A DNA stretch of 64,000 bases from Pseudobdellovibrionaceae bacterium (GTDB lineage Bacteria; Bdellovibrionota; Bdellovibrionia; Bdellovibrionales; UBA1609), in assembly GCA_947444305.1 (NCBI GenBank), contig CANEZP010000002.1, positions 1 to 64,000 on the forward strand, read 5' to 3'. Numbering within the stretch: position 1 is the first letter of the stretch; the number at the start of each line of letters is the position of its first letter. The translations under genes and the position numbers were made by a program. Positions 1-64,000 of this stretch are shown piece by piece. Below the pieces are notes generated by a model that did not search any database, was not told where the DNA came from, and saw only the letters and a list, made by a program, of their open reading frames with translations.

Positions 1-498
1 GCGCCGGCGCTAGATGAAAATCTCAAAGGCGCCATTCGCGATTTCGACAAACACGTCAGGTTAAAAAACGGTCTGGTTTACGGTGAATCCGTGCGCACTT
101 ATTCTTTGAAAGATAAATGCGCGAAAACGATTGATGAAGATATGAAGCGCATGGGTTGCCGCAAGCAAGTCGACGTGATCCGCGAGCCCGTAAAGAATGA
201 ACCGGTCAAAGATAAGGCGGGACGGACGGCGCCGATCTGGCAATTCGTCTGCGAGGACGGCGGCGTGATCAAGTTGAAACCCGAAGGAGATCCCGGCAAT
301 AAGTTTACGCCGTATCCCCACGCGAGCCGCACTCTTCGTTACCCCGCCGATTCGGATTACCGTGACTACCGCGATGAAGTCGCGAAGATCAGCGAAGACG
401 GGCACATCATTCCGCGCGGCCCGGGCGACCTCGCCCCTAAACATTTGATCAAGGGCTGGTCGGCCGACGCGCACATTCCGCTCGGGAAATGCGATTAA
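1..498 (+). CDS. C-terminal part of a protein of unknown function
   Basis: The frame is open from the first base of the window to a TAA at 496-498, giving 165 visible residues, so the gene begins upstream. A GTG at 91 is an internal Val codon rather than a convincing start, because coding continues smoothly before it. The visible part is hydrophilic and rich in Lys, Asp and Arg, has four Cys and no membrane segment. I recognise no family. The next gene is convergent and only 4 bp away. Most likely a soluble or exported protein like its neighbours; function unknown. Confidence 0.7.
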   Translation, partial: APALDENLKGAIRDFDKHVRLKNGLVYGESVRTYSLKDKCAKTIDEDMKRMGCRKQVDVIREPVKNEPVKDKAGRTAPIWQFVCEDGGVIKLKPEGDPGNKFTPYPHASRTLRYPADSDYRDYRDEVAKISEDGHIIPRGPGDLAPKHLIKGWSADAHIPLGKCD

Positions 499-502
499 AT
501 GC

Positions 503-910
503 TTAAGGATTCGGCCAGTAGTCTTTGCACTGAAGTTGCACGCTGATCGGCGTAGGCGTCGCGTCGTGCTCGGCGATCGTGCCCGCGCGCGGGTCAACGT
601 AGACGGTCAATGCCAATTTACCGTTGTTCTCGGTGTACGCCGTGCGCAGCACATCGACGTTGTTTTTCGAAATGGTGAGCACTCCATCGTCGCCGGTTTC
701 TTTTACCGAATTGTCTTTGAGGTTGTAAACGGCGGGAACACCGTCGAGGACGAGAGTGTAGATCGCGCCGCTATCGGAGTAATCATTCAGCACCGTGAGG
801 ACCGTACGCTGAGAGGACGAAATGCAAGTTCTCGAAAAATAGCCTGCGTCGCCGGCAGAAGCATTTTGACCTAAGACGAGCGCAACGAGGATGAGTAAGG
901 AACGTTTCAT
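503..910 (-). CDS. small exported protein of unknown function
   Basis: 135 residues. The N-terminus is a clean signal peptide (MKRSLLILVALVLGQNASAG, cleavage near residue 19-20), so the mature protein of about 115 residues is probably periplasmic. It has two Cys, one near each end (C29 region and C128 region), which could form a disulfide. The start is supported by AAGGGG about 5 bases upstream of the ATG. It converges with the partial gene at the window start. No recognised domain. The mature part looks beta-rich by eye. Confidence 0.75.
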   Translation of the reverse strand: MKRSLLILVALVLGQNASAGDAGYFSRTCISSSQRTVLTVLNDYSDSGAIYTLVLDGVPAVYNLKDNSVKETGDDGVLTISKNNVDVLRTAYTENNGKLALTVYVDPRAGTIAEHDATPTPISVQLQCKDYWPNP

Positions 911-1063
911 GTTTACCCCTTGTGTTGATGATGGACCTGGAAAACAGGTCTATCGCGGTCACGAGGATTCGTTGAGGTTAATCATGATAGAGAAAATCTT
1001 TTAGATACTTCTTTGTTTACGTCCGTTTGCGGTATGTGAATTATACCGTCGCGAGCGTCTACA

Positions 1064-2116
1064 CTACTGAATCGTAAGGGCGCCGGTCACGTCGTGATCG
1101 TCGTTGCGCTGCAGCCAATCTTCGAGCGTCGTGATGTGAGCGGGTTGTCCGGCGTGCTCATGCCAGCTATCCAAGACAAAAATCTGATTTGTTCTTTTGT
1201 TCCTTAGCTGAACGGCGATGTGATAGGCGACGATCAAACTTCGATAAGCCGGTAATCGTTCAACGCTGAAATGACGAAGTAGATTTTGGTCGATTAAACT
1301 TCGTGCGAAATCTATAAACGTTTCGGTCTCGGCCACGCAGTTCATCTGATTTTTCTTTAGGGGTATAATCTCGTTCAACATGTTGCCCATCCAGCCGCCG
1401 ACGTCGCCGCGTAACGGGGTCATTTTCTCGAGCAAGCCGGTGGCCCGGCGTAGAGCCCGCAGTTCCATAAGTTCGGCCGGCGTTAATCTTTGCGCATTGA
1501 GCAGCTGGAGTTCTCCCGTACTTAGCGGGGCGTCGTTGAGGAAATGCGCCGCGCGAACCGCGTCGTGCGCGCGGTCAAATAATTCGGTGATTTGAACCTG
1601 CTGCGATTCTGTTACTCCTACGGTGCGCGCTTTAAAGGACCAGGGAGTGTAGGTAAAAATACGATAGCAGCGGGCCCGTTCACCGGTAAGCTCGTTGACC
1701 AGCCGGGCGTCCGCGGCCTCACGCACCTCGGTCATCGACACGGCGTATTTGTTTTCGCGGGTCATAAGGATACTCAGTTCGGTCAAACCTTTTACGATCG
1801 CCGGATGGTGGGGGATGACCAATGTTTTGCGCGTGTTTTTTTCGAGCATGCCGGCGGGGAGTTCGCTGACTTTCACTAACCGGGCCCACTTCCAATCGCT
1901 TATCGAAGCGAGGACCTGCTCTTTCAAGTAAGCGCCCTTTTTGTCGTTAAACTTGGCGAGCAATCCTTTCGAGCTAAATTCGTAAGCCTCACAGAGGCTG
2001 AGCTGCCCAACAAACCGCTGTTCTAAAGACGATATTCCTTCGGCCGGTGACGCTAAAGGTATGGCAAGGGCCGTGATCAGGCTCGCCGCGAAGATCCAAT
2101 TGTTTCTAGTCATCAT
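1064..2116 (-). CDS. exported protein with a transglutaminase-like Cys-His-Asp arrangement
   Basis: About 350 residues from the tandem ATGs at 2111-2116, which follow an AAGG. An earlier in-frame ATG at 2194 would add a stretch unlike a signal peptide. Residues 1-25 form a signal peptide ending near SPAEG. The C-terminal third has Cys260 (in NQMNCVAET), His299 (in IVAYHIAVQL) and Asp316 (in IFVLDSWHEH). That order and context resemble the catalytic triad of transglutaminase-like or papain-fold cysteine proteins. The family call is inference from spacing and context. The rest is helical and charged. It is divergent from the exported acetyltransferase-like gene starting at 2213. Confidence 0.7.
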   Translation of the reverse strand: MMTRNNWIFAASLITALAIPLASPAEGISSLEQRFVGQLSLCEAYEFSSKGLLAKFNDKKGAYLKEQVLASISDWKWARLVKVSELPAGMLEKNTRKTLVIPHHPAIVKGLTELSILMTRENKYAVSMTEVREAADARLVNELTGERARCYRIFTYTPWSFKARTVGVTESQQVQITELFDRAHDAVRAAHFLNDAPLSTGELQLLNAQRLTPAELMELRALRRATGLLEKMTPLRGDVGGWMGNMLNEIIPLKKNQMNCVAETETFIDFARSLIDQNLLRHFSVERLPAYRSLIVAYHIAVQLRNKRTNQIFVLDSWHEHAGQPAHITTLEDWLQRNDDHDVTGALTIQ

Positions 2117-2212
2117 CCTTGCCGTGTTTTGCAAAAGCCGTGCGTGCTTTCCGCCGTGCGCGTGGACCGGCGGTTGCACTAACGAGCCGCTCAAACCTTT
2201 GGAGACTAACCT

Positions 2213-2949
2213 ATGCGTACGTGGCTTGCCATTCTGTGTATCGTTTTGCCGTTTTCGAGCGAAAGCTGGGCTAAGTTCAGCGATACCGCCATTGATGTCC
2301 CAAAAGCCGCGCCGGCGTGCAAAGCGGATCTTACCGCCAAGAAAGAGACCTCTAAGGTCTTGGAACTAATGGCTCGTTACCGGCCTATGATGGAACAAAC
2401 GGTCACGGTGGCTACCGATGCGGATCTCGAAGCCGTTTTAAATATTCAAAGGACGCATCTTCTCAGTGAAAAAGAGGGGAAACTCGACGGGGGTTTCGTA
2501 AGAACCGTCATGACGATCGATGCGCTCAAAGAGTTGCAAGCGAGCGGGGCGTTCATTTTAGTGGCGAAGAAGAACGGCGAAGTCGTTGGCTACTCCATCT
2601 TGCTTACGCCCCAGATGCGAGTCCAGCAAGCCTGGTTCAACGGCTACTTGCCGCCGGCCTGGGACGATGAATCGGTGAATTCAAAAGTTTGGTATTACAA
2701 GCAAACCGCCGTTTTAGAATCCGCCTCGCGCTTGATTCCTGTTTTGCTTTTTCTCAAAACTGCAGAAATCACCCGGCAGCATGGCGGCCTTCAATGCTTG
2801 GACTCATCTCGCTGAAGCCGCTAAACGTACGGTCGATGCAGTTCCACGAGCATATCGGCGCGAAGCCGGTGGCCATGGGTATTAAAGAGAACAGCGCTTC
2901 GGAGTTACTGTGGAATTTAATGAGCGTGGAAGTCGGTCAGGAGCAATGA
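2213..2949 (+). pseudogene. exported GNAT-family acetyltransferase-like gene with a frameshift
   Basis: The first reading frame (2213-2815) gives 200 residues: a signal peptide (residues 1-20, ending SSESWA), then a stretch typical of a GNAT core (DADLEAVLNIQRTHLL, then FILVAKKNGEVVGYSILL). It stops just after GGLQCLD. The conserved GNAT end continues in the next frame (LKPLNVRSMQFHEHIGAKPV) to a TGA at 2947-2949. Joining the frames near 2803-2806 restores a full-length protein of about 245 residues. Its TGA overlaps an ATG at 2946, consistent with the tail being the true gene end. Either a genuine frameshift mutation or a sequencing error. A signal peptide on a GNAT protein is unusual, since acetyl-CoA is cytoplasmic. 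Confidence 0.7.
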
Positions 2950-2951
2950 AT

Positions 2952-3785
2952 ATGAAATCAATCGCGGTTCTTTTACTTTCGTTGTTTTTAGCGAGCCCGG
3001 CGTTCGCCGCGCAGGTTTCGGAAGTATGTGATGTGATCCGCCGGCAAGATACTTTTTCTTGGACCCAACGAAACGCCGAAGAGTGCGAGCGAAGAGCGCA
3101 AAAGAATTTTGAGCCGGCCGCGGTTGATGTCTGCTTAGTCATCGCACGCGGTGATGGTTTCCCCTCGACCCAACGGAACGCGCTTGAGTGTTTGGACGTC
3201 GTCGCGGATAAAAGCGTAGCTACGGCGACCGAATGTTTGAGCATCGCGCGCAGCGATAGTTTCACCGGAACGCAAAAGGCGGCTATCGCTTGTTTGAAAA
3301 GGAAAGCCGTCGCCGCCGGTGAGGCGCCCCGGGCGCAACAAACCGCGTTGTCCATCGTTCGCGGATCAAGCGTGAGCGCAGAGGTAGCCGACTTAAAAGT
3401 CATCGATGACAACGGCGGCGAATTCTACTGGATCCTGCTTAAAAATCTTCGCGTCACGGACGGTGATCGAGTCGTCGACGTCGGCACGGTGGTCATCATA
3501 CCGACCGTCCAAACGAAGGAAGGCGCCGGATTCGTTTCTCAAGAAATCAACGAAGCAATTCAGACGGGGGCGCTATCGGCAGACCCAATTCATAAAGTGC
3601 GGGTTTACATCGCGAAGAAAGACGGCGTGGATTCAACCTTCGCTCAGTCCGAACTGACAAGAAACCCGAAAGACAACAACCTGGTAAAAATCGGGGCCAT
3701 CGAGCTTTCCGCGGTGCGGGGAGATAAAGGAACCACGCTTCGTTGGGGATTATCAATACCCGAAGAAGTCGTACGCGAACGGTAA
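2952..3785 (+). CDS. exported protein with three tandem Cys repeats
   Basis: 277 residues from the ATG at 2952, chosen because AGGAG lies 8 bases upstream; the ATG at 2946 is too close to that site. Residues 1-20 are a signal peptide ending SPAFAA. Three tandem copies of C-x2-I-x3-D-x-F-x2-T-Q-x5-C follow, with Cys pairs at 26/45, 61/80 and 95/114, a period of about 35 residues. The equal spacing of 18 between paired Cys suggests one disulfide per repeat in the periplasm. The remaining 150 residues look beta-rich with no recognised domain. It lies directly after the frameshifted GNAT gene and is probably co-transcribed with it. Function unknown. Confidence 0.8.
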   Translation: MKSIAVLLLSLFLASPAFAAQVSEVCDVIRRQDTFSWTQRNAEECERRAQKNFEPAAVDVCLVIARGDGFPSTQRNALECLDVVADKSVATATECLSIARSDSFTGTQKAAIACLKRKAVAAGEAPRAQQTALSIVRGSSVSAEVADLKVIDDNGGEFYWILLKNLRVTDGDRVVDVGTVVIIPTVQTKEGAGFVSQEINEAIQTGALSADPIHKVRVYIAKKDGVDSTFAQSELTRNPKDNNLVKIGAIELSAVRGDKGTTLRWGLSIPEEVVRER

Positions 3786-3865
3786 AATCTATGGCCCGCG
3801 GGACTGGCGCAGAAATGGCAAGTTCGCTTCCGAACTTAAACCATTTGCGCAGAGGTCGTTCTCGT

Positions 3866-4192
3866 ATGTTGCCTATTCAAAAATACTTACTACTTTTCAT
3901 TGTTACCGCGCTTGTCCCGTCTTTCGCGCACGCCGCGCTTTCCGATGCACAAAAACAAGTGGTCATCGAAGCGATTGAGAAAGGCGACTACGCCGTGCTC
4001 GATATTCTCAACGTCGACGAAGACCCGGCCCCTAATTTCACGCTAGCTTCGTCGCTAAAAATCGACCGGCCCGGCACTTACGAATTCGGCGGGCAGAAGA
4101 ACGTGGATATTTCACGAAACGCGGCCCGCGGCGGATTGCGCATCGAAGTGCCTACCTGTCCGAAACCTTACCGCGTGGTTTGCCAGCTTTAA
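3866..4192 (+). CDS. small exported protein of unknown function
   Basis: 108 residues from the ATG at 3866. An in-frame ATG further upstream would put a charged stretch before the signal peptide and has no ribosome binding site, so the later start is preferred. The signal peptide is MLPIQKYLLLFIVTALVPSF ending AHAA. The mature part is about 85 residues with two Cys close to the C-terminus (TCPKPYRVVC), probably one disulfide. It has no recognised domain. The gene converges with and overlaps the next one by 4 bp at the stop codons. Confidence 0.7.
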   Translation: MLPIQKYLLLFIVTALVPSFAHAALSDAQKQVVIEAIEKGDYAVLDILNVDEDPAPNFTLASSLKIDRPGTYEFGGQKNVDISRNAARGGLRIEVPTCPKPYRVVCQL

Positions 4193-4836
4193 TTAGACAA
4201 ATTGCAACGAACTTTTATCTCGAGCGCCGCCAGCCGGTGCCCGACGTTTTTTGAGAGCTTAAGATGTTCGTCAACACCGACGTCGATGATGAAACGTGGA
4301 GCCAGGGCGAGGATCATGTGCTCGCCGCTTGCCGATAACGTCAGTTGATTCTCTGTATCCCGTTCACCCGTTTCTTTAAACACGCGGATTCTCAGCGCGA
4401 GTTCTTCTCGATCGCTGAGATGAAGTTGGACGTAACCTCGCTGCGAAACCGATCGCTGGTCAAAAAGTTTCGTCTCGAGCGTCAGCGCGGAAGCATCCTT
4501 CGAGTTTAAAAACTTACCGGCGCATTTTCCCTCTTTCGGGCACTGGACTTCGATCGCGAAGCTCGGGCCCGGCCGCTTAGCGTAGCGCCACTCGAACGCG
4601 AGCTTTTCATTCTCGAAAATCAGTTCTTCCGATTTAATTTTGCTTTTGAGGTTCTCGTTTTCACGCACGGCTTCGTTCCATGAACGCGACAGATCCGGGG
4701 CCGGCTTACCCGCGCGCGTCGCGGAGATCCGCAAGGGGACCGACTCACCGAATTCGGTTGAACAATTGTAGGTGGCTGCGTTCGCGTGAGGCAGGAAACA
4801 GGCGGCGAGTAGCGTAAGGCTGATTGCGATTTTCAT
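4189..4836 (-). CDS. exported protein of unknown function
   Basis: 215 residues from the ATG at 4836, chosen because it gives a clean signal peptide (MKIAISLTLLAACFLPHANA). A longer form starting at 4893 is possible but would bury that signal. The mature part is about 195 residues, beta-rich by eye, with Cys at the start, two in the middle (CPKEGKC) and one at the end. No strong ribosome binding site is visible for either start. No family recognised. Probably periplasmic. It is divergent from the YbjQ gene. Confidence 0.7.
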   Translation of the reverse strand: MKIAISLTLLAACFLPHANAATYNCSTEFGESVPLRISATRAGKPAPDLSRSWNEAVRENENLKSKIKSEELIFENEKLAFEWRYAKRPGPSFAIEVQCPKEGKCAGKFLNSKDASALTLETKLFDQRSVSQRGYVQLHLSDREELALRIRVFKETGERDTENQLTLSASGEHMILALAPRFIIDVGVDEHLKLSKNVGHRLAALEIKVRCNLSN

Positions 4837-4951
4837 GATTACTGTTTGCTGCGTGGAGGTGGCGGAGTCAATTGGGTTCAGATCGTCACTCATTTACTAC
4901 TCGCTTGACTGGACTTCGGGTAGACCGGACGATCAGCTTACGGAGGCAGCT

Positions 4952-5266
4952 ATGATTCTCACCACTCTTGATTACGTTCCGGATCGCGAAATCGTCGAAC
5001 ATTACGGTTTGGTCAACGGGAGCACCGTGCGCTCCAAACATTTCGGCAAAGACTTCCTCGCGGGATTCAAAAACATGGTCGGCGGAGAGCTCAAGGCCTA
5101 CACCGAACTCATGGAAGAGACGCGCAACGAAGCCACGCAACGGCTGATCGCGCAGGCTCAGGCCAAGGGCGCGAACGCGGTCGTCGCACTTCGCTTCGGT
5201 ACGAGCGACGTCGCGCAAGGGGCAGCCGAAGTTTTTGCCTACGGAACGGCCGTTCGTCTCGCATAA
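4952..5266 (+). CDS. YbjQ/UPF0145 family protein
   Basis: 104 residues starting at an ATG preceded by CGGAGG. The sequence follows the YbjQ fold closely: VEHYGLVNGSTVRS near residue 17, a middle Phe/Gly/Glu segment with AYTELMEETRNEA, then ANAVVALRF and the closing AEVFAYGTAV. Family members form pentameric rings and are often called heavy-metal-binding, though biochemical roles are poorly known. It is the first gene of a three-gene set with a second YbjQ protein (13 bp gap) and an M48 peptidase, so the three may act together at the membrane. Confidence 0.88.
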   Translation: MILTTLDYVPDREIVEHYGLVNGSTVRSKHFGKDFLAGFKNMVGGELKAYTELMEETRNEATQRLIAQAQAKGANAVVALRFGTSDVAQGAAEVFAYGTAVRLA

Positions 5267-5278
5267 AAGGAAAACGCC

Positions 5279-5698
5279 ATGGAATTAATCGTAGGCTTAA
5301 TCGCCATTTTGATCGGCTTTTTCGTGGGCGGAGCTCGAGAGAAACGTCATATCGCCGAACTCAAAGTACGCGAAGCCGCGCTTCTCTCGAAATTACCCAC
5401 CCGGGCCGACCGGGGTCCTAAACTCGTTGCCGGCGAAACGTTTCTCGTGACCGGCAACGTCGTCGTGGCGGCGGATTCGTTTAAGAGTTTCGTTGGCGGG
5501 CTTAAAAACTTTTTCGGCGGCTCGATGACTATGTACGAAACGCTGCTTGATCGCGCGCGCCGGGAGGCGGTCTGCCGCTTGCGTGAATCCGCTCTGCAGT
5601 CGGGCGCGAGCGAAATCGTCGATCTTCACATCGAAACTTCATATTTGGATCAGATCGGCGTCGAGGTTTCCGCCTACGCCACGGCCGTCCGGGGATGA
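5279..5698 (+). CDS. membrane-anchored YbjQ/UPF0145 family protein
   Basis: 139 residues. The first 20 form a membrane segment (LIVGLIAILIGFFVGGA) followed by a charged linker. From about residue 45 the YbjQ fold follows (TFLVTGNVVVA, FKSFVGGLKNFFGGSMTMYE, VSAYATAV). It is therefore a tethered paralogue of the soluble YbjQ gene just upstream, with the domain likely on the cytoplasmic side of the inner membrane if the N-terminus is outside; the topology is inference. AAAAGG precedes the start. Its stop overlaps the next start by 4 bp (ATGA), which suggests translational coupling to the peptidase. Confidence 0.87.
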   Translation: MELIVGLIAILIGFFVGGAREKRHIAELKVREAALLSKLPTRADRGPKLVAGETFLVTGNVVVAADSFKSFVGGLKNFFGGSMTMYETLLDRARREAVCRLRESALQSGASEIVDLHIETSYLDQIGVEVSAYATAVRG

Positions 5699-6528
5699 GC
5701 CGATACGTTCCCAAACCTGACCTCGAGGGGATTAACGCTCCCGAAAAACCGTCTTGGTTCAAAGACGCGCTGATTTTAGTGGGCGGATTTTTAGGCATCG
5801 TGGCCGTTTTCTATTTTGTTTTTGCGAGCGCGGCCGACTGGATCGTAGCGCGAATAAGCCCCGAGACCGAGATGCGCTACTTAAGTAAATTGGTTTCGAA
5901 AAGTCCGCTCTCTGGCCGGATTGTTAAAGAGTCCGAAGTTCATCCCGAGTTTAGCCGTCTGACCAAAACTTTTATTAATCAAACGCAGCTCCCCCTGAAG
6001 GTGTTCATCGTTTGTGAAGAGGCGCCGAACGCCTTTGCTTTGCCGGGTGGGGTGATTTATTTGACCAGCGGCCTGTTCGCGAAAGTTCACTCCGAGAACG
6101 GTTTAGCTTTCGTGCTCGGTCACGAGATCGGTCATTTCATGAATCGGGATCATCTACGGGGTCTCAGCCGGGAGATTCTCTTCGCAACGGGAGCCGCGCT
6201 TCTTGGCTTTGCCGAAGTCGGCGGCGCGCACGCCTTCAACCAAGCTTTATCGCGTCAGTTCAGCCGGGCACAGGAGCTTGCCGCCGATGATTACGCTCTC
6301 AATCTTATGCAGAAAATTTACCACCACACCTTCGGTGCCGAAGAGTTTCTGACCGAAGTGGGCAAGGGCGATTCTCAATTCGATCAGACCCTCGCGCGCT
6401 TCGCGAGCACGCATCCCGTGACGAGTGAACGTGTCGAGCGTATTAAAGCGACGCAGACTAATCAGACCGCGGAGGCCAAGGCGGTGAGAAGCTCAATTAA
6501 GGAATGGCGTCCGAAGGAATGTAAGTAG
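5695..6528 (+). CDS. M48 family membrane-associated zinc metallopeptidase
   Basis: 277 residues. A membrane segment lies at about residues 25-50. The zinc-binding HExxH is at 143-147 (HEIGH) and the likely third ligand is Glu194 in AQELAADDYAL; both are typical of M48 (Ste24/HtpX/BepA-like) gluzincins. Residues 90-110 (FIVCEEAPNAFALPGGVIYL) match the conserved strand segment before the active site in this family. No TPR region follows, so it is a short form. Translationally coupled to the YbjQ pair by a 4-bp overlap. Likely role: envelope protein quality control. Confidence 0.88.
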   Translation: MSRYVPKPDLEGINAPEKPSWFKDALILVGGFLGIVAVFYFVFASAADWIVARISPETEMRYLSKLVSKSPLSGRIVKESEVHPEFSRLTKTFINQTQLPLKVFIVCEEAPNAFALPGGVIYLTSGLFAKVHSENGLAFVLGHEIGHFMNRDHLRGLSREILFATGAALLGFAEVGGAHAFNQALSRQFSRAQELAADDYALNLMQKIYHHTFGAEEFLTEVGKGDSQFDQTLARFASTHPVTSERVERIKATQTNQTAEAKAVRSSIKEWRPKECK

Positions 6529-6571
6529 GCGAGGGGAGAATCCAAGCCAACTTAAGCTTATCCTTAGTCCG

Positions 6572-6931
6572 TTATTTCTCGGACCAAACCGCCAACTCAT
6601 TCCCACTTGGATCTTTGAAGTGAAAACGCCGTCCGCCTGGAAAAGTATAAATTGATTTAGAGATTTCTCCCCCGGCGGCTTTTATTTGTTCAAGACTGCT
6701 CTCAAGATTTTCTGAATACAAAATCACCAACGGTCCACCGGTGATTACCTTAGCGTCCGTGCGCAGACCACCTACCTCACCGGTCTCTCCTTTTATTCCT
6801 GCGTAAGCGGGACCGTAGTCATTAAAACCCCATCCGAACGCGTCGCTATAGAAGGTTTTTGCCTTTGCAAGATCGATGACGGCGAACTCGATGTAGTTGA
6901 TTCGGTGATGATTAAGGTTCGATCCAGCCAT
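6572..6931 (-). CDS. VOC (glyoxalase/bleomycin resistance) family protein
   Basis: 119 residues, the usual length of a single VOC domain pair. The start shows the family pattern (INYIEFAVIDLAKAKTFYSDAFGW) and the end has GGRRFHFKDPSGNELAVWSE, where VOC proteins carry the last metal-ligand Glu. GGAGG lies 7 bases before the ATG. It stands alone, convergent with the M48 peptidase operon. Substrate cannot be told: VOC members include lactoylglutathione lyases, dioxygenases and drug-binding proteins. Confidence 0.85.
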   Translation of the reverse strand: MAGSNLNHHRINYIEFAVIDLAKAKTFYSDAFGWGFNDYGPAYAGIKGETGEVGGLRTDAKVITGGPLVILYSENLESSLEQIKAAGGEISKSIYTFPGGRRFHFKDPSGNELAVWSEK

Positions 6932-7218
6932 GATGTTGCCTCCAGATAAAGAATCTTAATAAAAACAGTTTGCCCAAGCGGAATCAATTCCGGTTGATCA
7001 TACATGTTCTCCGTATCTTCCGATTTTCGATTCTCGATTTTCGATAATTTCGGCGACCGGCGAAATTATTGCTCGGGGCTTCGGGTAATCGTTGGATCTC
7101 GTGTTCCCAGCGGCGCTTTTCCGTCCGTGGATGCTGTCGGCTCGAACGCTCATCAGCCCATCCAGGGCTGATGCCCCATATCGAATGCTGCGCATTCGAC
7201 ATGGGTACGCGTTCGACC

Positions 7219-7378
<160 letters not shown>

Positions 7379-7707
7379 ACGACTGGACCTAGACCTGTGC
7401 ACCGAAATGCACACATTCTTTGATGTTTAGGTGTGCGGCGTACGCTATGCAATTCGCGAATTCATGTCAAACCGCGAGAATTTGACGCAGCCAATTGAGG
7501 TTTTGAATTTTCTATTGCCTCTTCTTATGGACGCTCTAGCATTTACTTAATGCGTTGGAATACAGACAGAAGTCCGTGGTCGCGTACTAGCACTAGTGAT
7601 GCTCAGTCAGGTGAGCGCTAGATAGGCCCCTGGACCGGAGAGTTTTTGAGAATGGCTTTCGCTTCAAGTTCCAGAATCAACAAGAACACAACAAAAGGAG
7701 TTCCATC
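7379..7707. other. upstream region of the porin gene
   Basis: About 330 bp without a gene between the tRNA and the porin. A TTGACG at 7482-7487 could be a -35 element, but no strong -10 is seen at the right spacing. The porin start at 7708 is preceded by AAAGGAG. The length suggests a long 5' leader or distant regulatory sites for a strongly expressed gene; nothing specific is recognised. Confidence 0.4.
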
Positions 7708-9060
7708 ATGAGAAGACTATTGGCTCTCGCGGCGCTGACGGCAGTTATGCCTTTCGCGCACGCGCAAGACAAAGGTAAGTCCGAGTTCACCCCGAGTGCA
7801 GAATACCGCCCTCGCTATTTCTTTATGAACAACAAAGCCGCGACGGAAGCCAACGACAGCTTCGCCGAGCACCGCTTCAAAATGGGCGCGAACTACAAGG
7901 CCAACGAAAAGTTCAACGCGCACATCACTTTATTGCACGCGGCCGACTTCGGTTCGAACGGAACTACGATCGGTTCGACCAATTCCGCGGAAGCGAACAC
8001 TACCTACGATCAGAACAACGAAGAAAACTTCTTGAACGTGAACGAAGCCTACATGAACTGGATGTTCTCGGACGACATGACCTTCCGGGTCGGCCGCCAG
8101 AATTTCCAGATCGCCGACGGTTCGGTCATGGGCTACAACGACTGGCAACAAAATCCGTACGCTTTTGACGGCGTCACCGGCGTTTGGGAAGCCGAATTCG
8201 GCCGCTTCACCGGTATGGTTTTCAACTACCAAGAACGTACGCCCGTCGCGAATAAAAATAGCGATCCTAAGCACACGGCATACGGTTTGAGCTTCGACCT
8301 TAAGTCGATGCCCGACTGGATGAAGATGATGAACGCGCACGTGATCCAAGACAACAGCGACGCGACTCCTGCGGCGACGGGCGCCCCCGTCGGCACGACC
8401 GTACAAAGCTCGGATGCGCAAAAAGTATTGCGCTACGGCGTAAGCGCGGGCTTTGATTTTGGTCCCGTAGACGTGAAGGCGATGTACGCCGGTCAATCCG
8501 GCGATTACAGAAAAATCGATTCCACGAACGGCGACAAAACTTCGCTCGACGCCAAAGGCATGATGTACCAAGCGGAAGTTGGCTTCAAATTGGACAGCTT
8601 CATGGGCAGCCGTTTCTTCGCGCTTTACCACATGGACTCGGGCGATTCGAACGCCGCCGACGGCAGCGCCGATCAATACGATCCCTACTTCTACGAATTG
8701 CACGGCAACGCCGGCCTGATGGATATTTTCGGTTGGGGCAACCTGACGCAAATGTCGCTCGGCTGGACGATGAAGCCCGGTGATATGACCGACGCAGGTT
8801 TGACGTACAATATGTTCTCGATGACCGAGGGCAAAGGCACGATCAACTATCAGCGTTTCGGTTCGCTCGGCCAAGGCGGCAACACCGACGACAAGTTGGG
8901 TGACGAAGTCGATCTTTGGGCTGAACACCGTTATGACGGCGGCTTGAGCACGCTGCTCCGCCTCGGCTATTTCATGCCCGGCGACCGCTTCGACAACAGC
9001 ACCAGCAAACAAGACGAAGCCATCTTGCACGTCGCCGTTGAAGCTAAGCTGACGTTCTAA
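7708..9060 (+). CDS. major outer-membrane beta-barrel porin
   Basis: 450 residues. Signal peptide MRRLLALAALTAVMPFAHAQ. The mature part alternates hydrophobic and polar residues in many strands, with Asp/Asn/Gly-rich loops. It ends in Phe after a final beta strand (HVAVEAKLTF), the signature for BAM-mediated insertion. The FRVGRQNFQIADGSVMGYNDW segment near residue 130-150 is like alginate-export/OprB-type porins with a R-G-R-Q constriction motif. Codon use is strikingly uniform and a strong terminator follows, both signs of high expression. It may be the main porin of the cell; its substrate is unknown. Confidence 0.85.
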   Translation: MRRLLALAALTAVMPFAHAQDKGKSEFTPSAEYRPRYFFMNNKAATEANDSFAEHRFKMGANYKANEKFNAHITLLHAADFGSNGTTIGSTNSAEANTTYDQNNEENFLNVNEAYMNWMFSDDMTFRVGRQNFQIADGSVMGYNDWQQNPYAFDGVTGVWEAEFGRFTGMVFNYQERTPVANKNSDPKHTAYGLSFDLKSMPDWMKMMNAHVIQDNSDATPAATGAPVGTTVQSSDAQKVLRYGVSAGFDFGPVDVKAMYAGQSGDYRKIDSTNGDKTSLDAKGMMYQAEVGFKLDSFMGSRFFALYHMDSGDSNAADGSADQYDPYFYELHGNAGLMDIFGWGNLTQMSLGWTMKPGDMTDAGLTYNMFSMTEGKGTINYQRFGSLGQGGNTDDKLGDEVDLWAEHRYDGGLSTLLRLGYFMPGDRFDNSTSKQDEAILHVAVEAKLTF

Positions 9061-9107
9061 GATAGAGTCTCAAAAGTTAAAGCCAGACTCGTCTGGCGTA
9101 GTGGCGG

Positions 9108-9137
9108 GAGCCGGGGATTACCCGGCTCTTTGCTTTT
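9108..9137 (+). terminator. Rho-independent terminator of the porin gene
   Basis: Eight-bp GC-rich stem (GAGCCGGG 9108-9115 with CCCGGCTC 9121-9128), 5-base loop, then TTTGCTTTT. It lies about 50 bp after the porin stop and just before the next gene. Confidence 0.85.
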
Positions 9138-9166
9138 GGGGCCGGACCTGTGTCACCATTACGGGG

Positions 9167-9859
9167 ATGGATAAGTTTCTTGCGCAGTTTTCCAAAAATA
9201 CTTTGGCGTTTGGTTCGATCGTTTTAGGTATTTTGTTTATTATTTTTGTTCTCGATCCGCCGAAATCCGTTTGCGATACGCAGATGGAATTTATTAAAGG
9301 CTCCCAGAAGCTTTTGCTGTTCAAGGACAACGCCAAAAAAGGCATGAAGCCGAAGCACATTTGTTACCGCAAAGTGGACCCGCTCATTCTGGCTCAGAAA
9401 AAAGACAAAATTGAGGAAGAACCGTTTGAGTGCACGAAGTTTGAGAGCTTGCGTGACCGCTGCCGGCGAACGAACGATCCCGGGGGCTGCTACGAACTCT
9501 TCAATAGCGTGAGGATATTGCTGACCGACCTCGACACGCTCACGCGGGAATGTTCGGCCGCCGCGGGTTCGGTCGCTGAAGTGAAGAATGCAATGAAGGA
9601 CACGCTCGACCTGATCGTGCGACTCGCGTGGGGAGAAAAGCCGCCCTCCGCCTACCACGCCAAGTTTTCGTGGCTGGATAGCGCGGATATTTCTTTATTT
9701 TGTAAGCTGAAGGCGCGCTACCAGAACACTTACGGCGATACGGTTTGGAATAAGTATCGTGACGACCTCATGAAGGAGTTGCCCGGCGCCAACGAGCTGC
9801 CCCATAATCAGGTTTGGGACATGACCATCTTCTCGGAAAATTGCGCACGCTATCCTTAA
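9167..9859 (+). CDS. inner-membrane-anchored Cys-rich protein of unknown function
   Basis: 230 residues from the ATG at 9167, preceded by ACGGGG; an earlier in-frame start at 9101 would lie inside the porin terminator and is rejected. One membrane segment at about residues 12-30 (TLAFGSIVLGILFIIFVLD) anchors a large domain, likely periplasmic, with nine Cys (for example RDRCRRTNDPGGCYELF). An even, widely spread Cys set suggests disulfides. No family recognised. Its position after a strong terminator implies its own promoter. Confidence 0.7.
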   Translation: MDKFLAQFSKNTLAFGSIVLGILFIIFVLDPPKSVCDTQMEFIKGSQKLLLFKDNAKKGMKPKHICYRKVDPLILAQKKDKIEEEPFECTKFESLRDRCRRTNDPGGCYELFNSVRILLTDLDTLTRECSAAAGSVAEVKNAMKDTLDLIVRLAWGEKPPSAYHAKFSWLDSADISLFCKLKARYQNTYGDTVWNKYRDDLMKELPGANELPHNQVWDMTIFSENCARYP

Positions 9860-9880
9860 GCGTTTTTCAGCGCAGTGCGT

Positions 9881-10075
9881 TTAGTCGTGGACGCTCAAAG
9901 CGAGCCACGCTTCGCGCATGGCCCAGCCTTCCAAAATCAGTTCGCCACCGTCTTGCCGGCGTAGGGCCAATTGAAAAACGTGGCCGATCCGGATTTGGTA
10001 TTCCAAAATCCATTCGGCCGGGTTTAAGCCGAAGTCGGATAATTTCGCCTGAAGAAGTTGTAAGTTCGCGTTCAT
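9881..10075 (-). CDS. small protein of unknown function
   Basis: 64 residues. The start is fixed by a perfect AGGAGGT 7 bases upstream of the ATG at 10075; a longer frame reaching 10162 is therefore unlikely. The protein is soluble and contains a beta-rich stretch (WILEYQIRIGHVFQLALRR) followed by ELILEGWAMREAWLAL. No Cys, no membrane segment, no known domain. Divergent from the membrane protein at 10190. Confidence 0.7.
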   Translation of the reverse strand: MNANLQLLQAKLSDFGLNPAEWILEYQIRIGHVFQLALRRQDGGELILEGWAMREAWLALSVHD

Positions 10076-10189
10076 GGAGACCTCCTGCGGCAGGTCGATG
10101 TGCAAAGCCCGACCTTGAGTGAAGCGGTCAACGGTGGGAATCTGAGAGCGAAAGTCGGACAACGGCTTTCGGACGTCCGGGAGGCGGAT

Positions 10190-10609
10190 ATGACTTGGAA
10201 AGAACTCGCGCTATTTTTAGGACTTCAGCTTCTTGCCATCGCGGTGGCCGGCCTTTCCTTCTCTTTGATCGAGAGTCGCTTAGTGGCCGGGGCGGTTGCG
10301 GGTAGCTACTTCGTGACGAGCGGTCTGTACATGGTTTTGCGCACCTCGCGTTACGCGGGCAAATGGCGCCTGTTGTATTGGTATCCGTTGCTCGTGCACG
10401 TGTTCGTGATTTCGATCCCGATGGTCGTTACGCGCTTGCTCAACAGCGAACGGGTTTTTGAAGAAGTGAAGATTCTAGGTTTGGAGGGACCCGTTTTCCA
10501 CAAGCTCTCCACAACGGTCTTCAGTATTTTGATCGTGTCGACGCTGATCGATCTCGCACGCTCGTACCGCAACCACAAATCGGCAGCGGCACCGCACCCA
10601 ACGGCCTAG
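10190..10609 (+). CDS. four-helix membrane protein of unknown function
   Basis: 139 residues from an ATG preceded by GGGAGG. Four hydrophobic helices are visible, at about residues 5-25, 32-50, 62-82 and 105-122, with short loops and a basic C-terminal tail (RSYRNHKSAAAPHP). No charged residues occur inside the helices and no catalytic motif is seen. It probably sits in the inner membrane. Function unknown. Confidence 0.75.
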   Translation: MTWKELALFLGLQLLAIAVAGLSFSLIESRLVAGAVAGSYFVTSGLYMVLRTSRYAGKWRLLYWYPLLVHVFVISIPMVVTRLLNSERVFEEVKILGLEGPVFHKLSTTVFSILIVSTLIDLARSYRNHKSAAAPHPTA

Positions 10610-10629
10610 CATTCCGCGATTGAAGCACG

Positions 10630-10655
10630 AAAAAAAGGGATGCTTTTGGCATCCC
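10630..10655 (-). terminator. Rho-independent terminator of rpsR
   Basis: On the minus strand a 7-bp stem (10649-10655 with 10637-10643, loop 5) is followed by seven T (A7 at 10630-10636 on the plus strand). Two further hairpins with the same GGGATG/CATCCC arms lie between it and the rpsR stop. Confidence 0.85.
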
Positions 10656-10717
10656 GCAATCTCGAATGAGATGCATTCAGCATCCCGCTAACACCAAGGG
10701 ATGTCGGCAGACATCCC
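10637..10717. repeat. three hairpins with related stems in the rpsR 3' region
   Basis: Stems at 10637-10643/10649-10655, 10670-10674/10680-10684 and 10698-10705/10710-10717 share the GATGC or GGGATG theme, 80 bp in all. Only the first has a T-tract on the minus strand. Confidence 0.8.
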
Positions 10718-10739
10718 GTAATATCAAATGATGAACGAA

Positions 10740-11150
10740 CTATTCTACGCTGAACGGCTTCGGCGAAATTGTCTCGGGACGTTCGAAGGTGTCGTACGCT
10801 TCGGTTCCGTTCGGCAACAAGGCCAAGCTGCGCGCTTTACGAATCGCGGCGGCTACGTGCTTTTGTTGAGCCGAGCTCAATTTGCTGATGCGCGAGGGCA
10901 CAATTTTTCCGCTTTCCATGATGAAGCGGCCTAGCGTTACCGGGTCCTTATAATCGAACTCGAATTCAGCCGGGTAGTCGGGGCGAAATTTAGAACGGTA
11001 GTTCTTCTTCATGCCCTTTTCGTCGCCGCCCATGTCTTGTCCACGGTCTGCGTTACGGTCACCACCACGGTCATTACGGTCGCCACCACGGTCATTACGG
11101 TCGCCACCACGGTCTCCGCGATCACCACGATCTCTGTTGTTTCTTTCCAT
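10740..11150 (-). CDS. rpsR: 30S ribosomal protein S18 with a long RGD/RGG-like N-terminal extension
   Basis: 136 residues against the usual 75-90. Residues 62-114 are typical S18 (FDYKDPVTLGRFI, then GKIVPSRISKLSSAQQKHV and IRKARSLALLP), the platform protein that binds S6 and 16S rRNA. Residues 1-45 are a run of D-R-G-G-D-R-N type units, absent from most S18 proteins, encoded by an imperfect repeat at about 11030-11140. About 22 extra residues follow the core. The ATG is preceded by AAAAGGT. No rpsF or rplI neighbours are present, unlike the common arrangement. It is divergent from rpmB. Confidence 0.93.
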   Translation of the reverse strand: MERNNRDRGDRGDRGGDRNDRGGDRNDRGGDRNADRGQDMGGDEKGMKKNYRSKFRPDYPAEFEFDYKDPVTLGRFIMESGKIVPSRISKLSSAQQKHVAAAIRKARSLALLPNGTEAYDTFERPETISPKPFSVE

Positions 11151-11218
11151 ATGTCACCTTTTCCGGTTGAGCCACGTAGGTATATTCGAAGATTGCGGGA
11201 GCAACAAGCGTTTTTGGG

Positions 11219-11248
11219 TTGCCAATGCACAGATAAGTCTTCTATAGA
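11219..11248 (+). promoter_or_regulatory. sigma70-type promoter of rpmB-rplX
   Basis: TTGCCA at 11219-11224 and TATAGA at 11243-11248, 18 bases apart, about 52 bases before the rpmB ATG. Good match to both hexamers, in a divergent intergenic region where a promoter is expected. Confidence 0.55.
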
Positions 11249-11300
11249 ATGACATCGCGTTTTATACGATCCGCTAAAAACGATCTTCGGAGAGAGTGCT

Positions 11301-11615
11301 ATGCCTCGTTGTGAATTAACAGGGAAATCCCCTGAAGTTAAGAATCTAGTTTCTCACTCGAACATCAAGACGAAGTCTGTGGCTTTGCCTAATGTTCAGC
11401 AAAAACGACTGTTTAGCACTTTGCTGGGCGAGATGGTTTCGTTGAAAATCGCGTCGAGCACGATCAAGTCGATCGATCATGTCGGCAGCATCGATAAATT
11501 TTTACTGACTCAAGAAGACGCGCGCCTTTCGAAACGTGCTCTCTCTTTGAAGACCCGCATGCTCCGTAAATTGCGCGGTCAGGGTTTCAAACGCACGAAG
11601 AAAGCGACGAAGTAA
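11301..11615 (+). CDS. rpmB: 50S ribosomal protein L28
   Basis: 104 residues. The start (MPRCELTGKSPEVKNLVSHS) has the L28 pattern C-x-x-T-G-K and SHSN-x-K-T, followed by the LPNVQQKR segment. The C-terminal part (GSIDKFLLTQEDARLSKRAL) is longer than the 63-78 residues of many L28 proteins but ends in the usual basic tail. GGAGAG precedes the ATG. It sits one base before rplX and is not paired with rpmG, as it often is elsewhere. Confidence 0.93.
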   Translation: MPRCELTGKSPEVKNLVSHSNIKTKSVALPNVQQKRLFSTLLGEMVSLKIASSTIKSIDHVGSIDKFLLTQEDARLSKRALSLKTRMLRKLRGQGFKRTKKATK

Positions 11616-11616
11616 T

Positions 11617-11892
11617 ATGGCAACTAAACTGAAAATCAAAAAAGGTTCGAGCGTTAAAGTTATCGCCGGCGCCGAAAAAGGCAAAAAAGGCACCGTCCTT
11701 GAGATCGTCACCGCTAAAATGGGTGTTCGCGTTCAAGGTCTTCGCATTCAAACGCACTTCGATAAAAAAGAAGGTCTTCAGAAAAAAGAAGGCCTCATCC
11801 ATTATTCGAATCTGGCACTAGCCGATGGTCCTGCGCCGAAGACGGCCACCAAAGCTAAAAAGTCCGGGGCCGCGAAAAAAGCTTCTACTTAG
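11617..11892 (+). CDS. rplX: 50S ribosomal protein L24
   Basis: 91 residues. The KOW motif is at residues 8-35 (KGSSVKVIAGAEKGKKGTVL) and the family ending H-Y-S-N-L-A-L lies at about 62-68; both fit bacterial L24, which starts 50S assembly. The tail is a Lys/Ala-rich extension. rplX normally lies between rplN and rplE; here it follows rpmB after one base. Whether this is the only L24 or a second copy cannot be told from the window. Confidence 0.85.
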   Translation: MATKLKIKKGSSVKVIAGAEKGKKGTVLEIVTAKMGVRVQGLRIQTHFDKKEGLQKKEGLIHYSNLALADGPAPKTATKAKKSGAAKKAST

Positions 11893-11917
11893 GCCAAATA
11901 ATGCCGATAAGGACTTT

Positions 11918-12256
11918 ATGCATCAGTCCTTCAACAGTTTATTAAAAATTTTGATCATGTCTGGTGTGGTGGCCGTCGCTTCGGTCGCTACCGCCGTTGA
12001 ATCGACCGTCGAGGTCGAGAACAAAGCCTACTGGATGTGTAAGAGCCGCAAAGAAGTACGCACAATTCGCGTGCAAATGGCCGGTGCAATCTGCACAACT
12101 TTTTATTCCAAACAAGGTGAAGAGAAGAACGTCGGCTCGGGTAAAAATCAAGAGAGCTGCGTCAACTTCCTTAATAACATTAAGACTAATCTCGAAAAAT
12201 CGAATTGGGCTTGCCGCGATATCAGTGCCACGCGCATCACCGCCAGCGTAGAGTAA
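11918..12256 (+). CDS. small exported protein of unknown function
   Basis: 112 residues from the ATG at 11918, preceded by AAGGA. An N-terminal signal peptide (LLKILIMSGVVAVASVATAV) precedes a mature part with four Cys (WMCKSRKEV, AICTTFYS, SCVNFLN, WACRDI), enough for two disulfides. It lies 25 bp after rplX and 5 bp before the nitrilase gene, so it may be co-transcribed with both. No domain recognised. Confidence 0.7.
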   Translation: MHQSFNSLLKILIMSGVVAVASVATAVESTVEVENKAYWMCKSRKEVRTIRVQMAGAICTTFYSKQGEEKNVGSGKNQESCVNFLNNIKTNLEKSNWACRDISATRITASVE

Positions 12257-12261
12257 ATCCC

Positions 12262-13110
12262 ATGAGTTCCGAAATTTTGAATAGCGTTGAGAGATCGAAT
12301 GATCTGAGGATTGCCGTTGCGCAAATGACGTCGGTCGATCAGCTCGAGACGAATTTGGCGCGCGTGCTTGAATTGTTCGAGCGTGCGACTGCGGGCGGGG
12401 CGGAGCTAGTTATTTTCCCCGAGAATTCTTTGTTCTTCCGTATTCGTTCCGGTTCCAAGCTCGAAGCTTTAGCCTGGGATGGGCCGGGGATGCAGAAGCT
12501 GCGCGAGGCCGTGGATCGGACGTCGTCAGCCCTCATGCTCACGACCGCGCTGAAGACGGCTGGAGAAAAGTTCTCTAACTCCACCGTTTTATTTACGCCG
12601 AACGAAGCTCCACGCGTGGTGTATTCGAAAATTCATCTTTTCGACGTCGATGTTGCGGGGGCTCCCCCCGTGCGCGAATCGGATCATTTCGAAGGCGGTC
12701 GTTCGCCGGCTTTACTTGATTTTCGCGGCTGGAAGATCGGGCTGAGCATTTGCTACGACCTTCGTTTCAGCGAACTTTACTTACCTTACGGGCAGGCGGC
12801 CGATCTTATTCTCGTGCCTTCGGCTTTTCTGGTTCCGACCGGGGAGGCGCACTGGCACACGCTTCTGAGGGCTCGCGCCATAGAGGCCCAGGCCTTCGTC
12901 GCCGCTCCCGCGCAAGTCGGTGAACACGTTTCCGGTGATCAGATCCGACGCACGTTCGGCCATTCGCTGGTCGTAGATCCTTGGGGACGCGTACTGGCGG
13001 ATCTCGAGCCGAGTGAGGATCTCAAGATCGTCGAACTTTCCCGCAAGGTGATCGAGAAGGTACGGGGGCAGATCCCGATGAAATCGCACCGGCGGCTGGG
13101 ACTTATTTAA
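12262..13110 (+). CDS. carbon-nitrogen hydrolase (nitrilase superfamily, Nit1/Nit2-like amidase)
   Basis: 282 residues. The catalytic Glu-Lys-Cys triad is at Glu54 (VIFPENS), Lys123 (YSKIHLFDVDV) and Cys164 (LSICYDLRFSELY). The K-I-H-L-F-D-V-D and C-Y-D-L-R-F-x-E motifs place it in the Nit branch, whose members hydrolyse deaminated glutathione or omega-amides, rather than in nitrilases or NAD synthetases. Start taken at 12262 just after the previous stop; an upstream start at 12205 would overlap that gene. Cytoplasmic; likely metabolite repair. Confidence 0.9.
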   Translation: MSSEILNSVERSNDLRIAVAQMTSVDQLETNLARVLELFERATAGGAELVIFPENSLFFRIRSGSKLEALAWDGPGMQKLREAVDRTSSALMLTTALKTAGEKFSNSTVLFTPNEAPRVVYSKIHLFDVDVAGAPPVRESDHFEGGRSPALLDFRGWKIGLSICYDLRFSELYLPYGQAADLILVPSAFLVPTGEAHWHTLLRARAIEAQAFVAAPAQVGEHVSGDQIRRTFGHSLVVDPWGRVLADLEPSEDLKIVELSRKVIEKVRGQIPMKSHRRLGLI

Positions 13111-13154
13111 TCGGCCCCGTCTTTGTGTTATCCTTTTTGTAGATGAGGATTTTT

Positions 13155-13445
13155 ATGACCAAATTGATTTTTGCCCTCGGCTTGTTGGTGTTTTCTCAAC
13201 TCAGCCTGGCCGAAGATTTTTTGAGCGAGCCTGAGCCCGAACGTGATCTCGCTTCGGTGCCCGGACCCACGGTCAACGCCAAACGGAGCTACCCCGGTGG
13301 CGCCGACGAAGAAGATCTTCAAGTCCAAGCTACCGTTCCCGAGGCCGCCCTGCACACGGACGCGCGCAGCCTTCAACGCGAAGTTTACAAGCAGCTCTTT
13401 AACCAAGAACTCAAGGATGACCGACAAGACGCCGTGGAAGAATAA
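13155..13445 (+). CDS. small exported acidic protein of unknown function
   Basis: 96 residues from the ATG at 13155, chosen because AGGA lies 6-7 bases upstream (an ATG at 13143 is the alternative). Signal peptide MTKLIFALGLLVFSQLSLAE. The mature part is about 75 residues, very acidic and without Cys, probably disordered with a helical C-terminus. Its TAA overlaps the next ATG by one base, so it is likely translated together with the RNA methyltransferase. Confidence 0.7.
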   Translation: MTKLIFALGLLVFSQLSLAEDFLSEPEPERDLASVPGPTVNAKRSYPGGADEEDLQVQATVPEAALHTDARSLQREVYKQLFNQELKDDRQDAVEE

Positions 13446-14584
13446 TGCCAAGATTTCTCGCGATCACCTCGCGTGGTTTGCTCGAGCCCCTCGAAACTGA
13501 ACTTAAAGATTTAAAAATTAAACGCGTGCGCAAGCTCTCGGACTCGGTTGAGTTTGATAGTTCGTGGGCGGATCTTTATCGCGCTCATCTGGACTCACGG
13601 CTCGCGACGCGTATCCTGCTGCCGATCTTAGACTTTGAAGCGTACAACCAAGACGATCTTTACGCGGCGTTGTTTAAGAAGCACGACTTCACCCAATATA
13701 TTACGCCGAAGCAAACTTTGCGCGTTGAAGCGCACGTTCGCGAGAATAAAAATTTACGTGATCAGCGTTTTGTCGCCATGAAAACGAAAGATGCGATCGT
13801 CGATCAATTCCAAGAAAAATACGACGAACGGCCGAGCGTCGGGGACGAAGAGAAAGCGGATCTCCGCATCGTCATTCGCGTGATCGGGCCGAAAGTTTCG
13901 GTCGCGTTGGATCTGACGGGCGAGTCATTATCAAATCGCGGATACCGAAAAGTTGCGGGCGAAGCCCCGGTGCGCGAACACGTTGCGGCCGCGATGCTCA
14001 AGTTCGCCAAGTGGGAGGCGCCGACGGCGCTGGTCGATCCGTTCTGCGGGTCGGGCACGATCTTAATCGAAGCCGCGCTGACCATGGTCGGAACTTCGAC
14101 GTTGAAGCGCCGGCGCGAGTTTGCGTTTGAACGGCTGCTCACTTTTCAGAAAGATATTTTCGAGAAACTCCGTGCCGAGGCCCCCGGTCGCAAAGCGGCT
14201 CCGGCTAAGCCTTACTTTTTCGGCTACGACAAAGATCCGATGGTGATCGACAAAGCGCGCGAAAATGCGCGGGCGGCGGGATTAGAAAACTGGATTTTGT
14301 TTCAGGTAAAAGACGTTCGCGATTTGAAAGCGCCCGCGGGCGTCGAGCCTGGTCTGATCGTTACCAATCCTCCGTACGGCGTGCGTTTACAAGACAAGCG
14401 CACCGCGACCGAATTGATGACGACGTTCGCGTCCACTTTGAAAAAAGAATTTAAAGGCTGGAACGCTTTTGTATTGAGCGGCGACCCCGACGTCAGCGCC
14501 GGGATGAAGCTTAAGGCGAAGACCCGCACGCCGGTGTTCAACGGCCCGATCGAGTGCCGCCTGTTAAATTATCCGATCACTTGA
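13445..14584 (+). CDS. THUMP-domain class I SAM RNA guanine-N2-methyltransferase (RlmL N-half/YpsC-like)
   Basis: 379 residues, the length of stand-alone RlmL-type enzymes. A THUMP RNA-binding domain occupies roughly residues 50-155 and ends in VSVALDLTGESLSNRGYR. The methyltransferase domain follows, with motif I DPFCGSGTILIEAA near 198-211 and the catalytic NPPYGVRL near 308. In this family the NPPY motif marks N2-methylation of guanine in 23S rRNA (position 2445 in E. coli). No RlmK half is fused. GGAAG precedes the ATG. Confidence 0.9.
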   Translation: MPRFLAITSRGLLEPLETELKDLKIKRVRKLSDSVEFDSSWADLYRAHLDSRLATRILLPILDFEAYNQDDLYAALFKKHDFTQYITPKQTLRVEAHVRENKNLRDQRFVAMKTKDAIVDQFQEKYDERPSVGDEEKADLRIVIRVIGPKVSVALDLTGESLSNRGYRKVAGEAPVREHVAAAMLKFAKWEAPTALVDPFCGSGTILIEAALTMVGTSTLKRRREFAFERLLTFQKDIFEKLRAEAPGRKAAPAKPYFFGYDKDPMVIDKARENARAAGLENWILFQVKDVRDLKAPAGVEPGLIVTNPPYGVRLQDKRTATELMTTFASTLKKEFKGWNAFVLSGDPDVSAGMKLKAKTRTPVFNGPIECRLLNYPIT

Positions 14585-14598
14585 GCATCGACTAAAAG

Positions 14599-15651
14599 TT
14601 ATTTGAGATTTAGATGCTTCAAAATTTGGCGCAGCTGGCGGACCATCTCGGGGAGATGTCTGAGGGCCGCGCGGGTTTTGAGCGCTTCTCCGATTTCTTG
14701 CAACGGGAAGCCGCCGTAGTCGCCGGGCTTTTCGATGGTTTTGCCGACGACCGAGACGGCCGACACTTTCGTTTTGTCGGGAATATCCAAATGGCCACCG
14801 ACTGTCACGCGACCGCCGAACATCACGTAATTTCCGATGCGCGCCGAGCCCGCCGCGACCATTCCGCCGGGGATAATCACGTTGCGGCCGATCTCGATGT
14901 TGTGGCCGAAGTGCGATTGATTATCGATTTTTGTATCGGCACCGATGCGGCTGTCGAGGTAGGTGCCGCGGTCGATCTGTACGCCCGCGCCGATGTGTAC
15001 GCGATCTTCGATGATCACCCGGCCGTAGTGGGTCAATCTTTCCGGTTTATATGTGGCGTCGTACGCGTAACCGAAGCCGTCGCTGCCGATGGTGGTGTTC
15101 GGGTGGATCTCGCAATCGGCGCCGACTTCGCATTCGCGTCCGATGAAAACAAGCGGGTAGATGTGCGTTCGCGGGCCAATCTTCACGCCGGGTTCGAGGA
15201 CCGCGTTCGGGCCGATGATGACGTCCTCGGCAAGTTCGCAAAGATCACCGACGACGGCGCCCGGACCGATGACGCAGTTCGCTCCGACCCGGGCGGTCTT
15301 TGAGATTTGCGCCGCGGGATGAATCTTCGGTCCTTGAATCGGGATGCGGTGCGCGTTTTGCGCGAAGAAGTTTTTGGCGATCCGAGCCATGGCGAGTTGC
15401 ACGTTCGGACTTGCGAGCACGGTCGTTACGTTTTGCGGAACTTGATCGATCAAATCTTTGTGAACAACCCAGGTTTGGGATTGCGTGTTGAGCGCTTCTT
15501 TGAGGTGCTTCGGACTGAACACAAAAATAAGATCCGCGCTGGTCGCGTTTTGCGCGTCTTTCAGAGCGGGAATCGGATGATCCATCGGTCCTCGGACCAG
15601 CTTCAAAAGTTCAGGAAATTTTGTGATTAAATCGCTGACGTGAACAGCCAT
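14599..15651 (-). CDS. lpxD: UDP-3-O-(3-hydroxyacyl)glucosamine N-acyltransferase
   Basis: 350 residues. The N-terminal uridine-binding domain (FVFSPKHLKEAL region) is followed by a long left-handed beta helix of hexapeptide repeats (ISKTARVGANCVIGPGAVVG onward). The catalytic His is in NQSHFGHNIEIGRN. It adds the second 3-hydroxyacyl chain in lipid A synthesis, so the organism makes LPS. Start set at the second ATG (15651), where AGGA lies 8 bases upstream; the first ATG at 15660 directly abuts that site. It stands alone, without fabZ or lpxA. Confidence 0.94.
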   Translation of the reverse strand: MAVHVSDLITKFPELLKLVRGPMDHPIPALKDAQNATSADLIFVFSPKHLKEALNTQSQTWVVHKDLIDQVPQNVTTVLASPNVQLAMARIAKNFFAQNAHRIPIQGPKIHPAAQISKTARVGANCVIGPGAVVGDLCELAEDVIIGPNAVLEPGVKIGPRTHIYPLVFIGRECEVGADCEIHPNTTIGSDGFGYAYDATYKPERLTHYGRVIIEDRVHIGAGVQIDRGTYLDSRIGADTKIDNQSHFGHNIEIGRNVIIPGGMVAAGSARIGNYVMFGGRVTVGGHLDIPDKTKVSAVSVVGKTIEKPGDYGGFPLQEIGEALKTRAALRHLPEMVRQLRQILKHLNLK

Positions 15652-15808
15652 CTCAGACATCCTTTTTGATTACTCAGTGCTTCGAAAAATACCAATGGTG
15701 GCTAGGTCTTGCAGTCGTTTTTATGCCTTTTTACTTTCTAGCCTTTCAATGTAAATTGATGTAGCTATCGTTTTTTAAAGCTACTTGGTTTTAGACATGG
15801 AGATTCTC

Positions 15809-16495
15809 ATGCCGCAGAAGAGAATGGCTGCTCGGGGGCAGTCAGCTAAGCTCGCTAAAGGCCCGAGTCTGAAGAAAATGGTACCTACGAAAGCCGCGGA
15901 TGCGCGGAAGTCGGGGGCCGTTAAGCCGAAAGCGAATTCCGAAAAACCGCGAACCACCGGGGACAAAACAAAGGACCTGGCCGGCAAGCATTTGGCGAAG
16001 AACGCCAAGAATCTCGGCCAGCCAACGGCGCACGTGAGCAAGGCCACGCCGAAGACGGCGATAGCCTCGAAACCGGTGACGGCCGCAAAAGCACAGGGTC
16101 CGATCGAAAAAGCGAAGGCCGCTTTAAAAAAAGCCACCGGCGCGAAGGAAAAATCGCCCGTCGTCGAAGCGCCCGCGGAGGTGAAAACCACCGCGAAAGC
16201 GAAGGGTAAGGCGGCCAAAGCGCCCAAGGCCGAGGGCAAACGTAGTCGTAAATTCTCGATCGACATCAGTCCCAACGAAGCGGCCTCGGCCCTCGCGGGC
16301 AAATGGTCTACTCTCTTTAAGAAGGCCGACCAGATTGAGGCTCAGCCGTACAATATGCGGGCCGTCTTCGAGGAGCGAACGGCCATTACCCACAAGGTCC
16401 TGGGTTGGGGCTATATTTTGGCCAACCGCAACGATCGTTTGGAAGTTCTGTTCAAAGATGGCATAAAGTATCTCATCTCAAATTATAAACCGTAA
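15809..16495 (+). CDS. histone-H1-like Lys/Ala-rich protein with a C-terminal folded domain
   Basis: 228 residues from the ATG at 15809, preceded by GGAG. Residues 1-150 are dominated by Lys, Ala, Pro and Thr (AKAALKKATGAKEK type), like the tails of bacterial H1-like nucleoid proteins. The last 75 residues form a compact domain (NEAASALAGKWSTLFKKAD, then HKVLGWGYILANRNDRLEVL) that reads like a small SH3/Tudor-type beta barrel with an entry helix. I infer DNA or RNA binding. It is followed by infA and tex, so a role in nucleoid structure or translation is plausible. The domain identity is unproven. Confidence 0.7.
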   Translation: MPQKRMAARGQSAKLAKGPSLKKMVPTKAADARKSGAVKPKANSEKPRTTGDKTKDLAGKHLAKNAKNLGQPTAHVSKATPKTAIASKPVTAAKAQGPIEKAKAALKKATGAKEKSPVVEAPAEVKTTAKAKGKAAKAPKAEGKRSRKFSIDISPNEAASALAGKWSTLFKKADQIEAQPYNMRAVFEERTAITHKVLGWGYILANRNDRLEVLFKDGIKYLISNYKP

Positions 16496-16547
16496 TGTTA
16501 AAAGGTCCGGCATGTCGGGCCCGCAAGAAAAAGGATTTAGGTACTGA

Positions 16548-16766
16548 ATGGCCAAAGACGATTTAGCACAGCTCGAAGGAACCATCGCGGATGTGGCCGC
16601 GGGTGGGATATACAAAGTGAAACTCGAAAACAATGTCGAGATCGCGGCTAAGCTGTGCGGAAAAATGCGTCGCTTTAACATTCGCGTGGTCGTCGGTGAC
16701 CGCGTGACCGTCGGGGTATCGCCTTACGATCCCACGCACGGCCTGATCATGTATCGTCACAAATAA
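16548..16766 (+). CDS. infA: translation initiation factor IF-1
   Basis: 72 residues, exactly the family length. The S1/OB fold is complete (LEGTIADVAAGGIYKVKLEN, then GKMRRFNIRVVVGDRVTVGV, then YDPTHGLIMYRHK). It binds the A site of the 30S subunit during initiation. One deviation from most IF-1 proteins is the Cys in AAKLCGKMRR. It lies 20 bp upstream of tex and downstream of the H1-like gene, not in the ribosomal spc cluster. Confidence 0.95.
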   Translation: MAKDDLAQLEGTIADVAAGGIYKVKLENNVEIAAKLCGKMRRFNIRVVVGDRVTVGVSPYDPTHGLIMYRHK

Positions 16767-16786
16767 AAACTTAGGGTTAGCACAAT

Positions 16787-19342
16787 ATGGCGACTTCAAA
16801 TTCGGTCAATACAAGTTCGATCACTTCAAACGCCTACATCACGAAGAAAGTGCCGGGCGTTAATGCGAAGTCCGTCGAAGCCGTCATGGCTTTGCACAAC
16901 GAGGGCGCGACCGTCCCGTTCATGGCCCGCTACCGTAAAGAGAAAACCGGCAATCTAGACGAAGTGCAAATTCGCGCGGTTCTCGAATCGGCCGAAGAAT
17001 TCACGACGATCGTGCAACGCCGCGAGTTCGTCTTAAGCGAAATCGAAAAGCAGGGCAACCTGACGGACGATCTTAAGAAGGCGCTGACCGCGTCTTGGGA
17101 TCTGAACGAGATCGAAGAGATCTACCGCCCCTTCAAGAAAAAGAAAAAATCGAAAGCCACGTTGGCGCGCGAAGGGGGCCTCGAGCCTTTGGCCACCTGG
17201 ATTTGGGCTTTGAGCCACGGCGAAGTGCAAGACGAAACGACCTTAGAAGTTAAAGCGAAAGAATTCGTTTCGGCCGCGAAAGGTTTTGCGACCTACGACG
17301 AAGTTTTGCGTGGTGCACAGCATATCCTTGTCGAAAAGTTGTCCAACGATCCGGCTTTGCGCCAGCAAGTGCGTGATGAGTATTACAACAACGGTAAACT
17401 GAAGTCGGCGAAGACGACCGAATTCAAATCGCATTCGAAATATGAAATGTACGGCGAATACGCCGAGCCCATCAAAAACTTGGATTCTAAAAAAGCTTCG
17501 CACCGCTATTTGGCCGTGCGCCGCGGTTGGCAAGAGGGCGAGCTGAAAGTTACGATGGAAGCCGACGACGAAGGCTTGCAAAAGCGTTTCGAAAACGTGG
17601 CTTCCTCCGTCGACACGCAAGCCAAAGAGTTCTTGAAACAAACCGCGAAGATCGCTTTGACGGTTCACGTGATTCCTTCGATCTCGAACGAAATTCATTC
17701 CCAGCTGAAAGAGCGCGCCGATCTCGACGCGATTCAAGTCTTCGCCGAGAACGTTCGCAACGTTCTGATGGGTTCGCCCTTCGGTCCGAAGGTTGTTCTG
17801 GGAATCGATCCGGGCTTACGCACCGGTTGCAAAGTTTCGCTGATCGATCGCTCGGGTCACTTCGTTTCGCATACCGTTTTGCACATTCAAGGTGAAGGCA
17901 GCCAAGAAAAGGCAAAAGTCCTTTTCGCCGAAGCCTTGGGCAAAATTAAAATTGAAGCGATCGCGATCGGTAACGGCACCGGCGGGCGCGAAGCCGAAGC
18001 GTTCATCCGTAAAGTTCTTAAAGAACTCGGCAAAGACGTGCCGGTCATTATGATCTCGGAATCCGGCGCGAGCGTTTACTCCGCTTCGGATTACGCGCGT
18101 GAGGAATTCCCTGATTTAGATTTGACCGTACGTGGCGCGATCTCGATCGCGCGCCGTTTGCAAGATCCTTTGTCCGAACTTGTTAAGCTCGATCCGAAGA
18201 GCATCGGCGTCGGGCAATATCAACACGACGTAAATCAAATGCGCTTGAAGAAATCGCTGCACGAGGTTGTCGAGTCTTGCGTGAATACCGTTGGTGTCGA
18301 TTTGAACACCGCTTCGACCGCGCTGCTCCAGTACGTGTCGGGGATCGGGCCCGCGATCGCTAAAAACATCGTTGAGCACCGTAAGAACGCCGGCCTGTTC
18401 AAAGAGCGTGAAGAACTTTTGAAAGTGCCACAGTTTTCGACCAAGGCTTACGAACAAGCCGCGGGATTTTTGCGCATCGCCGACGGTAAAGTCGCTTTGG
18501 ATAAAACGGGCATTCACCCCGAGCGTTATTCGGCCGTTCGTGAAATGGCGCAAGAGCTCGGTACGACCGTGACCGCATTGGTTGGTCCCGGCGCCGAGAA
18601 GTTGAAGCCGCTTCGCGAGAAATGGTCGAAGCTCATCGGTGAATTTACCTTCGATGACGTCGTTCGCGAATTAGAAAAGCCCGGCCGTGATCCGCGCGAT
18701 ATGTTCAAAGTCTTTACTTACCGTGAAGACGTGCATGAATTGAAAGATCTTAAAAAAGACATGATCTGCCCCGGGATCGTCACGAACGTGACGAACTTCG
18801 GAGCCTTCGTCGACATCGGCGTTCACCAAGACGGTTTGGTGCACATTTCCGAACTGTCGCACCAGTTCGTTGAGGATCCGCGCAAGGTCGTGAATCCCGG
18901 CGATCAGGTGAAGGTCAAAGTCATGGCCGTGGATTTAGATAAAAATCAAATTTCGCTCAGCATGAAGCTCGAAGAGCGTGCGCCCGCAGACTTGCGACCG
19001 CAAGCGCCTCGTCAACCGCGCGAGGGTGGCGGCGGGGGTCCGAAAGGTCCTCGTCGCGAAGGTGGCGGCCCGCCGCGCGCGGGTGCCGGCGGTGGTCGTG
19101 ATCAGCAGCGTGGACCGCGACCCGAAGGTCAGCGGGGACGTCCCGGTGGTCCGGGCCCCGGGCCGCGTGGCGATCAACGGAATGACAACCGTGGTGGACG
19201 TGACGGCGGTCGTGACAATCGCGATGGTGGACGTGGACCGGGTGGACCGGGCGGCGGACCTCGTGGTCCGGGCGGACCGGGCGGCGGCAAGCCGTTCAAC
19301 AATCCCTTCGCGGCGTTGTTGAGTAATCCTTCGAAGAAATAA
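16787..19342 (+). CDS. tex: Tex-family S1 RNA-binding transcription accessory protein with an RGG-rich tail
   Basis: 851 residues; typical Tex is about 770. The order is standard: N-terminal helical region, YqgF-like RNase H fold (VVLGIDPGLRTGCKVSLID near 345), helix-hairpin-helix (STALLQYVSGIGPAIAKNIV), and an S1 domain at about 659-727 (GIVTNVTNFGAFVDIGVHQD). The last 115 residues are a Gly/Arg/Pro/Asp-rich tail with repeated RGG and GGP units, not part of the core family. Such tails bind RNA or phase-separate in other proteins. Strong terminator directly at the stop. Probably transcribed with infA. Confidence 0.95.
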   Translation: MATSNSVNTSSITSNAYITKKVPGVNAKSVEAVMALHNEGATVPFMARYRKEKTGNLDEVQIRAVLESAEEFTTIVQRREFVLSEIEKQGNLTDDLKKALTASWDLNEIEEIYRPFKKKKKSKATLAREGGLEPLATWIWALSHGEVQDETTLEVKAKEFVSAAKGFATYDEVLRGAQHILVEKLSNDPALRQQVRDEYYNNGKLKSAKTTEFKSHSKYEMYGEYAEPIKNLDSKKASHRYLAVRRGWQEGELKVTMEADDEGLQKRFENVASSVDTQAKEFLKQTAKIALTVHVIPSISNEIHSQLKERADLDAIQVFAENVRNVLMGSPFGPKVVLGIDPGLRTGCKVSLIDRSGHFVSHTVLHIQGEGSQEKAKVLFAEALGKIKIEAIAIGNGTGGREAEAFIRKVLKELGKDVPVIMISESGASVYSASDYAREEFPDLDLTVRGAISIARRLQDPLSELVKLDPKSIGVGQYQHDVNQMRLKKSLHEVVESCVNTVGVDLNTASTALLQYVSGIGPAIAKNIVEHRKNAGLFKEREELLKVPQFSTKAYEQAAGFLRIADGKVALDKTGIHPERYSAVREMAQELGTTVTALVGPGAEKLKPLREKWSKLIGEFTFDDVVRELEKPGRDPRDMFKVFTYREDVHELKDLKKDMICPGIVTNVTNFGAFVDIGVHQDGLVHISELSHQFVEDPRKVVNPGDQVKVKVMAVDLDKNQISLSMKLEERAPADLRPQAPRQPREGGGGGPKGPRREGGGPPRAGAGGGRDQQRGPRPEGQRGRPGGPGPGPRGDQRNDNRGGRDGGRDNRDGGRGPGGPGGGPRGPGGPGGGKPFNNPFAALLSNPSKK

Positions 19343-19370
19343 AATCACCCGCGCCGGCGCGGGTGATTTT
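19341..19370 (+). terminator. terminator of the infA-tex unit
   Basis: Perfect 30-bp palindrome: AAAATCACCCGCGCC followed by its reverse complement, ending TTTT. It begins inside the tex stop codon. The symmetric sequence can also act for the minus-strand direction. Confidence 0.85.
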
Positions 19371-19445
19371 CGTTCCCATTCATTTAGAATTTGTCGGCTA
19401 ATGTAGCTCGTAAGCCCGAGCTTGGAGCACGAGCTCGCGGCGGGT

Positions 19446-20225
19446 TTAAGTTCGCAGCGCGAGCAGGCGGTCGGCAATCTCTTTGAAACCGGCGCCCTCG
19501 TCTTGCGAGGCCACGTACGATGGCTTGTGATCCAATTGATCTAAAAACTGTTTGATGTTCGCGACCGCGAACGAATGCGGCAGGAAGCCGAACATCGGTT
19601 CGTCGTTGGGGGAGTCGCCGGCGAAGGCACATTGCTCTTTCATCTCGGGTTCGGTTAGGCCCAACTCGTTTTTCAAATACAATTTGCAGGTCGAAACTTT
19701 GTCGTAATCGCCGAACCAGCCGTTCACGTGGATGTTGGAAACTTTGGCGATCGCGCCGTGTTCCTCAAATATTTCTTTGATGCGTTTGATTTGTTTTTGT
19801 TCCAGCGGCACAACGTCCTCGCAGAAGTCGACGGCGAGGTCAAACAAGCGGCTGAACTGATCGCTGGCGATGCCGGCACCTTTGACTTCGCTCAAAATTT
19901 GTTTGCGGATCGCGCGTAGTTTTTCGCGGTCGGCTTTGCGTTCTTCTTTGGCGCGCACGAACACGCGTTTCATTTTTTTGTCGTAGCGAAAATAAAAAGC
20001 GCCGTTTTCGCCGACCACGCCGTGCACGGGCCAAAGTCTAGCGATCATCTCGCACCATCCGGCGGGACGTCCGGTCACCGGTATCACGATGAAACCAGCT
20101 TCGTTCAGTTCGCAAAGACTGTTGTAGGCGTGCGCGGGCAGCCGTCCGGCTTGGGTTAAAGTCCCGTCAATGTCGGTAAGGAGTACGCGTACGTTCGGAT
20201 TTTTGAATGCAGAAATTGATTTCAT
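19446..20225 (-). CDS. HAD-superfamily (Cof-type/IIB) phosphatase
   Basis: 259 residues. HAD motif I is LLTDIDGTLTQAG (near residue 16), motif II is VIPVTGRPAG, and motif IV is FAGDSPNDEPMFGF near residue 214. The cap insert between motifs II and III is large, as in type IIB members that act on phosphosugars such as mannosyl-3-phosphoglycerate or sucrose phosphate. The exact substrate is unknown. The gene stands alone, convergent with tex and divergent from topA. Confidence 0.87.
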   Translation of the reverse strand: MKSISAFKNPNVRVLLTDIDGTLTQAGRLPAHAYNSLCELNEAGFIVIPVTGRPAGWCEMIARLWPVHGVVGENGAFYFRYDKKMKRVFVRAKEERKADREKLRAIRKQILSEVKGAGIASDQFSRLFDLAVDFCEDVVPLEQKQIKRIKEIFEEHGAIAKVSNIHVNGWFGDYDKVSTCKLYLKNELGLTEPEMKEQCAFAGDSPNDEPMFGFLPHSFAVANIKQFLDQLDHKPSYVASQDEGAGFKEIADRLLALRT

Positions 20226-20288
20226 AGCTCGTCATGAGTCCAAGACAGAAGCATTGAGTCAAGAGAAAACCATTGAAACATTTGGTCA

Positions 20289-23060
20289 ATGAGTCCATTC
20301 CTAAAACATATGTCTAAAAATACCGGCAAGAAGTTAGTCATCGTAGAGAGCCCGACCAAAGCCAAGACCATCCGTAAATTCTTGGGCAAAGAATACGTCG
20401 TTGAGTCGTGTATGGGACACGTGCGCGATCTTCCGCAGAGCGCGAAAGACATTCCGGAAAAATACAAAAAAGAAAAGTGGTCGAACCTCGGCGTCAACGT
20501 GAACGAAGAGTTCGAGCCGATTTACTGCGTTCCCAAAACGAAAACCAAAATCGTAAAGACACTCAAAGATTTGTTGAACGGTGCCGAAGAACTGATTCTC
20601 GCGACCGATGAAGATAGAGAAGGTGAGTCGATCAGCTGGCACTTGGTTGAGGTGCTCAAGCCAAAAGTTCCCGTGAAGCGAATGGTGTTTCACGAGATCA
20701 CGAAAGAGGCGATTCAAGACGCCCTAACGAAGTTTAGAAAGATCGATGATCATTTGGTTCGCGCGCAAGAAGCCCGCCGCATTCTTGACCGCTTGGTCGG
20801 ATATTCTATCTCGCCGCTGTTGTGGAAAAAGGTGACGTACGGATTGTCCGCGGGTCGCGTACAGTCGGTGGCCGTGCGTTTGATCGCCGAGCGGGAACAT
20901 GAACGGCTGCGCTTCAAACGCTCCAAATATTGGACACTGTCGGCGAAGAACGAAAAAGACGGGACGCCGTTCGAGAGCCGCTCGCACTTGTTGGCGGGTA
21001 AACGGGTCGCCACCGGTAAAGACTTCGACAGCGTGACCGGCGCTTTGCTCGAAGACAAAAAAGGCGGCATGATCTGGCTCAACTCTGAGGCCGATGCGAC
21101 CAAGTGGTCGACGCAGCTTACGGGCAAAGAGTGGCTCGTCGACGAAGTCGAAGAAAAACCGATTTCACGCAAACCCGCGCCTCCGTTTATCACCTCGACC
21201 TTGCAACAGGAATCCAACCGTAAACTCGGCTTTTCGTCGCGTGAGACGATGGAGCTTGCGCAAAAACTTTACGAGCGCGGTTTTATCACCTACATGCGTA
21301 CCGATTCGACCAACTTGTCGACCCAGGCCATCGAAGGTGCGCGCGAAACGATCTTAAAAAATTACGGCAAGGCCTACCTGCCGGCCGAACCGCGTCTGTA
21401 CACGGGAAAAAAGGCGAAGGGCGCGCAAGAAGCGCACGAAGCCATTCGTCCCGCAGGAACGTCGTTTATGTCGCCCGAAGAAACGGGTCTGACGGGCGGT
21501 ATGCTCCGCGTTTACGAATTGATCTGGAAACGCACCGTCGCGTCCCAAATGAACAACGCCGAGCAAAAGCTCGTCAGCGTGAAGTTCAAAGTCGGTGATT
21601 CGGTGTTTGCGACCTCCGGGATGACGATCGAGTTCCCCGGCTTTTTGAAAGCTTACGTCGAAGAAAAAGAAGAAGAAGCCGGCGAAGAAAAAGAGATGAG
21701 CCTGCCGAAACTCAAAGTCGGCGACAAAGTGAAGTGTTCGGAAATCAAAACGGTGGATCACGAAACGAAACCGCCGGCGCGTTTCACGGAAGCTTCGCTC
21801 GTCCAGACGATGGAAAAAGAAGGCATCGGCCGTCCGTCGACTTACGCGACGATTATCAGCACGATTCAGGATCGCGGTTACGTGCGTAAAGTCGGTAACG
21901 CTCTCGTGCCTACGTTCACGGCTTTGGTGGTCTCGAAGTTATTGAAGGCCGCGCTGCCTACGTTCGTGGATCTTGGCTTTACCTCCGAGATGGAACGCTC
22001 ACTCGATACGATCGCCGACGGGGATTTGGATTACGTTAAATTTTTGACCTCGATCTACTTCGGCGTGACGGGTTTGAAGTCGCAGGTCGAAACGCAAGAA
22101 AAGGCGATCAACGCCGAAACCTCGCGTTCCATCCAGCTTGAAGGTTTGGGCGAATTGAATTTCCGCATCGGTAAGTACGGTGCGTACGTGTGCCGCAAAG
22201 GGGACGACGGCAAAGACGTTTGCGCCTCGTTGCCCGAAGCGCAGGTGCCCGGAGACATGACCAGCGAAGTAGCCAACAAGTTGATCGACCAAAAGATCAA
22301 CGGCACGGACGCGCTCGGTAAAGATCCCGTGACCGGCATGCCGGTCTACGTGTTGACCGGTCGCTACGGCCCTTACGTTCAGATGGGCGATAACGATTCG
22401 GAAAAGCTCAAACGCATGGCGATCCCGGCGAATCTCGTTCCCGAAGAATTGCCTTTAGAACAAGCGTTACTGTTGCTTGAGCTGCCGAAGACCTTGGGCC
22501 CGCACCCTGAGTCGACAAAGGATATCAAGAAGGGCCTCGGCCGCTTTGGTCCCTACGTCGTGCACGAGGGTGACTACCGTTCGATCCCGCGTACCGAAAA
22601 TATTTTCGCGGTCGATTTAGCGCGCGCGCTGGAATTGTTCGCGCAGCCCAAACGCATGCGTGGCCGCTCGGCTCCTTTAAAAGAGCTCGGTGTTTACGAA
22701 GGCACGGGCGAGCAGGTTCAAGTTCATACCGGTAAGTACGGGCCGTACATCAAAGTCGGCGGTAAGAATATTTCCTTACCGGAAGACATGAAGGTCGAAG
22801 ACGTCACGCTCGAGAAGATTTTGCCGATGATCCAAGATAAGTTGGGCACCGCCAAAAAAGCCGGCGGTAAAAAGGCGGCTGCCGCGAAACCCGCGGGCGA
22901 AAAAGCTGCGCCTAAGGCGAAGAAGGCAACGAAGGTCGCCGCAAAAACAAAGGCGGCGAAGGCTTCGAAGTCTGCAAAAGCCGACGCGCCCGCGACGAAA
23001 CCCGCGGCCCGGACCGTACTTAAAAAAGCTCCGAAGCCGGCCAAGGCGACAACCGTCTAG
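20289..23060 (+). CDS. topA: DNA topoisomerase I with a Lys/Ala-rich tail
   Basis: 923 residues (an alternative start at 20310 gives MSKNTGKKLVIVESPTKAKT; neither has a clear ribosome binding site). The TOPRIM domain starts at KLVIVESPTKAKTI and includes DEDREGE. The catalytic Tyr is near residue 335 in FITYMRTDST. The C-terminal part has repeated G-K-Y-G-P-Y type units (GKYGAYVCR, GRYGPYVQMGD, GRFGPYVVHEG, GKYGPYIKVGG) instead of four-Cys zinc ribbons, then a basic 75-residue tail of Lys/Ala. It relaxes negative supercoils. Followed after 2 bp by a HAD-like gene. Confidence 0.95.
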   Translation: MSPFLKHMSKNTGKKLVIVESPTKAKTIRKFLGKEYVVESCMGHVRDLPQSAKDIPEKYKKEKWSNLGVNVNEEFEPIYCVPKTKTKIVKTLKDLLNGAEELILATDEDREGESISWHLVEVLKPKVPVKRMVFHEITKEAIQDALTKFRKIDDHLVRAQEARRILDRLVGYSISPLLWKKVTYGLSAGRVQSVAVRLIAEREHERLRFKRSKYWTLSAKNEKDGTPFESRSHLLAGKRVATGKDFDSVTGALLEDKKGGMIWLNSEADATKWSTQLTGKEWLVDEVEEKPISRKPAPPFITSTLQQESNRKLGFSSRETMELAQKLYERGFITYMRTDSTNLSTQAIEGARETILKNYGKAYLPAEPRLYTGKKAKGAQEAHEAIRPAGTSFMSPEETGLTGGMLRVYELIWKRTVASQMNNAEQKLVSVKFKVGDSVFATSGMTIEFPGFLKAYVEEKEEEAGEEKEMSLPKLKVGDKVKCSEIKTVDHETKPPARFTEASLVQTMEKEGIGRPSTYATIISTIQDRGYVRKVGNALVPTFTALVVSKLLKAALPTFVDLGFTSEMERSLDTIADGDLDYVKFLTSIYFGVTGLKSQVETQEKAINAETSRSIQLEGLGELNFRIGKYGAYVCRKGDDGKDVCASLPEAQVPGDMTSEVANKLIDQKINGTDALGKDPVTGMPVYVLTGRYGPYVQMGDNDSEKLKRMAIPANLVPEELPLEQALLLLELPKTLGPHPESTKDIKKGLGRFGPYVVHEGDYRSIPRTENIFAVDLARALELFAQPKRMRGRSAPLKELGVYEGTGEQVQVHTGKYGPYIKVGGKNISLPEDMKVEDVTLEKILPMIQDKLGTAKKAGGKKAAAAKPAGEKAAPKAKKATKVAAKTKAAKASKSAKADAPATKPAARTVLKKAPKPAKATTV

Positions 23061-23062
23061 GC

Positions 23063-23971
23063 ATGTTCCCTTTTACGAAGTTCTTAAAACTTTGGAAGCG
23101 TAAAAGGGAATCGCAACTCGAACTGCCGTTGGAACGGCAGCGCGAGCCCGACCGCAACCTGCGGCTCGGTGGGCGGAGCTTTTATTTTTTCGATTTTGAC
23201 GACAACGTCGCTTTCCTCACCACGCCGATGTTTCTGTTTCACAAAACGACGGGCGCCGAGATTGAAATTTCGAGTAAGCAGTTAGCCGAATTCGGCGGAA
23301 CGATCGGCAAAGCCGGGATTTACGCGGATTATGAATTCAATCACGACCCGGTGGCCGGCTCATTCCGGAATTTCCGCGACAAAGATTTCACCTTCCTCGA
23401 TAAGCTTTCCGGCAAAAGCCAAATTTTTATCAAAGATTTGGCGACGGTCCTAGCCGTGGCCGACGTGGATTGGAAGGGGCCCTCCTGGAATTGTTTTTAT
23501 CACGCCGTTTTTAACGGCCGGCCGATGGCGTTGATCACCGCGCGCGGTCACCATCCCGACACGATCAAAGAAGGTATCCGTCTTTGGGTCGGGGAGGGTC
23601 ACCTGCCGTGCGAGCCCAATTACCTAGCCGTTTACCCCGTTAGTCACCCGGACATTAAAAAAAGTTTAGGCATGGCGGGCAGTGAGTCGATTCCCCATTT
23701 GAAGCAGCGGGCTTTGCGCGCCTCGGTAGAATGCGCGTTAAAAGTTTACGGCAGCTCAGCTCCCCACCGTTTCGGAATGTCCGATGACGACCCCAGGAAC
23801 GTCGAGTGGATCACGGCCGAGATGAAGCGCTTGAAGCGGGATTACCCGGGCATGTCGTTCTTTATCATCTCGACCGTCGGTGCGGAGATGCTCAAGCATG
23901 AGATCTTCGCGGACCACGTCGAGGATGAGGTGCTCAAGGCCGAAGCACAACTCAACTTGTTCGACGAATAA
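23063..23971 (+). CDS. HAD-like protein of unknown role downstream of topA
   Basis: 302 residues, starting 2 bp after topA. HAD-type signatures are visible: FYFFDFDDNVAFL (Asp44 and Asp46), a motif II Thr in ALITARGHH near 160, and GMSDDDPRNVEWI near 232 as motif IV. Spacing between them is large, so a cap insertion is likely. The N-terminal 35 residues are basic and may be flexible. Phosphatase activity is inference from the motifs. Tight linkage to topA suggests co-transcription; a functional link is not established. Confidence 0.75.
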   Translation: MFPFTKFLKLWKRKRESQLELPLERQREPDRNLRLGGRSFYFFDFDDNVAFLTTPMFLFHKTTGAEIEISSKQLAEFGGTIGKAGIYADYEFNHDPVAGSFRNFRDKDFTFLDKLSGKSQIFIKDLATVLAVADVDWKGPSWNCFYHAVFNGRPMALITARGHHPDTIKEGIRLWVGEGHLPCEPNYLAVYPVSHPDIKKSLGMAGSESIPHLKQRALRASVECALKVYGSSAPHRFGMSDDDPRNVEWITAEMKRLKRDYPGMSFFIISTVGAEMLKHEIFADHVEDEVLKAEAQLNLFDE

Positions 23972-24127
23972 CGCTGGACCCCGTGTCGGTAAAATCGGTG
24001 GTCCCGCCCCACTGGCAAATTGCGCACAATAATGAGAAAATCGATTGTCGTGTCAGTTTGCTGATCCAAACTGCCGAAATGTATTACGGAAACCATCATT
24101 GGCAAAAGCAACACGGTAAGGACAAAT

Positions 24128-26239
24128 ATGCGCCATTTTCTCGGTCTGTTCCTCTTGGTCACCTCTGCCGCCTCGTTTCAGGCGCACGCGCAATTTCAAC
24201 GGGCGCAATCGCTCGAACTCAGCTGCGTTCATCTGTACCCGGTGCAGATTAAGTATCTCGAGAAGCACGTCAACTTCGGTAAGCTGACGAAAAATTTGGA
24301 AACGCGAACGGTTGAGCAGTTCGTTAAACGCATCGACGGTTCGAAACTTTACTTGCTTGAGAAAGACGTAAAGGAAATCGAGAAAGCGATGTCGGGGGTT
24401 TTCGACAAGACTCGCAACAAAGATTGCGCGTCGCTAGATAAGGCAAATGCCTTGTTCGTGAAACGCGTTGAAGAGCGCGTCGCTTACGCGAAAAAGTTTT
24501 TGGGTCCCAAGTTCAAATACAATCCCGACACGAAAATTCACCGTGACCCGCAAGACCGCCCCCGTCCCAAGACCGCGAAGGACGCCGACAAGTTTCACGA
24601 AGTTTACATGCAGTACCAAGTGGCCAGCTACCTCGCCACCGATCTAAAACTTGAAGAAGCGAAACAACAAATCATTCGCAACTACGAGCGTGCCCTAAAG
24701 AAAGTTCAAGAGTTCAAAAAAGAAGATCTCTTAGCTTCGTACCTGGATTCTTTCGCACGCGCGCTCGATCCGCACTCGAGCTATCTCTCGGCCGATGCTT
24801 TAGAGGATTTCGAAATTCAGATGCGTTTGTCGCTCGAAGGTATCGGCGCGACGCTTAGTTCGCAAGACGGCTTCACGGTGATCGAGCAGTTGATCCCCGG
24901 TGGCGCGGCCGCGAACTCCGGCAAATTGAAGCCCAAAGACCGCATCATCGCGGTGGCCCAGGGTAAAGACGCCGCTTTCCAAAACGTGATCGAGATGGAA
25001 TTGCGCGACGTCGTTAAATTGATTCGTGGTCCTAAGGGCACCGAAGTTCGTTTGAAGATCCTGCGTAAGACGGCCAAGGAGCCCACGCGTTTCGAAATCA
25101 CTTTGAATCGCGACAAGATCAAGCTTGAAGACGAAGCCGCTACGATCACGTACATCGACCGCGAAGTCGGTGGTCAGAAACTTAAAATTGGTTTGCTGAA
25201 TTTGCCTTCGTTCTACGCGGACAATCGTAAGAACGGCCCGTCGGCTTCGACCGACATGAAGAAGCTTTTGAGTGAGGCCGTGAAAGCGAAAGCCGACGCC
25301 GTGGTACTCGATCTCTCGAACAACGGCGGCGGTTCACTCCGCGACGCCGTGGACATCTCGGGATTGTTCTTCGGCACGGGCAACGTGGTGAAACAATCGC
25401 AGCGTGTGACTAGTGAATTAGACCAAGTGAATTACGAAACTCTGCGCGACACCGATTCGGCCGTGGATTGGGCCGGCCCGCTCGTCGTCTTGACTAGCCG
25501 GGTGAGCGCTTCGGCTTCGGAAATCGTTTCGGGAACCTTGCAGGATTATCACCGCGCGATCATCGTCGGTGGCGATCATACGTTCGGTAAAGGCTCCGTT
25601 CAATCGGTCGAGTATTTACCGCTCGGCCTCGGCGCCATCAAAACGACGGTCGGTATGTTCTTCACCCCCGGTGGCGAATCGACCCAGCACCGCGGCGTTG
25701 ACGGTGACATCGTTTACCCTTCGGCCTACGCACTTGACGAAGTCGGCGAGAAGACCTTGGATTACTCGTTGCCGCCCAAGAAGATCAAAGAGTTCATTTC
25801 ACCGACCGCTTACGTAACCGAGGGCGCCGGCAAATGGCTGCCGCTAACCAAAGAGTCGATCAAAAAGTTGAAAGAGAAATCCCTCGCCCGCGTGGGTGAA
25901 GCGAAAGAGTTTAAGAAGATTAAAGACGATCTGGATAAGACCAAGAAGCGCGGCAAGATGATCATCGTCGGTGATCTGATCAAAGATAAAGAAACGGCCG
26001 CGAAAGAGAAAGAAAAGGATCCTTCGGCTAAGAAAGAAACCGTTCCCGGCGAAGATGGTGAAGAGGAAGAAACGGCGAATCTGACCCGTGAAGAGCGTAA
26101 GAAAAAGTACCTCGAACGCGCCGATGTTGTCGAATCCGTTAACGTCGCCGCCGACCTGGCTTTAGAATTGCGCTCACCGGGCATGCAGTTGGGTTCGAAG
26201 GCCTCTGAATCGAAGCCCGACGAGGGCAAGGCGAATTGA
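24128..26239 (+). CDS. prc: C-terminal processing (tail-specific) protease, Prc/CtpA type, S41
   Basis: 703 residues, similar to Prc rather than the shorter CtpA. The signal peptide ends FQAHAQ. A PDZ domain lies at about 236-325 (LEGIGATLSSQDGFTVIEQL). The S41 core follows, with the catalytic Ser in SRVSASASEIVSG and the catalytic Lys in HTFGKGSVQSVEYL. A charged Prc-type C-terminal region rich in Lys and Glu closes the protein. It cleaves C-termini of periplasmic proteins such as PBPs or lipoproteins. TAAGGA precedes the ATG; a strong terminator follows. Confidence 0.93.
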   Translation: MRHFLGLFLLVTSAASFQAHAQFQRAQSLELSCVHLYPVQIKYLEKHVNFGKLTKNLETRTVEQFVKRIDGSKLYLLEKDVKEIEKAMSGVFDKTRNKDCASLDKANALFVKRVEERVAYAKKFLGPKFKYNPDTKIHRDPQDRPRPKTAKDADKFHEVYMQYQVASYLATDLKLEEAKQQIIRNYERALKKVQEFKKEDLLASYLDSFARALDPHSSYLSADALEDFEIQMRLSLEGIGATLSSQDGFTVIEQLIPGGAAANSGKLKPKDRIIAVAQGKDAAFQNVIEMELRDVVKLIRGPKGTEVRLKILRKTAKEPTRFEITLNRDKIKLEDEAATITYIDREVGGQKLKIGLLNLPSFYADNRKNGPSASTDMKKLLSEAVKAKADAVVLDLSNNGGGSLRDAVDISGLFFGTGNVVKQSQRVTSELDQVNYETLRDTDSAVDWAGPLVVLTSRVSASASEIVSGTLQDYHRAIIVGGDHTFGKGSVQSVEYLPLGLGAIKTTVGMFFTPGGESTQHRGVDGDIVYPSAYALDEVGEKTLDYSLPPKKIKEFISPTAYVTEGAGKWLPLTKESIKKLKEKSLARVGEAKEFKKIKDDLDKTKKRGKMIIVGDLIKDKETAAKEKEKDPSAKKETVPGEDGEEEETANLTREERKKKYLERADVVESVNVAADLALELRSPGMQLGSKASESKPDEGKAN

Positions 26240-26275
26240 CAAAAACAGGGTGCCTGGATAAGCCTCAGTAGGTAG

Positions 26276-26305
26276 AAAGTGCGGTTTTTCACCGCACTTT
26301 TTTTT
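26276..26305 (+). terminator. Rho-independent terminator of the protease gene
   Basis: Ten-bp stem (26276-26285 with 26291-26300), 5-base loop TTTTC, and a run of T extending to 26305. Confidence 0.9.
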
Positions 26306-26334
26306 ATCAATGAGGTTATGGGGGCCCGGTTTCA

Positions 26335-27399
26335 ATGGCGCTACAAAACGTTCCGGTTAAGTCTAAGAAGTCGGCCGCGAAAGCCGCGAAAAAGAAAACA
26401 CCAAAGGCACTCCCGCTCCCGAAAGAGCTCCTGATCCGCATGCACTCACTGATGGTGAAGGCGCGTGTTTTAGAAGAGCGACTCATCAAGATTTATAAAA
26501 ACGGCGATGCTTACTTCTGGATCGGCTCACCCGGTGAAGAAGCCTTCGGCGTTCCGCTCGGGCTACTCGCCGATAAGGGGCAGGGTCCGCAGCATGACTA
26601 CCTCCACTTGCATTACCGCGGTACGCCGACGTTAACGGCGATGGGCATGCCCATGATCGACTCGATCCGCTTGATCATGAACAAGGCGACCGACACCAGC
26701 ACCGGCGGCCGCAATTTCTGTAATCACTATTGTTTCCCGCAGTGGAACGTCGTTCCTGTTTCCTCGCCGATCGAAGTTCAGTACGGCACGGCGATGGGTA
26801 CCGCGCACGTTCAGCGCCGTACTAAGGGCAGCCGCGGAATTTCGATCGTGACGGGCGGAGACGCCGGCACGGCCGAGGGTGATTTCGCCAGCGCCATGAT
26901 CTGGGCTTCGCGCCCGGGCCGTGAGCTGCCAATGCTGATGACGGTTCAAAACAACCAGTGGGGCATCTCGACCGATTACAAAAGCCAGCACGGTGAGACC
27001 AATATCGTCGATCGCGCGAAGGCGTTTCACATCCGTACGCAAATCGTGAACGGCAATGACCCGATCGAGAGTTACCTGATCCTCAGCCAAGAGATGGAGT
27101 ACATCCGTAAGACGCGCAAACCCGTGATGATCGAAGCGCGTGTTTCAAGGTTGTACGGTCACTCGTCGGCCACGGGCGCGAACTTGATTCCCGAGGAAGA
27201 CTGCCTGCTCGATTTCGAAAAGTTGCTGTTGAAGAACGGTGTACTCGAAGAAAAAACCGCCAAAAAAGTTTGGACCGATTACGCCGACGAAGCGCGCGAG
27301 GCGCAAGACCAAGCGCGCACCGAAGCGGCCCCGCAAGGCGACACCGTCTGGGAAAATGTTTACGCTAACGGCGAGAACGCCGACTGGAGGAAGTTCTAA
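26335..27399 (+). CDS. 2-oxoacid dehydrogenase E1 component, alpha subunit
   Basis: 354 residues. The thiamine diphosphate motif starts at GGDAGTAEGDFASAM and ends VQNNQWGIST near residue 220. ARVLEERLIKIYKNG near 40 and the RLYGHSSATGAN phosphorylation-loop region near 280 are typical of E1 alpha of branched-chain 2-oxoacid or pyruvate dehydrogenase. The family alone does not settle the substrate. A 28-residue Lys/Ala-rich N-terminal extension precedes the core. It overlaps the beta-subunit start by one base, so the two are translationally coupled. No E2 or E3 genes are in the window. Confidence 0.92.
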   Translation: MALQNVPVKSKKSAAKAAKKKTPKALPLPKELLIRMHSLMVKARVLEERLIKIYKNGDAYFWIGSPGEEAFGVPLGLLADKGQGPQHDYLHLHYRGTPTLTAMGMPMIDSIRLIMNKATDTSTGGRNFCNHYCFPQWNVVPVSSPIEVQYGTAMGTAHVQRRTKGSRGISIVTGGDAGTAEGDFASAMIWASRPGRELPMLMTVQNNQWGISTDYKSQHGETNIVDRAKAFHIRTQIVNGNDPIESYLILSQEMEYIRKTRKPVMIEARVSRLYGHSSATGANLIPEEDCLLDFEKLLLKNGVLEEKTAKKVWTDYADEAREAQDQARTEAAPQGDTVWENVYANGENADWRKF

Positions 27400-28457
27400 T
27401 GGCAAGCATGGCACAGGCCATCCGCATGGCCCTCCACTTCGCGGAAGAGAACATGGGTCTCAAAGATGTGTTCGGGCAAGACGTGGGCGCGCCGCTCGGC
27501 GGGGTGTTCACCGCGACGCAAGGTTTGAAGACGGCGTGGAACACGCCGCTCGACGAGCGCGGAATCATCAGCATGGCGACCGGGATCGCGATGACGGGCG
27601 AGCGCTGCGTGGCCGAGATCCAATTCGCGGATTACATCTTCAATACGATGGATCTTTTGAAAATCGCCGGCAACACCAACTGGGTTTCGAACGGCAACTA
27701 CACGTTACCGATGGTCGTGATGACCCCGGTGGGTGCGGGAATCCGCGGCTCGGTGTACCACTCGCACTCGTTCGACGCTTGGGCTTCGCGCCTGCCGGGC
27801 TGGAAAGTCGTGATGCCTTCGAACGCGCGCGAGGCTTACGGGTTGCTGCTCGCGGCGATCGACGATCCGAACCCGGTTTTGTTCTTAAAGCCTAAAGCAC
27901 TTATGCGCGTACGAGGCGATGAACTAATCCCCGGCGAGCCCGCCGATCAAAAAGAACTGAAGAACCGCATCGATGCGCCGTTGGGCGATACACGGCACAA
28001 ATGGCGGCCGCAGTGGCCCGCACTTGAAGAATTGAAAATTAAAATCGGCGAAGCGCGCGTCACCCGCGAAGGGGATCAACTCACCGTCGTGTCCTACGGA
28101 CGTCATCTTTTGATGTGCAACAAAGTCGCCGATGATTTGAAGGCGGACGGGCATTCGGTCGAGATCATCGATCTGCGCTCGATCTATCCGTACGATTGGC
28201 AAGCGATTAAGAAATCGGTTTCGAAAACCCGTAAGGTTTTGTTCGTGAACGAAGACACCGAAGTGACTAACTTTGCCGAGCACCTTGCGTACCGCGTGAC
28301 CCAAGAGATGTTTTACCAATTGGACGCGGCCCCACGGGTCTTGGCCGGCAAAAATTTGCCCGGCATCGGTCTGCACCCTAACCTTGAAGAGAATTCGGTT
28401 CCGCAAAATCACGACATTGAAAATGCGTGCCGCGAGCTGATCGCGGAGATGCCCTAA
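27399..28457 (+). CDS. 2-oxoacid dehydrogenase E1 component, beta subunit
   Basis: 352 residues. The transketolase-like pyrimidine-binding domain has FGQDVGAPLGGVFTATQGL, then ISMATGIAMTGERCVAEIQF and AGIRGSVYHSHSFDAWASRL, as in E1 beta. The C-terminal transketolase domain starts near residue 220 (LTVVSYGRHLLMCNKVADDL) and ends with PQNHDIENACRELI. Together with the alpha subunit it decarboxylates pyruvate or a branched-chain 2-oxoacid and acylates lipoyl-E2. AGGAAG precedes the ATG. Confidence 0.92.
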   Translation: MASMAQAIRMALHFAEENMGLKDVFGQDVGAPLGGVFTATQGLKTAWNTPLDERGIISMATGIAMTGERCVAEIQFADYIFNTMDLLKIAGNTNWVSNGNYTLPMVVMTPVGAGIRGSVYHSHSFDAWASRLPGWKVVMPSNAREAYGLLLAAIDDPNPVLFLKPKALMRVRGDELIPGEPADQKELKNRIDAPLGDTRHKWRPQWPALEELKIKIGEARVTREGDQLTVVSYGRHLLMCNKVADDLKADGHSVEIIDLRSIYPYDWQAIKKSVSKTRKVLFVNEDTEVTNFAEHLAYRVTQEMFYQLDAAPRVLAGKNLPGIGLHPNLEENSVPQNHDIENACRELIAEMP

Positions 28458-28459
28458 TT

Positions 28460-29299
28460 ATGGCTAAAGATAAAAAGAAAAATAAAAAAAATCGGAAGAA
28501 CAAGAAAAGCGGCAAGCTTGAGGCATTCGATAAGTACGCTTACTACATCCGCGCGGTGCAATCGCCGGAAGTGGATTGCCAGTTCGCTTCGGACACTTAC
28601 AAAGAATTGAGCGGCGGCCGCCCGCGCATATTGCGCGAAGATTTTTGCGGCACCTTCGGGATCTGCTGCGCTTGGGTTCGGCGGAACAAAGCCAACCGCG
28701 CGATCGGCATCGATCTCGACAACGAGCCCATCACCTACGGAACCGAGCATTACCTTTCCGAATTGAGCGAGGAGCAGGCTTCGCGCGTAACGATCAAACA
28801 AGCCAGCGTACTCGACGCGCGCGTGCCCAAGGCGGACGTGACTCTCGCTTTGAACTTTTCGTTTTTCCTTTTTAAGAAGCGGGCCGAATTGCTTCAGTAC
28901 TTCAAACGCGCGCACGCGGGCCTAAGCCCCAAAGGTGTTTTCATTACGGATGCTTTCGGCGGCAAAGATTGCCAAGAAGGCAATATGGAGCACACGAAGT
29001 TCGAAGACTTCACTTACTTCTGGGAGCAGAAAAGTTTCGATCCCGTAACCAACGAAGCTTTGTTTCACATCCACTTCAAGCGCAAGGGCGAGAAGGCCCG
29101 CCGCAAAGTGTTTACTTACGACTGGCGCATGTGGACCATTCCTGAGCTGCGTGAACTCATGGCCGAGGCCGGCTTCAAGCGCACGCACGTTTACTGGGAA
29201 GGCACGACCCGCTCGGGCGAGGGCAACGGCGAATTCAAACGCGTCGAAAAGGGCGAAGAGTGCGACGGCTGGGTCGCCTACATCGTGGGCGAAGCGTAA
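28460..29299 (+). CDS. class I SAM-dependent methyltransferase
   Basis: 279 residues from the ATG at 28460, just after the E1 beta stop. The first 20 residues are almost all Lys, Asn and Arg. The Rossmann core follows: REDFCGTFGICCAWVRR as motif I, RAIGIDLDNEPI as motif II, and ADVTLALNFSFFLF near 120 as the motif IV region. The acceptor loop is aromatic (FWEQKSF). Substrate unknown. Co-directional and probably co-transcribed with the E1 genes, but no pathway link is evident. Confidence 0.82.
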   Translation: MAKDKKKNKKNRKNKKSGKLEAFDKYAYYIRAVQSPEVDCQFASDTYKELSGGRPRILREDFCGTFGICCAWVRRNKANRAIGIDLDNEPITYGTEHYLSELSEEQASRVTIKQASVLDARVPKADVTLALNFSFFLFKKRAELLQYFKRAHAGLSPKGVFITDAFGGKDCQEGNMEHTKFEDFTYFWEQKSFDPVTNEALFHIHFKRKGEKARRKVFTYDWRMWTIPELRELMAEAGFKRTHVYWEGTTRSGEGNGEFKRVEKGEECDGWVAYIVGEA

Positions 29300-29482
29300 C
29301 TACTTTTTCCCGTAGGGCGCACCGGCGAAAAACACCAAAGCTACGATGATAAGTACGTAAGGATTGGCGAAGATGAAATCGGTCGCCCAACGACCGCGTA
29401 CGTAGGCCTCGGCCATCAATGAAAATTGACCGAGCGGTATCCGTTGAAAGAGGGCGTACACATAGGGCATTCGATCAATCAT
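29300..29482 (-). CDS. possible small single-helix membrane protein
   Basis: 60 residues (or 56 from the ATG at 29470). The C-terminal third is one clear membrane helix (NPYVLIIVALVFFAGAPYG) followed by KK. The stop abuts the stop of the methyltransferase gene on the other strand. No ribosome binding site is visible, so the gene is uncertain. It lies downstream of the TonB receptor on the same strand. Confidence 0.4.
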   Translation of the reverse strand: MIDRMPYVYALFQRIPLGQFSLMAEAYVRGRWATDFIFANPYVLIIVALVFFAGAPYGKK

Positions 29483-29536
29483 ACCAGCTGCGAATCGGCG
29501 ATGATAAGCATCCGGTCTTAAATTGAAACACCGGAA

Positions 29537-31465
29537 TCAAAATAAATAACTGACCGTTGCGCGAACGTCGCGGCCCGTCGATTTGATCGCCGAGGTATGC
29601 GAGCGGTAATCGCGGTCGAAGGCGTTGTCCAAACGTACGCGGTAATCCCAGCGTCCCGTTTTGTAGTTCGCGAAGAAATCTTCGGTGAAGTAGCCGGGGG
29701 TCTGGCTCGTACCGGTCGGTACGTGATCTTGCTTGCGGGCCACGCGCAAGGCGGTGCCGACGCTGAAATTCTCGGCAGGGTAGAGTTGGAAAGTTCCGGT
29801 CCACTGATCGGCCGCCGTGTCGGTCAACGGTTCGCCGGATTCTTTATCTAAGCTACGCGTTTGCCCGTAAGACAGTCCCGCGCCCCATGAGCCTCTTTGG
29901 TAGAGCGTTGAAAGTTCGAAGCCCTCGAGGCGCACGCGATCCATATTTTGGAATTGCGTGGTGCCTCCCGCGAAGTTTACCGAACGAGCGATGAAGTCTC
30001 TGGCTTCGGTGCGGAAGTAGGTGCCGTTCAGCGTGAGCACATCGTTATCGCCGACCGTAAAATCGTTTTTGCTGCCGGCTTCGAAAGTGTCGGCGCGCTC
30101 GGGCTTCAAGTCTGGATTGGCGACGAAGAAGTTTCCCGGAAAGTGCATGCCCGAAATGTAGAGATCCTGCATGCGGGGAGCGTTGAACGCCTGGCCCCAA
30201 CCGAGAAAGACGTGACGGCGCGGGCGGTATTCAAAATCGGCGGAAGCTTTGGCCGACAAGTTTTTGGCTTCGTTCGAGCGGCCGGTTTCGGGTTTGATTT
30301 CGTAGGCGTCGTAACGCAGGCCGGGGGTCAACGTTAGGCGTCCGCGTTCGCTCGCTTGCCCAAACGATAGCGTCGGCTGAAGGTAAATTCCGAGTTGGCC
30401 GCCTTTGCCGTCGGGGAATGAGGCGAGCTCTTGAGCGTTGCGGCGGCCGTCGGTGCGGTCTTCGAAGTATTCGCTCCCAAACGTTACGACGGTTTCAAAA
30501 TTTTCGAACTTCGCGCGCCAGTTGTTCCAAAGATCGATGCCGGTGGTACCGACGATCTGCGTATCTACGCGGCCGTCGGAAAGCCGCTGTTTTTTAACCT
30601 GCGTTTGCCGGTGAAAAGGTTTGGCGTGAAAATCCCAACGCTCACCCGCGAGGTTGTATTCGCCCACGGCATCTTGCTTGATGATCTGTGATTGGCCCGC
30701 GCGGTTGAGCGGTCCGACTTCCATCTCGGGATCGAGCGTGGTGTCGGCGCGGTCTTCGAAGCGGTTGAGTTTTAATGTGAAGTTTTGCGATTGTGAAACC
30801 CGGTAGGTAAGCGCAGAGTAAACATCAAATGTTTGTGAGCTTGAGTAATCGAGCTTGCGGCCGTCGCCTAGCCTGATGTCATGCGAGTCGGACTGGCGCA
30901 CGGAGATCAACGGTTCGAAAGAGCCGGCTTTACCGAAACCCGTGATCCGCTGGCCGAAGAGATCGTTGGCCGAAGCCCCGTCGAGCGCGACCTGTACACC
31001 GCGGTCTTGATTTGAGCGGCGGATCATGTCGGCGGCAGTCGCGCGGCGAAAACTGATCGCACCGCCCATGGCGCCGCTACCGTAAAGGGAGGACCACGGG
31101 CCTTTCACGACCTCGACGTCTTCGAGCAGCGAGAAATCTCCGAAGGTCCTTCCGTTGTGCCCCGAGTGAAAATTTTGGCGAACGCCGTCTTCGAGGATCA
31201 GGATGCGGTCGGCGCTTAAGCCCCGGATTTGGGGAGATTGCGCCTGGTTGCGCGGCCCACCGACGAATTCTACGTTCGGCATATTGCCGACGCCGTCGCG
31301 CAAAGTGTTCGGCATTTGCGTGCGTAACTGATCGGCGTCGATCGACGAAGCGCTCCCTTGTTTGTTCAAACCCGGATTCACGGTGATCGCTTGCAGTTGC
31401 GTGGCTTCTTGAGCGTGAATGGTCAGCGTGGCGGTACTAAGAATTGATAAAATAAAATTTCGCAT
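29537..31465 (-). CDS. TonB-dependent outer-membrane receptor (heme/hemoglobin type likely)
   Basis: 642 residues. Signal peptide ends LTIHAQ. A TonB-box-like LQAITVNPG lies near 27. The plug domain follows, with IRGLSADRILILEDGVRQ and DVEVVKGPWSSLYGSGAMGG. The barrel has the FNAPRMQDLY / NPDLKPERADTFEAG segment near residue 440-465 that heme and siderophore receptors share. It ends in a strand finishing Phe (TVSYLF). Size and the FNAP/NPDLKPE pair fit the heme or lactoferrin subfamily; substrate remains inference. No ferric uptake or TonB genes sit next to it. Confidence 0.9.
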   Translation of the reverse strand: MRNFILSILSTATLTIHAQEATQLQAITVNPGLNKQGSASSIDADQLRTQMPNTLRDGVGNMPNVEFVGGPRNQAQSPQIRGLSADRILILEDGVRQNFHSGHNGRTFGDFSLLEDVEVVKGPWSSLYGSGAMGGAISFRRATAADMIRRSNQDRGVQVALDGASANDLFGQRITGFGKAGSFEPLISVRQSDSHDIRLGDGRKLDYSSSQTFDVYSALTYRVSQSQNFTLKLNRFEDRADTTLDPEMEVGPLNRAGQSQIIKQDAVGEYNLAGERWDFHAKPFHRQTQVKKQRLSDGRVDTQIVGTTGIDLWNNWRAKFENFETVVTFGSEYFEDRTDGRRNAQELASFPDGKGGQLGIYLQPTLSFGQASERGRLTLTPGLRYDAYEIKPETGRSNEAKNLSAKASADFEYRPRRHVFLGWGQAFNAPRMQDLYISGMHFPGNFFVANPDLKPERADTFEAGSKNDFTVGDNDVLTLNGTYFRTEARDFIARSVNFAGGTTQFQNMDRVRLEGFELSTLYQRGSWGAGLSYGQTRSLDKESGEPLTDTAADQWTGTFQLYPAENFSVGTALRVARKQDHVPTGTSQTPGYFTEDFFANYKTGRWDYRVRLDNAFDRDYRSHTSAIKSTGRDVRATVSYLF

Positions 31466-31534
31466 GGCCGAATATGCTCACATCCGGCCCGGCGGTAAAC
31501 CGGAAACCGCCCCTGAAAATGAGTTGAGACCGCG

Positions 31535-32065
31535 CTACCTTACCGAATCCTTCAATTGCCCTTGATTGAACAAACTAATCATTTCGAGACCGGCGGCGGC
31601 GAGTTTTTCTTCGCCGCCTTGCTGGCGGGAGATCACGCACAAAACTTCTTTCACCAGCGCACCTTCTTTGCGTAAATCTTCGGCGCTGAGGATCACTTGG
31701 CCGCCCGTGGTGATGACGTCTTCGATGATGCAAAGCTTTACGCCCTTGAGCGATTCGAGCCCCTCGGCCACGCGGCAGGTGCCGTAGGACTTCGCCTCTT
31801 TACGGACGAAGACCGCGGGGATGCCGCTTTCCATCGAGAGCGCGGTGGCGATCGGGATGCCGCCCATCTCCAGGCCCGCTAGAGCTTCGGTTCCTTTCGG
31901 AATCAAGGGCACCATAGCCTTGGCAATCGCCCGTAAGATTTTGGGCTGGGCTTCGAAGCGGTATTTATCGAAGTACTCCTTCGAGGTCAGTCCCGAACGG
32001 AGTTTAAACTCACCCGTGAGGTGGGCCACATTGTAGATTGCTTGCGCGAGTTCGCGTGATTCCAT
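31535..32065 (-). CDS. pyrE: orotate phosphoribosyltransferase
   Basis: 176 residues from the ATG at 32065; a GTG at 32095 would give a longer form without a ribosome binding site. The PRPP-binding motif VKLCIIEDVITTGG is near 118-131. The residues around LRSGLTSKEYFDKYRF and VFVRKEAKSYGT are diagnostic of OPRTase. It converts orotate and PRPP to OMP in pyrimidine synthesis; pyrC lies 22 kb away in the same window, so the pathway is scattered. Confidence 0.92.
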   Translation of the reverse strand: MESRELAQAIYNVAHLTGEFKLRSGLTSKEYFDKYRFEAQPKILRAIAKAMVPLIPKGTEALAGLEMGGIPIATALSMESGIPAVFVRKEAKSYGTCRVAEGLESLKGVKLCIIEDVITTGGQVILSAEDLRKEGALVKEVLCVISRQQGGEEKLAAAGLEMISLFNQGQLKDSVR

Positions 32066-32279
32066 TCTGATTCCCATCTTGATCGGCGAGGCCACAATGA
32101 CACTCGACTACCGTTGGAGTAGGTGCACTTTTGGCCACTGACAAGCTCTTTTCAATAGAAAAACCCGAGGCTGACGGCAGATTTGTTACGTTAGCTCCAC
32201 ACTATGATTTGGCATGGCGAATGCTCTTTAGAAAATTCAGAAGCTCTTCATGACGAAGAGTTCCGTTGGAGTAATTTGC

Positions 32280-32378
32280 ATGGAGCAGATGAAGGCGAAG
32301 ACGATCTACCTGATCTTGTTTTTGCTCACGGCCCTGATGGTGGTTGCGACCGGCACGTTGTTGCACCAATCGGTTTAA
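32280..32378 (+). CDS. possible 32-residue membrane peptide
   Basis: ATG at 32280 preceded by TTGGAG 9 bases upstream. The peptide begins MEQMKAK, continues as one hydrophobic helix of about 20 residues (IYLILFLLTALMVVATGTLL) and ends HQSV. The shape is typical of small single-pass regulatory peptides. It is read in a different frame from a longer but featureless open frame at 32204-32407. An ATG at 32397 with AAGGGAG before it may start a second very short frame that runs into antisense cutA; that one is doubtful. Confidence 0.45.
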   Translation: MEQMKAKTIYLILFLLTALMVVATGTLLHQSV

Positions 32379-32427
32379 AGCGAAGGGAGTTCATGGATGA
32401 AGTTTAAGTGGAAAAAGAAAATCGCGG

Positions 32428-32748
32428 TCAGAGGCTCTGGCCGTAAACCCAATTCAGAAATTCCGGATTCCCACCTTCAACGGGTAGGAAAACAAGCGCA
32501 GGAAGCGCGTACGGATGTATTGCCCGGATTCTTTCCTTTAGCGCTTCCTGTTTAAGCGCCGAGGTCTTGAAGATCACCGCGCACTCCGACTCTTTCATCA
32601 GTTGGTTGTTCCAGCGGTAGATCGACTTCATCGGCGGGAAGATGTTGGCGCAAGCGACCGTGCTCTCGGCAACTAGTTGCTCACAGATCGGCTCGGCCAC
32701 GGCTTCCGACGGGAACGTGCAGTAGGCGAGGATGATCTTAGAGTTCAT
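32428..32748 (-). CDS. cutA: CutA family divalent-cation tolerance protein
   Basis: 106 residues, the normal CutA length. Family signatures are ILAYCTFPSEAVAEPICEQL, then ACANIFPPMKSIYRWNNQL, then E-CAVIFKTS and PYALPALVFLPVEGGNPEFL. CutA forms very stable trimers; its link to copper tolerance is indirect. The start overlaps the end of the CBS-domain gene by 11 bp, so the two genes are one operon. Confidence 0.95.
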   Translation of the reverse strand: MNSKIILAYCTFPSEAVAEPICEQLVAESTVACANIFPPMKSIYRWNNQLMKESECAVIFKTSALKQEALKERIRAIHPYALPALVFLPVEGGNPEFLNWVYGQSL

Positions 32749-33298
32749 TGTCGCTGAGGCGGGTAGTTTCCGCGGGCATCGGGATCTGTTGGGGGCTCAG
32801 TTCGAAACCGAAAATCATCTCAACGAATTCCGATAACGGCATGATGCCCGTGGTGGTGCCGGCGTCGTTCTTCACGACGAGGAACGGGCTCGCGGATTTC
32901 AGGAAAATATCGGCGAGGTCGGCCGCGGTCGCGTCTTCTTTGACCTGACCAACCGGGCGTACGTAATGGGTGAGCTGGTTTTCTTCCGAGTTTTCCTGCA
33001 AGAGCTCGAGCACTTTCTGTTTCGAGACCCAGCCGAGGATTTGATCGAGATCGCCCTTATAAACCGGGAAGAACGCTACCTTCGCCGATTTCAGACGGCG
33101 GGCTCTCCGTAACTGCACGTCGACATCGAGCGCGTGAATAAGCGCGCGCGGGATCATGACATCGGTGACTTTGATTTTTTCGAGTTCGCCGAGGCGTGAC
33201 TCTAGAATGGGGGAAATGGACGGCTCAGGCTCCGCGGAGTCTTCGCCGGTATCCAAGTTTGCTGTCTTACTGTCGTTCAACCAAGAGAACAATTTCAT
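32738..33298 (-). CDS. CBS-domain protein (CorC/HlyC-type, without membrane domain)
   Basis: 186 residues. Two CBS repeats are seen. The first starts KVTDVMIPRALIHALDVDVQ, as in CorC/TlyC/CNNM proteins; the second spans roughly 110-160 (THYVRPVGQVKEDATAADLA) and ends GTTTGIMPLSEFVEMIFG. The DUF21 membrane domain and the C-terminal transporter-associated domain of full CorC proteins are both missing. It is likely a soluble sensor of adenine nucleotides or metal status. Linked to cutA by overlap, which hints at cation homeostasis. Confidence 0.85.
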   Translation of the reverse strand: MKLFSWLNDSKTANLDTGEDSAEPEPSISPILESRLGELEKIKVTDVMIPRALIHALDVDVQLRRARRLKSAKVAFFPVYKGDLDQILGWVSKQKVLELLQENSEENQLTHYVRPVGQVKEDATAADLADIFLKSASPFLVVKNDAGTTTGIMPLSEFVEMIFGFELSPQQIPMPAETTRLSDNEL

Positions 33299-33468
33299 AG
33301 AGACCCAGTATACCAGAGCCGAATCGGTCCGAGGAGGGGCCGGGCCGGGAGAATATTTTGCTCAATTGTAAGGAGCGAGATTTGGGGTGAGGAAAATTTG
33401 TTGACTCAATTCGTCATGGGCTTGGGGAGGGCGGCGGCTGGGCTTAGGTCGGGGCAAAAATGGGAGTG
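33299..33468. other. intergenic sequence before the palindrome array
   Basis: GC-rich, no gene or promoter recognised. It contains the shared upstream region of the CBS-domain gene on the minus strand. Confidence 0.4.
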
Positions 33469-33784
33469 TCTGTGTGAACAGAGTTGGGTTGCGGAAGCTC
33501 TGTATGAACAGAGTTGGATCTCGGACGCTCTGTATGAACAGAGTTGGATTCTGGATGTTCTGTATGAACAGAGTTGGATTCTGGATGTTCTGTATGAACA
33601 GAGTTGGATTGCGGATGTTCTGTATGAACAGAGTTGGATTGCGGATGTTCTGTATGAACAGAGTTGGATTGCGGATCTTCTGTATGAACAGAGTTGGATT
33701 GCGGATCTTCTGTATGAACAGAGTTGGATTGCGGATGTCTGTATGAACAGAGTTGGGTCCCGGACACTCTGTACGAACAGAGTT
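33469..33784. repeat. tandem array of eleven short palindromes with a 30-bp period
   Basis: Each unit holds TCTGT-ATGA-ACAGA (arms of 5-6 bp, loop 4) followed by GTTGG and a variable segment. Cores begin at 33469, 33499, 33529, 33559, 33589, 33619, 33649, 33679, 33709, 33738 and 33768. One interval is 29 bp because a T is missing. Central units are nearly identical and often identical in pairs; end units are diverged, the usual sign of expansion by unequal crossing-over or slippage. Because 30 is a multiple of three, several frames stay open, but none has a ribosome binding site. It lies between the cutA-CBS operon and the fusA terminator. Confidence 0.92.
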
Positions 33785-33808
33785 CATCCTCCCACCCAAA
33801 TTCTGGCC

Positions 33809-33838
33809 AAAAAAAAGCCGGGCATAACCCGGCTTTTT
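33809..33838 (-). terminator. Rho-independent terminator of fusA
   Basis: Stem of ten pairs (33813-33822 with 33828-33837, loop CATAA). On the minus strand it ends in eight T. It lies 30 bp after the fusA stop. Confidence 0.9.
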
Positions 33839-33867
33839 GAGTCAGAGCGCTTGCGCGTTCCGCTGGC

Positions 33868-35973
33868 TTACTTCTTCGCGTCTTCGGCGCGTTGCTTTTC
33901 GTACTTTTTGACCAGGTCTTCTTGGATATTGCGGGGGACCGGGGCGTACTTCGCGAATTCCATCGTAAATTCGCCTTTACCTTGGGTGCCTGAACGCAAT
34001 TCGGTCGAGAACCCGAACATTTCGGAAAGCGGAACTTCGGCTTCAACCGTTACGAATGCATCTTGAGTCTGCGTGCCGGTGATCATACCGCGGCGTTGGT
34101 TCACCTGACCCAAGATGTTCCCTTGGAACTCTTCGGGGCCGGAAACTTCGACCTTCATGATCGGCTCGAGCGCGGTCGGTTTAGCTTTGAAGTAGAATTC
34201 GCGGAAGGCGGCCATCGCGCAAATACGGAAGGCCATCTCGCTTGAATCCACATCGTGGTAAGCACCGTCGGTCAAAACCGCGCGGACGCCGACAACCGGA
34301 AACCCGATCAGAAGACCTTTGGCCATCTGTTCTTGGAAACCTTTGTCTACGGCCGGAATAAATTCGCGCGGGATTTTACCGCCCACGATTTTATTCTGGA
34401 ATTCGTAAGTCTTATCGGGGCTGTCGTAGGGCTCAAATTGCCCGATAACTTTCGCGAACTGACCCGAACCACCGGTTTGCTTCTTGTGCGTGTAATCGAA
34501 CGGCGTCGCTTGTCCGATCGTCTCGCGGTAAGCCACCTGCGGCTGGCCGGCGACGACTTCGCACGCGAATTCGCGCTTCATACGCTCGATGTAGATCTCT
34601 AAGTGAAGCTCGCCCATTCCGGAGATGATGGTCTCGGAAGATTCTTCGTCGCGGTGAACGCGGAACGTGGGATCTTCTTTACGGAACTTTTGCAAAGCCT
34701 TCGAGAAGTTCGCGGCGCCTTCTTTGCTCTTCGGCTGAACGGCCAAAGAGATAACGGCGTCGGGTACGAACATCGAGGTCATGGCAACGTTCGACTGACC
34801 GTCGGTGAACGTATCACCCGATGAACAATCGATACCGAACAGAGCAACGATATCGCCGGCGTAGGCGACTTCGATGTCGACCATTTCGTCGGCGTGCAGA
34901 CGCACCAAGCGCGGGATCTTCACTTTGCGGCCGTTGACCACGTTGGTGATGAAATCGCCCTTTTTCATCGTGCCTTGGTAAATGCGCATGTACGTGAGCT
35001 GACCGAAACGGCCATCTTCAAGTTTGAACGCCAAAGCAACGAGCGGCTTGTCGGGAGCGGAGGACAAGATGACTTTCGCTTCTTCTTTGTCGAGGTCCAA
35101 GCCTTCGTTGGTAACTTCAGAAGGATTGGGCAAGTATTCGGCAACGCCATCCAAAAGTTTTTGGACGCCGCGGTTTTTGTAAGCCGAACCCATGAAAACG
35201 GGAGTCAAGTTGAGCGCGAGCGTGCCTTTACGAATGGCCGCGCGAATTTCTTCTTTCGTGGGCTCTTCTTCGTTCAAGAATTTTTCGGCTACGAGGTCGT
35301 CGTGATCGGCAGCTTTACCGATCAACTCGTGATGATATTTTTTCGCTTGTTCCATCATGTCGGCGGGGATTTCTTTTTCGGTGATCGTTTCGCCGTTGGC
35401 GCCCGAAAAAGTGAAGGCCTTCATCTCGACCAAGTCGATGACGCCGTCATGTTTGTCTTCCAAACCGATCGGGATTTGCATGAGGACCGCGTTGTGACGC
35501 AGTTTATCGCGCAAAGCTTCAACGACGCGGAAGGGGTTCGCGCCCGCGCGATCCAACTTGTTGATGAAGGCCAAACGGGGAACTTTATAGCGGCGCATTT
35601 GACGATCGACGGTGATCGACTGCGATTGAACGCCGGCAACACCGCAAAGAACCAAGATCGCGCCGTCGAGAACGCGCAACGAACGCTCAACCTCGATGGT
35701 GAAATCCACGTGCCCGGGGGTGTCGATAATGTTGATGTTGATGTCTTTCCAGTGGACGTTGGTGGCGGCCGACTGGATCGTGATCCCGCGCTCTTGCTCG
35801 AGCTCCATGTGATCCATGGTGGCACCGACGCCGTCTTTACCTTTCACTTCGTGAATCTGGTGAATACGGCCGGTGTAGAATAGAATGCGTTCGGTCAGAG
35901 TGGTTTTGCCCGAATCAATGTGGGCGGAAATCCCGATGTTTCTGACCTGTTGGAGGTCCCATTTCTCAGCCAT
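33868..35973 (-). CDS. fusA: elongation factor G
   Basis: 701 residues from the ATG at 35973, preceded by GAGGAAGG; an upstream in-frame start at 36117 is not credible. Domain I carries the G motifs ([33 protein letters not shown]). Domain IV is at about 490-610 and the C-terminal ferredoxin-like domain V contains MGELHLEIY-type and [15 protein letters not shown] segments. The P-loop has Ser where many EF-Gs have Ala (AHIDSGKTT). It is not next to rpsL, rpsG or tuf. Divergent from recQ, with about 90 bp between the two starts. Confidence 0.96.
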
Positions 35974-36063
35974 AAATACCTTCCTCTTATGTTCGCAACC
36001 GACTAATCGTATTCGACGCAATCGTGTCGTGTGTAGCTTGTCTTGTGAATCTATGGAGTTAAC

Positions 36064-37569
36064 ATGGAGATTATGCAGTTGCAAGAGCTTGAAGAAGTCG
36101 CAAGAACAACCGGACATTACCCGTTACGACCCGCACAGGAAAAGGCACTCCGGGCCTGGACCGAAGGACATAATCTCCTGCTCGTTTGGCCGACCGGTTC
36201 GGGCAAATCCTTGTGCTATCAATTGCCTGCGCTCGCCGGTTCCGGACTCACCCTGGTTATTTCACCGCTGATCGCTTTGATGGAAGATCAAGTGCACAAA
36301 GCCCGGGCACTCGGCTGGCCAATGACCTGTGTGCATTCTGCCGTAAGCAAGGGGGAGCGGACGTCGCGCCTCAAGAAAGTGGCCGCCGGGCAGATCAAAT
36401 TGCTCTACGTGACCCCGGAACGTTTCCGATCCGAGGAATTCCTCGAGATGCTCAAGGGCTTGAAGGTTACGATGCTGGCCGTCGACGAAGCGCACTGTAT
36501 ATCCCAGTGGGGTCACGATTTCCGGCCGGATTATTCAAGGCTCGGGGAAATCCGGGCGCTGTTGGGCCATCCCCAAACCATGGCGCTGACCGCCACCGCC
36601 ACGCGGGAAGTGCAGGCCGACATCCTTAAGCAACTCGGCATCGAAAAAGACGCGCAAACTTTTTGGGAAGGCGTTGAACGGCCGAATCTTTATCTCTCGG
36701 GCGTAGAATTCGCCGACGATGACGACAAGCTCGAGGCGGTGGCCGAGTGGCTGCGCGAAGTGCAGGGGCCGAAAATTTTGTATTTCACGCTCATCTCAAC
36801 GCTGGTGCGCGTTTCCGAATGGCTCGAGACTAAGGGTTTCGTGCACAAGACCTACCACGGCGACATGGACGACCGCGCCCGCAACCGCAGCCTTAAAGAA
36901 TTTTTGTGGGGCGGGACCGAGCTGATCCTCGCCACGCCCGCGTTCGGTTTGGGCGTCGATAAGCCCGACATTCGCGGCGTCGCGCACTTCGAAATGCCGG
37001 GCTCGATCGAAGCGTATTTCCAAGAGGTGGGCCGCGCCGGTCGCGATCAAGCGCCTTCGCGCTGCCGGTTATTTTACGCGCAAGAAGATTTAGAAACGCA
37101 AATGAGCTTCATCGACACGCTGACGCCCGATCCCGATTTTGTGCGCGCGACTTATAAGTTGCTCGCGCTGTGGAAAGACCGTTTGAACGTGACGAAGCTC
37201 GATGATCTGCGTGAGCAACTCAGCTTTAAGAACAAGCGTGATTACCGGCTGGAGACCGCGCTTAGTTTTCTCGACCGTTGGGGCGTGATCCAGTTTCCGC
37301 ACCGGCGTTTGGATAAGCTGACGTTCTTGCGTGAACTTGAAGAAACCGATCTCAGCGCCGAGTTGTGGAAGGCGCGCAAACTCTCTTTACAAAAGAAATT
37401 GATGAGCTTGGTGACTTGGTTTCGCAGCGAAGATTGCCGCAAAGTCGGTATCTACGATTACTTCGGTTGGAACGCCGACCTCGCGGCCTCGGGCGGTGAG
37501 GCGAGGGCTTGCGGTTTTTGCGATCGCTGCGATGAAAAACGCATAGCAAAGGAAACGGAAGAAACATGA
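36064..37569 (+). CDS. recQ: short RecQ-family ATP-dependent DNA helicase
   Basis: 501 residues; E. coli RecQ is about 610. Helicase motifs are complete: PTGSGKS at 43-49, [17 protein letters not shown] from 141, and [11 protein letters not shown] near 330. The zinc cluster survives (Cys in the helix around [11 protein letters not shown] and the C-terminal EDCRK and CGFCDRC). The winged-helix and HRDC domains are missing, because the protein ends just after the last Cys pair. GGAG precedes the ATG. Its TGA overlaps the aat ATG (ATGA), so both are translated together. Confidence 0.92.
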
Positions 37570-38240
37570 AGCTGTTCGAAGGGCACCTGCGTTCATTTCC
37601 CGATCCGCGGATGACCTTGGACGAGGGCATCCTCGACATCAGCGATGACCTGCGCGTCGAACGGCTGCTCGAGGCTTACAGCTTCGGAATCTTTCCTTGG
37701 CCGCACGAAGATTTGCCGACGCTGTGGTATTGCCCGGTCGAACGGGGCGTGCTGGATTTTGCTTCGTTTAAAATTCCGCATTCGCTGCAAAAATTTATGC
37801 GCAAGTGCACGTGGACCGTGACGATGAACCAAGCCTTCGACCGCGTGCTCGACGAATGCGCGGCGGCCCCGCGGCCCGAGCAGAAAGGCACTTGGATCAC
37901 GGAGAAATTGATCGATGCCTATCGCGATTTTCACCGTGCGGGTTACGCGCATTCGGTTGAAGTTTGGGACGGGGAAGACTTGGTCGGTGGTCTTTACGGC
38001 GTATACGTCGGCGGCGTTTTTTGCGGCGAGAGTATGTTCTTTCACAAATCGAACGCTTCGAAGTTCGCGCTGGTGAAGTTGATCGAGTTTTTGCGCGGCA
38101 AAGGCTTTAGCTGGATGGATATTCAGATGGTTACGCCGCTGATGGAAATGCTGGGCGGCAAATATATTTCGCGCGAACAATTCTTGGCGCGTCTAGAGAA
38201 GGCCAAGCGTTCGGCCATCGAAGTCGAATTTAAAATTTAA
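37566..38240 (+). CDS. aat: leucyl/phenylalanyl-tRNA--protein transferase
   Basis: 224 residues. Diagnostic motifs are AYSFGIFPW at 37-45, LWYCPVERGVL near 53, GTWITEKLIDAYRDFHRAGY and GVFCGESMFF, with the conserved Glu at 155. It attaches Leu or Phe to N-terminal Arg/Lys, the first step of the bacterial N-degron route to ClpS/ClpAP. The usual C-terminal motif is replaced by MVTPLMEMLGGKYISREQF. The 3' end overlaps the convergent PilZ gene by 11 bp. A divergent exported relative lies 0.7 kb downstream. Confidence 0.94.
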   Translation: MKLFEGHLRSFPDPRMTLDEGILDISDDLRVERLLEAYSFGIFPWPHEDLPTLWYCPVERGVLDFASFKIPHSLQKFMRKCTWTVTMNQAFDRVLDECAAAPRPEQKGTWITEKLIDAYRDFHRAGYAHSVEVWDGEDLVGGLYGVYVGGVFCGESMFFHKSNASKFALVKLIEFLRGKGFSWMDIQMVTPLMEMLGGKYISREQFLARLEKAKRSAIEVEFKI

Positions 38241-38823
38241 AACGTTCGCCCCAGGGGATGGTTTGATTCGGGTCGTAATTTCCGCCCGGTCTCGTCCAAT
38301 AATAAAGTAATCCGAACGCCACCGCGGTGAGCACGAGGTACGCCATGAACTGCAGAAAATGCGTGAACATGAGCGCGCGGTAGTACATCCAAGTGCGGTA
38401 ACGCTGATCGCGCGCCGCTTTAATAAAACTGCCTTCGATGCCTTTGCGTAACGAACGCGAATGTCCTTCGGGTAACTTTTCGAAAGTAGCGGCGACGAGC
38501 ACGCGTTGTTCGTCGAAGAAGGCATCGCGTTTACCCCACCAGCGATTCGGCTGGTATGTTTGCACTCGTACGACGCGCGCCCACCAAGCGATTTGCTCGC
38601 CGTTCGGGATCGGAATTTCAACCATGATCAAATCATCGATTTCGAAACGCTGACTGCTCGTCGTGGCGAACGCAACGCCGGTCTCGGATAAATTCATGAG
38701 CAGCGTTTGCTGCACGGTCGATAGATTTCCGTCCTGCAGCCCGAAGCGCATGGTGTTGCGATCTTGCGGGCGCAAGATGTAGCGGGGAGCACGTGGATGA
38801 TAGCGACGAATTTTTTCAGCCAT
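38230..38823 (-). CDS. PilZ-domain protein with a C-terminal membrane helix
   Basis: 197 residues. The PilZ domain is at about 15-120: an Arg-rich entry (RRYHPRAPRY), LLMNLSETGVAFATT for the N/D-x-S-x-x-G motif, and a beta barrel ending VLVAATFEKL. A membrane helix follows at about 150-172 (FMAYLVLTAVAFGLLYYW). PilZ domains bind cyclic di-GMP; here the first Arg motif is only partly conserved, so binding should be treated as likely rather than shown. Divergent from the exported Aat-like gene. Confidence 0.82.
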   Translation of the reverse strand: MAEKIRRYHPRAPRYILRPQDRNTMRFGLQDGNLSTVQQTLLMNLSETGVAFATTSSQRFEIDDLIMVEIPIPNGEQIAWWARVVRVQTYQPNRWWGKRDAFFDEQRVLVAATFEKLPEGHSRSLRKGIEGSFIKAARDQRYRTWMYYRALMFTHFLQFMAYLVLTAVAFGLLYYWTRPGGNYDPNQTIPWGERFKF

Positions 38824-38922
38824 TACGTTTGTTTATCGGCTAATGCGGCGCTTTGGTTGACACCCCCTAGGCAAAAGTACTGCAGGCTGCTATACAAGCC
38901 CCTCAATCTTTGGAGGTTACCC

Positions 38923-40194
38923 GTGCTTTGGTCCAGACGTGTTCTGCTGGTTGTCGCTATATCGTTTCTCCCACCGCAAGCGATGGCTAAGTTCACCTCC
39001 GAAACTTCGCAGCAATCTTTTTGCGGCTGGCTTCTCAGCTCAACCGTTTCGCCGGCTAAGCAAGCGTTTGAGCGCCAATTGTTTTTTACGAAGCGGAAGA
39101 TGGGCCTTGAATACGTGCGAGCCTCCGGCTTGGGCCAACGCGGTTTTTTAGATTCATCGCCTGAGCAAACCGCGGAGAATAGCGAAAAGTACGAAGCGAT
39201 GGGGATTCATTGGTGGGGTCATTCGTTCGCCGTGAAAAAAACGATTGAAGAGGCGCGTGAGCACGATTCTAAATTCACCGGCTTGAGCAAAATCATGTAT
39301 TTGATCAGCGACGTTGACGTTTCGGACCTCGACGACAGCACACCGAAAGAAATCATCCAAGCACGCTTTAAGGAAGTTGTCGCGAACGGTAAAATGGTTG
39401 GCTGGGATGACAGCGAAGCGATGATCACGGGCAATCCGATCCCCGCGAAGTTTGTTGAAGCCGACATGAAGCGGGTGCGCGGGATGGTGCTTCCCGAGAA
39501 GGTCGACTACTTTACCCTCGACGATCGCGGCGCGCGTTTTACCAATTCGGGTTGGGTATTCACCAAGATTCGCGGCGAGCTGACGTACGCCACGCTGTTC
39601 GAATCAAATTCAAAGACGATTCGCGACCTCGAATCCAAAGCGCGCAACAAAGCTCGGAAAGGTTACACCTTCACTTTCAACGAGAACTTCACCGAGGCGC
39701 TTAACGCAGCCCGTGACCAGCTCCGCGTGGTTAAAAATCCCGTAATCGGCAAACCCGAAAAGTCTCCCGCGAACTCACGTTACTTAATCGATCCGGACAC
39801 GTACAATCTCGCGCTCGAAGGTTACAAAACGGGACACTTCTTCAGCGTGGAAACCCGCAAGAACGGTCAGCTCGTGGGCGGCATCATCGGCTCACGGCAG
39901 GGGAACCTCATCAAGCTCGATACGATTTTTTACGGCTACGAAGATAAACCGGACGGAACTTTCAAGTCGTTGGTTGATGACGCGAAGCTAGCGGTTATCG
40001 CGGCGATGAAGCGTTTGCATGCGCACAAAATTAATGTGGCCGACGTAGGCATGGTGACGCCGTTTACCGCATCGATGAAAGGTAAATATGTTTCGGGGAC
40101 GACGTTTCTGAAACATCTGAAAGAGCTAAAAGCACTCGGGCCGGTCGAGATTGATTTCACTACCCCGTGGGTGCCCGAGCCGGTCGAGAATTAA
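38923..40194 (+). CDS. exported Aat-like (leucyl/phenylalanyl-tRNA-transferase fold) protein
   Basis: 423 residues from a GTG at 38923, preceded by TGGAGG; the start gives a signal peptide (LWSRRVLLVVAISFLPPQA, then MAKF). Residues about 248-412 align with the nearby Aat: TFTFNENFTEAL with TVTMNQAFDRVL, HFFSVE..GQLVGG with AHSVEV..EDLVGG, and VGMVTP..GKYVS..FL with IQMVTP..GKYIS..FL. The Aat Glu155-Ser156 pair becomes Asp333-Thr334. FGIFPW and the W-x-x-P-x-x-RG motif are absent. The N-terminal 230 residues match nothing I know. A tRNA-dependent reaction is unlikely outside the cytoplasm, so this is a re-purposed fold. Confidence 0.8.
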   Translation: MLWSRRVLLVVAISFLPPQAMAKFTSETSQQSFCGWLLSSTVSPAKQAFERQLFFTKRKMGLEYVRASGLGQRGFLDSSPEQTAENSEKYEAMGIHWWGHSFAVKKTIEEAREHDSKFTGLSKIMYLISDVDVSDLDDSTPKEIIQARFKEVVANGKMVGWDDSEAMITGNPIPAKFVEADMKRVRGMVLPEKVDYFTLDDRGARFTNSGWVFTKIRGELTYATLFESNSKTIRDLESKARNKARKGYTFTFNENFTEALNAARDQLRVVKNPVIGKPEKSPANSRYLIDPDTYNLALEGYKTGHFFSVETRKNGQLVGGIIGSRQGNLIKLDTIFYGYEDKPDGTFKSLVDDAKLAVIAAMKRLHAHKINVADVGMVTPFTASMKGKYVSGTTFLKHLKELKALGPVEIDFTTPWVPEPVEN

Positions 40195-40619
40195 GGAACC
40201 TTTTTGAATTTGTCTTCGACGGCTTTGAGACTCGTCGATAAGGATTCATCGACCCAACCGTTTTTGCGCATGATCTCGTTGATGTTCGACAAACGTTGAA
40301 TCAAACCTTTGGTCATTCCGACCAACCAAACGGGGGCTTGCTTCAATTGAATTTCGATCGATTCTTTGGGCAAACGGATCGCGACGACTTTGCTTAAGGC
40401 AACGACATTGCTCGAATGCATTTTGCCGCTCAACAGGGCGGTCTCGCCCACGTACTGACCGCTCGAGATAAGCCCGAGCGGGATTTTCTCACCCGAACTT
40501 GAAGTCCGAAACACTTCTAACTGGCCTTCTTTAATAATGTACAGGGCGTCGCATGCCGTTTTTTCGCGGATCATGAATTCGCCGGGCAAAAGGCTGATGT
40601 TGTGGTTCGAAGTATCCAT
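40191..40619 (-). CDS. cyclic-nucleotide-binding-domain protein
   Basis: 142 residues from the ATG at 40619; a TTG at 40685 would add 22 residues. The cNMP-binding fold is clear: LLPGEFMIREKTACDALYII, VFRTSSSGEKIPLGLISSGQ, then YVGETALLSGKMHSSNVVAL with the phosphate-binding cassette G-E-x-A-L and an S in place of the usual Arg. No helix-turn-helix follows; the end is a helical tail. It may act as a small regulatory or scaffolding subunit. Converges with the Aat-like gene by a 4-bp overlap. Confidence 0.85.
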   Translation of the reverse strand: MDTSNHNISLLPGEFMIREKTACDALYIIKEGQLEVFRTSSSGEKIPLGLISSGQYVGETALLSGKMHSSNVVALSKVVAIRLPKESIEIQLKQAPVWLVGMTKGLIQRLSNINEIMRKNGWVDESLSTSLKAVEDKFKKVP

Positions 40620-40741
40620 GCTCAAATCCCCGTCCTTCAAGTCGAACTTGTGTGGTCTTAAAGACTCATCGGGGAGATTTCGCAATCCATTGAGCGAGAA
40701 AGGCTCAAGAAAACGTATTTATGTTTATTAACAAAAGGCTG

Positions 40742-41035
40742 CTATTTAGCGCAGATGACGGTGGCCCGATGTGGGACATAAAAGCCCAGCGTCAACCAGG
40801 TAAGCGCGGCATCGGCCGTGGTGCGGCTGAAAATGACCGACTCAAACCGGCCCTTGGCGCAAAGGCTAGAGGCGGGCGGAACCTTCTGGATGGGCGCGAA
40901 GCCCCAAGCAATATAGCTCATTTTAATTTCTTGGCTTTCGGTTCCGGCGGTCGGCGCATCGTTACGTGTAACTTTGAGATTTGCGCAAGAAATAAACAGC
41001 GGTGTGGTGAGGATGAGCAAAATGGATTTCAGCAT
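40742..41035 (-). CDS. Bor-like small lipoprotein
   Basis: 97 residues from an ATG preceded by GCGGAG. A lipoprotein signal (MLKSILLILTTPLFISC, lipidated Cys 17) is followed by a short mature part ending ALTWLTLGFYVPHRATVICA. This matches the C-terminal signature of Bor/Iss lipoproteins, where a G-L-x-x-L-T-L-G-I-Y-T-P segment precedes a final V-x-C. Bor proteins are outer-membrane lipoproteins linked to serum resistance in phage lambda lysogens. Second of two in tandem; the upstream copy starts 2 bp away on the minus strand. Confidence 0.75.
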   Translation of the reverse strand: MLKSILLILTTPLFISCANLKVTRNDAPTAGTESQEIKMSYIAWGFAPIQKVPPASSLCAKGRFESVIFSRTTADAALTWLTLGFYVPHRATVICAK

Positions 41036-41036
41036 A

Positions 41037-41369
41037 TTATTCTCCGCACCAAACTTTGACGGTCGTTGGGCTGTAAATACCGGCGGTGATGACACCGAGA
41101 AAAATATCTTCTCCGCTCTTCACCCTTTGGACGGCGAGGGGCTTTTGATCCATGCACACTTTCTGCAACGAAACTTCGGCCGGGTGGGACGTTTGCCACC
41201 ACATGAAGCGCGTGCCGTAGCCCCACCACCAACCGTCGAAGTAATCGACGTAAGTGGGTGGCGCGTAACGATTCCATTTGTCGTTGACCACAAACTTGGC
41301 GGACATACAGCCGGTGAAAGTGAACATAAACAGGATCGATGCGCATAGGAATAAGATCGTTTTTCTCAT
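41037..41369 (-). CDS. Bor-like small lipoprotein with an aromatic insert
   Basis: 110 residues from an ATG preceded by GAAGAAGG. Lipoprotein signal MRKTILFLCASILFMFTFTG followed by the lipidated Cys. The middle is rich in Trp and Tyr (YVDYFDGWWWGYGTRFMWW). The end (DIFLGVITAGIYSPTTVKVW then C) matches the Bor family C-terminus. Its ATG overlaps the stop of the ankyrin gene by 4 bp, so the ankyrin lipoprotein and both Bor-like proteins form one operon. Confidence 0.78.
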   Translation of the reverse strand: MRKTILFLCASILFMFTFTGCMSAKFVVNDKWNRYAPPTYVDYFDGWWWGYGTRFMWWQTSHPAEVSLQKVCMDQKPLAVQRVKSGEDIFLGVITAGIYSPTTVKVWCGE

Positions 41370-42262
41370 TGGGCCTTCTTCAGAATTTCGGTGATGACCG
41401 CGTCGTTGTTCTTTTCGGCGAGCATCAGCGGCGTTTGCCCCGCTTTGTTTTGCGCGTTCACCGGAGCTTTCGCGTTGATAAACCAAGTGACGGCCTCGGC
41501 CATGCGCAAACGAACGGCGTGGTGAAGAGGCGTGTTGCCCTCGGCATCGGGGGTTTTCACGGGCGCGCCGCTTTCGATTAAGCGTTTCACCACGAACGGC
41601 AATTGGTAATCGAGCGCGATGATGAGAATGGAATCTCCGTCGCGGTCCAATTGATCGAGCGTCGGATTTTTATCCATGATGACGTCAAAGATCTCCGGAT
41701 CGGCGCGTGGGATGGCGAAGTGGAGCGCCGTCCAGCCGTTCGGATCGGCGGTGTCGACCGACGCGCCCGCGCGCAATAGCGCGCGCACGGTTTCGAGCGA
41801 GGCGAAGCGAACGCCCATCATTAAAGGTGTCAGGTCGAAGTCGTCTTTAGTTTCCAGCGGTGAGCCGTTTTTAAATAAGAGATCAACCGATCCCGGCGAG
41901 CTGCCGAGCGCCGCGAAGTGCATCGCGGTTGAGCCTTGCGTGTCTTTGGCCATGACGTCGGCCCCGGCAATGAGCAGTTGTTCGACGACGACCGGATAGT
42001 TCTTGCGGGCGGCGGCCATGAGCGGGGTGATGCCCTGCGGGGAGGCTTCGCTGACCTGCGCGCCCGTTTCAAGCAAACGTTTGACCTCGGCGTCGTTGCC
42101 CTGGGCCGCGGCTTTGATCATCGCGGTTGCGCCCGGGGTTTCGGCATCGGGAAGCTTGGGCGCATTTTGCACGGGTTTACGGAGGACCGAACGGCAGCCC
42201 GTAGCGGGCACGAGGACGACGCAAAACAAGGTGAGGGAAATCAAGGCGGCAATCTGTCTCAT
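41366..42262 (-). CDS. ankyrin-repeat lipoprotein
   Basis: 298 residues. The lipoprotein signal ends VLVPATGC (Cys 23). Seven or so ankyrin repeats follow from about residue 45, with classic units such as GITPLMAAARKNYPVVVEQL, GSTAMHFAALGSSPGSVDLL, GWTALHFAI, GNTPLHHAVRLRMAEAVTWF and GQTPLMLAEKNNDAVITEIL. Being lipid-anchored, it probably scaffolds proteins at the outer or inner membrane. First gene of an operon with two Bor-like lipoproteins (4-bp overlap). Confidence 0.88.
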   Translation of the reverse strand: MRQIAALISLTLFCVVLVPATGCRSVLRKPVQNAPKLPDAETPGATAMIKAAAQGNDAEVKRLLETGAQVSEASPQGITPLMAAARKNYPVVVEQLLIAGADVMAKDTQGSTAMHFAALGSSPGSVDLLFKNGSPLETKDDFDLTPLMMGVRFASLETVRALLRAGASVDTADPNGWTALHFAIPRADPEIFDVIMDKNPTLDQLDRDGDSILIIALDYQLPFVVKRLIESGAPVKTPDAEGNTPLHHAVRLRMAEAVTWFINAKAPVNAQNKAGQTPLMLAEKNNDAVITEILKKAQ

Positions 42263-42426
42263 TGATTTGTGGTATTCCGCCCACGCCGGTCCGGCAAGTG
42301 ATTTATCGGGTTAGGCCGGAGCCGGGCATTCGCGCAGCGCGAAGCCGGGCGCGGCCGGGGCGCGGAGCCGGGCGCTGCCGATGCGAACTCGAGCGTTGCC
42401 GGATTGCCCCCAAGTGCGCTCCCGGC

Positions 42427-42528
42427 AAAGGCGTCGAAATGAACAAATCGGGGGTCTCTGGCCTTCGCATTGGATTTGAAACCGAGCTGAATTTCGCTCG
42501 AGCCTAATTTGTTCATTTCGACGCCTTT
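42427..42528. repeat. 22-bp perfect inverted repeats around a 58-bp centre
   Basis: Arms 42427-42448 and 42507-42528 are exact reverse complements. The whole element is 102 bp and carries no gene. It could form a cruciform or be a small non-autonomous element. No target-site duplication was seen at its ends. Confidence 0.85.
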
Positions 42529-42648
42529 GGCTTTTACGCCGTGCTTGGAGCGGCGGTTGGGCCTGCGACCTCAAAGCACTTTATATAGAGAGCGTCGATA
42601 CATGAAGAGCGTCGATTTAAATTGCGTCCGCGATCAAACGGTCGGACC

Positions 42649-42723
<75 letters not shown>

Positions 42724-42911
42724 ACGCCAACGCCAACGCCGACGTTCTTCGGCGCGTTCGCGTGGGGATTGGCGCAAAAATGTCACCGTGTGGGGCTAAG
42801 AACTAAAACTTCGACAACTGACCATGGCACAAGCGTTGCCTTGTAACGGCTCGGAGTCTCGAGACGTTCATGGGGAATGTGATCGGGCAATGTCTCTTTT
42901 GGGAGTAAGTC

Positions 42912-43592
42912 ATGGAAACCAACACCAGCTTCTTCGGTTCTGTCGTTAATTTCTTCGCCACGGGCGGATTTTGGATGTTTCCAATTTTCTGCGCGCAGGT
43001 CGTGTCACTGGCGATCATCGCCGAGCGTTTCGTACGTTTGTACGTTCAGCGTAAACCTGAACTGCGCAAGCAAGCGAACCTGTTCGAAGCCGATATTAAA
43101 AAAGGTAATTTAGACCGCGTGATCTTGCAGGCCCGCAGCCTCGACAAGAGCTCGCCCCTCCGCCACGTTGTTGAAGCCGGTGCTAACGCCGCCGCCAACA
43201 TGGGTGGTCGTGAAGAAGTTCAGGCGAAGATGGACGAAGTCCTGATCCGCGAACAATCGAAACTTGAAGCCCGCGTCGAATTCTTGTCGATGCTCGGTAA
43301 CGTAGGAACTTTGCTTGGTTTGCTCGGAACGATCGTCGGTATGATCCGCTCGTTCGCCGCAATCTCGCAAGCTGATCAAATGACGAAGGCCACGATGTTG
43401 GCTTCCGGTGTTTCCGAAGCCATGCACGCAACGGCTTACGGTTTGATCATGGCGATTCCCGCTCTTGTCATGTACTCGGTTCTGCAAAACCGCATCAGCG
43501 AATTGTCGGACGACATGACCCAAGGTGCTTTGCGCATCTACAACTTGCTCGGTTTCCACTACGAATCCGTTAAGTCCAAAAAGAACGGCTAA
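42912..43592 (+). CDS. MotA/TolQ/ExbB-family proton channel protein
   Basis: 226 residues, preceded by GGGAG. Three membrane helices: residues about 18-38, 130-155 and 175-195. The conserved core LSMLGNVGTLLGLLGTIVGM and SEAMHATAYGLIMAIPALVM are typical of ExbB/TolQ/AglR. It forms the pentameric stator around an ExbD/TolR dimer and uses proton flow to drive envelope work. It heads a three-gene operon with two ExbD-type proteins, an arrangement found for TolQ-TolR-like gliding motors (AglRQS) of Myxococcus. Confidence 0.93.
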   Translation: METNTSFFGSVVNFFATGGFWMFPIFCAQVVSLAIIAERFVRLYVQRKPELRKQANLFEADIKKGNLDRVILQARSLDKSSPLRHVVEAGANAAANMGGREEVQAKMDEVLIREQSKLEARVEFLSMLGNVGTLLGLLGTIVGMIRSFAAISQADQMTKATMLASGVSEAMHATAYGLIMAIPALVMYSVLQNRISELSDDMTQGALRIYNLLGFHYESVKSKKNG

Positions 43593-43595
43593 TTT

Positions 43596-44075
43596 ATGCA
43601 CATGTCATCGGGTGGCGGCCGTAAGGGTCGCAAGAAAAATTCAAACTTCGAACTGAACCTTGTACCGTTCATCGACGTTCTCTCGACTTGCATTTGTTTC
43701 TTGTTGGTTACTGCCGTCTTTATCAACCTCGGCTCGATGCACGTGAGCCAGGCGGTCGGTAGTGAGAAGCAAACGGCCGAGAAAGCAAAGGGTTCGGTTA
43801 CGGTTTCGCTCGGTGGTAAAGGTGATATTCGTTTCGAAGTGAAAGACGTTCCGGGCCTTAAGGGTTCGCAAGGTCTGACCACGATCACCGGCGACGACGG
43901 TAAAGTGAACTTTAAACGTACCGAGCAGTGGATTCAGACCTTCGCTTCAAACAACACGGACGTGAAAACGGTTTTGTTGATGCCGAATCCTTATTCTAAA
44001 TACGACGACCTGATCCAGTTGATGGCTCAGTTCAAAAAATCGCAGATGGATCAAATCGGAATCGCACCGCTGTAG
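43596..44075 (+). CDS. ExbD/TolR-family protein (first copy)
   Basis: 159 residues. A basic N-terminus (GGGRKGRKKNSNFELNL) leads into the single membrane helix VPFIDVLSTCICFLLVTAVF, with the proton-carrying Asp at the D of FIDVLST. A periplasmic domain follows, ending KSQMDQIGIAPL. The membrane helix contains two Cys (STCICF), unusual for the family. A GC-rich hairpin lies between it and the second ExbD gene. Confidence 0.92.
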   Translation: MHMSSGGGRKGRKKNSNFELNLVPFIDVLSTCICFLLVTAVFINLGSMHVSQAVGSEKQTAEKAKGSVTVSLGGKGDIRFEVKDVPGLKGSQGLTTITGDDGKVNFKRTEQWIQTFASNNTDVKTVLLMPNPYSKYDDLIQLMAQFKKSQMDQIGIAPL

Positions 44076-44080
44076 ATTGC

Positions 44081-44104
44081 GGGCGGCACGCTTGCCGCCC
44101 TTTG
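44081..44104 (+). terminator. hairpin between the two exbD-like genes
   Basis: Eight-bp stem (GGGCGGCA 44081-44088 with TGCCGCCC 44093-44100) and only TTTG after it. Possibly a partial terminator or mRNA-stability element that sets the ratio of the downstream subunit. Confidence 0.5.
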
Positions 44105-44127
44105 ATTAACCTTACGAGGATGACTTT

Positions 44128-44616
44128 ATGTTGAACAACGCTAAGCCTTTAAGTAATACGCATCTCGGGTCGGCTTTGGCCGGTACGAGTTTGATTCGTC
44201 CCAAAGGCAACAAGGGTGGGCGCTCGCTAACCGCGGGTTTGATGCTGACCTCTTTGGTCGATGCTTTTTCGATCCTCGTTATCTTCTTGATCATGAACCA
44301 CTCGAACAGCCAAGACGTCGTCAACTTAGGCGACAAGATTCAACTGCCGACCGCGAAAGACAGCCAGTTCATCCAGCAGGGAATCGTAGTCCGCGTTGAA
44401 AACGATAAGTTCTTCATCGAAGAAAAACCGGTTCAATTGCCCCAGTTAGCGGCGACTTTAAAGAAGTTAAACGAGAGCGCGGAAATCGCGAAAAAAGAAG
44501 GCCTGATCATCGTGGCCGACCGCAACTTGGATTACGCCGATTTGAGCCCGGTCATCTTAGCGGGCAGCCAAGCCGGCTTCACCAAATATAAATTCGCCGT
44601 CATCCGCAAAGACTAA
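44128..44616 (+). CDS. ExbD/TolR-family protein (second copy)
   Basis: 162 residues, preceded by GAGGA. Longer cytoplasmic N-terminus (about 37 residues), then the membrane helix LMLTSLVDAFSILVIFLIMN with the conserved Asp. The periplasmic domain runs from about 62 and ends PVILAGSQAGFTKYKFAVIR, as in TolR. Two different ExbD proteins with one ExbB suggests a heterodimeric rod inside the stator, as proposed for AglQ and AglS. Confidence 0.92.
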   Translation: MLNNAKPLSNTHLGSALAGTSLIRPKGNKGGRSLTAGLMLTSLVDAFSILVIFLIMNHSNSQDVVNLGDKIQLPTAKDSQFIQQGIVVRVENDKFFIEEKPVQLPQLAATLKKLNESAEIAKKEGLIIVADRNLDYADLSPVILAGSQAGFTKYKFAVIRKD

Positions 44617-44639
44617 TTCGAAAAATTTTAAAAGCCTGA

Positions 44640-45053
44640 TTACTTAGGGGACGAAACTTTCGTTCCCTTTTTTTCGATATCTGAGGCGAGATTGCGGACG
44701 CGGTTCTTGTCGTCTTCGCTAAAGAATTTGTTATAGAAGGCTTGCGGATTACTTTGGGCTTCCAGCAGCATTTGCTGCATTTTTGCCGGATCACCTTTTG
44801 ATTCTACCGTGATCGCCTCCATCACCTTCGCAGCGATGTCGTAAACCTCTTCTTTATTTTTACCCGAACCGGTGAGGGCTTCGACCTTCGCGTCGGTCTC
44901 TAGAGCTTTCTTGTCATTCTTAATCGCGGCGTTGCGCTCACTCGGATTCGTGAGCATGCGCTTGGTGTCTTTCAAGCCTTGTTGCTGATGCTGATCAAGT
45001 TGAGCGTAAGCGAAAGAGTGTACCAATGCGAGACCGATCAATAGTGTTTTCAT
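44640..45053 (-). CDS. exported helical protein of unknown function
   Basis: 137 residues. Signal peptide MKTLLIGLALVHSFAYAQ. The mature part is charged and helical (DTKRMLTNPSERNAAIKNDK, PAKMQQMLLEAQSNPQAFYN), with no Cys and no known domain. It converges with the ExbD gene. Probably periplasmic. Confidence 0.72.
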   Translation of the reverse strand: MKTLLIGLALVHSFAYAQLDQHQQQGLKDTKRMLTNPSERNAAIKNDKKALETDAKVEALTGSGKNKEEVYDIAAKVMEAITVESKGDPAKMQQMLLEAQSNPQAFYNKFFSEDDKNRVRNLASDIEKKGTKVSSPK

Positions 45054-45144
45054 ACTTACTTTTTCGGAACACCGCGCGGCAATCTTGAGGTTGACCGCAA
45101 TTTCCTAAGCTGATGTGATGCCCGCATTCTCTGAGGGGGGAACT

Positions 45145-46578
45145 ATGCGATTCATCTGCACAATACTCTTATTGGCGTGCGCGAGCACTTACGCGCAAAC
45201 GCACAATCATTCGCTCAACGCCGGCATCCACGCGGTTCAAAAGAACCAAGCCGACACCCGCACGCTAGTCTACAAAGTTAAAAATCAACGCCGCGAAACT
45301 ATGAACCAGGGCTGGCGTCCTTTTTTGAGCCGGCAACCGTTCTCGACGACGCCGATGTTCCGCCGTTTAAACGCGATGGATCCGCGTTCGCAACGCTCGC
45401 TCAGCGCGCGCACCGGTCAGAATATCCCTGAGTTCGGCCGTTACTTCGTGCGCAGGTATCCGTCGGCGTTAAACGAAGCCGAGGCAACGCTAGCGCTGAC
45501 CGAGATGTACGGCGACGCCAATATTGAGTTCGCTTATTTTGAACCGCGCTTTGCCGATGCCGTGGCGCTCGAACGCATGCAGCGCAATCAAACGGGGTTA
45601 GGGGGGCCGAACCAAAACGCGCCCGGAGATTTTGAACCGATGCAATTTCATCTCAACGCCGCGCCGGAAGGCATCGGCGCGCGCGAGGCTTGGACCATTC
45701 CAGGAGGAACGGGCAAAGGCATTCGCATCATCGACGTCGAGACGGGTTGGTTTACCGATCACCATGAATTCGGTCCCGTATTTTACGACAACGGTAAAAA
45801 CGGCCGGGTGGATCACGGCACCGCCGTGTGGGGAGCGATCGCCGCGCGTCCCGACGCCAAGGGAGTTACGGGCATCGCCTACGACGTCGACTGGGGCATC
45901 GCCGCGAACGGCTTCGACGGAGGCTTCGACGATTACCCGACGACGATCGCGTCCGTAATCGAAAACGCCGTACTCCAATTGAAGGCGGGCGACATGATCG
46001 TGATCGAACAACACGCTCCCTTAATCGATGATTACGGTCCGATCGAATACTACGAGCCCGTGTTCAAAGCCTTGCAGCTTGCCACCGCGAGCGGCATCCA
46101 CTGCGTGGCGGCTTCGGGCAACGGTTCGTCTAATCTTGATGATCCTAAGTACGGTGGTTTGTTTAATCCGGCGGTACGTGATTCGGGTTGCGTATTGGTC
46201 GGTGCGGTCGATTCGCCTAAAGGTTCGCTCGTTCGCCGGCGTTCAAGTTTTTCAAACTACGGCGTGCGCATCGATGCTTTCGGATACGGTGAGGATGTCG
46301 TGACGACGGGTTACGGCGATCTCTTCGACGGTCTCTACCGGGCACGACTCGCGACTTACACGAGTCAGTTTTCGGGAACGTCGAGCGCAACCCCGATCGT
46401 GGCCGGCGCGGTGGCGAGTATTTTGGGAATTGCGAAGCACAAAGGCGTGGTGATCCCGCCGCTCGAACTGCGAAAAGCGCTGCACGCGACGGGAACTAAG
46501 CAAGAAGGCGCGGCCGGTGAAAATGTCGGAACGATGCCCAATATTCCCCAGCTCGTACGCTATTTGAATTTAAACTAG
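45145..46578 (+). CDS. exported subtilisin-like (S8) serine protease
   Basis: 477 residues from the ATG at 45145, preceded by GAGGGGGG. Signal peptide ends CASTYAQ, followed by a propeptide-like region of about 150 residues. The catalytic triad is Asp197 (IRIIDVETGW), His224 (VDHGTAVWGAI) and Ser413 (FSGTSSATPIVAGAVA). CVAASGNGSS carries the oxyanion Asn. The Asp motif (D-V-E-T-G) is unlike the classical D-T-G-I. Probably secreted to the periplasm or outside; degradation of prey or environmental protein is a plausible role. Converges with a PilZ gene by a 4-bp overlap. Confidence 0.92.
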   Translation: MRFICTILLLACASTYAQTHNHSLNAGIHAVQKNQADTRTLVYKVKNQRRETMNQGWRPFLSRQPFSTTPMFRRLNAMDPRSQRSLSARTGQNIPEFGRYFVRRYPSALNEAEATLALTEMYGDANIEFAYFEPRFADAVALERMQRNQTGLGGPNQNAPGDFEPMQFHLNAAPEGIGAREAWTIPGGTGKGIRIIDVETGWFTDHHEFGPVFYDNGKNGRVDHGTAVWGAIAARPDAKGVTGIAYDVDWGIAANGFDGGFDDYPTTIASVIENAVLQLKAGDMIVIEQHAPLIDDYGPIEYYEPVFKALQLATASGIHCVAASGNGSSNLDDPKYGGLFNPAVRDSGCVLVGAVDSPKGSLVRRRSSFSNYGVRIDAFGYGEDVVTTGYGDLFDGLYRARLATYTSQFSGTSSATPIVAGAVASILGIAKHKGVVIPPLELRKALHATGTKQEGAAGENVGTMPNIPQLVRYLNLN

Positions 46579-46946
46579 CTGATCAATTCGCGGATGGCGG
46601 TGCGATACTCGTCGAACAAAGATTGAAAGCGGAAGCCGACTCTGTAACGGCCGTCTAAATCTGCCGGAAGTACGTAAAGTACTTCCGCGCGGGCGCGAAG
46701 AAATTTACCGACGACCGAGAAATGTACGGTGAGTAAATCGCCTTTCACGAGCCTTTGAGTCGTGTAGGTCATCAACCCACCTTCGCTCACCTGGATCGTT
46801 TCGGAGACTTCGGAGTCTTTGCCAAAGAACAACACGGCCCGGCCGCGCATGTCGGCTCGGATAAAACGTCTAAGATTTTCGGGGCGAGTCGTTCCTGGCA
46901 TAGTCTTGAACGCCTTCTTGTGTGGCGTCTCCTTGCTAGAACTCAT
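46575..46946 (-). CDS. PilZ-domain protein
   Basis: 123 residues, mostly one PilZ domain: RRFIRADMRG supplies the R-x-x-x-R entry motif, and IQVSEGGLMTYT fills the place of D/N-x-S-x-x-G with V-S-E-G-G. The barrel ends RYRVGFRFQSL. It is expected to bind cyclic di-GMP. Stand-alone, as common in bacteria with many c-di-GMP effectors. Second PilZ protein in the window. Confidence 0.85.
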   Translation of the reverse strand: MSSSKETPHKKAFKTMPGTTRPENLRRFIRADMRGRAVLFFGKDSEVSETIQVSEGGLMTYTTQRLVKGDLLTVHFSVVGKFLRARAEVLYVLPADLDGRYRVGFRFQSLFDEYRTAIRELIS

Positions 46947-46991
46947 CGGTAAAAGAAACGTAAACTCAACCCACGCGTATCAAACTGAGAA

Positions 46992-48395
46992 TTAGCGCTG
47001 ATTCGCGACTTGGCAGGCGTGCGTTCGGGTCCAATCGCGAGCGTTTAAGCAGAGGTCCGCGGACTTTGCACCCAAGTAACCGAGCTGAATCTTGCCTTGC
47101 ACATCACGGCCGAGAGGCGACGCGATCACGTTGCCCGTAAGCTTCACTTCGTCGGTGATGACCGACCACACGCGGCCTTGTTCATCGATGACGGGGCCGC
47201 CGGGCATGCCGTCGATCGAACCGTCGAGATCCGCGCATTTTAAAACGTGAAGGAGAGCGTTGGGCGGCGGATTTTGTCCGCGGAACAAGCCTTCGAACGT
47301 GCACGGATAAAGTTTTAATTCCGAGTAGGCAGCGTGTGGAAAGCCCACGATGTAGAACTTCTGACCCAAGGCCGGCAGCGTTTCGGCGGGGATCACTTCT
47401 AAGTACGGGCCGGCGTATTCCTTCGGCGTGAGCACGAGGCCTTCGCCGTAGCTGTAAAATCCCGCGCGGGGCAGGAGGTCGTGATCGTCGGCCGCGCTAC
47501 TCAGTTCACGGGCCACTTGCCCGGCGTTGATCAAAATGGCCTGCTCGCCGGATTTTACCCAGAAGCCCGTGCCGAAGCGCCCATCGGCTAACCTCGCGAC
47601 CCCGCCGCTGAATTTCGTCAGCAGCTCGGGCATGGCGGGCGGTGAACACTTGTATTTAGGCTCACGTTTTATTTTTGCGTTCACTTGATTCTGTAAGTCG
47701 TTCAGACCCGCGCGAGCTTGATCGATGGCGGGGCCGACGTCCATCATCGGTTTTGCACTAAACTGAACGAATTTTCTCAGTTCCGGAATGAACCCGTTGA
47801 AGACGCGCATGAAGTCCGCGCGATCCAAAACTTTTTTGCCGTCGGCGCTATCGACGCATTCGTTGGGACTAAGGCCGAACTCGCGGAGCACGGCCAAATC
47901 ATTTTCTTTGATCATGCACTCTTTGCGGCAAACATTTTCGGCAAGGCTGCACTCGGCGAAACACGCCACGCCTTCGCCGAACTTGGGATCGTTGAACATA
48001 CGCGAAGTGTGCATCAGGTCCGTCCAATCGGAGGCCTTCTGCAAATTCGAATTCAATTCCTGTAATTCATCGAGGCGGATGTTTACATCTTTTTCGAGTT
48101 GCGAAAGTTGCATGGCCCGTGGGCAGCCGGGCGCTTTCTCTAATTTCTCGAGCCGCGCCTGGATTTCCGGAACGGTCGATTCGGCAAGCAGCTTCGCTAC
48201 CGCGAACTGTTGCTCACTCAGACTCTTTTTCGTTTCCGGCGATAATTTGCTAAAGCTTCCGGTGCGGCGCTCGAAAGAAAGCTCGCAGCGTGATTTCGGC
48301 TCGGGCGGTGGACCGGCCTGCGCGGGTTTGCGGGAGGCCGAGGTGCATGAGAGCGCGGCGAACAACACCATGAGAAGCGTAAGCTGAGTTTTCAT
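46992..48395 (-). CDS. lipoprotein with a degenerate trypsin-like domain
   Basis: 467 residues. Lipoprotein signal MKTQLTLLMVLFAALSC (Cys 17). A helical, Cys-containing N-terminal region (C-x3-C-x6-C-x3-C around FAECSLAENVCRKEC) extends to about 260. The last 200 residues follow a trypsin/HtrA-type barrel: GGVARLADGRFGTGFWVKSG, IVGFPH, and GSIDGMPGGPVIDEQGRVWS. The motif that should read G-x-S-G-G-P has Pro in place of the catalytic Ser, and the expected A-A-H motif reads ILINAGQVA. The domain is therefore probably not a protease. It may bind peptides. Confidence 0.75.
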   Translation of the reverse strand: MKTQLTLLMVLFAALSCTSASRKPAQAGPPPEPKSRCELSFERRTGSFSKLSPETKKSLSEQQFAVAKLLAESTVPEIQARLEKLEKAPGCPRAMQLSQLEKDVNIRLDELQELNSNLQKASDWTDLMHTSRMFNDPKFGEGVACFAECSLAENVCRKECMIKENDLAVLREFGLSPNECVDSADGKKVLDRADFMRVFNGFIPELRKFVQFSAKPMMDVGPAIDQARAGLNDLQNQVNAKIKREPKYKCSPPAMPELLTKFSGGVARLADGRFGTGFWVKSGEQAILINAGQVARELSSAADDHDLLPRAGFYSYGEGLVLTPKEYAGPYLEVIPAETLPALGQKFYIVGFPHAAYSELKLYPCTFEGLFRGQNPPPNALLHVLKCADLDGSIDGMPGGPVIDEQGRVWSVITDEVKLTGNVIASPLGRDVQGKIQLGYLGAKSADLCLNARDWTRTHACQVANQR

Positions 48396-48477
48396 ACGTT
48401 CAGGATACCCGGCCCGCGCGCCGCCGCTCAATTCATTCGGGGTTGCCTGTTCTTTGGTCGCGTCCTAAACTTTGTCC

Positions 48478-49332
48478 ATGCCGCTGGAAGGCCTGCCGTA
48501 CCTACTTTTATTGCTCGCCATTATCTGCGCCGCTCTCGGGAGCGTGCGAGTCTCGCTCACGGCGCTCGGTGCGGCGATGGTCGCGGGCCTCCTACTCGCG
48601 AGAATGTCACCGGCCGGGATCTTCGCCGTGACCGCGACGGGTATTTTGTTCTGGTTACCTACGCGTTTCGATTTCGGCGCTGCGCTCCGCTACTTAGCTT
48701 ATGCGGTGGCGCTGCTTCTCTCTTTTGCCATGTCCAGTCACCTTGTACCCGGTTTTAGTAATTTACCGGTCTACCAAACCGTAACCTTTGCGGCCGACTC
48801 GGTCCCGTTCACGATGTATTTAAACTTCGATAAAACGGTCGTGGGGCTTTTTATTTACTTATTCTTTCTCAAGCCGAACGCGCTACCTTGGGCGTGGCGC
48901 CGTAATGTACCGGTGACCGGCGCGGTTCTTGTCTGTTTAGTGCTGGCGATCATGCCGCTCGCGCTTGCGATCGGTTACGTTCGATTCGATCCAAAGTTTC
49001 CGGAGCTTGGCTGGGTGTGGATGCTCAATAATTTATTTTTCGTTTGTTTAGCCGAAGAGGGATTGTTTCGTGGCTTTATCCAAGGTGGTCTTGCGCATTG
49101 GTTACCGAAGAAACGGGGCTGGCCGTACGTTGCGATCGCGATCGCCGCGGTGCTTTTCGGTCTCGCACATTACAAAGGTGGAATCGCTTACGTACTGCTG
49201 GCCGGATTCGCCGGTCTTTTCTATGGATATGCTTACCATAAAACGAGTCGAATCGAGTGTTCCATGCTTGTGCACTTTGGGCTTAATCTAATCCATTTTC
49301 TATTTTTCAGCTATCCCGCGCTCGTCAGATAA
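48478..49332 (+). CDS. CPBP-family intramembrane metalloprotease
   Basis: 284 residues with about eight membrane segments. The CPBP/Abi motifs are all present in the last third: AEEGLFRGFIQ (E-E-x-x-x-R) near 192, FGLAHYKGG (F-x-x-x-H) near 232, and LVHFGLNLIHF near 270. It likely cleaves membrane-embedded substrates, as in prenyl protein processing or bacteriocin self-immunity. No bacteriocin genes are nearby. The ATG has no clear ribosome binding site. Confidence 0.88.
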   Translation: MPLEGLPYLLLLLAIICAALGSVRVSLTALGAAMVAGLLLARMSPAGIFAVTATGILFWLPTRFDFGAALRYLAYAVALLLSFAMSSHLVPGFSNLPVYQTVTFAADSVPFTMYLNFDKTVVGLFIYLFFLKPNALPWAWRRNVPVTGAVLVCLVLAIMPLALAIGYVRFDPKFPELGWVWMLNNLFFVCLAEEGLFRGFIQGGLAHWLPKKRGWPYVAIAIAAVLFGLAHYKGGIAYVLLAGFAGLFYGYAYHKTSRIECSMLVHFGLNLIHFLFFSYPALVR

Positions 49333-49350
49333 AAAGCCTATTGGGCTTTT
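49332..49350 (+). terminator. short terminator after the CPBP gene
   Basis: AAAAGCC (49332-49338) pairs with GGCTTTT (49344-49350) around a 5-base loop. The T-run is inside the stem only, so strength is uncertain. Confidence 0.5.
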
Positions 49351-49391
49351 GAGTTCTTGTCGGTGGACCGTATCCGCGATACTTCGGAGAA

Positions 49392-49790
49392 ATGAAGTGG
49401 CTCTTCGCGATGAATATTGTGCTGTTCTCTTCCGTCGCGTTCGCCTACTCGGCTTTCTACCCCGAGATCCCGTCCCGGGCGTTGCGCAACCGCAATCACT
49501 TGAAAATGTTTTTTGACGTGAAGGACGCGAAGCTCGCGATTCATTATCCGGACGGAACCGGCAAGCCGACCATCGCCGCGGTCCTCGGCGTTGAGGGTAC
49601 GCCCGCCGGTTGCTACCGTTCCTTTCGCTTTCGCGCGCCCAACGCTTTGCTGGTTCAACGAGACGGTGTGGAAGCGGGCGTGTCGCTTATGCCTCGCGAT
49701 TACAAAACCTTGGCGATCGTCATCGGTCCGATTTTAGATCCGAACAACGTCATCCTCTGCGTAAATGAAAAAGGAGTTCACTATGATTAA
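49392..49790 (+). CDS. exported protein of unknown function
   Basis: 132 residues, preceded by CGGAG. Signal peptide MKWLFAMNIVLFSSVAFAYS. The mature part has two Cys, one in the middle (PAGCYRSF) and one near the end (VILCVNEK), likely one disulfide. It overlaps the start of the next lipoprotein gene by 8 bp, so the two are translated together. No domain recognised. Confidence 0.75.
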   Translation: MKWLFAMNIVLFSSVAFAYSAFYPEIPSRALRNRNHLKMFFDVKDAKLAIHYPDGTGKPTIAAVLGVEGTPAGCYRSFRFRAPNALLVQRDGVEAGVSLMPRDYKTLAIVIGPILDPNNVILCVNEKGVHYD

Positions 49791-50325
49791 AACAATCTCC
49801 ATGCTTCTTCCGCTTTCGCTCGCTCTCGCCTGTTCGGGCAGCGGCGGCGGGGCGGGCGGACCCGAGCGGGCAAAACATGTCTCTACACCTTCCGGGCAAT
49901 CTTCGGTGACCTTTGAAGGCCCGAATATTACCCGCACGACCCAGTATGGCGTCGAACCTAACACCGGCGTTTACTGCAGCCGCTACAAAAACGGTGAAGT
50001 GAGCATCCTCTTGAGTGAAAAGGGTGAGAACCGCAACAACAGCGGCTGGCTCAAAGACGGTCTGACATTTTCTTTTTACCGCTCGGTACGCCCGCAAGAC
50101 ACGACAGAGATCGGGACCGCCAACACGAGCGTCTTCGCGGTGGTTAAAGAAATGCCCGCGGGTGGAACGTTCAACGTCACGAACTCCTCGAAGTGTTCAT
50201 TTTCCGCGACCCCTTCCGGTGACGACCTCGATGTCCGTTTCAATTGTCCACGGCTTGAGCAAAACGCGATGTCTTTAAAAGTGTACGGGTGGCTCAAGTG
50301 TAAATTGAAACAGATGGATTTTTGA
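49783..50325 (+). CDS. lipoprotein of unknown function
   Basis: 180 residues from an ATG preceded by AAAGGAG. The lipoprotein signal ends SLALAC (Cys 17), followed by a Gly/Ser linker (SGSGGGAGG). The mature domain is beta-rich and ends with two Cys-containing strands (VRFNCPRL, WLKCKLKQ). Overlaps the upstream exported protein by 8 bp. Function unknown; likely an outer-membrane-anchored partner of it. Confidence 0.75.
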   Translation: MIKTISMLLPLSLALACSGSGGGAGGPERAKHVSTPSGQSSVTFEGPNITRTTQYGVEPNTGVYCSRYKNGEVSILLSEKGENRNNSGWLKDGLTFSFYRSVRPQDTTEIGTANTSVFAVVKEMPAGGTFNVTNSSKCSFSATPSGDDLDVRFNCPRLEQNAMSLKVYGWLKCKLKQMDF

Positions 50326-50336
50326 TTCATCAGTAG

Positions 50337-50648
50337 GGGACTCTCGATAAAAAGATTCGCGAGTGCATACCTCCGCCGGTCGCGGTTCTTACGGAGCAGT
50401 GCTACAAAGCTCTCATGGGCGAACTGCGAAGCGTGGATCTGGTGGACCCAAAAAAAGCGAAAGAGGTTTGTCATGGACAATACCCCTCGATCGGCACTTG
50501 CATCGGATCGTACGTCAACCACCCGAAGTTTAGGGCGAAAGGTTTAGAGGCGCTCCTCTCCCTTTGCAATCCCGACCCGAACGCGCCGCGCCCCGAGCTA
50601 CCGGGATCGAGCGATGATGAAGAGGGCGATGCGGAAGCGACTTCTTAA
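50337..50648 (+). pseudogene. coding remnant without a usable start codon
   Basis: From the ATG at 50415 the frame gives 77 residues, but the frame is open back to 50337 and reads like protein (KKIRECIPPPVAVLTEQCYK) with the same Cys-rich style as the rest (EVCHGQYPS, GTCIGSYVN, LLSLCNPD). No ATG, GTG or TTG precedes this part. The likely explanation is a gene that has lost its 5' end and signal peptide. A genuine short protein starting at 50415 is the alternative; no clear ribosome binding site precedes that ATG. Confidence 0.5.
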
Positions 50649-50663
50649 AGAAGTGCGAACTAC

Positions 50664-51419
50664 TTAATCATCGTCCGTTAGCGTATTGTCGGGCCGGGTA
50701 AACATGATGACCGGAAGCCGGCACCGGGTTCTGGCGGGGGCGATGACGTGCGCCGGCTCGTTGATCGTGTACCAAGAGTCGTGCACGAAATCTTTAAGGC
50801 GCCGGCAGGGGATATGTAACCCGACCTCGATGCCGAAAGTGACGTCGCCTTCGTAATAATGCATGCGAAAGTATTTTTGAACGCCCTCGTGATCGGGGTC
50901 CGACTGCAACCCGATATCGGCGCCGGTGAGCAAATCGATATCCGCGCGAAGCGGGAACTTCGCGTTGAGGGAAGCGTAACCCATCCCCATCTCGTTATCC
51001 CTTAGCCAAACGGTGTTCCAAAGGGTAGGCGTCGAATCCGGCATTCCATCGTTAAGAACTTTTTTAAGTTCGCCGCCGTCAAAATGTTGAATCGCGAATT
51101 CGATGGGAAGCGGTGAAGCCGGTGACTTCTTCGCGCTGAAAATGAGATTCCGCAACTTCTTCGTGTAAATGTAAGCATCCAAACCCAGCGTTTTGAAAGC
51201 CAAGCCGGAAACGGGCTCGATGGCCGAGAACATGAACGGCCGGTTGAAGAGTTCCTCGTTCATCACCCGTGCCGCTTTTTTCGCGAGGTATCCCGTGAGG
51301 TAATACTCACATTCGACGGGGTTCTTTTCCGCTGGATAAGAACTTTCGCCCGGCATCGCCGCGGAACGGAGGGCCGCACATGTCAAAGCCGTAAGCATAG
51401 CTATAAAAAGTCTATTCAT
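50664..51419 (-). CDS. exported protein of unknown function
   Basis: 251 residues, preceded by AAGGA. Signal peptide MNRLFIAMLTALTCAALRSA. The mature part of about 230 residues mixes helices and strands (YYLTGYLAKKAARVMNEELF, GMGYASLNAKFPLRADIDLL, DVTFGIEVGLHIPCRRLKDF), with three Cys. It reads a little like a lipid- or small-molecule-binding barrel, but no family is recognised. Confidence 0.72.
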   Translation of the reverse strand: MNRLFIAMLTALTCAALRSAAMPGESSYPAEKNPVECEYYLTGYLAKKAARVMNEELFNRPFMFSAIEPVSGLAFKTLGLDAYIYTKKLRNLIFSAKKSPASPLPIEFAIQHFDGGELKKVLNDGMPDSTPTLWNTVWLRDNEMGMGYASLNAKFPLRADIDLLTGADIGLQSDPDHEGVQKYFRMHYYEGDVTFGIEVGLHIPCRRLKDFVHDSWYTINEPAHVIAPARTRCRLPVIMFTRPDNTLTDDD

Positions 51420-51476
51420 CCGATCGTCCTTAGTGCTTCCCGTAATTTAGCTTGAGTATTGCGAGAGCGATGCCAA

Positions 51477-51839
51477 CTAATAATCGCGGGGAGGGTGCAG
51501 GCGGCGAAACTCTCGTTGTTCAGGTGTCGAACAGACGCCGGTGTACAATTGGCGCCCAAATTTTTTCGCGCAGATGAGTTGGCCGAACTCGTAGACGTAT
51601 GTTTTGCCGTGCGCGGAATTGTAATAAGCAGGGCTAACCACGCCGCGGGCGAACCCCATGTACTGATTCGAGCTTCCTTCGCGTTGCGCGTAGCAATCGC
51701 AGATGAGATCACCGGAAGAGGAAACGGTTTGGGGGTCGCTTTCAATTTCGGTTTGGGCTAGCGCTTGGTAGGCGGGAGCGCTGAGTACAACGATCATCGA
51801 TAAAACGGTCGTCGATATAAAGGAGAGCGGGCTTTTCAT
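51477..51839 (-). CDS. small exported Cys-containing protein
   Basis: 120 residues from an ATG preceded by GAGG; a much longer frame to 51995 is not credible. Signal peptide ends PAYQALAQ. The mature part of about 90 residues has four Cys (LICDCYAQ, LICAKKF, GVCSTPE) and many Tyr/Gly, ending REFRRLHPPRDY. No known domain. Probably periplasmic or secreted. Confidence 0.7.
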   Translation of the reverse strand: MKSPLSFISTTVLSMIVVLSAPAYQALAQTEIESDPQTVSSSGDLICDCYAQREGSSNQYMGFARGVVSPAYYNSAHGKTYVYEFGQLICAKKFGRQLYTGVCSTPEQREFRRLHPPRDY

Positions 51840-51925
51840 CGGAACCTCGTCGTTTGATGTTTGTTTGGTTTCAAACTTTTCATTACGCTCATCCCGGCGT
51901 TTAGTCTCGGTCTTTTGTTTGCCCG

Positions 51926-52360
51926 TTGCGCGAAGCCGGAGGGCTGGCCGCGAAGGTCTTTCGAACTTCCACCAGGGACGAAGCCGTAAAAACATATTCC
52001 GCGTTGTGGTTGGGCGCCGGCGTTCTCATCATGTGCTGTCTCGCCAATCTCGAGCATCTTATCTACTTCAACGAAGCCGGGCACTGTTACCGCAAGTTGG
52101 AAAGCAAGAGGGCGAACACGAAGCCGGTTTTAGCGAAGCGAAGATCGCCCGGCAATTATAAGTTTGTTTTCTTTGATTTCGACGGGCGCGGCGGAGAATC
52201 CGAGATCGGAGTGGATCAGGAAACGTTTGAGCGCTACGGGTCGACCGAGAATATTTTCGAGCTGGAGCTGACCCGCGGCGTATTTGGTTCGGTGGCGCTT
52301 GTTTCCGTGTTTCCGAATCAGGATGTGGATCGGGGGCTTTTGAGGAGATCTTGTTGGTGA
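51926..52360 (+). CDS. putative membrane-anchored protein of unknown function
   Basis: 144 residues from a TTG at 51926; the start is uncertain and a shorter form from an internal codon is possible. One membrane helix (YSALWLGAGVLIMCCLANL) is followed by a beta-rich domain (YKFVFFDFDGRGGESEIGVD, FELELTRGVFGSVALVSVFP). No ribosome binding site visible. The composition is protein-like, so I keep it, but with reservations. Confidence 0.5.
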   Translation: MREAGGLAAKVFRTSTRDEAVKTYSALWLGAGVLIMCCLANLEHLIYFNEAGHCYRKLESKRANTKPVLAKRRSPGNYKFVFFDFDGRGGESEIGVDQETFERYGSTENIFELELTRGVFGSVALVSVFPNQDVDRGLLRRSCW

Positions 52361-52494
52361 GGGGGGTTGGTTTTACGATTTTCGATTATTGAATATCGAT
52401 TTTCGAATTTTGCGCTATAGAGCTCTGGTTCGCCTGCGGCTGCGCTCGAAAATTGAAAATCGAAAATAGAGGCAAATTTTGCTGGCGCAAAATT
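52361..52494. repeat. TTTTCGAT-rich inverted repeats 3' of tRNA-Arg
   Basis: CGATTTTCGA-type units occur in both directions (about 52377-52418 and 52443-52467) and can pair. A 9-bp hairpin (52473-52481 with 52488-52496) runs into the encoded CCA of the tRNA. Similar units follow tRNA-Pro at 7017-7043. Probably transcript-end structure of the tRNA genes. Confidence 0.6.
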
Positions 52495-52571
52495 TGGCGA
52501 GCCCGGCCCGGCTCGAACGGGCGACCTTCAGCTTCGGAGGCTGACACTCTATCCAACTGAGCTACGGGCTC
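52495..52571 (-). tRNA. tRNA-Arg (anticodon CCG)
   Basis: 77 bases including CCA. The acceptor GAGCCCG pairs with CGGGCTC. The anticodon stem TCAGC/GCTGA encloses CTCCGAA, giving anticodon CCG. The D-arm (TAGCTCAGTTGGATAGA) and T-loop (TTCGAGC) are standard. Reads CGG. Confidence 0.95.
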
Positions 52572-52683
52572 GGAATTTGACAAGGAATAGCGCAGGATCT
52601 GCGCATACGTCCCTTGAATCGTTGACTAAATGACTAGTCATGCTACTCATTGTCAAAGACAAACCGACATTCAGGAGCATTCC

Positions 52684-52800
52684 ATGGCTAAGCCGTTGAA
52701 AAAGAAGAAAAAGCGCACGAAGAACAAGCATCACGCCCGCCGCAAAGCTAAGAAAGCGAAACTGATCAAGCGCCGCCGGAAAAAACAAAAAGGGCAGTAA
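52684..52800 (+). CDS. 38-residue very basic peptide, possible ribosome-associated protein
   Basis: ATG at 52684, preceded by CAGGAGC. The peptide has 22 Lys/Arg and 2 His among 38 residues (MAKPLKKKKKRTKNKHHARR, then KAKKAKLIKRRRKKQKGQ). Composition and length recall small ribosomal proteins such as bTHX, or the COX24/bS22-like basic peptides. That comparison is by eye only. It lies 19 bp before the PBP1C-like gene on the same strand, between it and tRNA-Arg. The excellent ribosome binding site and uninterrupted frame support a real gene. Confidence 0.7.
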   Translation: MAKPLKKKKKRTKNKHHARRKAKKAKLIKRRRKKQKGQ

Positions 52801-52819
52801 TCTTGCAGTTTAGACCTTC

Positions 52820-54628
52820 GTGGCTGGATTGAAAAAAGCAATTGCGATCACTTTAATGCTCGGCTTGGCCGTCTCGTTCGGGGCGGCCCTTGTTTTTCAA
52901 ATTCAGCACGTGCCTAGTCTGTCTTCAATCAAGAAAACTTTTCGCTCCGCAAATCTGACCGTGCTCGACCGCAACGGGCAGGTCATCGATGAAATCAAAA
53001 AAAAGGAAAACGTTCGCCGCCTGAACTGGGTCAGCTTGGATCAGGTGCCGTCCTCCTTCGTCGAAGCCGTGCTCGCCAACGAAAATTGGCGTTTAAGCAA
53101 AGACAGCATCACGAGGCAGTTGGCGCAGGGCAGCTTCTGGCCTTCGCTCGCGCTCGAAATGAAATGGTCGCGGCGGCAAATCCTTGAGGCGTACATCAAC
53201 CTCAGCGTTTACCGCGGTGAACTTCAAGGTCTCTCGGCCGCTTCGCAAGCGTTCTTCGACAAACCCCCCGAGAAATTATCGCGCTCGCAGAGTGCCGTGC
53301 TCGCTTCGCTCATGCATTCTAAAGGCAAGGGTGTAGACGGGGTGGTTAGCCGCGCTTGCGCTCTTCTTCGCTCGATGAACTCGGCGGAGGAATGCGGCAT
53401 GGTCAACCAAAGTCACCTGGCCAATCTTGAACGCAGTTACCAACTGCGGCCGTTCGTTAAGATGGCGCCGCACGTGGCGGCGATCCTTAACGCCGATTCC
53501 GATCTGCGGGAGGGTAACGTCGTTCGCTCGACGCTCGACCGCGACATTCAGTGGACGGCGCTCAATGCTTTACAAAAGCGCGGCATCGAAGACGGCGCGG
53601 TGATCGTGGTCGAAAACGGAACGGGGAATGTTTTAGCCTACGTCGGCAACCCGGATCTCAACGGCAAAAACGGTTACCGCGATTTAGCGAAAGATCCACG
53701 CCAGGCCGGGCTTTCGTTAAAGCCTTTCTTATTCGCGAAAGCGTTGGACGAGCGAACGCTTACGCCGGCCACCGTCATCGACGAGAAGCCCGAGCAAATC
53801 CGTTTGCGAAACGCGCTCCAAAGCAATTTGAAATTACCGGCGGTCCGAACGCTTGAGCTCGTCGGCGTGGACACCTTCGTGCAAACGCTCGCGATGCTCG
53901 GCTTCTCGAAATTAAAAAAACCGGATTACTACGGTCCCTCACTGGCGCTCGGTGCGGCCGACGTACGCTTGCTCGATATGGCCAACGCTTACCGTTCACT
54001 CGCGAATCAGGGCGTCTGGACGCCGCTGAAATTTTCACCGCTCGCCGTGAGCGAAGTCGCTTCGCGCCGGATATTTTCGGAAGGTGCGGCTTACATCGTC
54101 ACGCAGATCATGCAGGAGACCGGGCCGGGACTTCCGTGGAGCGCCGTTTACTGCGATCAGTGGTGCGCCGGTTACTCAGAAAAATACACCGTCGCCGTTT
54201 TGAACGGAGGGCGTGAAGTGTGGCAAGAAATTCTGCTCTCACTGCACCGGACCGAGCCTAGCCAGCCGCCGGCCCCGCCGCCCGGTATTCAGGAAAATAA
54301 CGGCGAGTGGTTTCTCGAGGGCACGATGAACGAAGTCAGTGTCTTGCCTAAACCCAAAGCCGGAATCGGCAGCCACATTACTTATCCGATCAACAACTCG
54401 GTGCTCGAAGTCGACCCCGACCGGCCGCGCGATTTCGCACGTTTGTTTTTTCAGGTCGCGGCACCCGGCCCCGACCAAAATTTATATCTGAACGGTAAAC
54501 GTCTGGGCCGCGCGCGTGCGCTCCAACAATGGAAGACGGTTGCGGGAGATCACTCCCTCGAACTGCGCAATTCTAGAGGGCAGACGCTCGACAAAATCAA
54601 ATTCACGGTGCGCGGAACCGATATTTAA
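52820..54628 (+). CDS. PBP1C-like protein with degenerate glycosyltransferase and transpeptidase sites
   Basis: 602 residues from a GTG at 52820; PBP1C is usually longer. One N-terminal membrane helix, a GT51 remnant (LANENWRLSKDSITRQL, then SRRQILEAYIN and AASQAFFDKPPEKLSRSQSA), a transpeptidase-like domain and a PBP1C-type C-terminal domain (HITYPINNSVLEVDPDRPR). Between Glu88 and the SITRQL motif about 25 residues are missing, and the second GT51 Glu motif is deleted. The S-x-x-K site reads G-L-S-L-K-P (Lys301 kept, position 298 is Leu), the S-x-N site reads N-L-K, and K-T-G is absent. Probably non-catalytic. Confidence 0.82.
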   Translation: MAGLKKAIAITLMLGLAVSFGAALVFQIQHVPSLSSIKKTFRSANLTVLDRNGQVIDEIKKKENVRRLNWVSLDQVPSSFVEAVLANENWRLSKDSITRQLAQGSFWPSLALEMKWSRRQILEAYINLSVYRGELQGLSAASQAFFDKPPEKLSRSQSAVLASLMHSKGKGVDGVVSRACALLRSMNSAEECGMVNQSHLANLERSYQLRPFVKMAPHVAAILNADSDLREGNVVRSTLDRDIQWTALNALQKRGIEDGAVIVVENGTGNVLAYVGNPDLNGKNGYRDLAKDPRQAGLSLKPFLFAKALDERTLTPATVIDEKPEQIRLRNALQSNLKLPAVRTLELVGVDTFVQTLAMLGFSKLKKPDYYGPSLALGAADVRLLDMANAYRSLANQGVWTPLKFSPLAVSEVASRRIFSEGAAYIVTQIMQETGPGLPWSAVYCDQWCAGYSEKYTVAVLNGGREVWQEILLSLHRTEPSQPPAPPPGIQENNGEWFLEGTMNEVSVLPKPKAGIGSHITYPINNSVLEVDPDRPRDFARLFFQVAAPGPDQNLYLNGKRLGRARALQQWKTVAGDHSLELRNSRGQTLDKIKFTVRGTDI

Positions 54629-54672
54629 AAACCTTGTTGCCCATTGCGCAAGGACGGCCTAACTAAGTGGGC

Positions 54673-55977
54673 ATGACTAAACGCAGCCTCCCCTCATACG
54701 TAATCGAAAATGTTGAACTCTGGACCGAAAAGGGCGTTGAGAAAAACGCGAGCGTGCTCGTCGAGAGCGGCGTGCTCCGTGCGCTCGGCACGAAGGTGGA
54801 TCCGCCACCGCGCGCGACGAAGATCGACGGTCAGGGCAAAGTCCTCATGCCCGCGGGAGTCGACGCGCAAGCGCATCTTCGCGTGCCGGGACAGGCGCAC
54901 AAAGAAACCGCGCAGACCGGCTTGAAGGCCGCGCTTAAGGGCGGATACTGCGCGCTCCTCACGATGCCGAACACGCAGCCGACGATCGATTCGGTTGAAG
55001 TCTTGAATCAAGGTAAAGCCGAAGTCGAAGAGTTCGAAGAGGACTACGGCGTTTCGGTCTTCTGGTCGGCCGCCATCACAAAGAAACTAAATTCCGAAGA
55101 GTGGACCGACTACAACGCTTTGGTCGATGCCGGTGTACGCGCGTTCACGAACGACGGTCTCGGCGTGGCGAGCGACGAAGTTATGCGCGAAGCGTTCAAA
55201 CGTTTAGAGAACCTGAAAGTGCCGTTGTTACAGCACGCTGAATTTTTGGGCCACGGCGGCAGCCTCGCGCCCGGCCCCGTGCAAGAGCGGGTCGGCGCGG
55301 CGCCTTACCCGTCCGAACCCGAATGGAAAATGGTCGAGCGGGATTTGCGCGAACTCGAAAAATTCCCCCGCGCGCGTTACCACGTTTTGCACGTGAGCAG
55401 CCGCCACACTTTGGATTACGTGCGTAAAGCGCGCGAGCAGGGGCTGAAAGTTAGCGCCGAAGTTTCGCCGCACCATTTGTTCTTCAATACCGAAACGATC
55501 GATCCCGACAACAACGCGTTCAAGATGAACCCGCCCATCCGCGGTCCCGAAGATCAAAAAGCTTTGTGGGAAGGTCTGAAAAACGGCGACGTTGATTTCG
55601 TCGCGACCGATCACGCACCACACGAAGTTTTGATGAAGACGGGCACCTTCGATAAGGTTGCCTTCGGGACCCTTGGCTTAGAAACGACCTTACCCGTTCT
55701 GGTCTGGGGACTAAATGAAGGTTTTTTAACCCCGCAAAGATTCGTCGAAGTTTGGGCCACCAAACCCGCGGAGTTTTTGAATTTACCTAAGGGTTTAGGC
55801 CGCTTCGATCTAAATGCACCCTTTCACGCCGTTTGGTTGGATGTGAATGCGCCGTCTTCGGTGTATGATGAAAGCAGCATTGCTTCTTTGAGTAAAAACA
55901 GCTGCTTCGTCGGTGCGGAATTGCCGGGCAAGATCCTCGGCGCCTTTCACGAGGACCGCACTTTCAGATTCTGGTAG
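54673..55977 (+). CDS. pyrC: dihydroorotase (class I-type)
   Basis: 434 residues from the ATG at 54673 (a GTG at 54667 is the alternative). Amidohydrolase signatures: MPAGVDAQAHLRVPG near 59-73, AFTNDGLGVAS near 155, LLQHAEFLGHGG, YHVLHVSSRHTL, and the metal-binding ATDHAPHE near 310. The first H-x-H motif reads Q66-A-H68. Other ligands are intact. From memory, some bacterial dihydroorotases naturally have Gln there, so loss of activity should not be assumed. It cyclises carbamoyl aspartate in pyrimidine synthesis. Confidence 0.92.
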   Translation: MTKRSLPSYVIENVELWTEKGVEKNASVLVESGVLRALGTKVDPPPRATKIDGQGKVLMPAGVDAQAHLRVPGQAHKETAQTGLKAALKGGYCALLTMPNTQPTIDSVEVLNQGKAEVEEFEEDYGVSVFWSAAITKKLNSEEWTDYNALVDAGVRAFTNDGLGVASDEVMREAFKRLENLKVPLLQHAEFLGHGGSLAPGPVQERVGAAPYPSEPEWKMVERDLRELEKFPRARYHVLHVSSRHTLDYVRKAREQGLKVSAEVSPHHLFFNTETIDPDNNAFKMNPPIRGPEDQKALWEGLKNGDVDFVATDHAPHEVLMKTGTFDKVAFGTLGLETTLPVLVWGLNEGFLTPQRFVEVWATKPAEFLNLPKGLGRFDLNAPFHAVWLDVNAPSSVYDESSIASLSKNSCFVGAELPGKILGAFHEDRTFRFW

Positions 55978-56009
55978 CTTAGACCGGTTAACCCGGGGAG
56001 AGTTGTTCC

Positions 56010-58040
56010 ATGATCCGTTTCGCGCTGCTCTTTATGATGTTTGCGTTAGCGACTCCGTCGTTTGCGCAAAAAGATTTTTCATCGTGGCGCAAACATTCGC
56101 AAGGGCGTTTGGTCAGTGAGACCGATGCCCTTCATCCCGGTAACCCGGGCACCATCGGCGTCCACATCACATTAGAAAAACACTGGCATACCTACTGGGT
56201 GAATCCCGGAGATTCGGGCACGCCGATCCGTTTGAATTTCAAAAATTCACCGGGCGTCAAAATCAAACAGGTTCTGATGCCCTTACCCGAACGGATTCTG
56301 ACGGGACCGCTTGTGTCGTTCGGTTATTCGCAAGAAGTGCTTTTGCTCATCGACGTTGAGGTCGATGCTTCGGTAAAGGTCGGGACGACCGCCGAGTTCC
56401 AGGCCGACGCCGAGTGGCTCGTGTGCGAAGACGTCTGCATTCCCGCGTTTGATACCTTGAAGATTTCTTTGCCGGTACGTGAGCTTGCCGAGATTAAACC
56501 CACCGCGGAATTCGCCTTGTTCCAAAAAACTCGCGCGGGCTTGGCGCAAGTTAAAAACCCTTACCCGAAATTCTCGGCGAATGGTGAGCAGGTCGAATTA
56601 AAGGTAGACAACTTTGACGGCAGGGAATTCGTAGAATTCTATCCCTTCAAGAATTCCGGCGTGAACAACGTTAAACCTTCGGTCGCTTCCGGCGCGCCGT
56701 TGGTGCTGCAGTTCGCGAAAAGCGCCGTCGCGCAAGAGAAAGAGGGCCGGGTAGGCGTGCTCGTCTCGAAGGGCCCGGACGGCACGCTCGAAGCTTGGCA
56801 GTACGGCGACTCCGGTTGGGCCTTCGAAGAAGAACTTGAAAAGCCGAAAGAAAATGTTTGGTGGATGATTCTTTCGGCCTTCGTGGGAGGTTTGATTCTC
56901 AACCTCATGCCTTGCGTGTTCCCGGTCTTGTCGATCAAACTTTTGAGTTTACTTAAGCACGCCGAATCCCACCCGGGCGACGTGCGTCGAGAGAACTTCG
57001 CTTACGTCGCCGGAGTTTTGTTTTCGTTCTTGGCCATCGCGGGCGCGTTGATCGCGGTGCGCGCGGCGGGCACTTTGGTGGGTTGGGGTTTTCAATTGCA
57101 GTCGCCGGTATTCTTGGCCGCGATGATTTGGCTGTTCTTCGCATTGTCGCTTAATCTCGCGGGTCTGTTCGAGATTGATTTTCTTGACTCGGGCATGGGC
57201 GGTAAGTTCGCGCGTCTGGGCGGCGTGACCGGTTCGTTCTTCACCGGCGTGCTCGCGGTGATCGTGGCTTCGCCTTGCACGGCTCCGTTCATGGGCGTGG
57301 CGCTCGGCTTCGGCTTAACGCAATCGACCGCGATGCTGTTCGTGATCTTCTTGAGCTTGGGGCTCGGACTCGCGTTTCCTTATTTAGTGTTCGCGGTATT
57401 CCCGGCCGCGATCAAGATCATGCCGCGCCCCGGAGCGTGGATGAATACGCTTAAGAAAGTTATGGCCGTACCGCTTCTGCTTACGACGGCATGGCTCGTG
57501 TGGATCTTGGCGCAGGTTCTTGGCAACGACGGTGCCCTTCTTGCGATGGCCGGCTGCGCATTCATCGCGCTGTGGGCTTTCGTCGCTTGGAAGCCGTTGA
57601 ACTATCTCATGCCGATTTTACTTGCGGCCTGCGTTGTGGGGTTCGGCATCGTGGAGCGGGCGCACGACAAAATGAAAGATCTGAGCGCGGCTATTCCATC
57701 CGACTGGTTGCCTTACAAAGCCGACATGCCTGAGCTCAAGAACGAACGTGTCTTTATCGATATGACGGCCGATTGGTGTCTCACGTGTAAAGTAAACGAG
57801 CGCTTGGTGTTAGACACGCCCGAGGTCAAAGACTTGCTCAAAAGCAAAAACGTCACGCTGATCAAAGGCGACTGGACGAAGCGCAACGAAGAGATCACGC
57901 GCTTCCTCGCCCGTTATGACCGCGTGGGAGTCCCGTTTTACGTTCTTTATTCACCCCAGCATCCGCAAGGACAGCTATTGCCTGAAGTCTTAAGCAAACG
58001 TACCTTTATTGAGTTCATCAAAAAGGAATTTCCAGACTGA
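56010..58040 (+). CDS. dsbD: thiol:disulfide interchange protein DsbD (ScsB-like)
   Basis: 676 residues, preceded by GGGGAGAG. Signal peptide ends TPSFAQ. The N-terminal periplasmic domain has the redox pair WLVCEDVCIP near 140. The eight-helix membrane domain carries the two catalytic Cys, in LNLMPCVFPV near 301 and VIVASPCTAPF near 422. The C-terminal thioredoxin domain has DWCLTCK near 588. It passes electrons from cytoplasmic thioredoxin to periplasmic proteins. The gene downstream encodes a thioredoxin-fold protein, a likely partner. Confidence 0.94.
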   Translation: MIRFALLFMMFALATPSFAQKDFSSWRKHSQGRLVSETDALHPGNPGTIGVHITLEKHWHTYWVNPGDSGTPIRLNFKNSPGVKIKQVLMPLPERILTGPLVSFGYSQEVLLLIDVEVDASVKVGTTAEFQADAEWLVCEDVCIPAFDTLKISLPVRELAEIKPTAEFALFQKTRAGLAQVKNPYPKFSANGEQVELKVDNFDGREFVEFYPFKNSGVNNVKPSVASGAPLVLQFAKSAVAQEKEGRVGVLVSKGPDGTLEAWQYGDSGWAFEEELEKPKENVWWMILSAFVGGLILNLMPCVFPVLSIKLLSLLKHAESHPGDVRRENFAYVAGVLFSFLAIAGALIAVRAAGTLVGWGFQLQSPVFLAAMIWLFFALSLNLAGLFEIDFLDSGMGGKFARLGGVTGSFFTGVLAVIVASPCTAPFMGVALGFGLTQSTAMLFVIFLSLGLGLAFPYLVFAVFPAAIKIMPRPGAWMNTLKKVMAVPLLLTTAWLVWILAQVLGNDGALLAMAGCAFIALWAFVAWKPLNYLMPILLAACVVGFGIVERAHDKMKDLSAAIPSDWLPYKADMPELKNERVFIDMTADWCLTCKVNERLVLDTPEVKDLLKSKNVTLIKGDWTKRNEEITRFLARYDRVGVPFYVLYSPQHPQGQLLPEVLSKRTFIEFIKKEFPD

Positions 58041-58069
58041 AGTTCCTTCATCCAACATGGAGGCTACGT

Positions 58070-58666
58070 ATGCTTAAAAGAATCGTGATCGCATCGGCTT
58101 TGTTTTTATCCACCGCCGCGTTTGCCGCGCCTAAAAACGGCGAAATGGCGCCCGACTTCACGGCCAAAGCTTCGGACGGCAAAGAGTATAAACTGAGCCA
58201 GTTTAAAGGCAAAACCGTCGTGTTGGAATGGTTCAACAACGATTGCCCCTACGTAAAAAAATATTACGACGCTAAGGAAATGCAGAAGCTGCAAAAAGAG
58301 ACGACCGCGAAAGGCACGGTCTGGCTGACGGTCGCATCGAGCGCCGCAGGTAAAGAAGGCCACGTCGATGCCGCCGGCATGAAGAAGATCCAAGCCGACC
58401 GCGGCATGGCTTCGACGGCCGCACTCCTCGACGGCAGCGGTGAAATCGCGAAGAAGTACGAAGCCAAGACGACCCCGCACATGTTCGTGATCGACAAGAC
58501 CGGCAAGGTCGCTTACCAAGGCGCGATCGACGACCGTCCCTCGGCCTCGGCGAAGAGCTTGGTCGGCGCGCAGAACTACGTGACCCAAGCGCTTGCCGCC
58601 CTTGAAAAAGGTGAAGGCGTGAAGACCGCGAGCACCACGCCTTACGGCTGTTCCGTAAAATACTAA
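58070..58666 (+). CDS. exported thioredoxin-fold (redoxin) protein with one active-site Cys
   Basis: 198 residues, preceded by GGAGG. Signal peptide ends AAFAA. The redoxin core is clear: GEMAPDFTAKASDGKEYKLS, VVLEWFNNDCPYVKKYY with Cys59, and TTPHMFVIDKTGKVAYQG with the cis-Pro. The usual C-x-x-C is C-P-Y-V, so only one active-site Cys remains; another lies at the C-terminus (TPYGCSVKY). This pattern fits a peroxiredoxin-like or DsbD-dependent protein rather than a standard thioredoxin. 29 bp after dsbD; probably one operon. Confidence 0.87.
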   Translation: MLKRIVIASALFLSTAAFAAPKNGEMAPDFTAKASDGKEYKLSQFKGKTVVLEWFNNDCPYVKKYYDAKEMQKLQKETTAKGTVWLTVASSAAGKEGHVDAAGMKKIQADRGMASTAALLDGSGEIAKKYEAKTTPHMFVIDKTGKVAYQGAIDDRPSASAKSLVGAQNYVTQALAALEKGEGVKTASTTPYGCSVKY

Positions 58667-58699
58667 GAAAATTTAAGAACGTTTCCCGGGGGGGATTCC

Positions 58700-59761
58700 A
58701 TGCGTAAGCTTTCCGTAGCCGCGTCGCTGTTAGCGATTTGCGGCTTCGTGCCCGGCGTGTACGCCGAGCCGTTAAAAAAAATCGATTTGAGTCCGCAGCA
58801 GGTGCAAGCGATCCGCCGGCACCACACCGATCTGAACAAAATGAGCCATCCGATGTCTTCCGCGCCCGCGCCTTTGCGCCCGGTTTCGGAAGTCGAGGAA
58901 GCCGGCTATTTATTCTTCAGCTCCGAAACACCTTTTAATTCGGCGAAAGCGAAGCGCGCGATGGCGCAGAATCTGCCCGCCGGAGTAACGCTCGTGATTT
59001 TTACCGATCCGGGTGAGGACGCCGCGGAGATCAAACGCAGCTACCAAGGCTTCATCGATCCCTCACGTTTGAAGGTGGTTGAAATCGAAGATTCGGGCAG
59101 CGGCTTTTGGGCGCGTGACGGTTTGCCGATCCCGGTCTGGTCGCAGGCCAGATCTTTAGAGCTGGTCGACGCACGCTACTACCACGGCTTCGAACCCGAC
59201 GAGATCATGGGGAAGTGGTTTAAAAGTCCCGTGCGCAAGCACACCTATTATTTCGAGGGCGGCAACTTCATGACGAACGACGAGGGCGTGTGCGTGATGG
59301 TCGACAACGACCGTGCGGAATCGATCCCCGATTCGGTCTTTACCGAAACGTACGGCTGCAAAAATCTGATTCGGCTGCCGTTCGAGAAAGGCATCGGGCA
59401 CGTCGACGAGTCGGTTCGGTTTTTAACGTCGAAGATCGTGCTGACCGATAGCGCAAGCTACGCCACACGTTTGCGGCAAGAAGGTTTGGACGTACGCATG
59501 CTGCCCCGGCCCGATCGTAAGTACGAAACGTACGTCAACGCGCTTTTAGTGAACGGAACGGTCTTCGTGCCGGTTTACAACGAAGCCAACCAACAAGAAG
59601 CGCTGGATGTTTACGCCGCCGCCGGCATGAAAGTCGTGCCCATCGAAACCTCGGCGTTGTCGAACAACGGTTTGGGTTCCATTCATTGCATCACGATGAC
59701 TTACCCGAAAGTGCCGTTTGAACATTTACTCAAAATGTTTAACGGCCGAGAAATTCAGTAA
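58700..59761 (+). CDS. exported agmatine deiminase / bacterial peptidylarginine deiminase family enzyme
   Basis: 353 residues, preceded by GGGGGGG. Signal peptide ends VPGVYAE. All family motifs are present: W-A-R-D at 137-140, YYFEGGNF at 183-190, IGHVDE at 232-237, and the catalytic Cys330 in GSIHCITMTYP. It converts a guanidino group (agmatine, or protein arginine as in Porphyromonas PPAD) to a ureido group. Being exported argues against the cytoplasmic agmatine pathway and for an extracellular or periplasmic substrate. It follows dsbD and the redoxin after 33 bp. Confidence 0.9.
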   Translation: MRKLSVAASLLAICGFVPGVYAEPLKKIDLSPQQVQAIRRHHTDLNKMSHPMSSAPAPLRPVSEVEEAGYLFFSSETPFNSAKAKRAMAQNLPAGVTLVIFTDPGEDAAEIKRSYQGFIDPSRLKVVEIEDSGSGFWARDGLPIPVWSQARSLELVDARYYHGFEPDEIMGKWFKSPVRKHTYYFEGGNFMTNDEGVCVMVDNDRAESIPDSVFTETYGCKNLIRLPFEKGIGHVDESVRFLTSKIVLTDSASYATRLRQEGLDVRMLPRPDRKYETYVNALLVNGTVFVPVYNEANQQEALDVYAAAGMKVVPIETSALSNNGLGSIHCITMTYPKVPFEHLLKMFNGREIQ

Positions 59762-59762
59762 A

Positions 59763-60662
59763 TTAATGAAGGCGCCCGGACTTTTCCGGCGCGCCGAGAC
59801 TCGCGATCAAACCCGGCAGCCACGAATCCAGTGGCTTCGGTGAGTAGCCCAGCGACTGTACCTTCGTGACGTCAAGAATGGCGTCGTCAGGCCAACCGTA
59901 CGGCGAATAGGTCGACTCGGACGGAGGGTTCACCGGTTTCTCAATCAATATCGCCTTCTGGCCCAGCGTAGCTTCGATCATCTTTATCATTCGCGCTAAA
60001 GGCAGCGGTTGCGGGCTCGCGACGTTCAGCGGGCCGGTGATGTCCTGACGAATCGCCCAGGCGAGGAATTGCGCGGCGTCTTCGCTCTGGATCACGGAGA
60101 TCTTCGCTTCGGGACTCGGAAAGTAAATCGGTTGGCCGTCGCGCACGCGTTCGAAATGAAAATTCAAACGCTCGGTGTAGTCATCAACTCCTAATATAAA
60201 CGGAAATCGTACGATCAGGGCGGGAAACTGCGGGGACTGCAGCAACTCCGCTTCCACTTGGCGCTTACCGAATCGGTAGAGATTTTCTTTTTCCAAGTCG
60301 GTCGGAACTTCGTGCTTCGTCCAGCGGTAAGGATCGTAAGCGCCTTCGGTCCAGGGAGAGGGACCGTCGTAAACGGCCGAGCTCGAAATGCAGATATAGC
60401 GGTTGACCCTCTTAAAGTATTGCAGCGTTTCGCGTACCTCGGCGCCCGTGAATGCCGCGAAGTCGACGACGACGTCCCAGTCGCGATCTAAATACGAGCC
60501 GTGCAGGGCGGCACGGTTGCCTTTATGGATAACGGCGTTCTCGACGTGGCCTACCTGGCCCGTGCGATTAAGGATGTGCAGCTCGTGCTCGGCGGCGACA
60601 TCTAACGCTAAGCTTAGGCGAAGACCCACAAACCGGTTTCCGCCGATGATCAGAATTTTCAT
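59763..60662 (-). CDS. NAD(P)-dependent epimerase/dehydratase (extended SDR)
   Basis: 299 residues. The Rossmann motif is ILIIGGNRFVGLRL at the N-terminus; the active-site Y-x-x-x-K is replaced by a segment around ISSSAVYDGPSP and RFGKRQVEAELL, as in atypical CSP41-like SDRs. LIVRFPFILGVDDYTERLNF and GPLNVASPQPLPLARMI are typical of nucleotide-sugar epimerases. The exact substrate is unknown. It converges with the deiminase gene, one base between stops. Confidence 0.85.
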   Translation of the reverse strand: MKILIIGGNRFVGLRLSLALDVAAEHELHILNRTGQVGHVENAVIHKGNRAALHGSYLDRDWDVVVDFAAFTGAEVRETLQYFKRVNRYICISSSAVYDGPSPWTEGAYDPYRWTKHEVPTDLEKENLYRFGKRQVEAELLQSPQFPALIVRFPFILGVDDYTERLNFHFERVRDGQPIYFPSPEAKISVIQSEDAAQFLAWAIRQDITGPLNVASPQPLPLARMIKMIEATLGQKAILIEKPVNPPSESTYSPYGWPDDAILDVTKVQSLGYSPKPLDSWLPGLIASLGAPEKSGRLH

Positions 60663-60684
60663 ATAAATAGCGTAAGCCTTGGTG

Positions 60685-61200
60685 CTACTCGTGGCACCTT
60701 AAAAATTCATCGGAGAGTGGGGTGCCGTTGGTGATCCGCGCGAGAATCATGGCGCCGACCGCGAGTGACAAATTAGCCAACGCTTCCTTCTTGGTCATGC
60801 GCGTGCCCGTCGCGATTCTGGCGTCGATCAATTCGTTAAGCTTTTTTGAGATGCGAAGCCGCATGCGCCGGTCGGCGCGCGCTAAGTCAGAACCTAGCGT
60901 TGCGAGTGGACAAGCACTTTCGGGATGATCACGGTGCTCCGTCGAAAGGTAATGCTTCACGAATTCATCGGCCGCGACCCGCTGGTGCGCGGGTAGTGCG
61001 GACCACAGCACCTCTTCGATCAAGTGTTCCTTCGATTTGAAATGAGCGTAGAAGGCACCGGCGGTGAGTCCCGCTTTTTTCATGATCTGGTCGATACCGG
61101 TGGCCTGAGGTCCGTTTTTACCGAACAGTGTGCCCGCCGCCTTCAGGATTTTAGCTCGGCTCTGCTGCTTTTGCTTCGCTCGCTGATTAAGGGCCGTCAT
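60685..61200 (-). CDS. TetR-family transcriptional regulator
   Basis: 171 residues, preceded by a strong AGGAGG. The helix-turn-helix domain is residues 15-60 (RAKILKAAGTLFGKNGPQAT, then IMKKAGLTAGAFYAHFKSKE). The ligand-binding part is helical and contains ACPLATLGSDLARAD, as in the AcrR/NemR-like branch. Probably represses a nearby gene; candidates are the SDR downstream or the hydrolase upstream, both on the same strand. Confidence 0.92.
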   Translation of the reverse strand: MTALNQRAKQKQQSRAKILKAAGTLFGKNGPQATGIDQIMKKAGLTAGAFYAHFKSKEHLIEEVLWSALPAHQRVAADEFVKHYLSTEHRDHPESACPLATLGSDLARADRRMRLRISKKLNELIDARIATGTRMTKKEALANLSLAVGAMILARITNGTPLSDEFLRCHE

Positions 61201-61217
61201 TTTGCCTCCTGTATGAA

Positions 61218-61922
61218 TTATGAATCTACGACTTCAAAGCTTCGTCTGATGAAATCTAGGATCAATGGTTCGACCGAGGCTTCGACTTTGTGCCTAAGTC
61301 CCGGCACTTCTGTGAACTGGCCGCCGAAACCCCGTTGCGCAATCGAAGCGTGTTCCGCGCGGGCCTTGCCGATTTCAATCCGTTCGTCCTCGCTTCCGTG
61401 GATGCCCCAGACGGGCAGTGGTTGCAGATCCCGGTAGCCTTCCTCGGTGTAACCGCAGCCTAACCCTACGATACCGCGGGTATTCGAAATATGTTTAGCA
61501 ATGTACGGCGCTAGGTATCCACCTTGCGAGAAGCCGAAGAAGACAACCGGCCGGCCGGCGAAGCCGAGATCCTTAATGAGTTGCGCAACACGTTCGGCGG
61601 TTTCGGCGGGCGTAACCAGAATTAGATCCCGGGACGTATCGCGGAAATACCATGAATAAGCTTCCTTAAACCCGTCGGCGTTCCAGATTGGGACCGGAAA
61701 CGGAGCGTTCAACGCTAAATATTGAAACGGTAGATCTTCTTTGCCTAACCAACCTAAACGCTTTAGCAACGACGGGGCGTTATCCTGATAACCATGTAGC
61801 AAAATGACGAGATCGTCCGACGTTCGTGGTGAAAGCTGGTAGCGAAGACGAAGCGGGAATGGGTATATTTGCTCTTGCCATTTCATATTACGAGCGTAAT
61901 TTGAAAAGTCTCCGCTGTCCAT
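61218..61922 (-). CDS. alpha/beta hydrolase (carboxylesterase/phospholipase family)
   Basis: 234 residues (a start at 61886 is also possible). The oxyanion region is VILLHGYQDNAP, the nucleophile elbow is FFGFSQGGYLAPYIA with the catalytic Ser, and the acidic and His positions are in VWGIHGSEDERI and VPGLRHKVEASV. This is the YpfH/carboxylesterase pattern for short acyl esters or lysophospholipids. 17 bp before the TetR gene on the same strand, so they may be one unit. Confidence 0.88.
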   Translation of the reverse strand: MDSGDFSNYARNMKWQEQIYPFPLRLRYQLSPRTSDDLVILLHGYQDNAPSLLKRLGWLGKEDLPFQYLALNAPFPVPIWNADGFKEAYSWYFRDTSRDLILVTPAETAERVAQLIKDLGFAGRPVVFFGFSQGGYLAPYIAKHISNTRGIVGLGCGYTEEGYRDLQPLPVWGIHGSEDERIEIGKARAEHASIAQRGFGGQFTEVPGLRHKVEASVEPLILDFIRRSFEVVDS

Positions 61923-61961
61923 TCGGAAGCTTCTTAGATAGAATCAATAAAAGGAGCTGAA

Positions 61962-62579
61962 ATGAAAACATCTAAAGGCCCTTTCGTGCTTCCCGATCTC
62001 GCGCTTCCCTGGCATCAGCAATTGGTCATGCGTTTATATTTAGGCCCCTTTGTCGCAAGCTCAAGCGAGTTTAGCCGAAGCCGCCGCATCTACGAGACGT
62101 ACAGTCAAAAAATCATCGACCTTGCCGGCGAAATTCCGTTCGAATTGCACACGGTGCCCGTCTTGGTGCCCGCGCAAGCCGGACTTCTCGATGACACTCG
62201 CTATTGGTCGATCGCCCAGACTTTGGAGCATCTACTAAAATTGGATCAGCTCGCTAAGCAGATTATTATCAAGCTGGCGAGTGACCGGCCCGCGAACATT
62301 CTCGTCACGCCTGCGCTCGTTGCGCCCGAAGGTAAGTCCGAGGCGCGCAAGATTTTTGAAGATTACCGCGCATTTGTACCGGTGATGCTTGATGAGATGG
62401 ACGAACTGCTCCGGCACTCCGAATCCGAATTGACCGAAAATCATCCTTTGTTTGGGCCCTTCACCGCGCGGCAGTGGTATTGGTCCTTAGCCTCGCGGAC
62501 GTCACTTCGCTACCGGCAACTGCAAAACATCCGCAAAGGTTTAAACATTAATCTATCGCCAAAATCTCCTGGCGTTTAG
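61962..62579 (+). CDS. DinB-like helical-bundle protein
   Basis: 205 residues, preceded by AAAGGAG. DinB/YfiT-type features: YWSIAQTLEHLLKLDQLAKQ with a His in the metal position, and HPLFGPFTARQWYWSLASRT with further His. The four-helix bundle fold is inferred. Such proteins are often thiol transferases or metal-dependent hydrolases of unknown substrate. Its end overlaps the convergent oxyR gene by 32 bp. Confidence 0.72.
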   Translation: MKTSKGPFVLPDLALPWHQQLVMRLYLGPFVASSSEFSRSRRIYETYSQKIIDLAGEIPFELHTVPVLVPAQAGLLDDTRYWSIAQTLEHLLKLDQLAKQIIIKLASDRPANILVTPALVAPEGKSEARKIFEDYRAFVPVMLDEMDELLRHSESELTENHPLFGPFTARQWYWSLASRTSLRYRQLQNIRKGLNINLSPKSPGV

Positions 62580-63498
62580 CATCGTGCTCTTTCAAGTGCG
62601 GGGGCAGCTTTTGCCCGATACTTTGCTCGAGCGAATTTAAAATATCCGATTTCCATTGGTCCCGCCGGTAAACTAAACTGACTTCCCGCGTGGGAACGGG
62701 GTTTTCGAACGGACGCACAAAATCACGCTTCTCGGCTTCGCCGAGTCCCTCCACGAACAGCGCCGGTACTAGAGTGTACCCTTGCGATTTGCGGATAATG
62801 TTCCGGAGCGTATCGATGTTGCCGCCTTCGAATTGCACATTGGGAAACACGCCTTCATTGCTGTTCAGCGCGCAATAACGAACGATCTGTTGCCGGAAGC
62901 AATGTCCGTCGGCCAGCAGCCACATTTCGTGACCGCGCAGATCGTCTTCTTTGATCCGTTTGCGTGCGTTGAGCGGGTGTGATTTCGAGACGTAAAGATA
63001 AAATGGTTCGTAATAAAGCGGCTTTTCTTTTAATCCGCTTTCTTCAAGCGGCGTGGCCAGTATGCCGGCGTCGAGCTGATCTTCTTTAAGCATGGCGATG
63101 ATCGTTTCGGTTTTCAGCTCATCGACGATGAGCTGAATTTGCGGAAAAGACTTCGAGAACGACTCAATAAAAAGCGGCAGCAAGTAGGGAGCGATCGTCG
63201 GAATCACACCCAGGCGGATGTCGCCGCTCAGCTCGGCACTCTGTTGCCGGGATAGGTCCATTAGCTTGTGGTGCTCGAACAAAAGGACCTTGGCCTGGCT
63301 GATGAACTTTTGGCCCTTCGCGGTCGGTACGATAGGTTTTTTTAAGCGATCGAACAACGGGTAGCCGATCTCCTCTTCCACCTTTTGAATTTGCATGCTT
63401 AGCGTCGGTTGCGTCACGTGGCAGTCTTCGGCCGCCTTGCCGAAATGGCGATGCTTGTCGACGGCGACGATGTACTCAATCTGGGTTAGGGAAGGCAT
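62548..63498 (-). CDS. oxyR: LysR-type peroxide sensor OxyR
   Basis: 316 residues, preceded by GGAG. The N-terminal helix-turn-helix is AEDCHVTQPTLSMQIQKVEE. The redox pair is Cys200 and Cys209 in GHCFRQQIVRYC, matching Cys199 and Cys208 of E. coli OxyR in spacing and context. It activates peroxide-defence genes on disulfide formation. Divergent from the ahpC gene, which is the classical arrangement. Its 3' end overlaps the DinB-like gene. Confidence 0.94.
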   Translation of the reverse strand: MPSLTQIEYIVAVDKHRHFGKAAEDCHVTQPTLSMQIQKVEEEIGYPLFDRLKKPIVPTAKGQKFISQAKVLLFEHHKLMDLSRQQSAELSGDIRLGVIPTIAPYLLPLFIESFSKSFPQIQLIVDELKTETIIAMLKEDQLDAGILATPLEESGLKEKPLYYEPFYLYVSKSHPLNARKRIKEDDLRGHEMWLLADGHCFRQQIVRYCALNSNEGVFPNVQFEGGNIDTLRNIIRKSQGYTLVPALFVEGLGEAEKRDFVRPFENPVPTREVSLVYRRDQWKSDILNSLEQSIGQKLPPHLKEHDAKRQEILAID

Positions 63499-63526
63499 TT
63501 TAAACTCCGCTTCTCAAATCTGAACG

Positions 63527-63563
63527 ATAGATTTATGCAATCACGTTATTTAATTAATCGATT
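63527..63563. promoter_or_regulatory. possible OxyR site between oxyR and ahpC
   Basis: ATAG at 63527-63530, seven bases, then CAAT at 63538-63541, roughly following the ATAG-N7-CTAT-N7-ATAG-N7-CTAT pattern; the last two elements match poorly. Position in the divergent region is right. Confidence 0.3.
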
Positions 63564-63643
63564 TTACTTATAAAGACAAGAGGTCCAAATTGGTTGAAAG
63601 CAGACTAATGAAACCCCCACGGTTTTTATCAAGAGGAGTCAAA

Positions 63644-64000
63644 ATGTTAGGTGTAGGTAAACAGTTTCCGAATTTTAATCTTAAAGCGGTTGTTACGACG
63701 GATCCCAAAACGGCATTCACCGAAGTGAACAACGGCACGTACAAAGGCAAATGGTTGGTGGCTTTCTTTTACCCCAAGGATTTTACCTTCGTATGCCCGA
63801 CCGAAATCAAAGGCTTTGACGAGTTGTCCGGTCAGTTCAAAGATCGCGACGCGCAATTGCTGACCTTCAGCACCGATTCTGAGTTTGTGCATTTAGCTTG
63901 GCGCACGCACGAAGAGAATCTGAAGAATCTTTCTTTCCCCATGGTGTCGGACATCAAGCGTGAATTGACCCAGGCGCTCGGCATTTTAGACGAAGCCGAA
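63644..64000 (+). CDS. ahpC: peroxiredoxin AhpC, N-terminal part (runs off the window)
   Basis: 119 residues visible, reading open to the last base. The start is fixed by AGAGGAG before the ATG. The active-site motif FFYPKDFTFVCPTEI carries the peroxidatic Cys51. The distal part (SFPMVSDIKRELTQALGIL) fits the AhpC/Prx1 group; the resolving Cys would lie beyond the window. It reduces hydrogen peroxide and organic peroxides, and is expected to be under OxyR control from the divergent promoter. Confidence 0.93.
   Translation, partial: MLGVGKQFPNFNLKAVVTTDPKTAFTEVNNGTYKGKWLVAFFYPKDFTFVCPTEIKGFDELSGQFKDRDAQLLTFSTDSEFVHLAWRTHEENLKNLSFPMVSDIKRELTQALGILDEAE

Follow-up and report, generated by a model that had tools for sequence, protein, structure and literature searches.

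P0001, a gene on the plus strand of the window (the whole 64,000-nucleotide stretch of DNA that was analysed), encodes an apparently exported protein that combines a signal peptide with an Aat fold of the GNAT type, and its active site is altered to the point that an L/F-transferase role is no longer expected, which agrees with the core of the original prediction. Aat (L/F-transferase) is a cytoplasmic enzyme that takes amino acids from charged tRNA and attaches them to proteins. P0001 is one of several Aat relatives with signal peptides, which goes beyond the original prediction, and these fall into two classes: class I consists of a signal peptide and an Aat with intact catalytic positions and no insertion, and in class II the signal peptide is followed by an N-terminal box diverged from that of Aat, an insertion of ~105 aa, and an Aat GNAT domain. 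Our literature search found neither an exported Aat nor an earlier description. If Aats are exported, some of them with intact catalytic positions, then the fold is either used without tRNA or delivered into another cell. P0001 keeps the fold but lacks a key catalytic residue, so that it probably has a new role outside the cytoplasm. Bdellovibrionales, the order of the source genome, includes the predator Bdellovibrio, and from sequence and models we tentatively read P0001, a class II protein, as a secreted transferase of the GNAT type, or a binder, that derives from an exported Aat and is perhaps directed at prey.

The open reading frame of P0001 runs from a GTG start at 38923 to a stop codon at 40192-40194 and encodes 423 aa, and the location, the signal peptide, and the similarity to Aat are as originally predicted. 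The N-terminus, MLWSRRVLLVVAISFLPPQAMA|KF, has the pattern of a signal peptide with likely cleavage after AMA (residue 22), and its predicted export from the cytoplasm is well supported by this sequence and by the relatives; signal peptides in P0001 and its relatives were called by eye and with a simple rule. The SRRVLL within the signal peptide makes Tat export possible. The features of the gene and of the neighbouring aat are as follows.

37566-38240, plus strand: ordinary cytoplasmic Aat, a neighbour and not the direct parent (PF03588 E 6e-67, TIGR00667 over cut-off, tree, AU test)
38912-38916, plus strand: Shine-Dalgarno-like GGAGG, 6 nt 5' of the GTG start (sequence)
38923-40194, plus strand: exported Aat-like gene P0001, class II, 423 aa and stop (ORF, Pfam)
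38923-38988, plus strand: predicted signal peptide, residues 1-22, MLWSRRVLLVVAISFLPPQAMA (sequence; signal peptides in relatives)
39022-39024, plus strand: invariant lone cysteine, residue 34 (15/15 class II; counterpart Cys in 9/9 class I)
39127-39222, plus strand: diverged Aat N-terminal box GLGQRGFL..P..T.E....A...GIHWWG, residues 69-100 (profile comparison, shuffles, structures)
39229-39546, plus strand: class II insertion of ~105 aa, from the N-terminal box to the W..P..RG box, without a family match
39547-39579, plus strand: NSGWVFTKIRG, residues 209-219, counterpart of the Aat W(F)xPPxRGV box (class II profile alignment)
39583-40137, plus strand: Aat-type GNAT domain, limits approximate (Pfam residues 242-388; Z 20.3 to 2dpt_A)
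39775-39783, plus strand: SRY, residues 285-287, replacing Aat GTW111 (active-site alignment)
39919-39924, plus strand: Asp333-Thr334, replacing Glu156-Ser157 (active-site alignment)
40042-40050, plus strand: Asp374-Val-Gly376, replacing Aat Asp186-x-Gln188 (active-site alignment)

The Pfam match of P0001 to PF03588 covers residues 242-388 in the C-terminal half (E 5.7e-8, 32.9 bits against a curated cut-off of 22.7), and most of its relatives likewise exceed this cut-off. By comparison with true L/F-transferases, P0001 scores far too low on the NCBI equivalog TIGR00667 (23.3 bits, cut-off 143.55). BLASTP aligned the neighbouring Aat with P0001 over only 59 residues in the C-terminal part (31% identity, E 6e-7), among them MVTP..GKY.S..FL; this ending had been called unusual but is common among ordinary Aats of Bdellovibrionales. 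The AlphaFold2 model of P0001 has a mean pLDDT of 63.8, with mostly 75-90 in the GNAT domain and a poorly modelled insertion. Structure comparison with Aat and FemABX proteins, a check proposed with the original prediction, placed the model closest to E. coli Aat (Z 20.3, 2.6 A, 170 residues), as compared to a Z of about 12 for FemX. The model of a second class II protein (mean pLDDT 76.8) overlays residues 6-232 of E. coli Aat (219/228 residues, 3.5 A, Z 17.5), and these models show that class II keeps the whole predicted Aat fold behind a signal peptide.

The aminoacyl-tRNA-binding N-terminal motifs had been considered gone, but profile comparison and structures reveal a diverged counterpart that is split from the rest by the insertion. 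The Aat box GL....L....L.EAY..GIFPW and the class II box RGFL..P..TPE....A...G..WWG were aligned by hhalign with a probability of 79% and a score of 31.1, which none of 200 column shuffles reached (best 18.7), while a reversed profile scored 10.7. In this box, W98 of P0001 is the counterpart of W49 in E. coli Aat. From the GW..P..RG box onward, the class II profile is alignable to ordinary Aats; the insertion between the two boxes, ~105 aa in P0001, is variable in length in other class II proteins. The proposed link to FemX and the cell wall holds at the level of the superfamily fold only: FemABX/FemX (Weissella, 4ii9, 1ne9) belongs to the GNAT superfamily and, like Aat, forms peptide bonds in an aminoacyl-tRNA-dependent reaction, but the fold match of P0001 is much weaker (Z 12 versus 20 for Aat), FemAB Pfam models gave zero matches on P0001 at E up to 1, and FemX has two GNAT-like domains and works in the cytoplasm. 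The aminoacyl-tRNA-dependent peptide synthases Sbb17 and Sba18 (9wqw, 9wqy) also have a related GNAT domain (Z about 12.9), whereas identity is 13% and they are biosynthetic enzymes without known export.

We compared the active sites of nine class I and 12 class II proteins in E. coli Aat numbering. In E. coli Aat, Gln188 (paired with Asp186), Trp49, and Trp111 are residues which, from its structures, we take to matter for catalysis or aminoacyl-adenosine binding. P0001 resembles Aat (PF03588, TIGR00667; E. coli 2z3k, 2dps) in the N-terminal box, the W..P..RG box, and the GNAT domain, and it keeps W58, S131, E133, and Asp186; it differs in the signal peptide, the lone cysteine, and the insertion, and by replacement of T110 with Arg, W111 with Tyr, E156-S157 with Asp-Thr, and Q188 with Gly (D186-x-Q188 reads D-V-G). 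Thus, only Asp remains of the Asp186/Gln188 pair and only the Trp49 counterpart of the two Trp residues, and the charge of the tRNA-contacting basic helix of Aat is only partly kept. The review PMC4810233 describes the L/F-transferase reaction as substrate-assisted peptide-bond formation and does not cover Gln188, Trp49, or Trp111. Ordinary Leu/Phe transfer by P0001 is unlikely, judging from the alignment, because Gln188 is Gly and GTW is SRY. The change of the catalytic Glu-Ser to Asp-Thr, on which the original prediction relied, is indeed present but not decisive next to these two; P0001 shares Asp-Thr only with the class II proteins G002 and G362b, and most other class II proteins have Asp-Ser or Glu-Ser.

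In class I, by contrast, W58, W111, E156, S157, D186, and Q188 are present in each of the nine proteins. At position 188, the 12 class II proteins have Gly in eight cases and Glu in one, and Gln is kept in the C21 protein of the source genome, G023c, and G362b. GTW reads [GSN]R[YFMV] in most class II proteins, and its Arg (R286, replacing Aat T110) is invariant (15/15). C34, W98, A111, N253, Q266, R268, R286, G304, E310, Y337, and M377 are nearly invariant in class II, and such strong conservation at other positions argues against mere decay. A cysteine lies a few to about 30 residues past the signal peptide in all 24 exported proteins compared (15/15 class II and 9/9 class I), outside the lipobox position, and many class II proteins have zero other cysteines in the mature chain. 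Exported proteins of this genome do not generally carry such lone early cysteines (four, with 1.6 expected). We also considered "signal peptide plus C..L[LF]" as a genome-wide sorting mark, which was too weak (4/161 signal-peptide-like proteins in about 0.49 Mb).

The source genome (4.17 Mb, 29 contigs) encodes five PF03588 proteins, namely one cytoplasmic Aat and four with signal peptides, and those besides P0001 are on contigs C6, C21, and C15. The C21 and C15 proteins are class II; the start codon of the former is perhaps ATT, with a signal peptide encoded by the upstream frame. The C6 gene (G000:C6:180730-181584; L053:4731-5585, plus strand) encodes a complete class I Aat behind a signal peptide, with intact catalytic positions. 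Class I genes occur in two congeners, next to an exported DUF4258-like protein in the source genome (G000) and a similar-looking one in G003. The source genome has two ClpS genes (G000:C15:74128-74364 and G000:C7:171560-171793).

There are at least nine class I genes (L053, L044, L048, L049, L050, L051, L052, L091, and L099), all of the same order, and at least 15 class II proteins in Bdellovibrionota, the source genome included. Strong class II matches were found in 5/144 genomes of the class and 6/369 of the phylum, and weaker ones in two more (G015 and G098); the named relatives are the Bdellovibrionales MAGs HKST-UBA10 and g2_MAG_00005, which assigns the window to this order. Other phyla were sampled through plasmids and phages and by a one-motif profile scan, which found these two relatives only and is too narrow to show absence outside the phylum. 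Genome G023 (1.8 Mb, 91% complete) carries three class II genes in tandem on contig C71 (L045; L105:5146-9122), and neither Aat nor ClpS was detected in it at this completeness, which suggests that class II is independent of the cell's own N-degron pathway. Genomes of g38 (family f8), probably the genus Bdellovibrio, have a single Aat each, so the family is presumably not required for predation. Class II proteins also occur in longer forms: one (L055:4046-5851, minus strand) has a C-terminal region of ~180 aa without a Pfam match, and another of 680 aa (L090:2101-4140, plus strand) has an apparent second GNAT-like copy.

We propose that, in this lineage, an Aat came to carry a signal peptide and was then used outside the cytoplasm. 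The class II pocket would subsequently have changed, with the loss of Gln188-assisted Leu/Phe transfer. It may still bind a related ligand with an aminoacyl or peptidyl end, possibly carried by RNA, and the protein would be either a GNAT-type transferase of acyl or aminoacyl groups or a binder. Its lone cysteine, close to the mature N-terminus, probably helps to anchor, pair, or assemble the exported protein. Because Bdellovibrionales includes bacterial predators and a type II secretin (GspD) scores over cut-off in the genome, the protein would most likely act in the prey cell or where predator and prey meet, as foreign aminoacyl-tRNA and peptides can be found there; this prey-directed step is the least certain part of the proposal.

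Class I is the more surprising half of the family. Charged tRNA, which Aat needs, is not known to occur outside the cytoplasm, nor is a periplasmic aminoacyl donor known. An exported enzyme with an intact active site would need charged tRNA, for which another cell is the only plentiful outside source. The original prediction that an exported Aat fold cannot use tRNA is valid if the protein never reaches the cytoplasm of another cell, but not otherwise. A full version of this idea, in which the family consists of aminoacyl transferases that depend on tRNA (active in class I and remodelled in class II), are exported into prey, and use the prey's charged tRNAs on prey proteins or peptides, seems to us improbable as it stands. 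Secretion of effectors that act on prey has been proposed for predators of this group (PMC11055950, PMC10225642), and PMC10225642 lists how Bdellovibrio reaches prey cytoplasmic contents as an open question, for which the exported Aat genes are concrete candidates.

The main rival is a tRNA-free role in the producer's own envelope, with the remodelled GNAT pocket acting as an enzyme or binder in the periplasm on peptides or peptidoglycan stems, or with another acyl donor. We consider this possible although doubtful: signal peptides are found throughout the family, loss of Gln188 and Trp111 suits a tRNA-free reaction, FemX and MprF have the superfamily fold in common, and the patchy distribution suits a niche trait, whereas the similarity to Aat lies far above that to FemX, a known periplasmic aminoacyl donor is lacking, and class I keeps a full Aat active site that such a role does not need. 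P0001 could also be a secreted pseudo-enzyme whose fold is kept only for binding (peptide N-termini, tRNA, or tRNA fragments), e.g., as an adaptor or scavenging protein. The frequent Gly at position 188 is consistent with this, as is the presence of large insertions in some copies and of a 694-codon frame that seems to hold a second copy in degenerate form; the nearly invariant class II positions, including the Arg in place of Thr110, look like selection on a changed active site instead, and three class II proteins retain Gln, which makes this explanation unlikely.

If the hydrophobic N-terminus were a membrane anchor or the product of a wrong start, P0001 might work in the cytoplasm. A longer in-frame start does exist at 38764, but the Shine-Dalgarno-like sequence precedes the GTG at 38923, relatives at about 20-30% identity also carry signal peptides, and the matching cysteine just past them is absent there from the cytoplasmic Aat, and we regard this possibility as very unlikely. 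Descent from the neighbouring aat by tandem duplication and acquisition of a signal peptide, the origin put forward in the original prediction, has hardly any credibility left. The two genes are 0.68 kb apart on the same strand, P0001 being downstream with a PilZ-domain-like gene on the other strand in between (38230-38823), and they have C-terminal motifs in common. However, a tree built from the core region common to these proteins (48 rows, 171 columns; unrooted and without information on which form is older) sets class II on one side of a branch with support 100/97, separate from all Aats and class I, and pairs P0001 with the class II protein that a congener encodes at a different locus (91/92). 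This phylogeny, also among the checks suggested earlier, rejects P0001 and the adjacent Aat as one clade in the AU test (lnL 95 lower, p 0.0002), while a single clade of all exported proteins (p 0.35) or of class I (p 0.25) is not rejected. Congener G003 keeps the order EF-G, recQ, aat, PilZ, cNMP, ankyrin, tolQ, exbD with PilZ and cNMP 28 bp apart and no P0001, so that P0001 either entered between these two genes or was lost from G003. Together, tree and gene order contradict the adjacent aat as the parent, and the closeness of the two genes looks like coincidence.

The base composition of P0001 (GC 0.525, GC3 0.642) is like that of its neighbours, and we rejected a recent foreign origin on this ground. 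A defence, phage, or plasmid origin was also rejected, as P0001 had no match in PADLOC or PHROGs (anti-phage defence and phage protein families) and the searches of phages and plasmids gave zero matches.

In congener G002, a RimJ/RimL-like GNAT acetyltransferase (PF13302; L086:2231-2899, minus strand), another enzyme of cytoplasmic type, carries a signal peptide and a GECASLLL start and is encoded divergently from the class II gene. The aat-PilZ region of G003 took up a different exported gene, which lies between the two and encodes a 384-aa protein with no Pfam match (L135:5766-6920, minus strand). Within the window, short tandem repeats at 33398-34066, by the 3' end of the EF-G gene, translate as YEQSWIADVL and NSVHTEHPQS on opposite strands.
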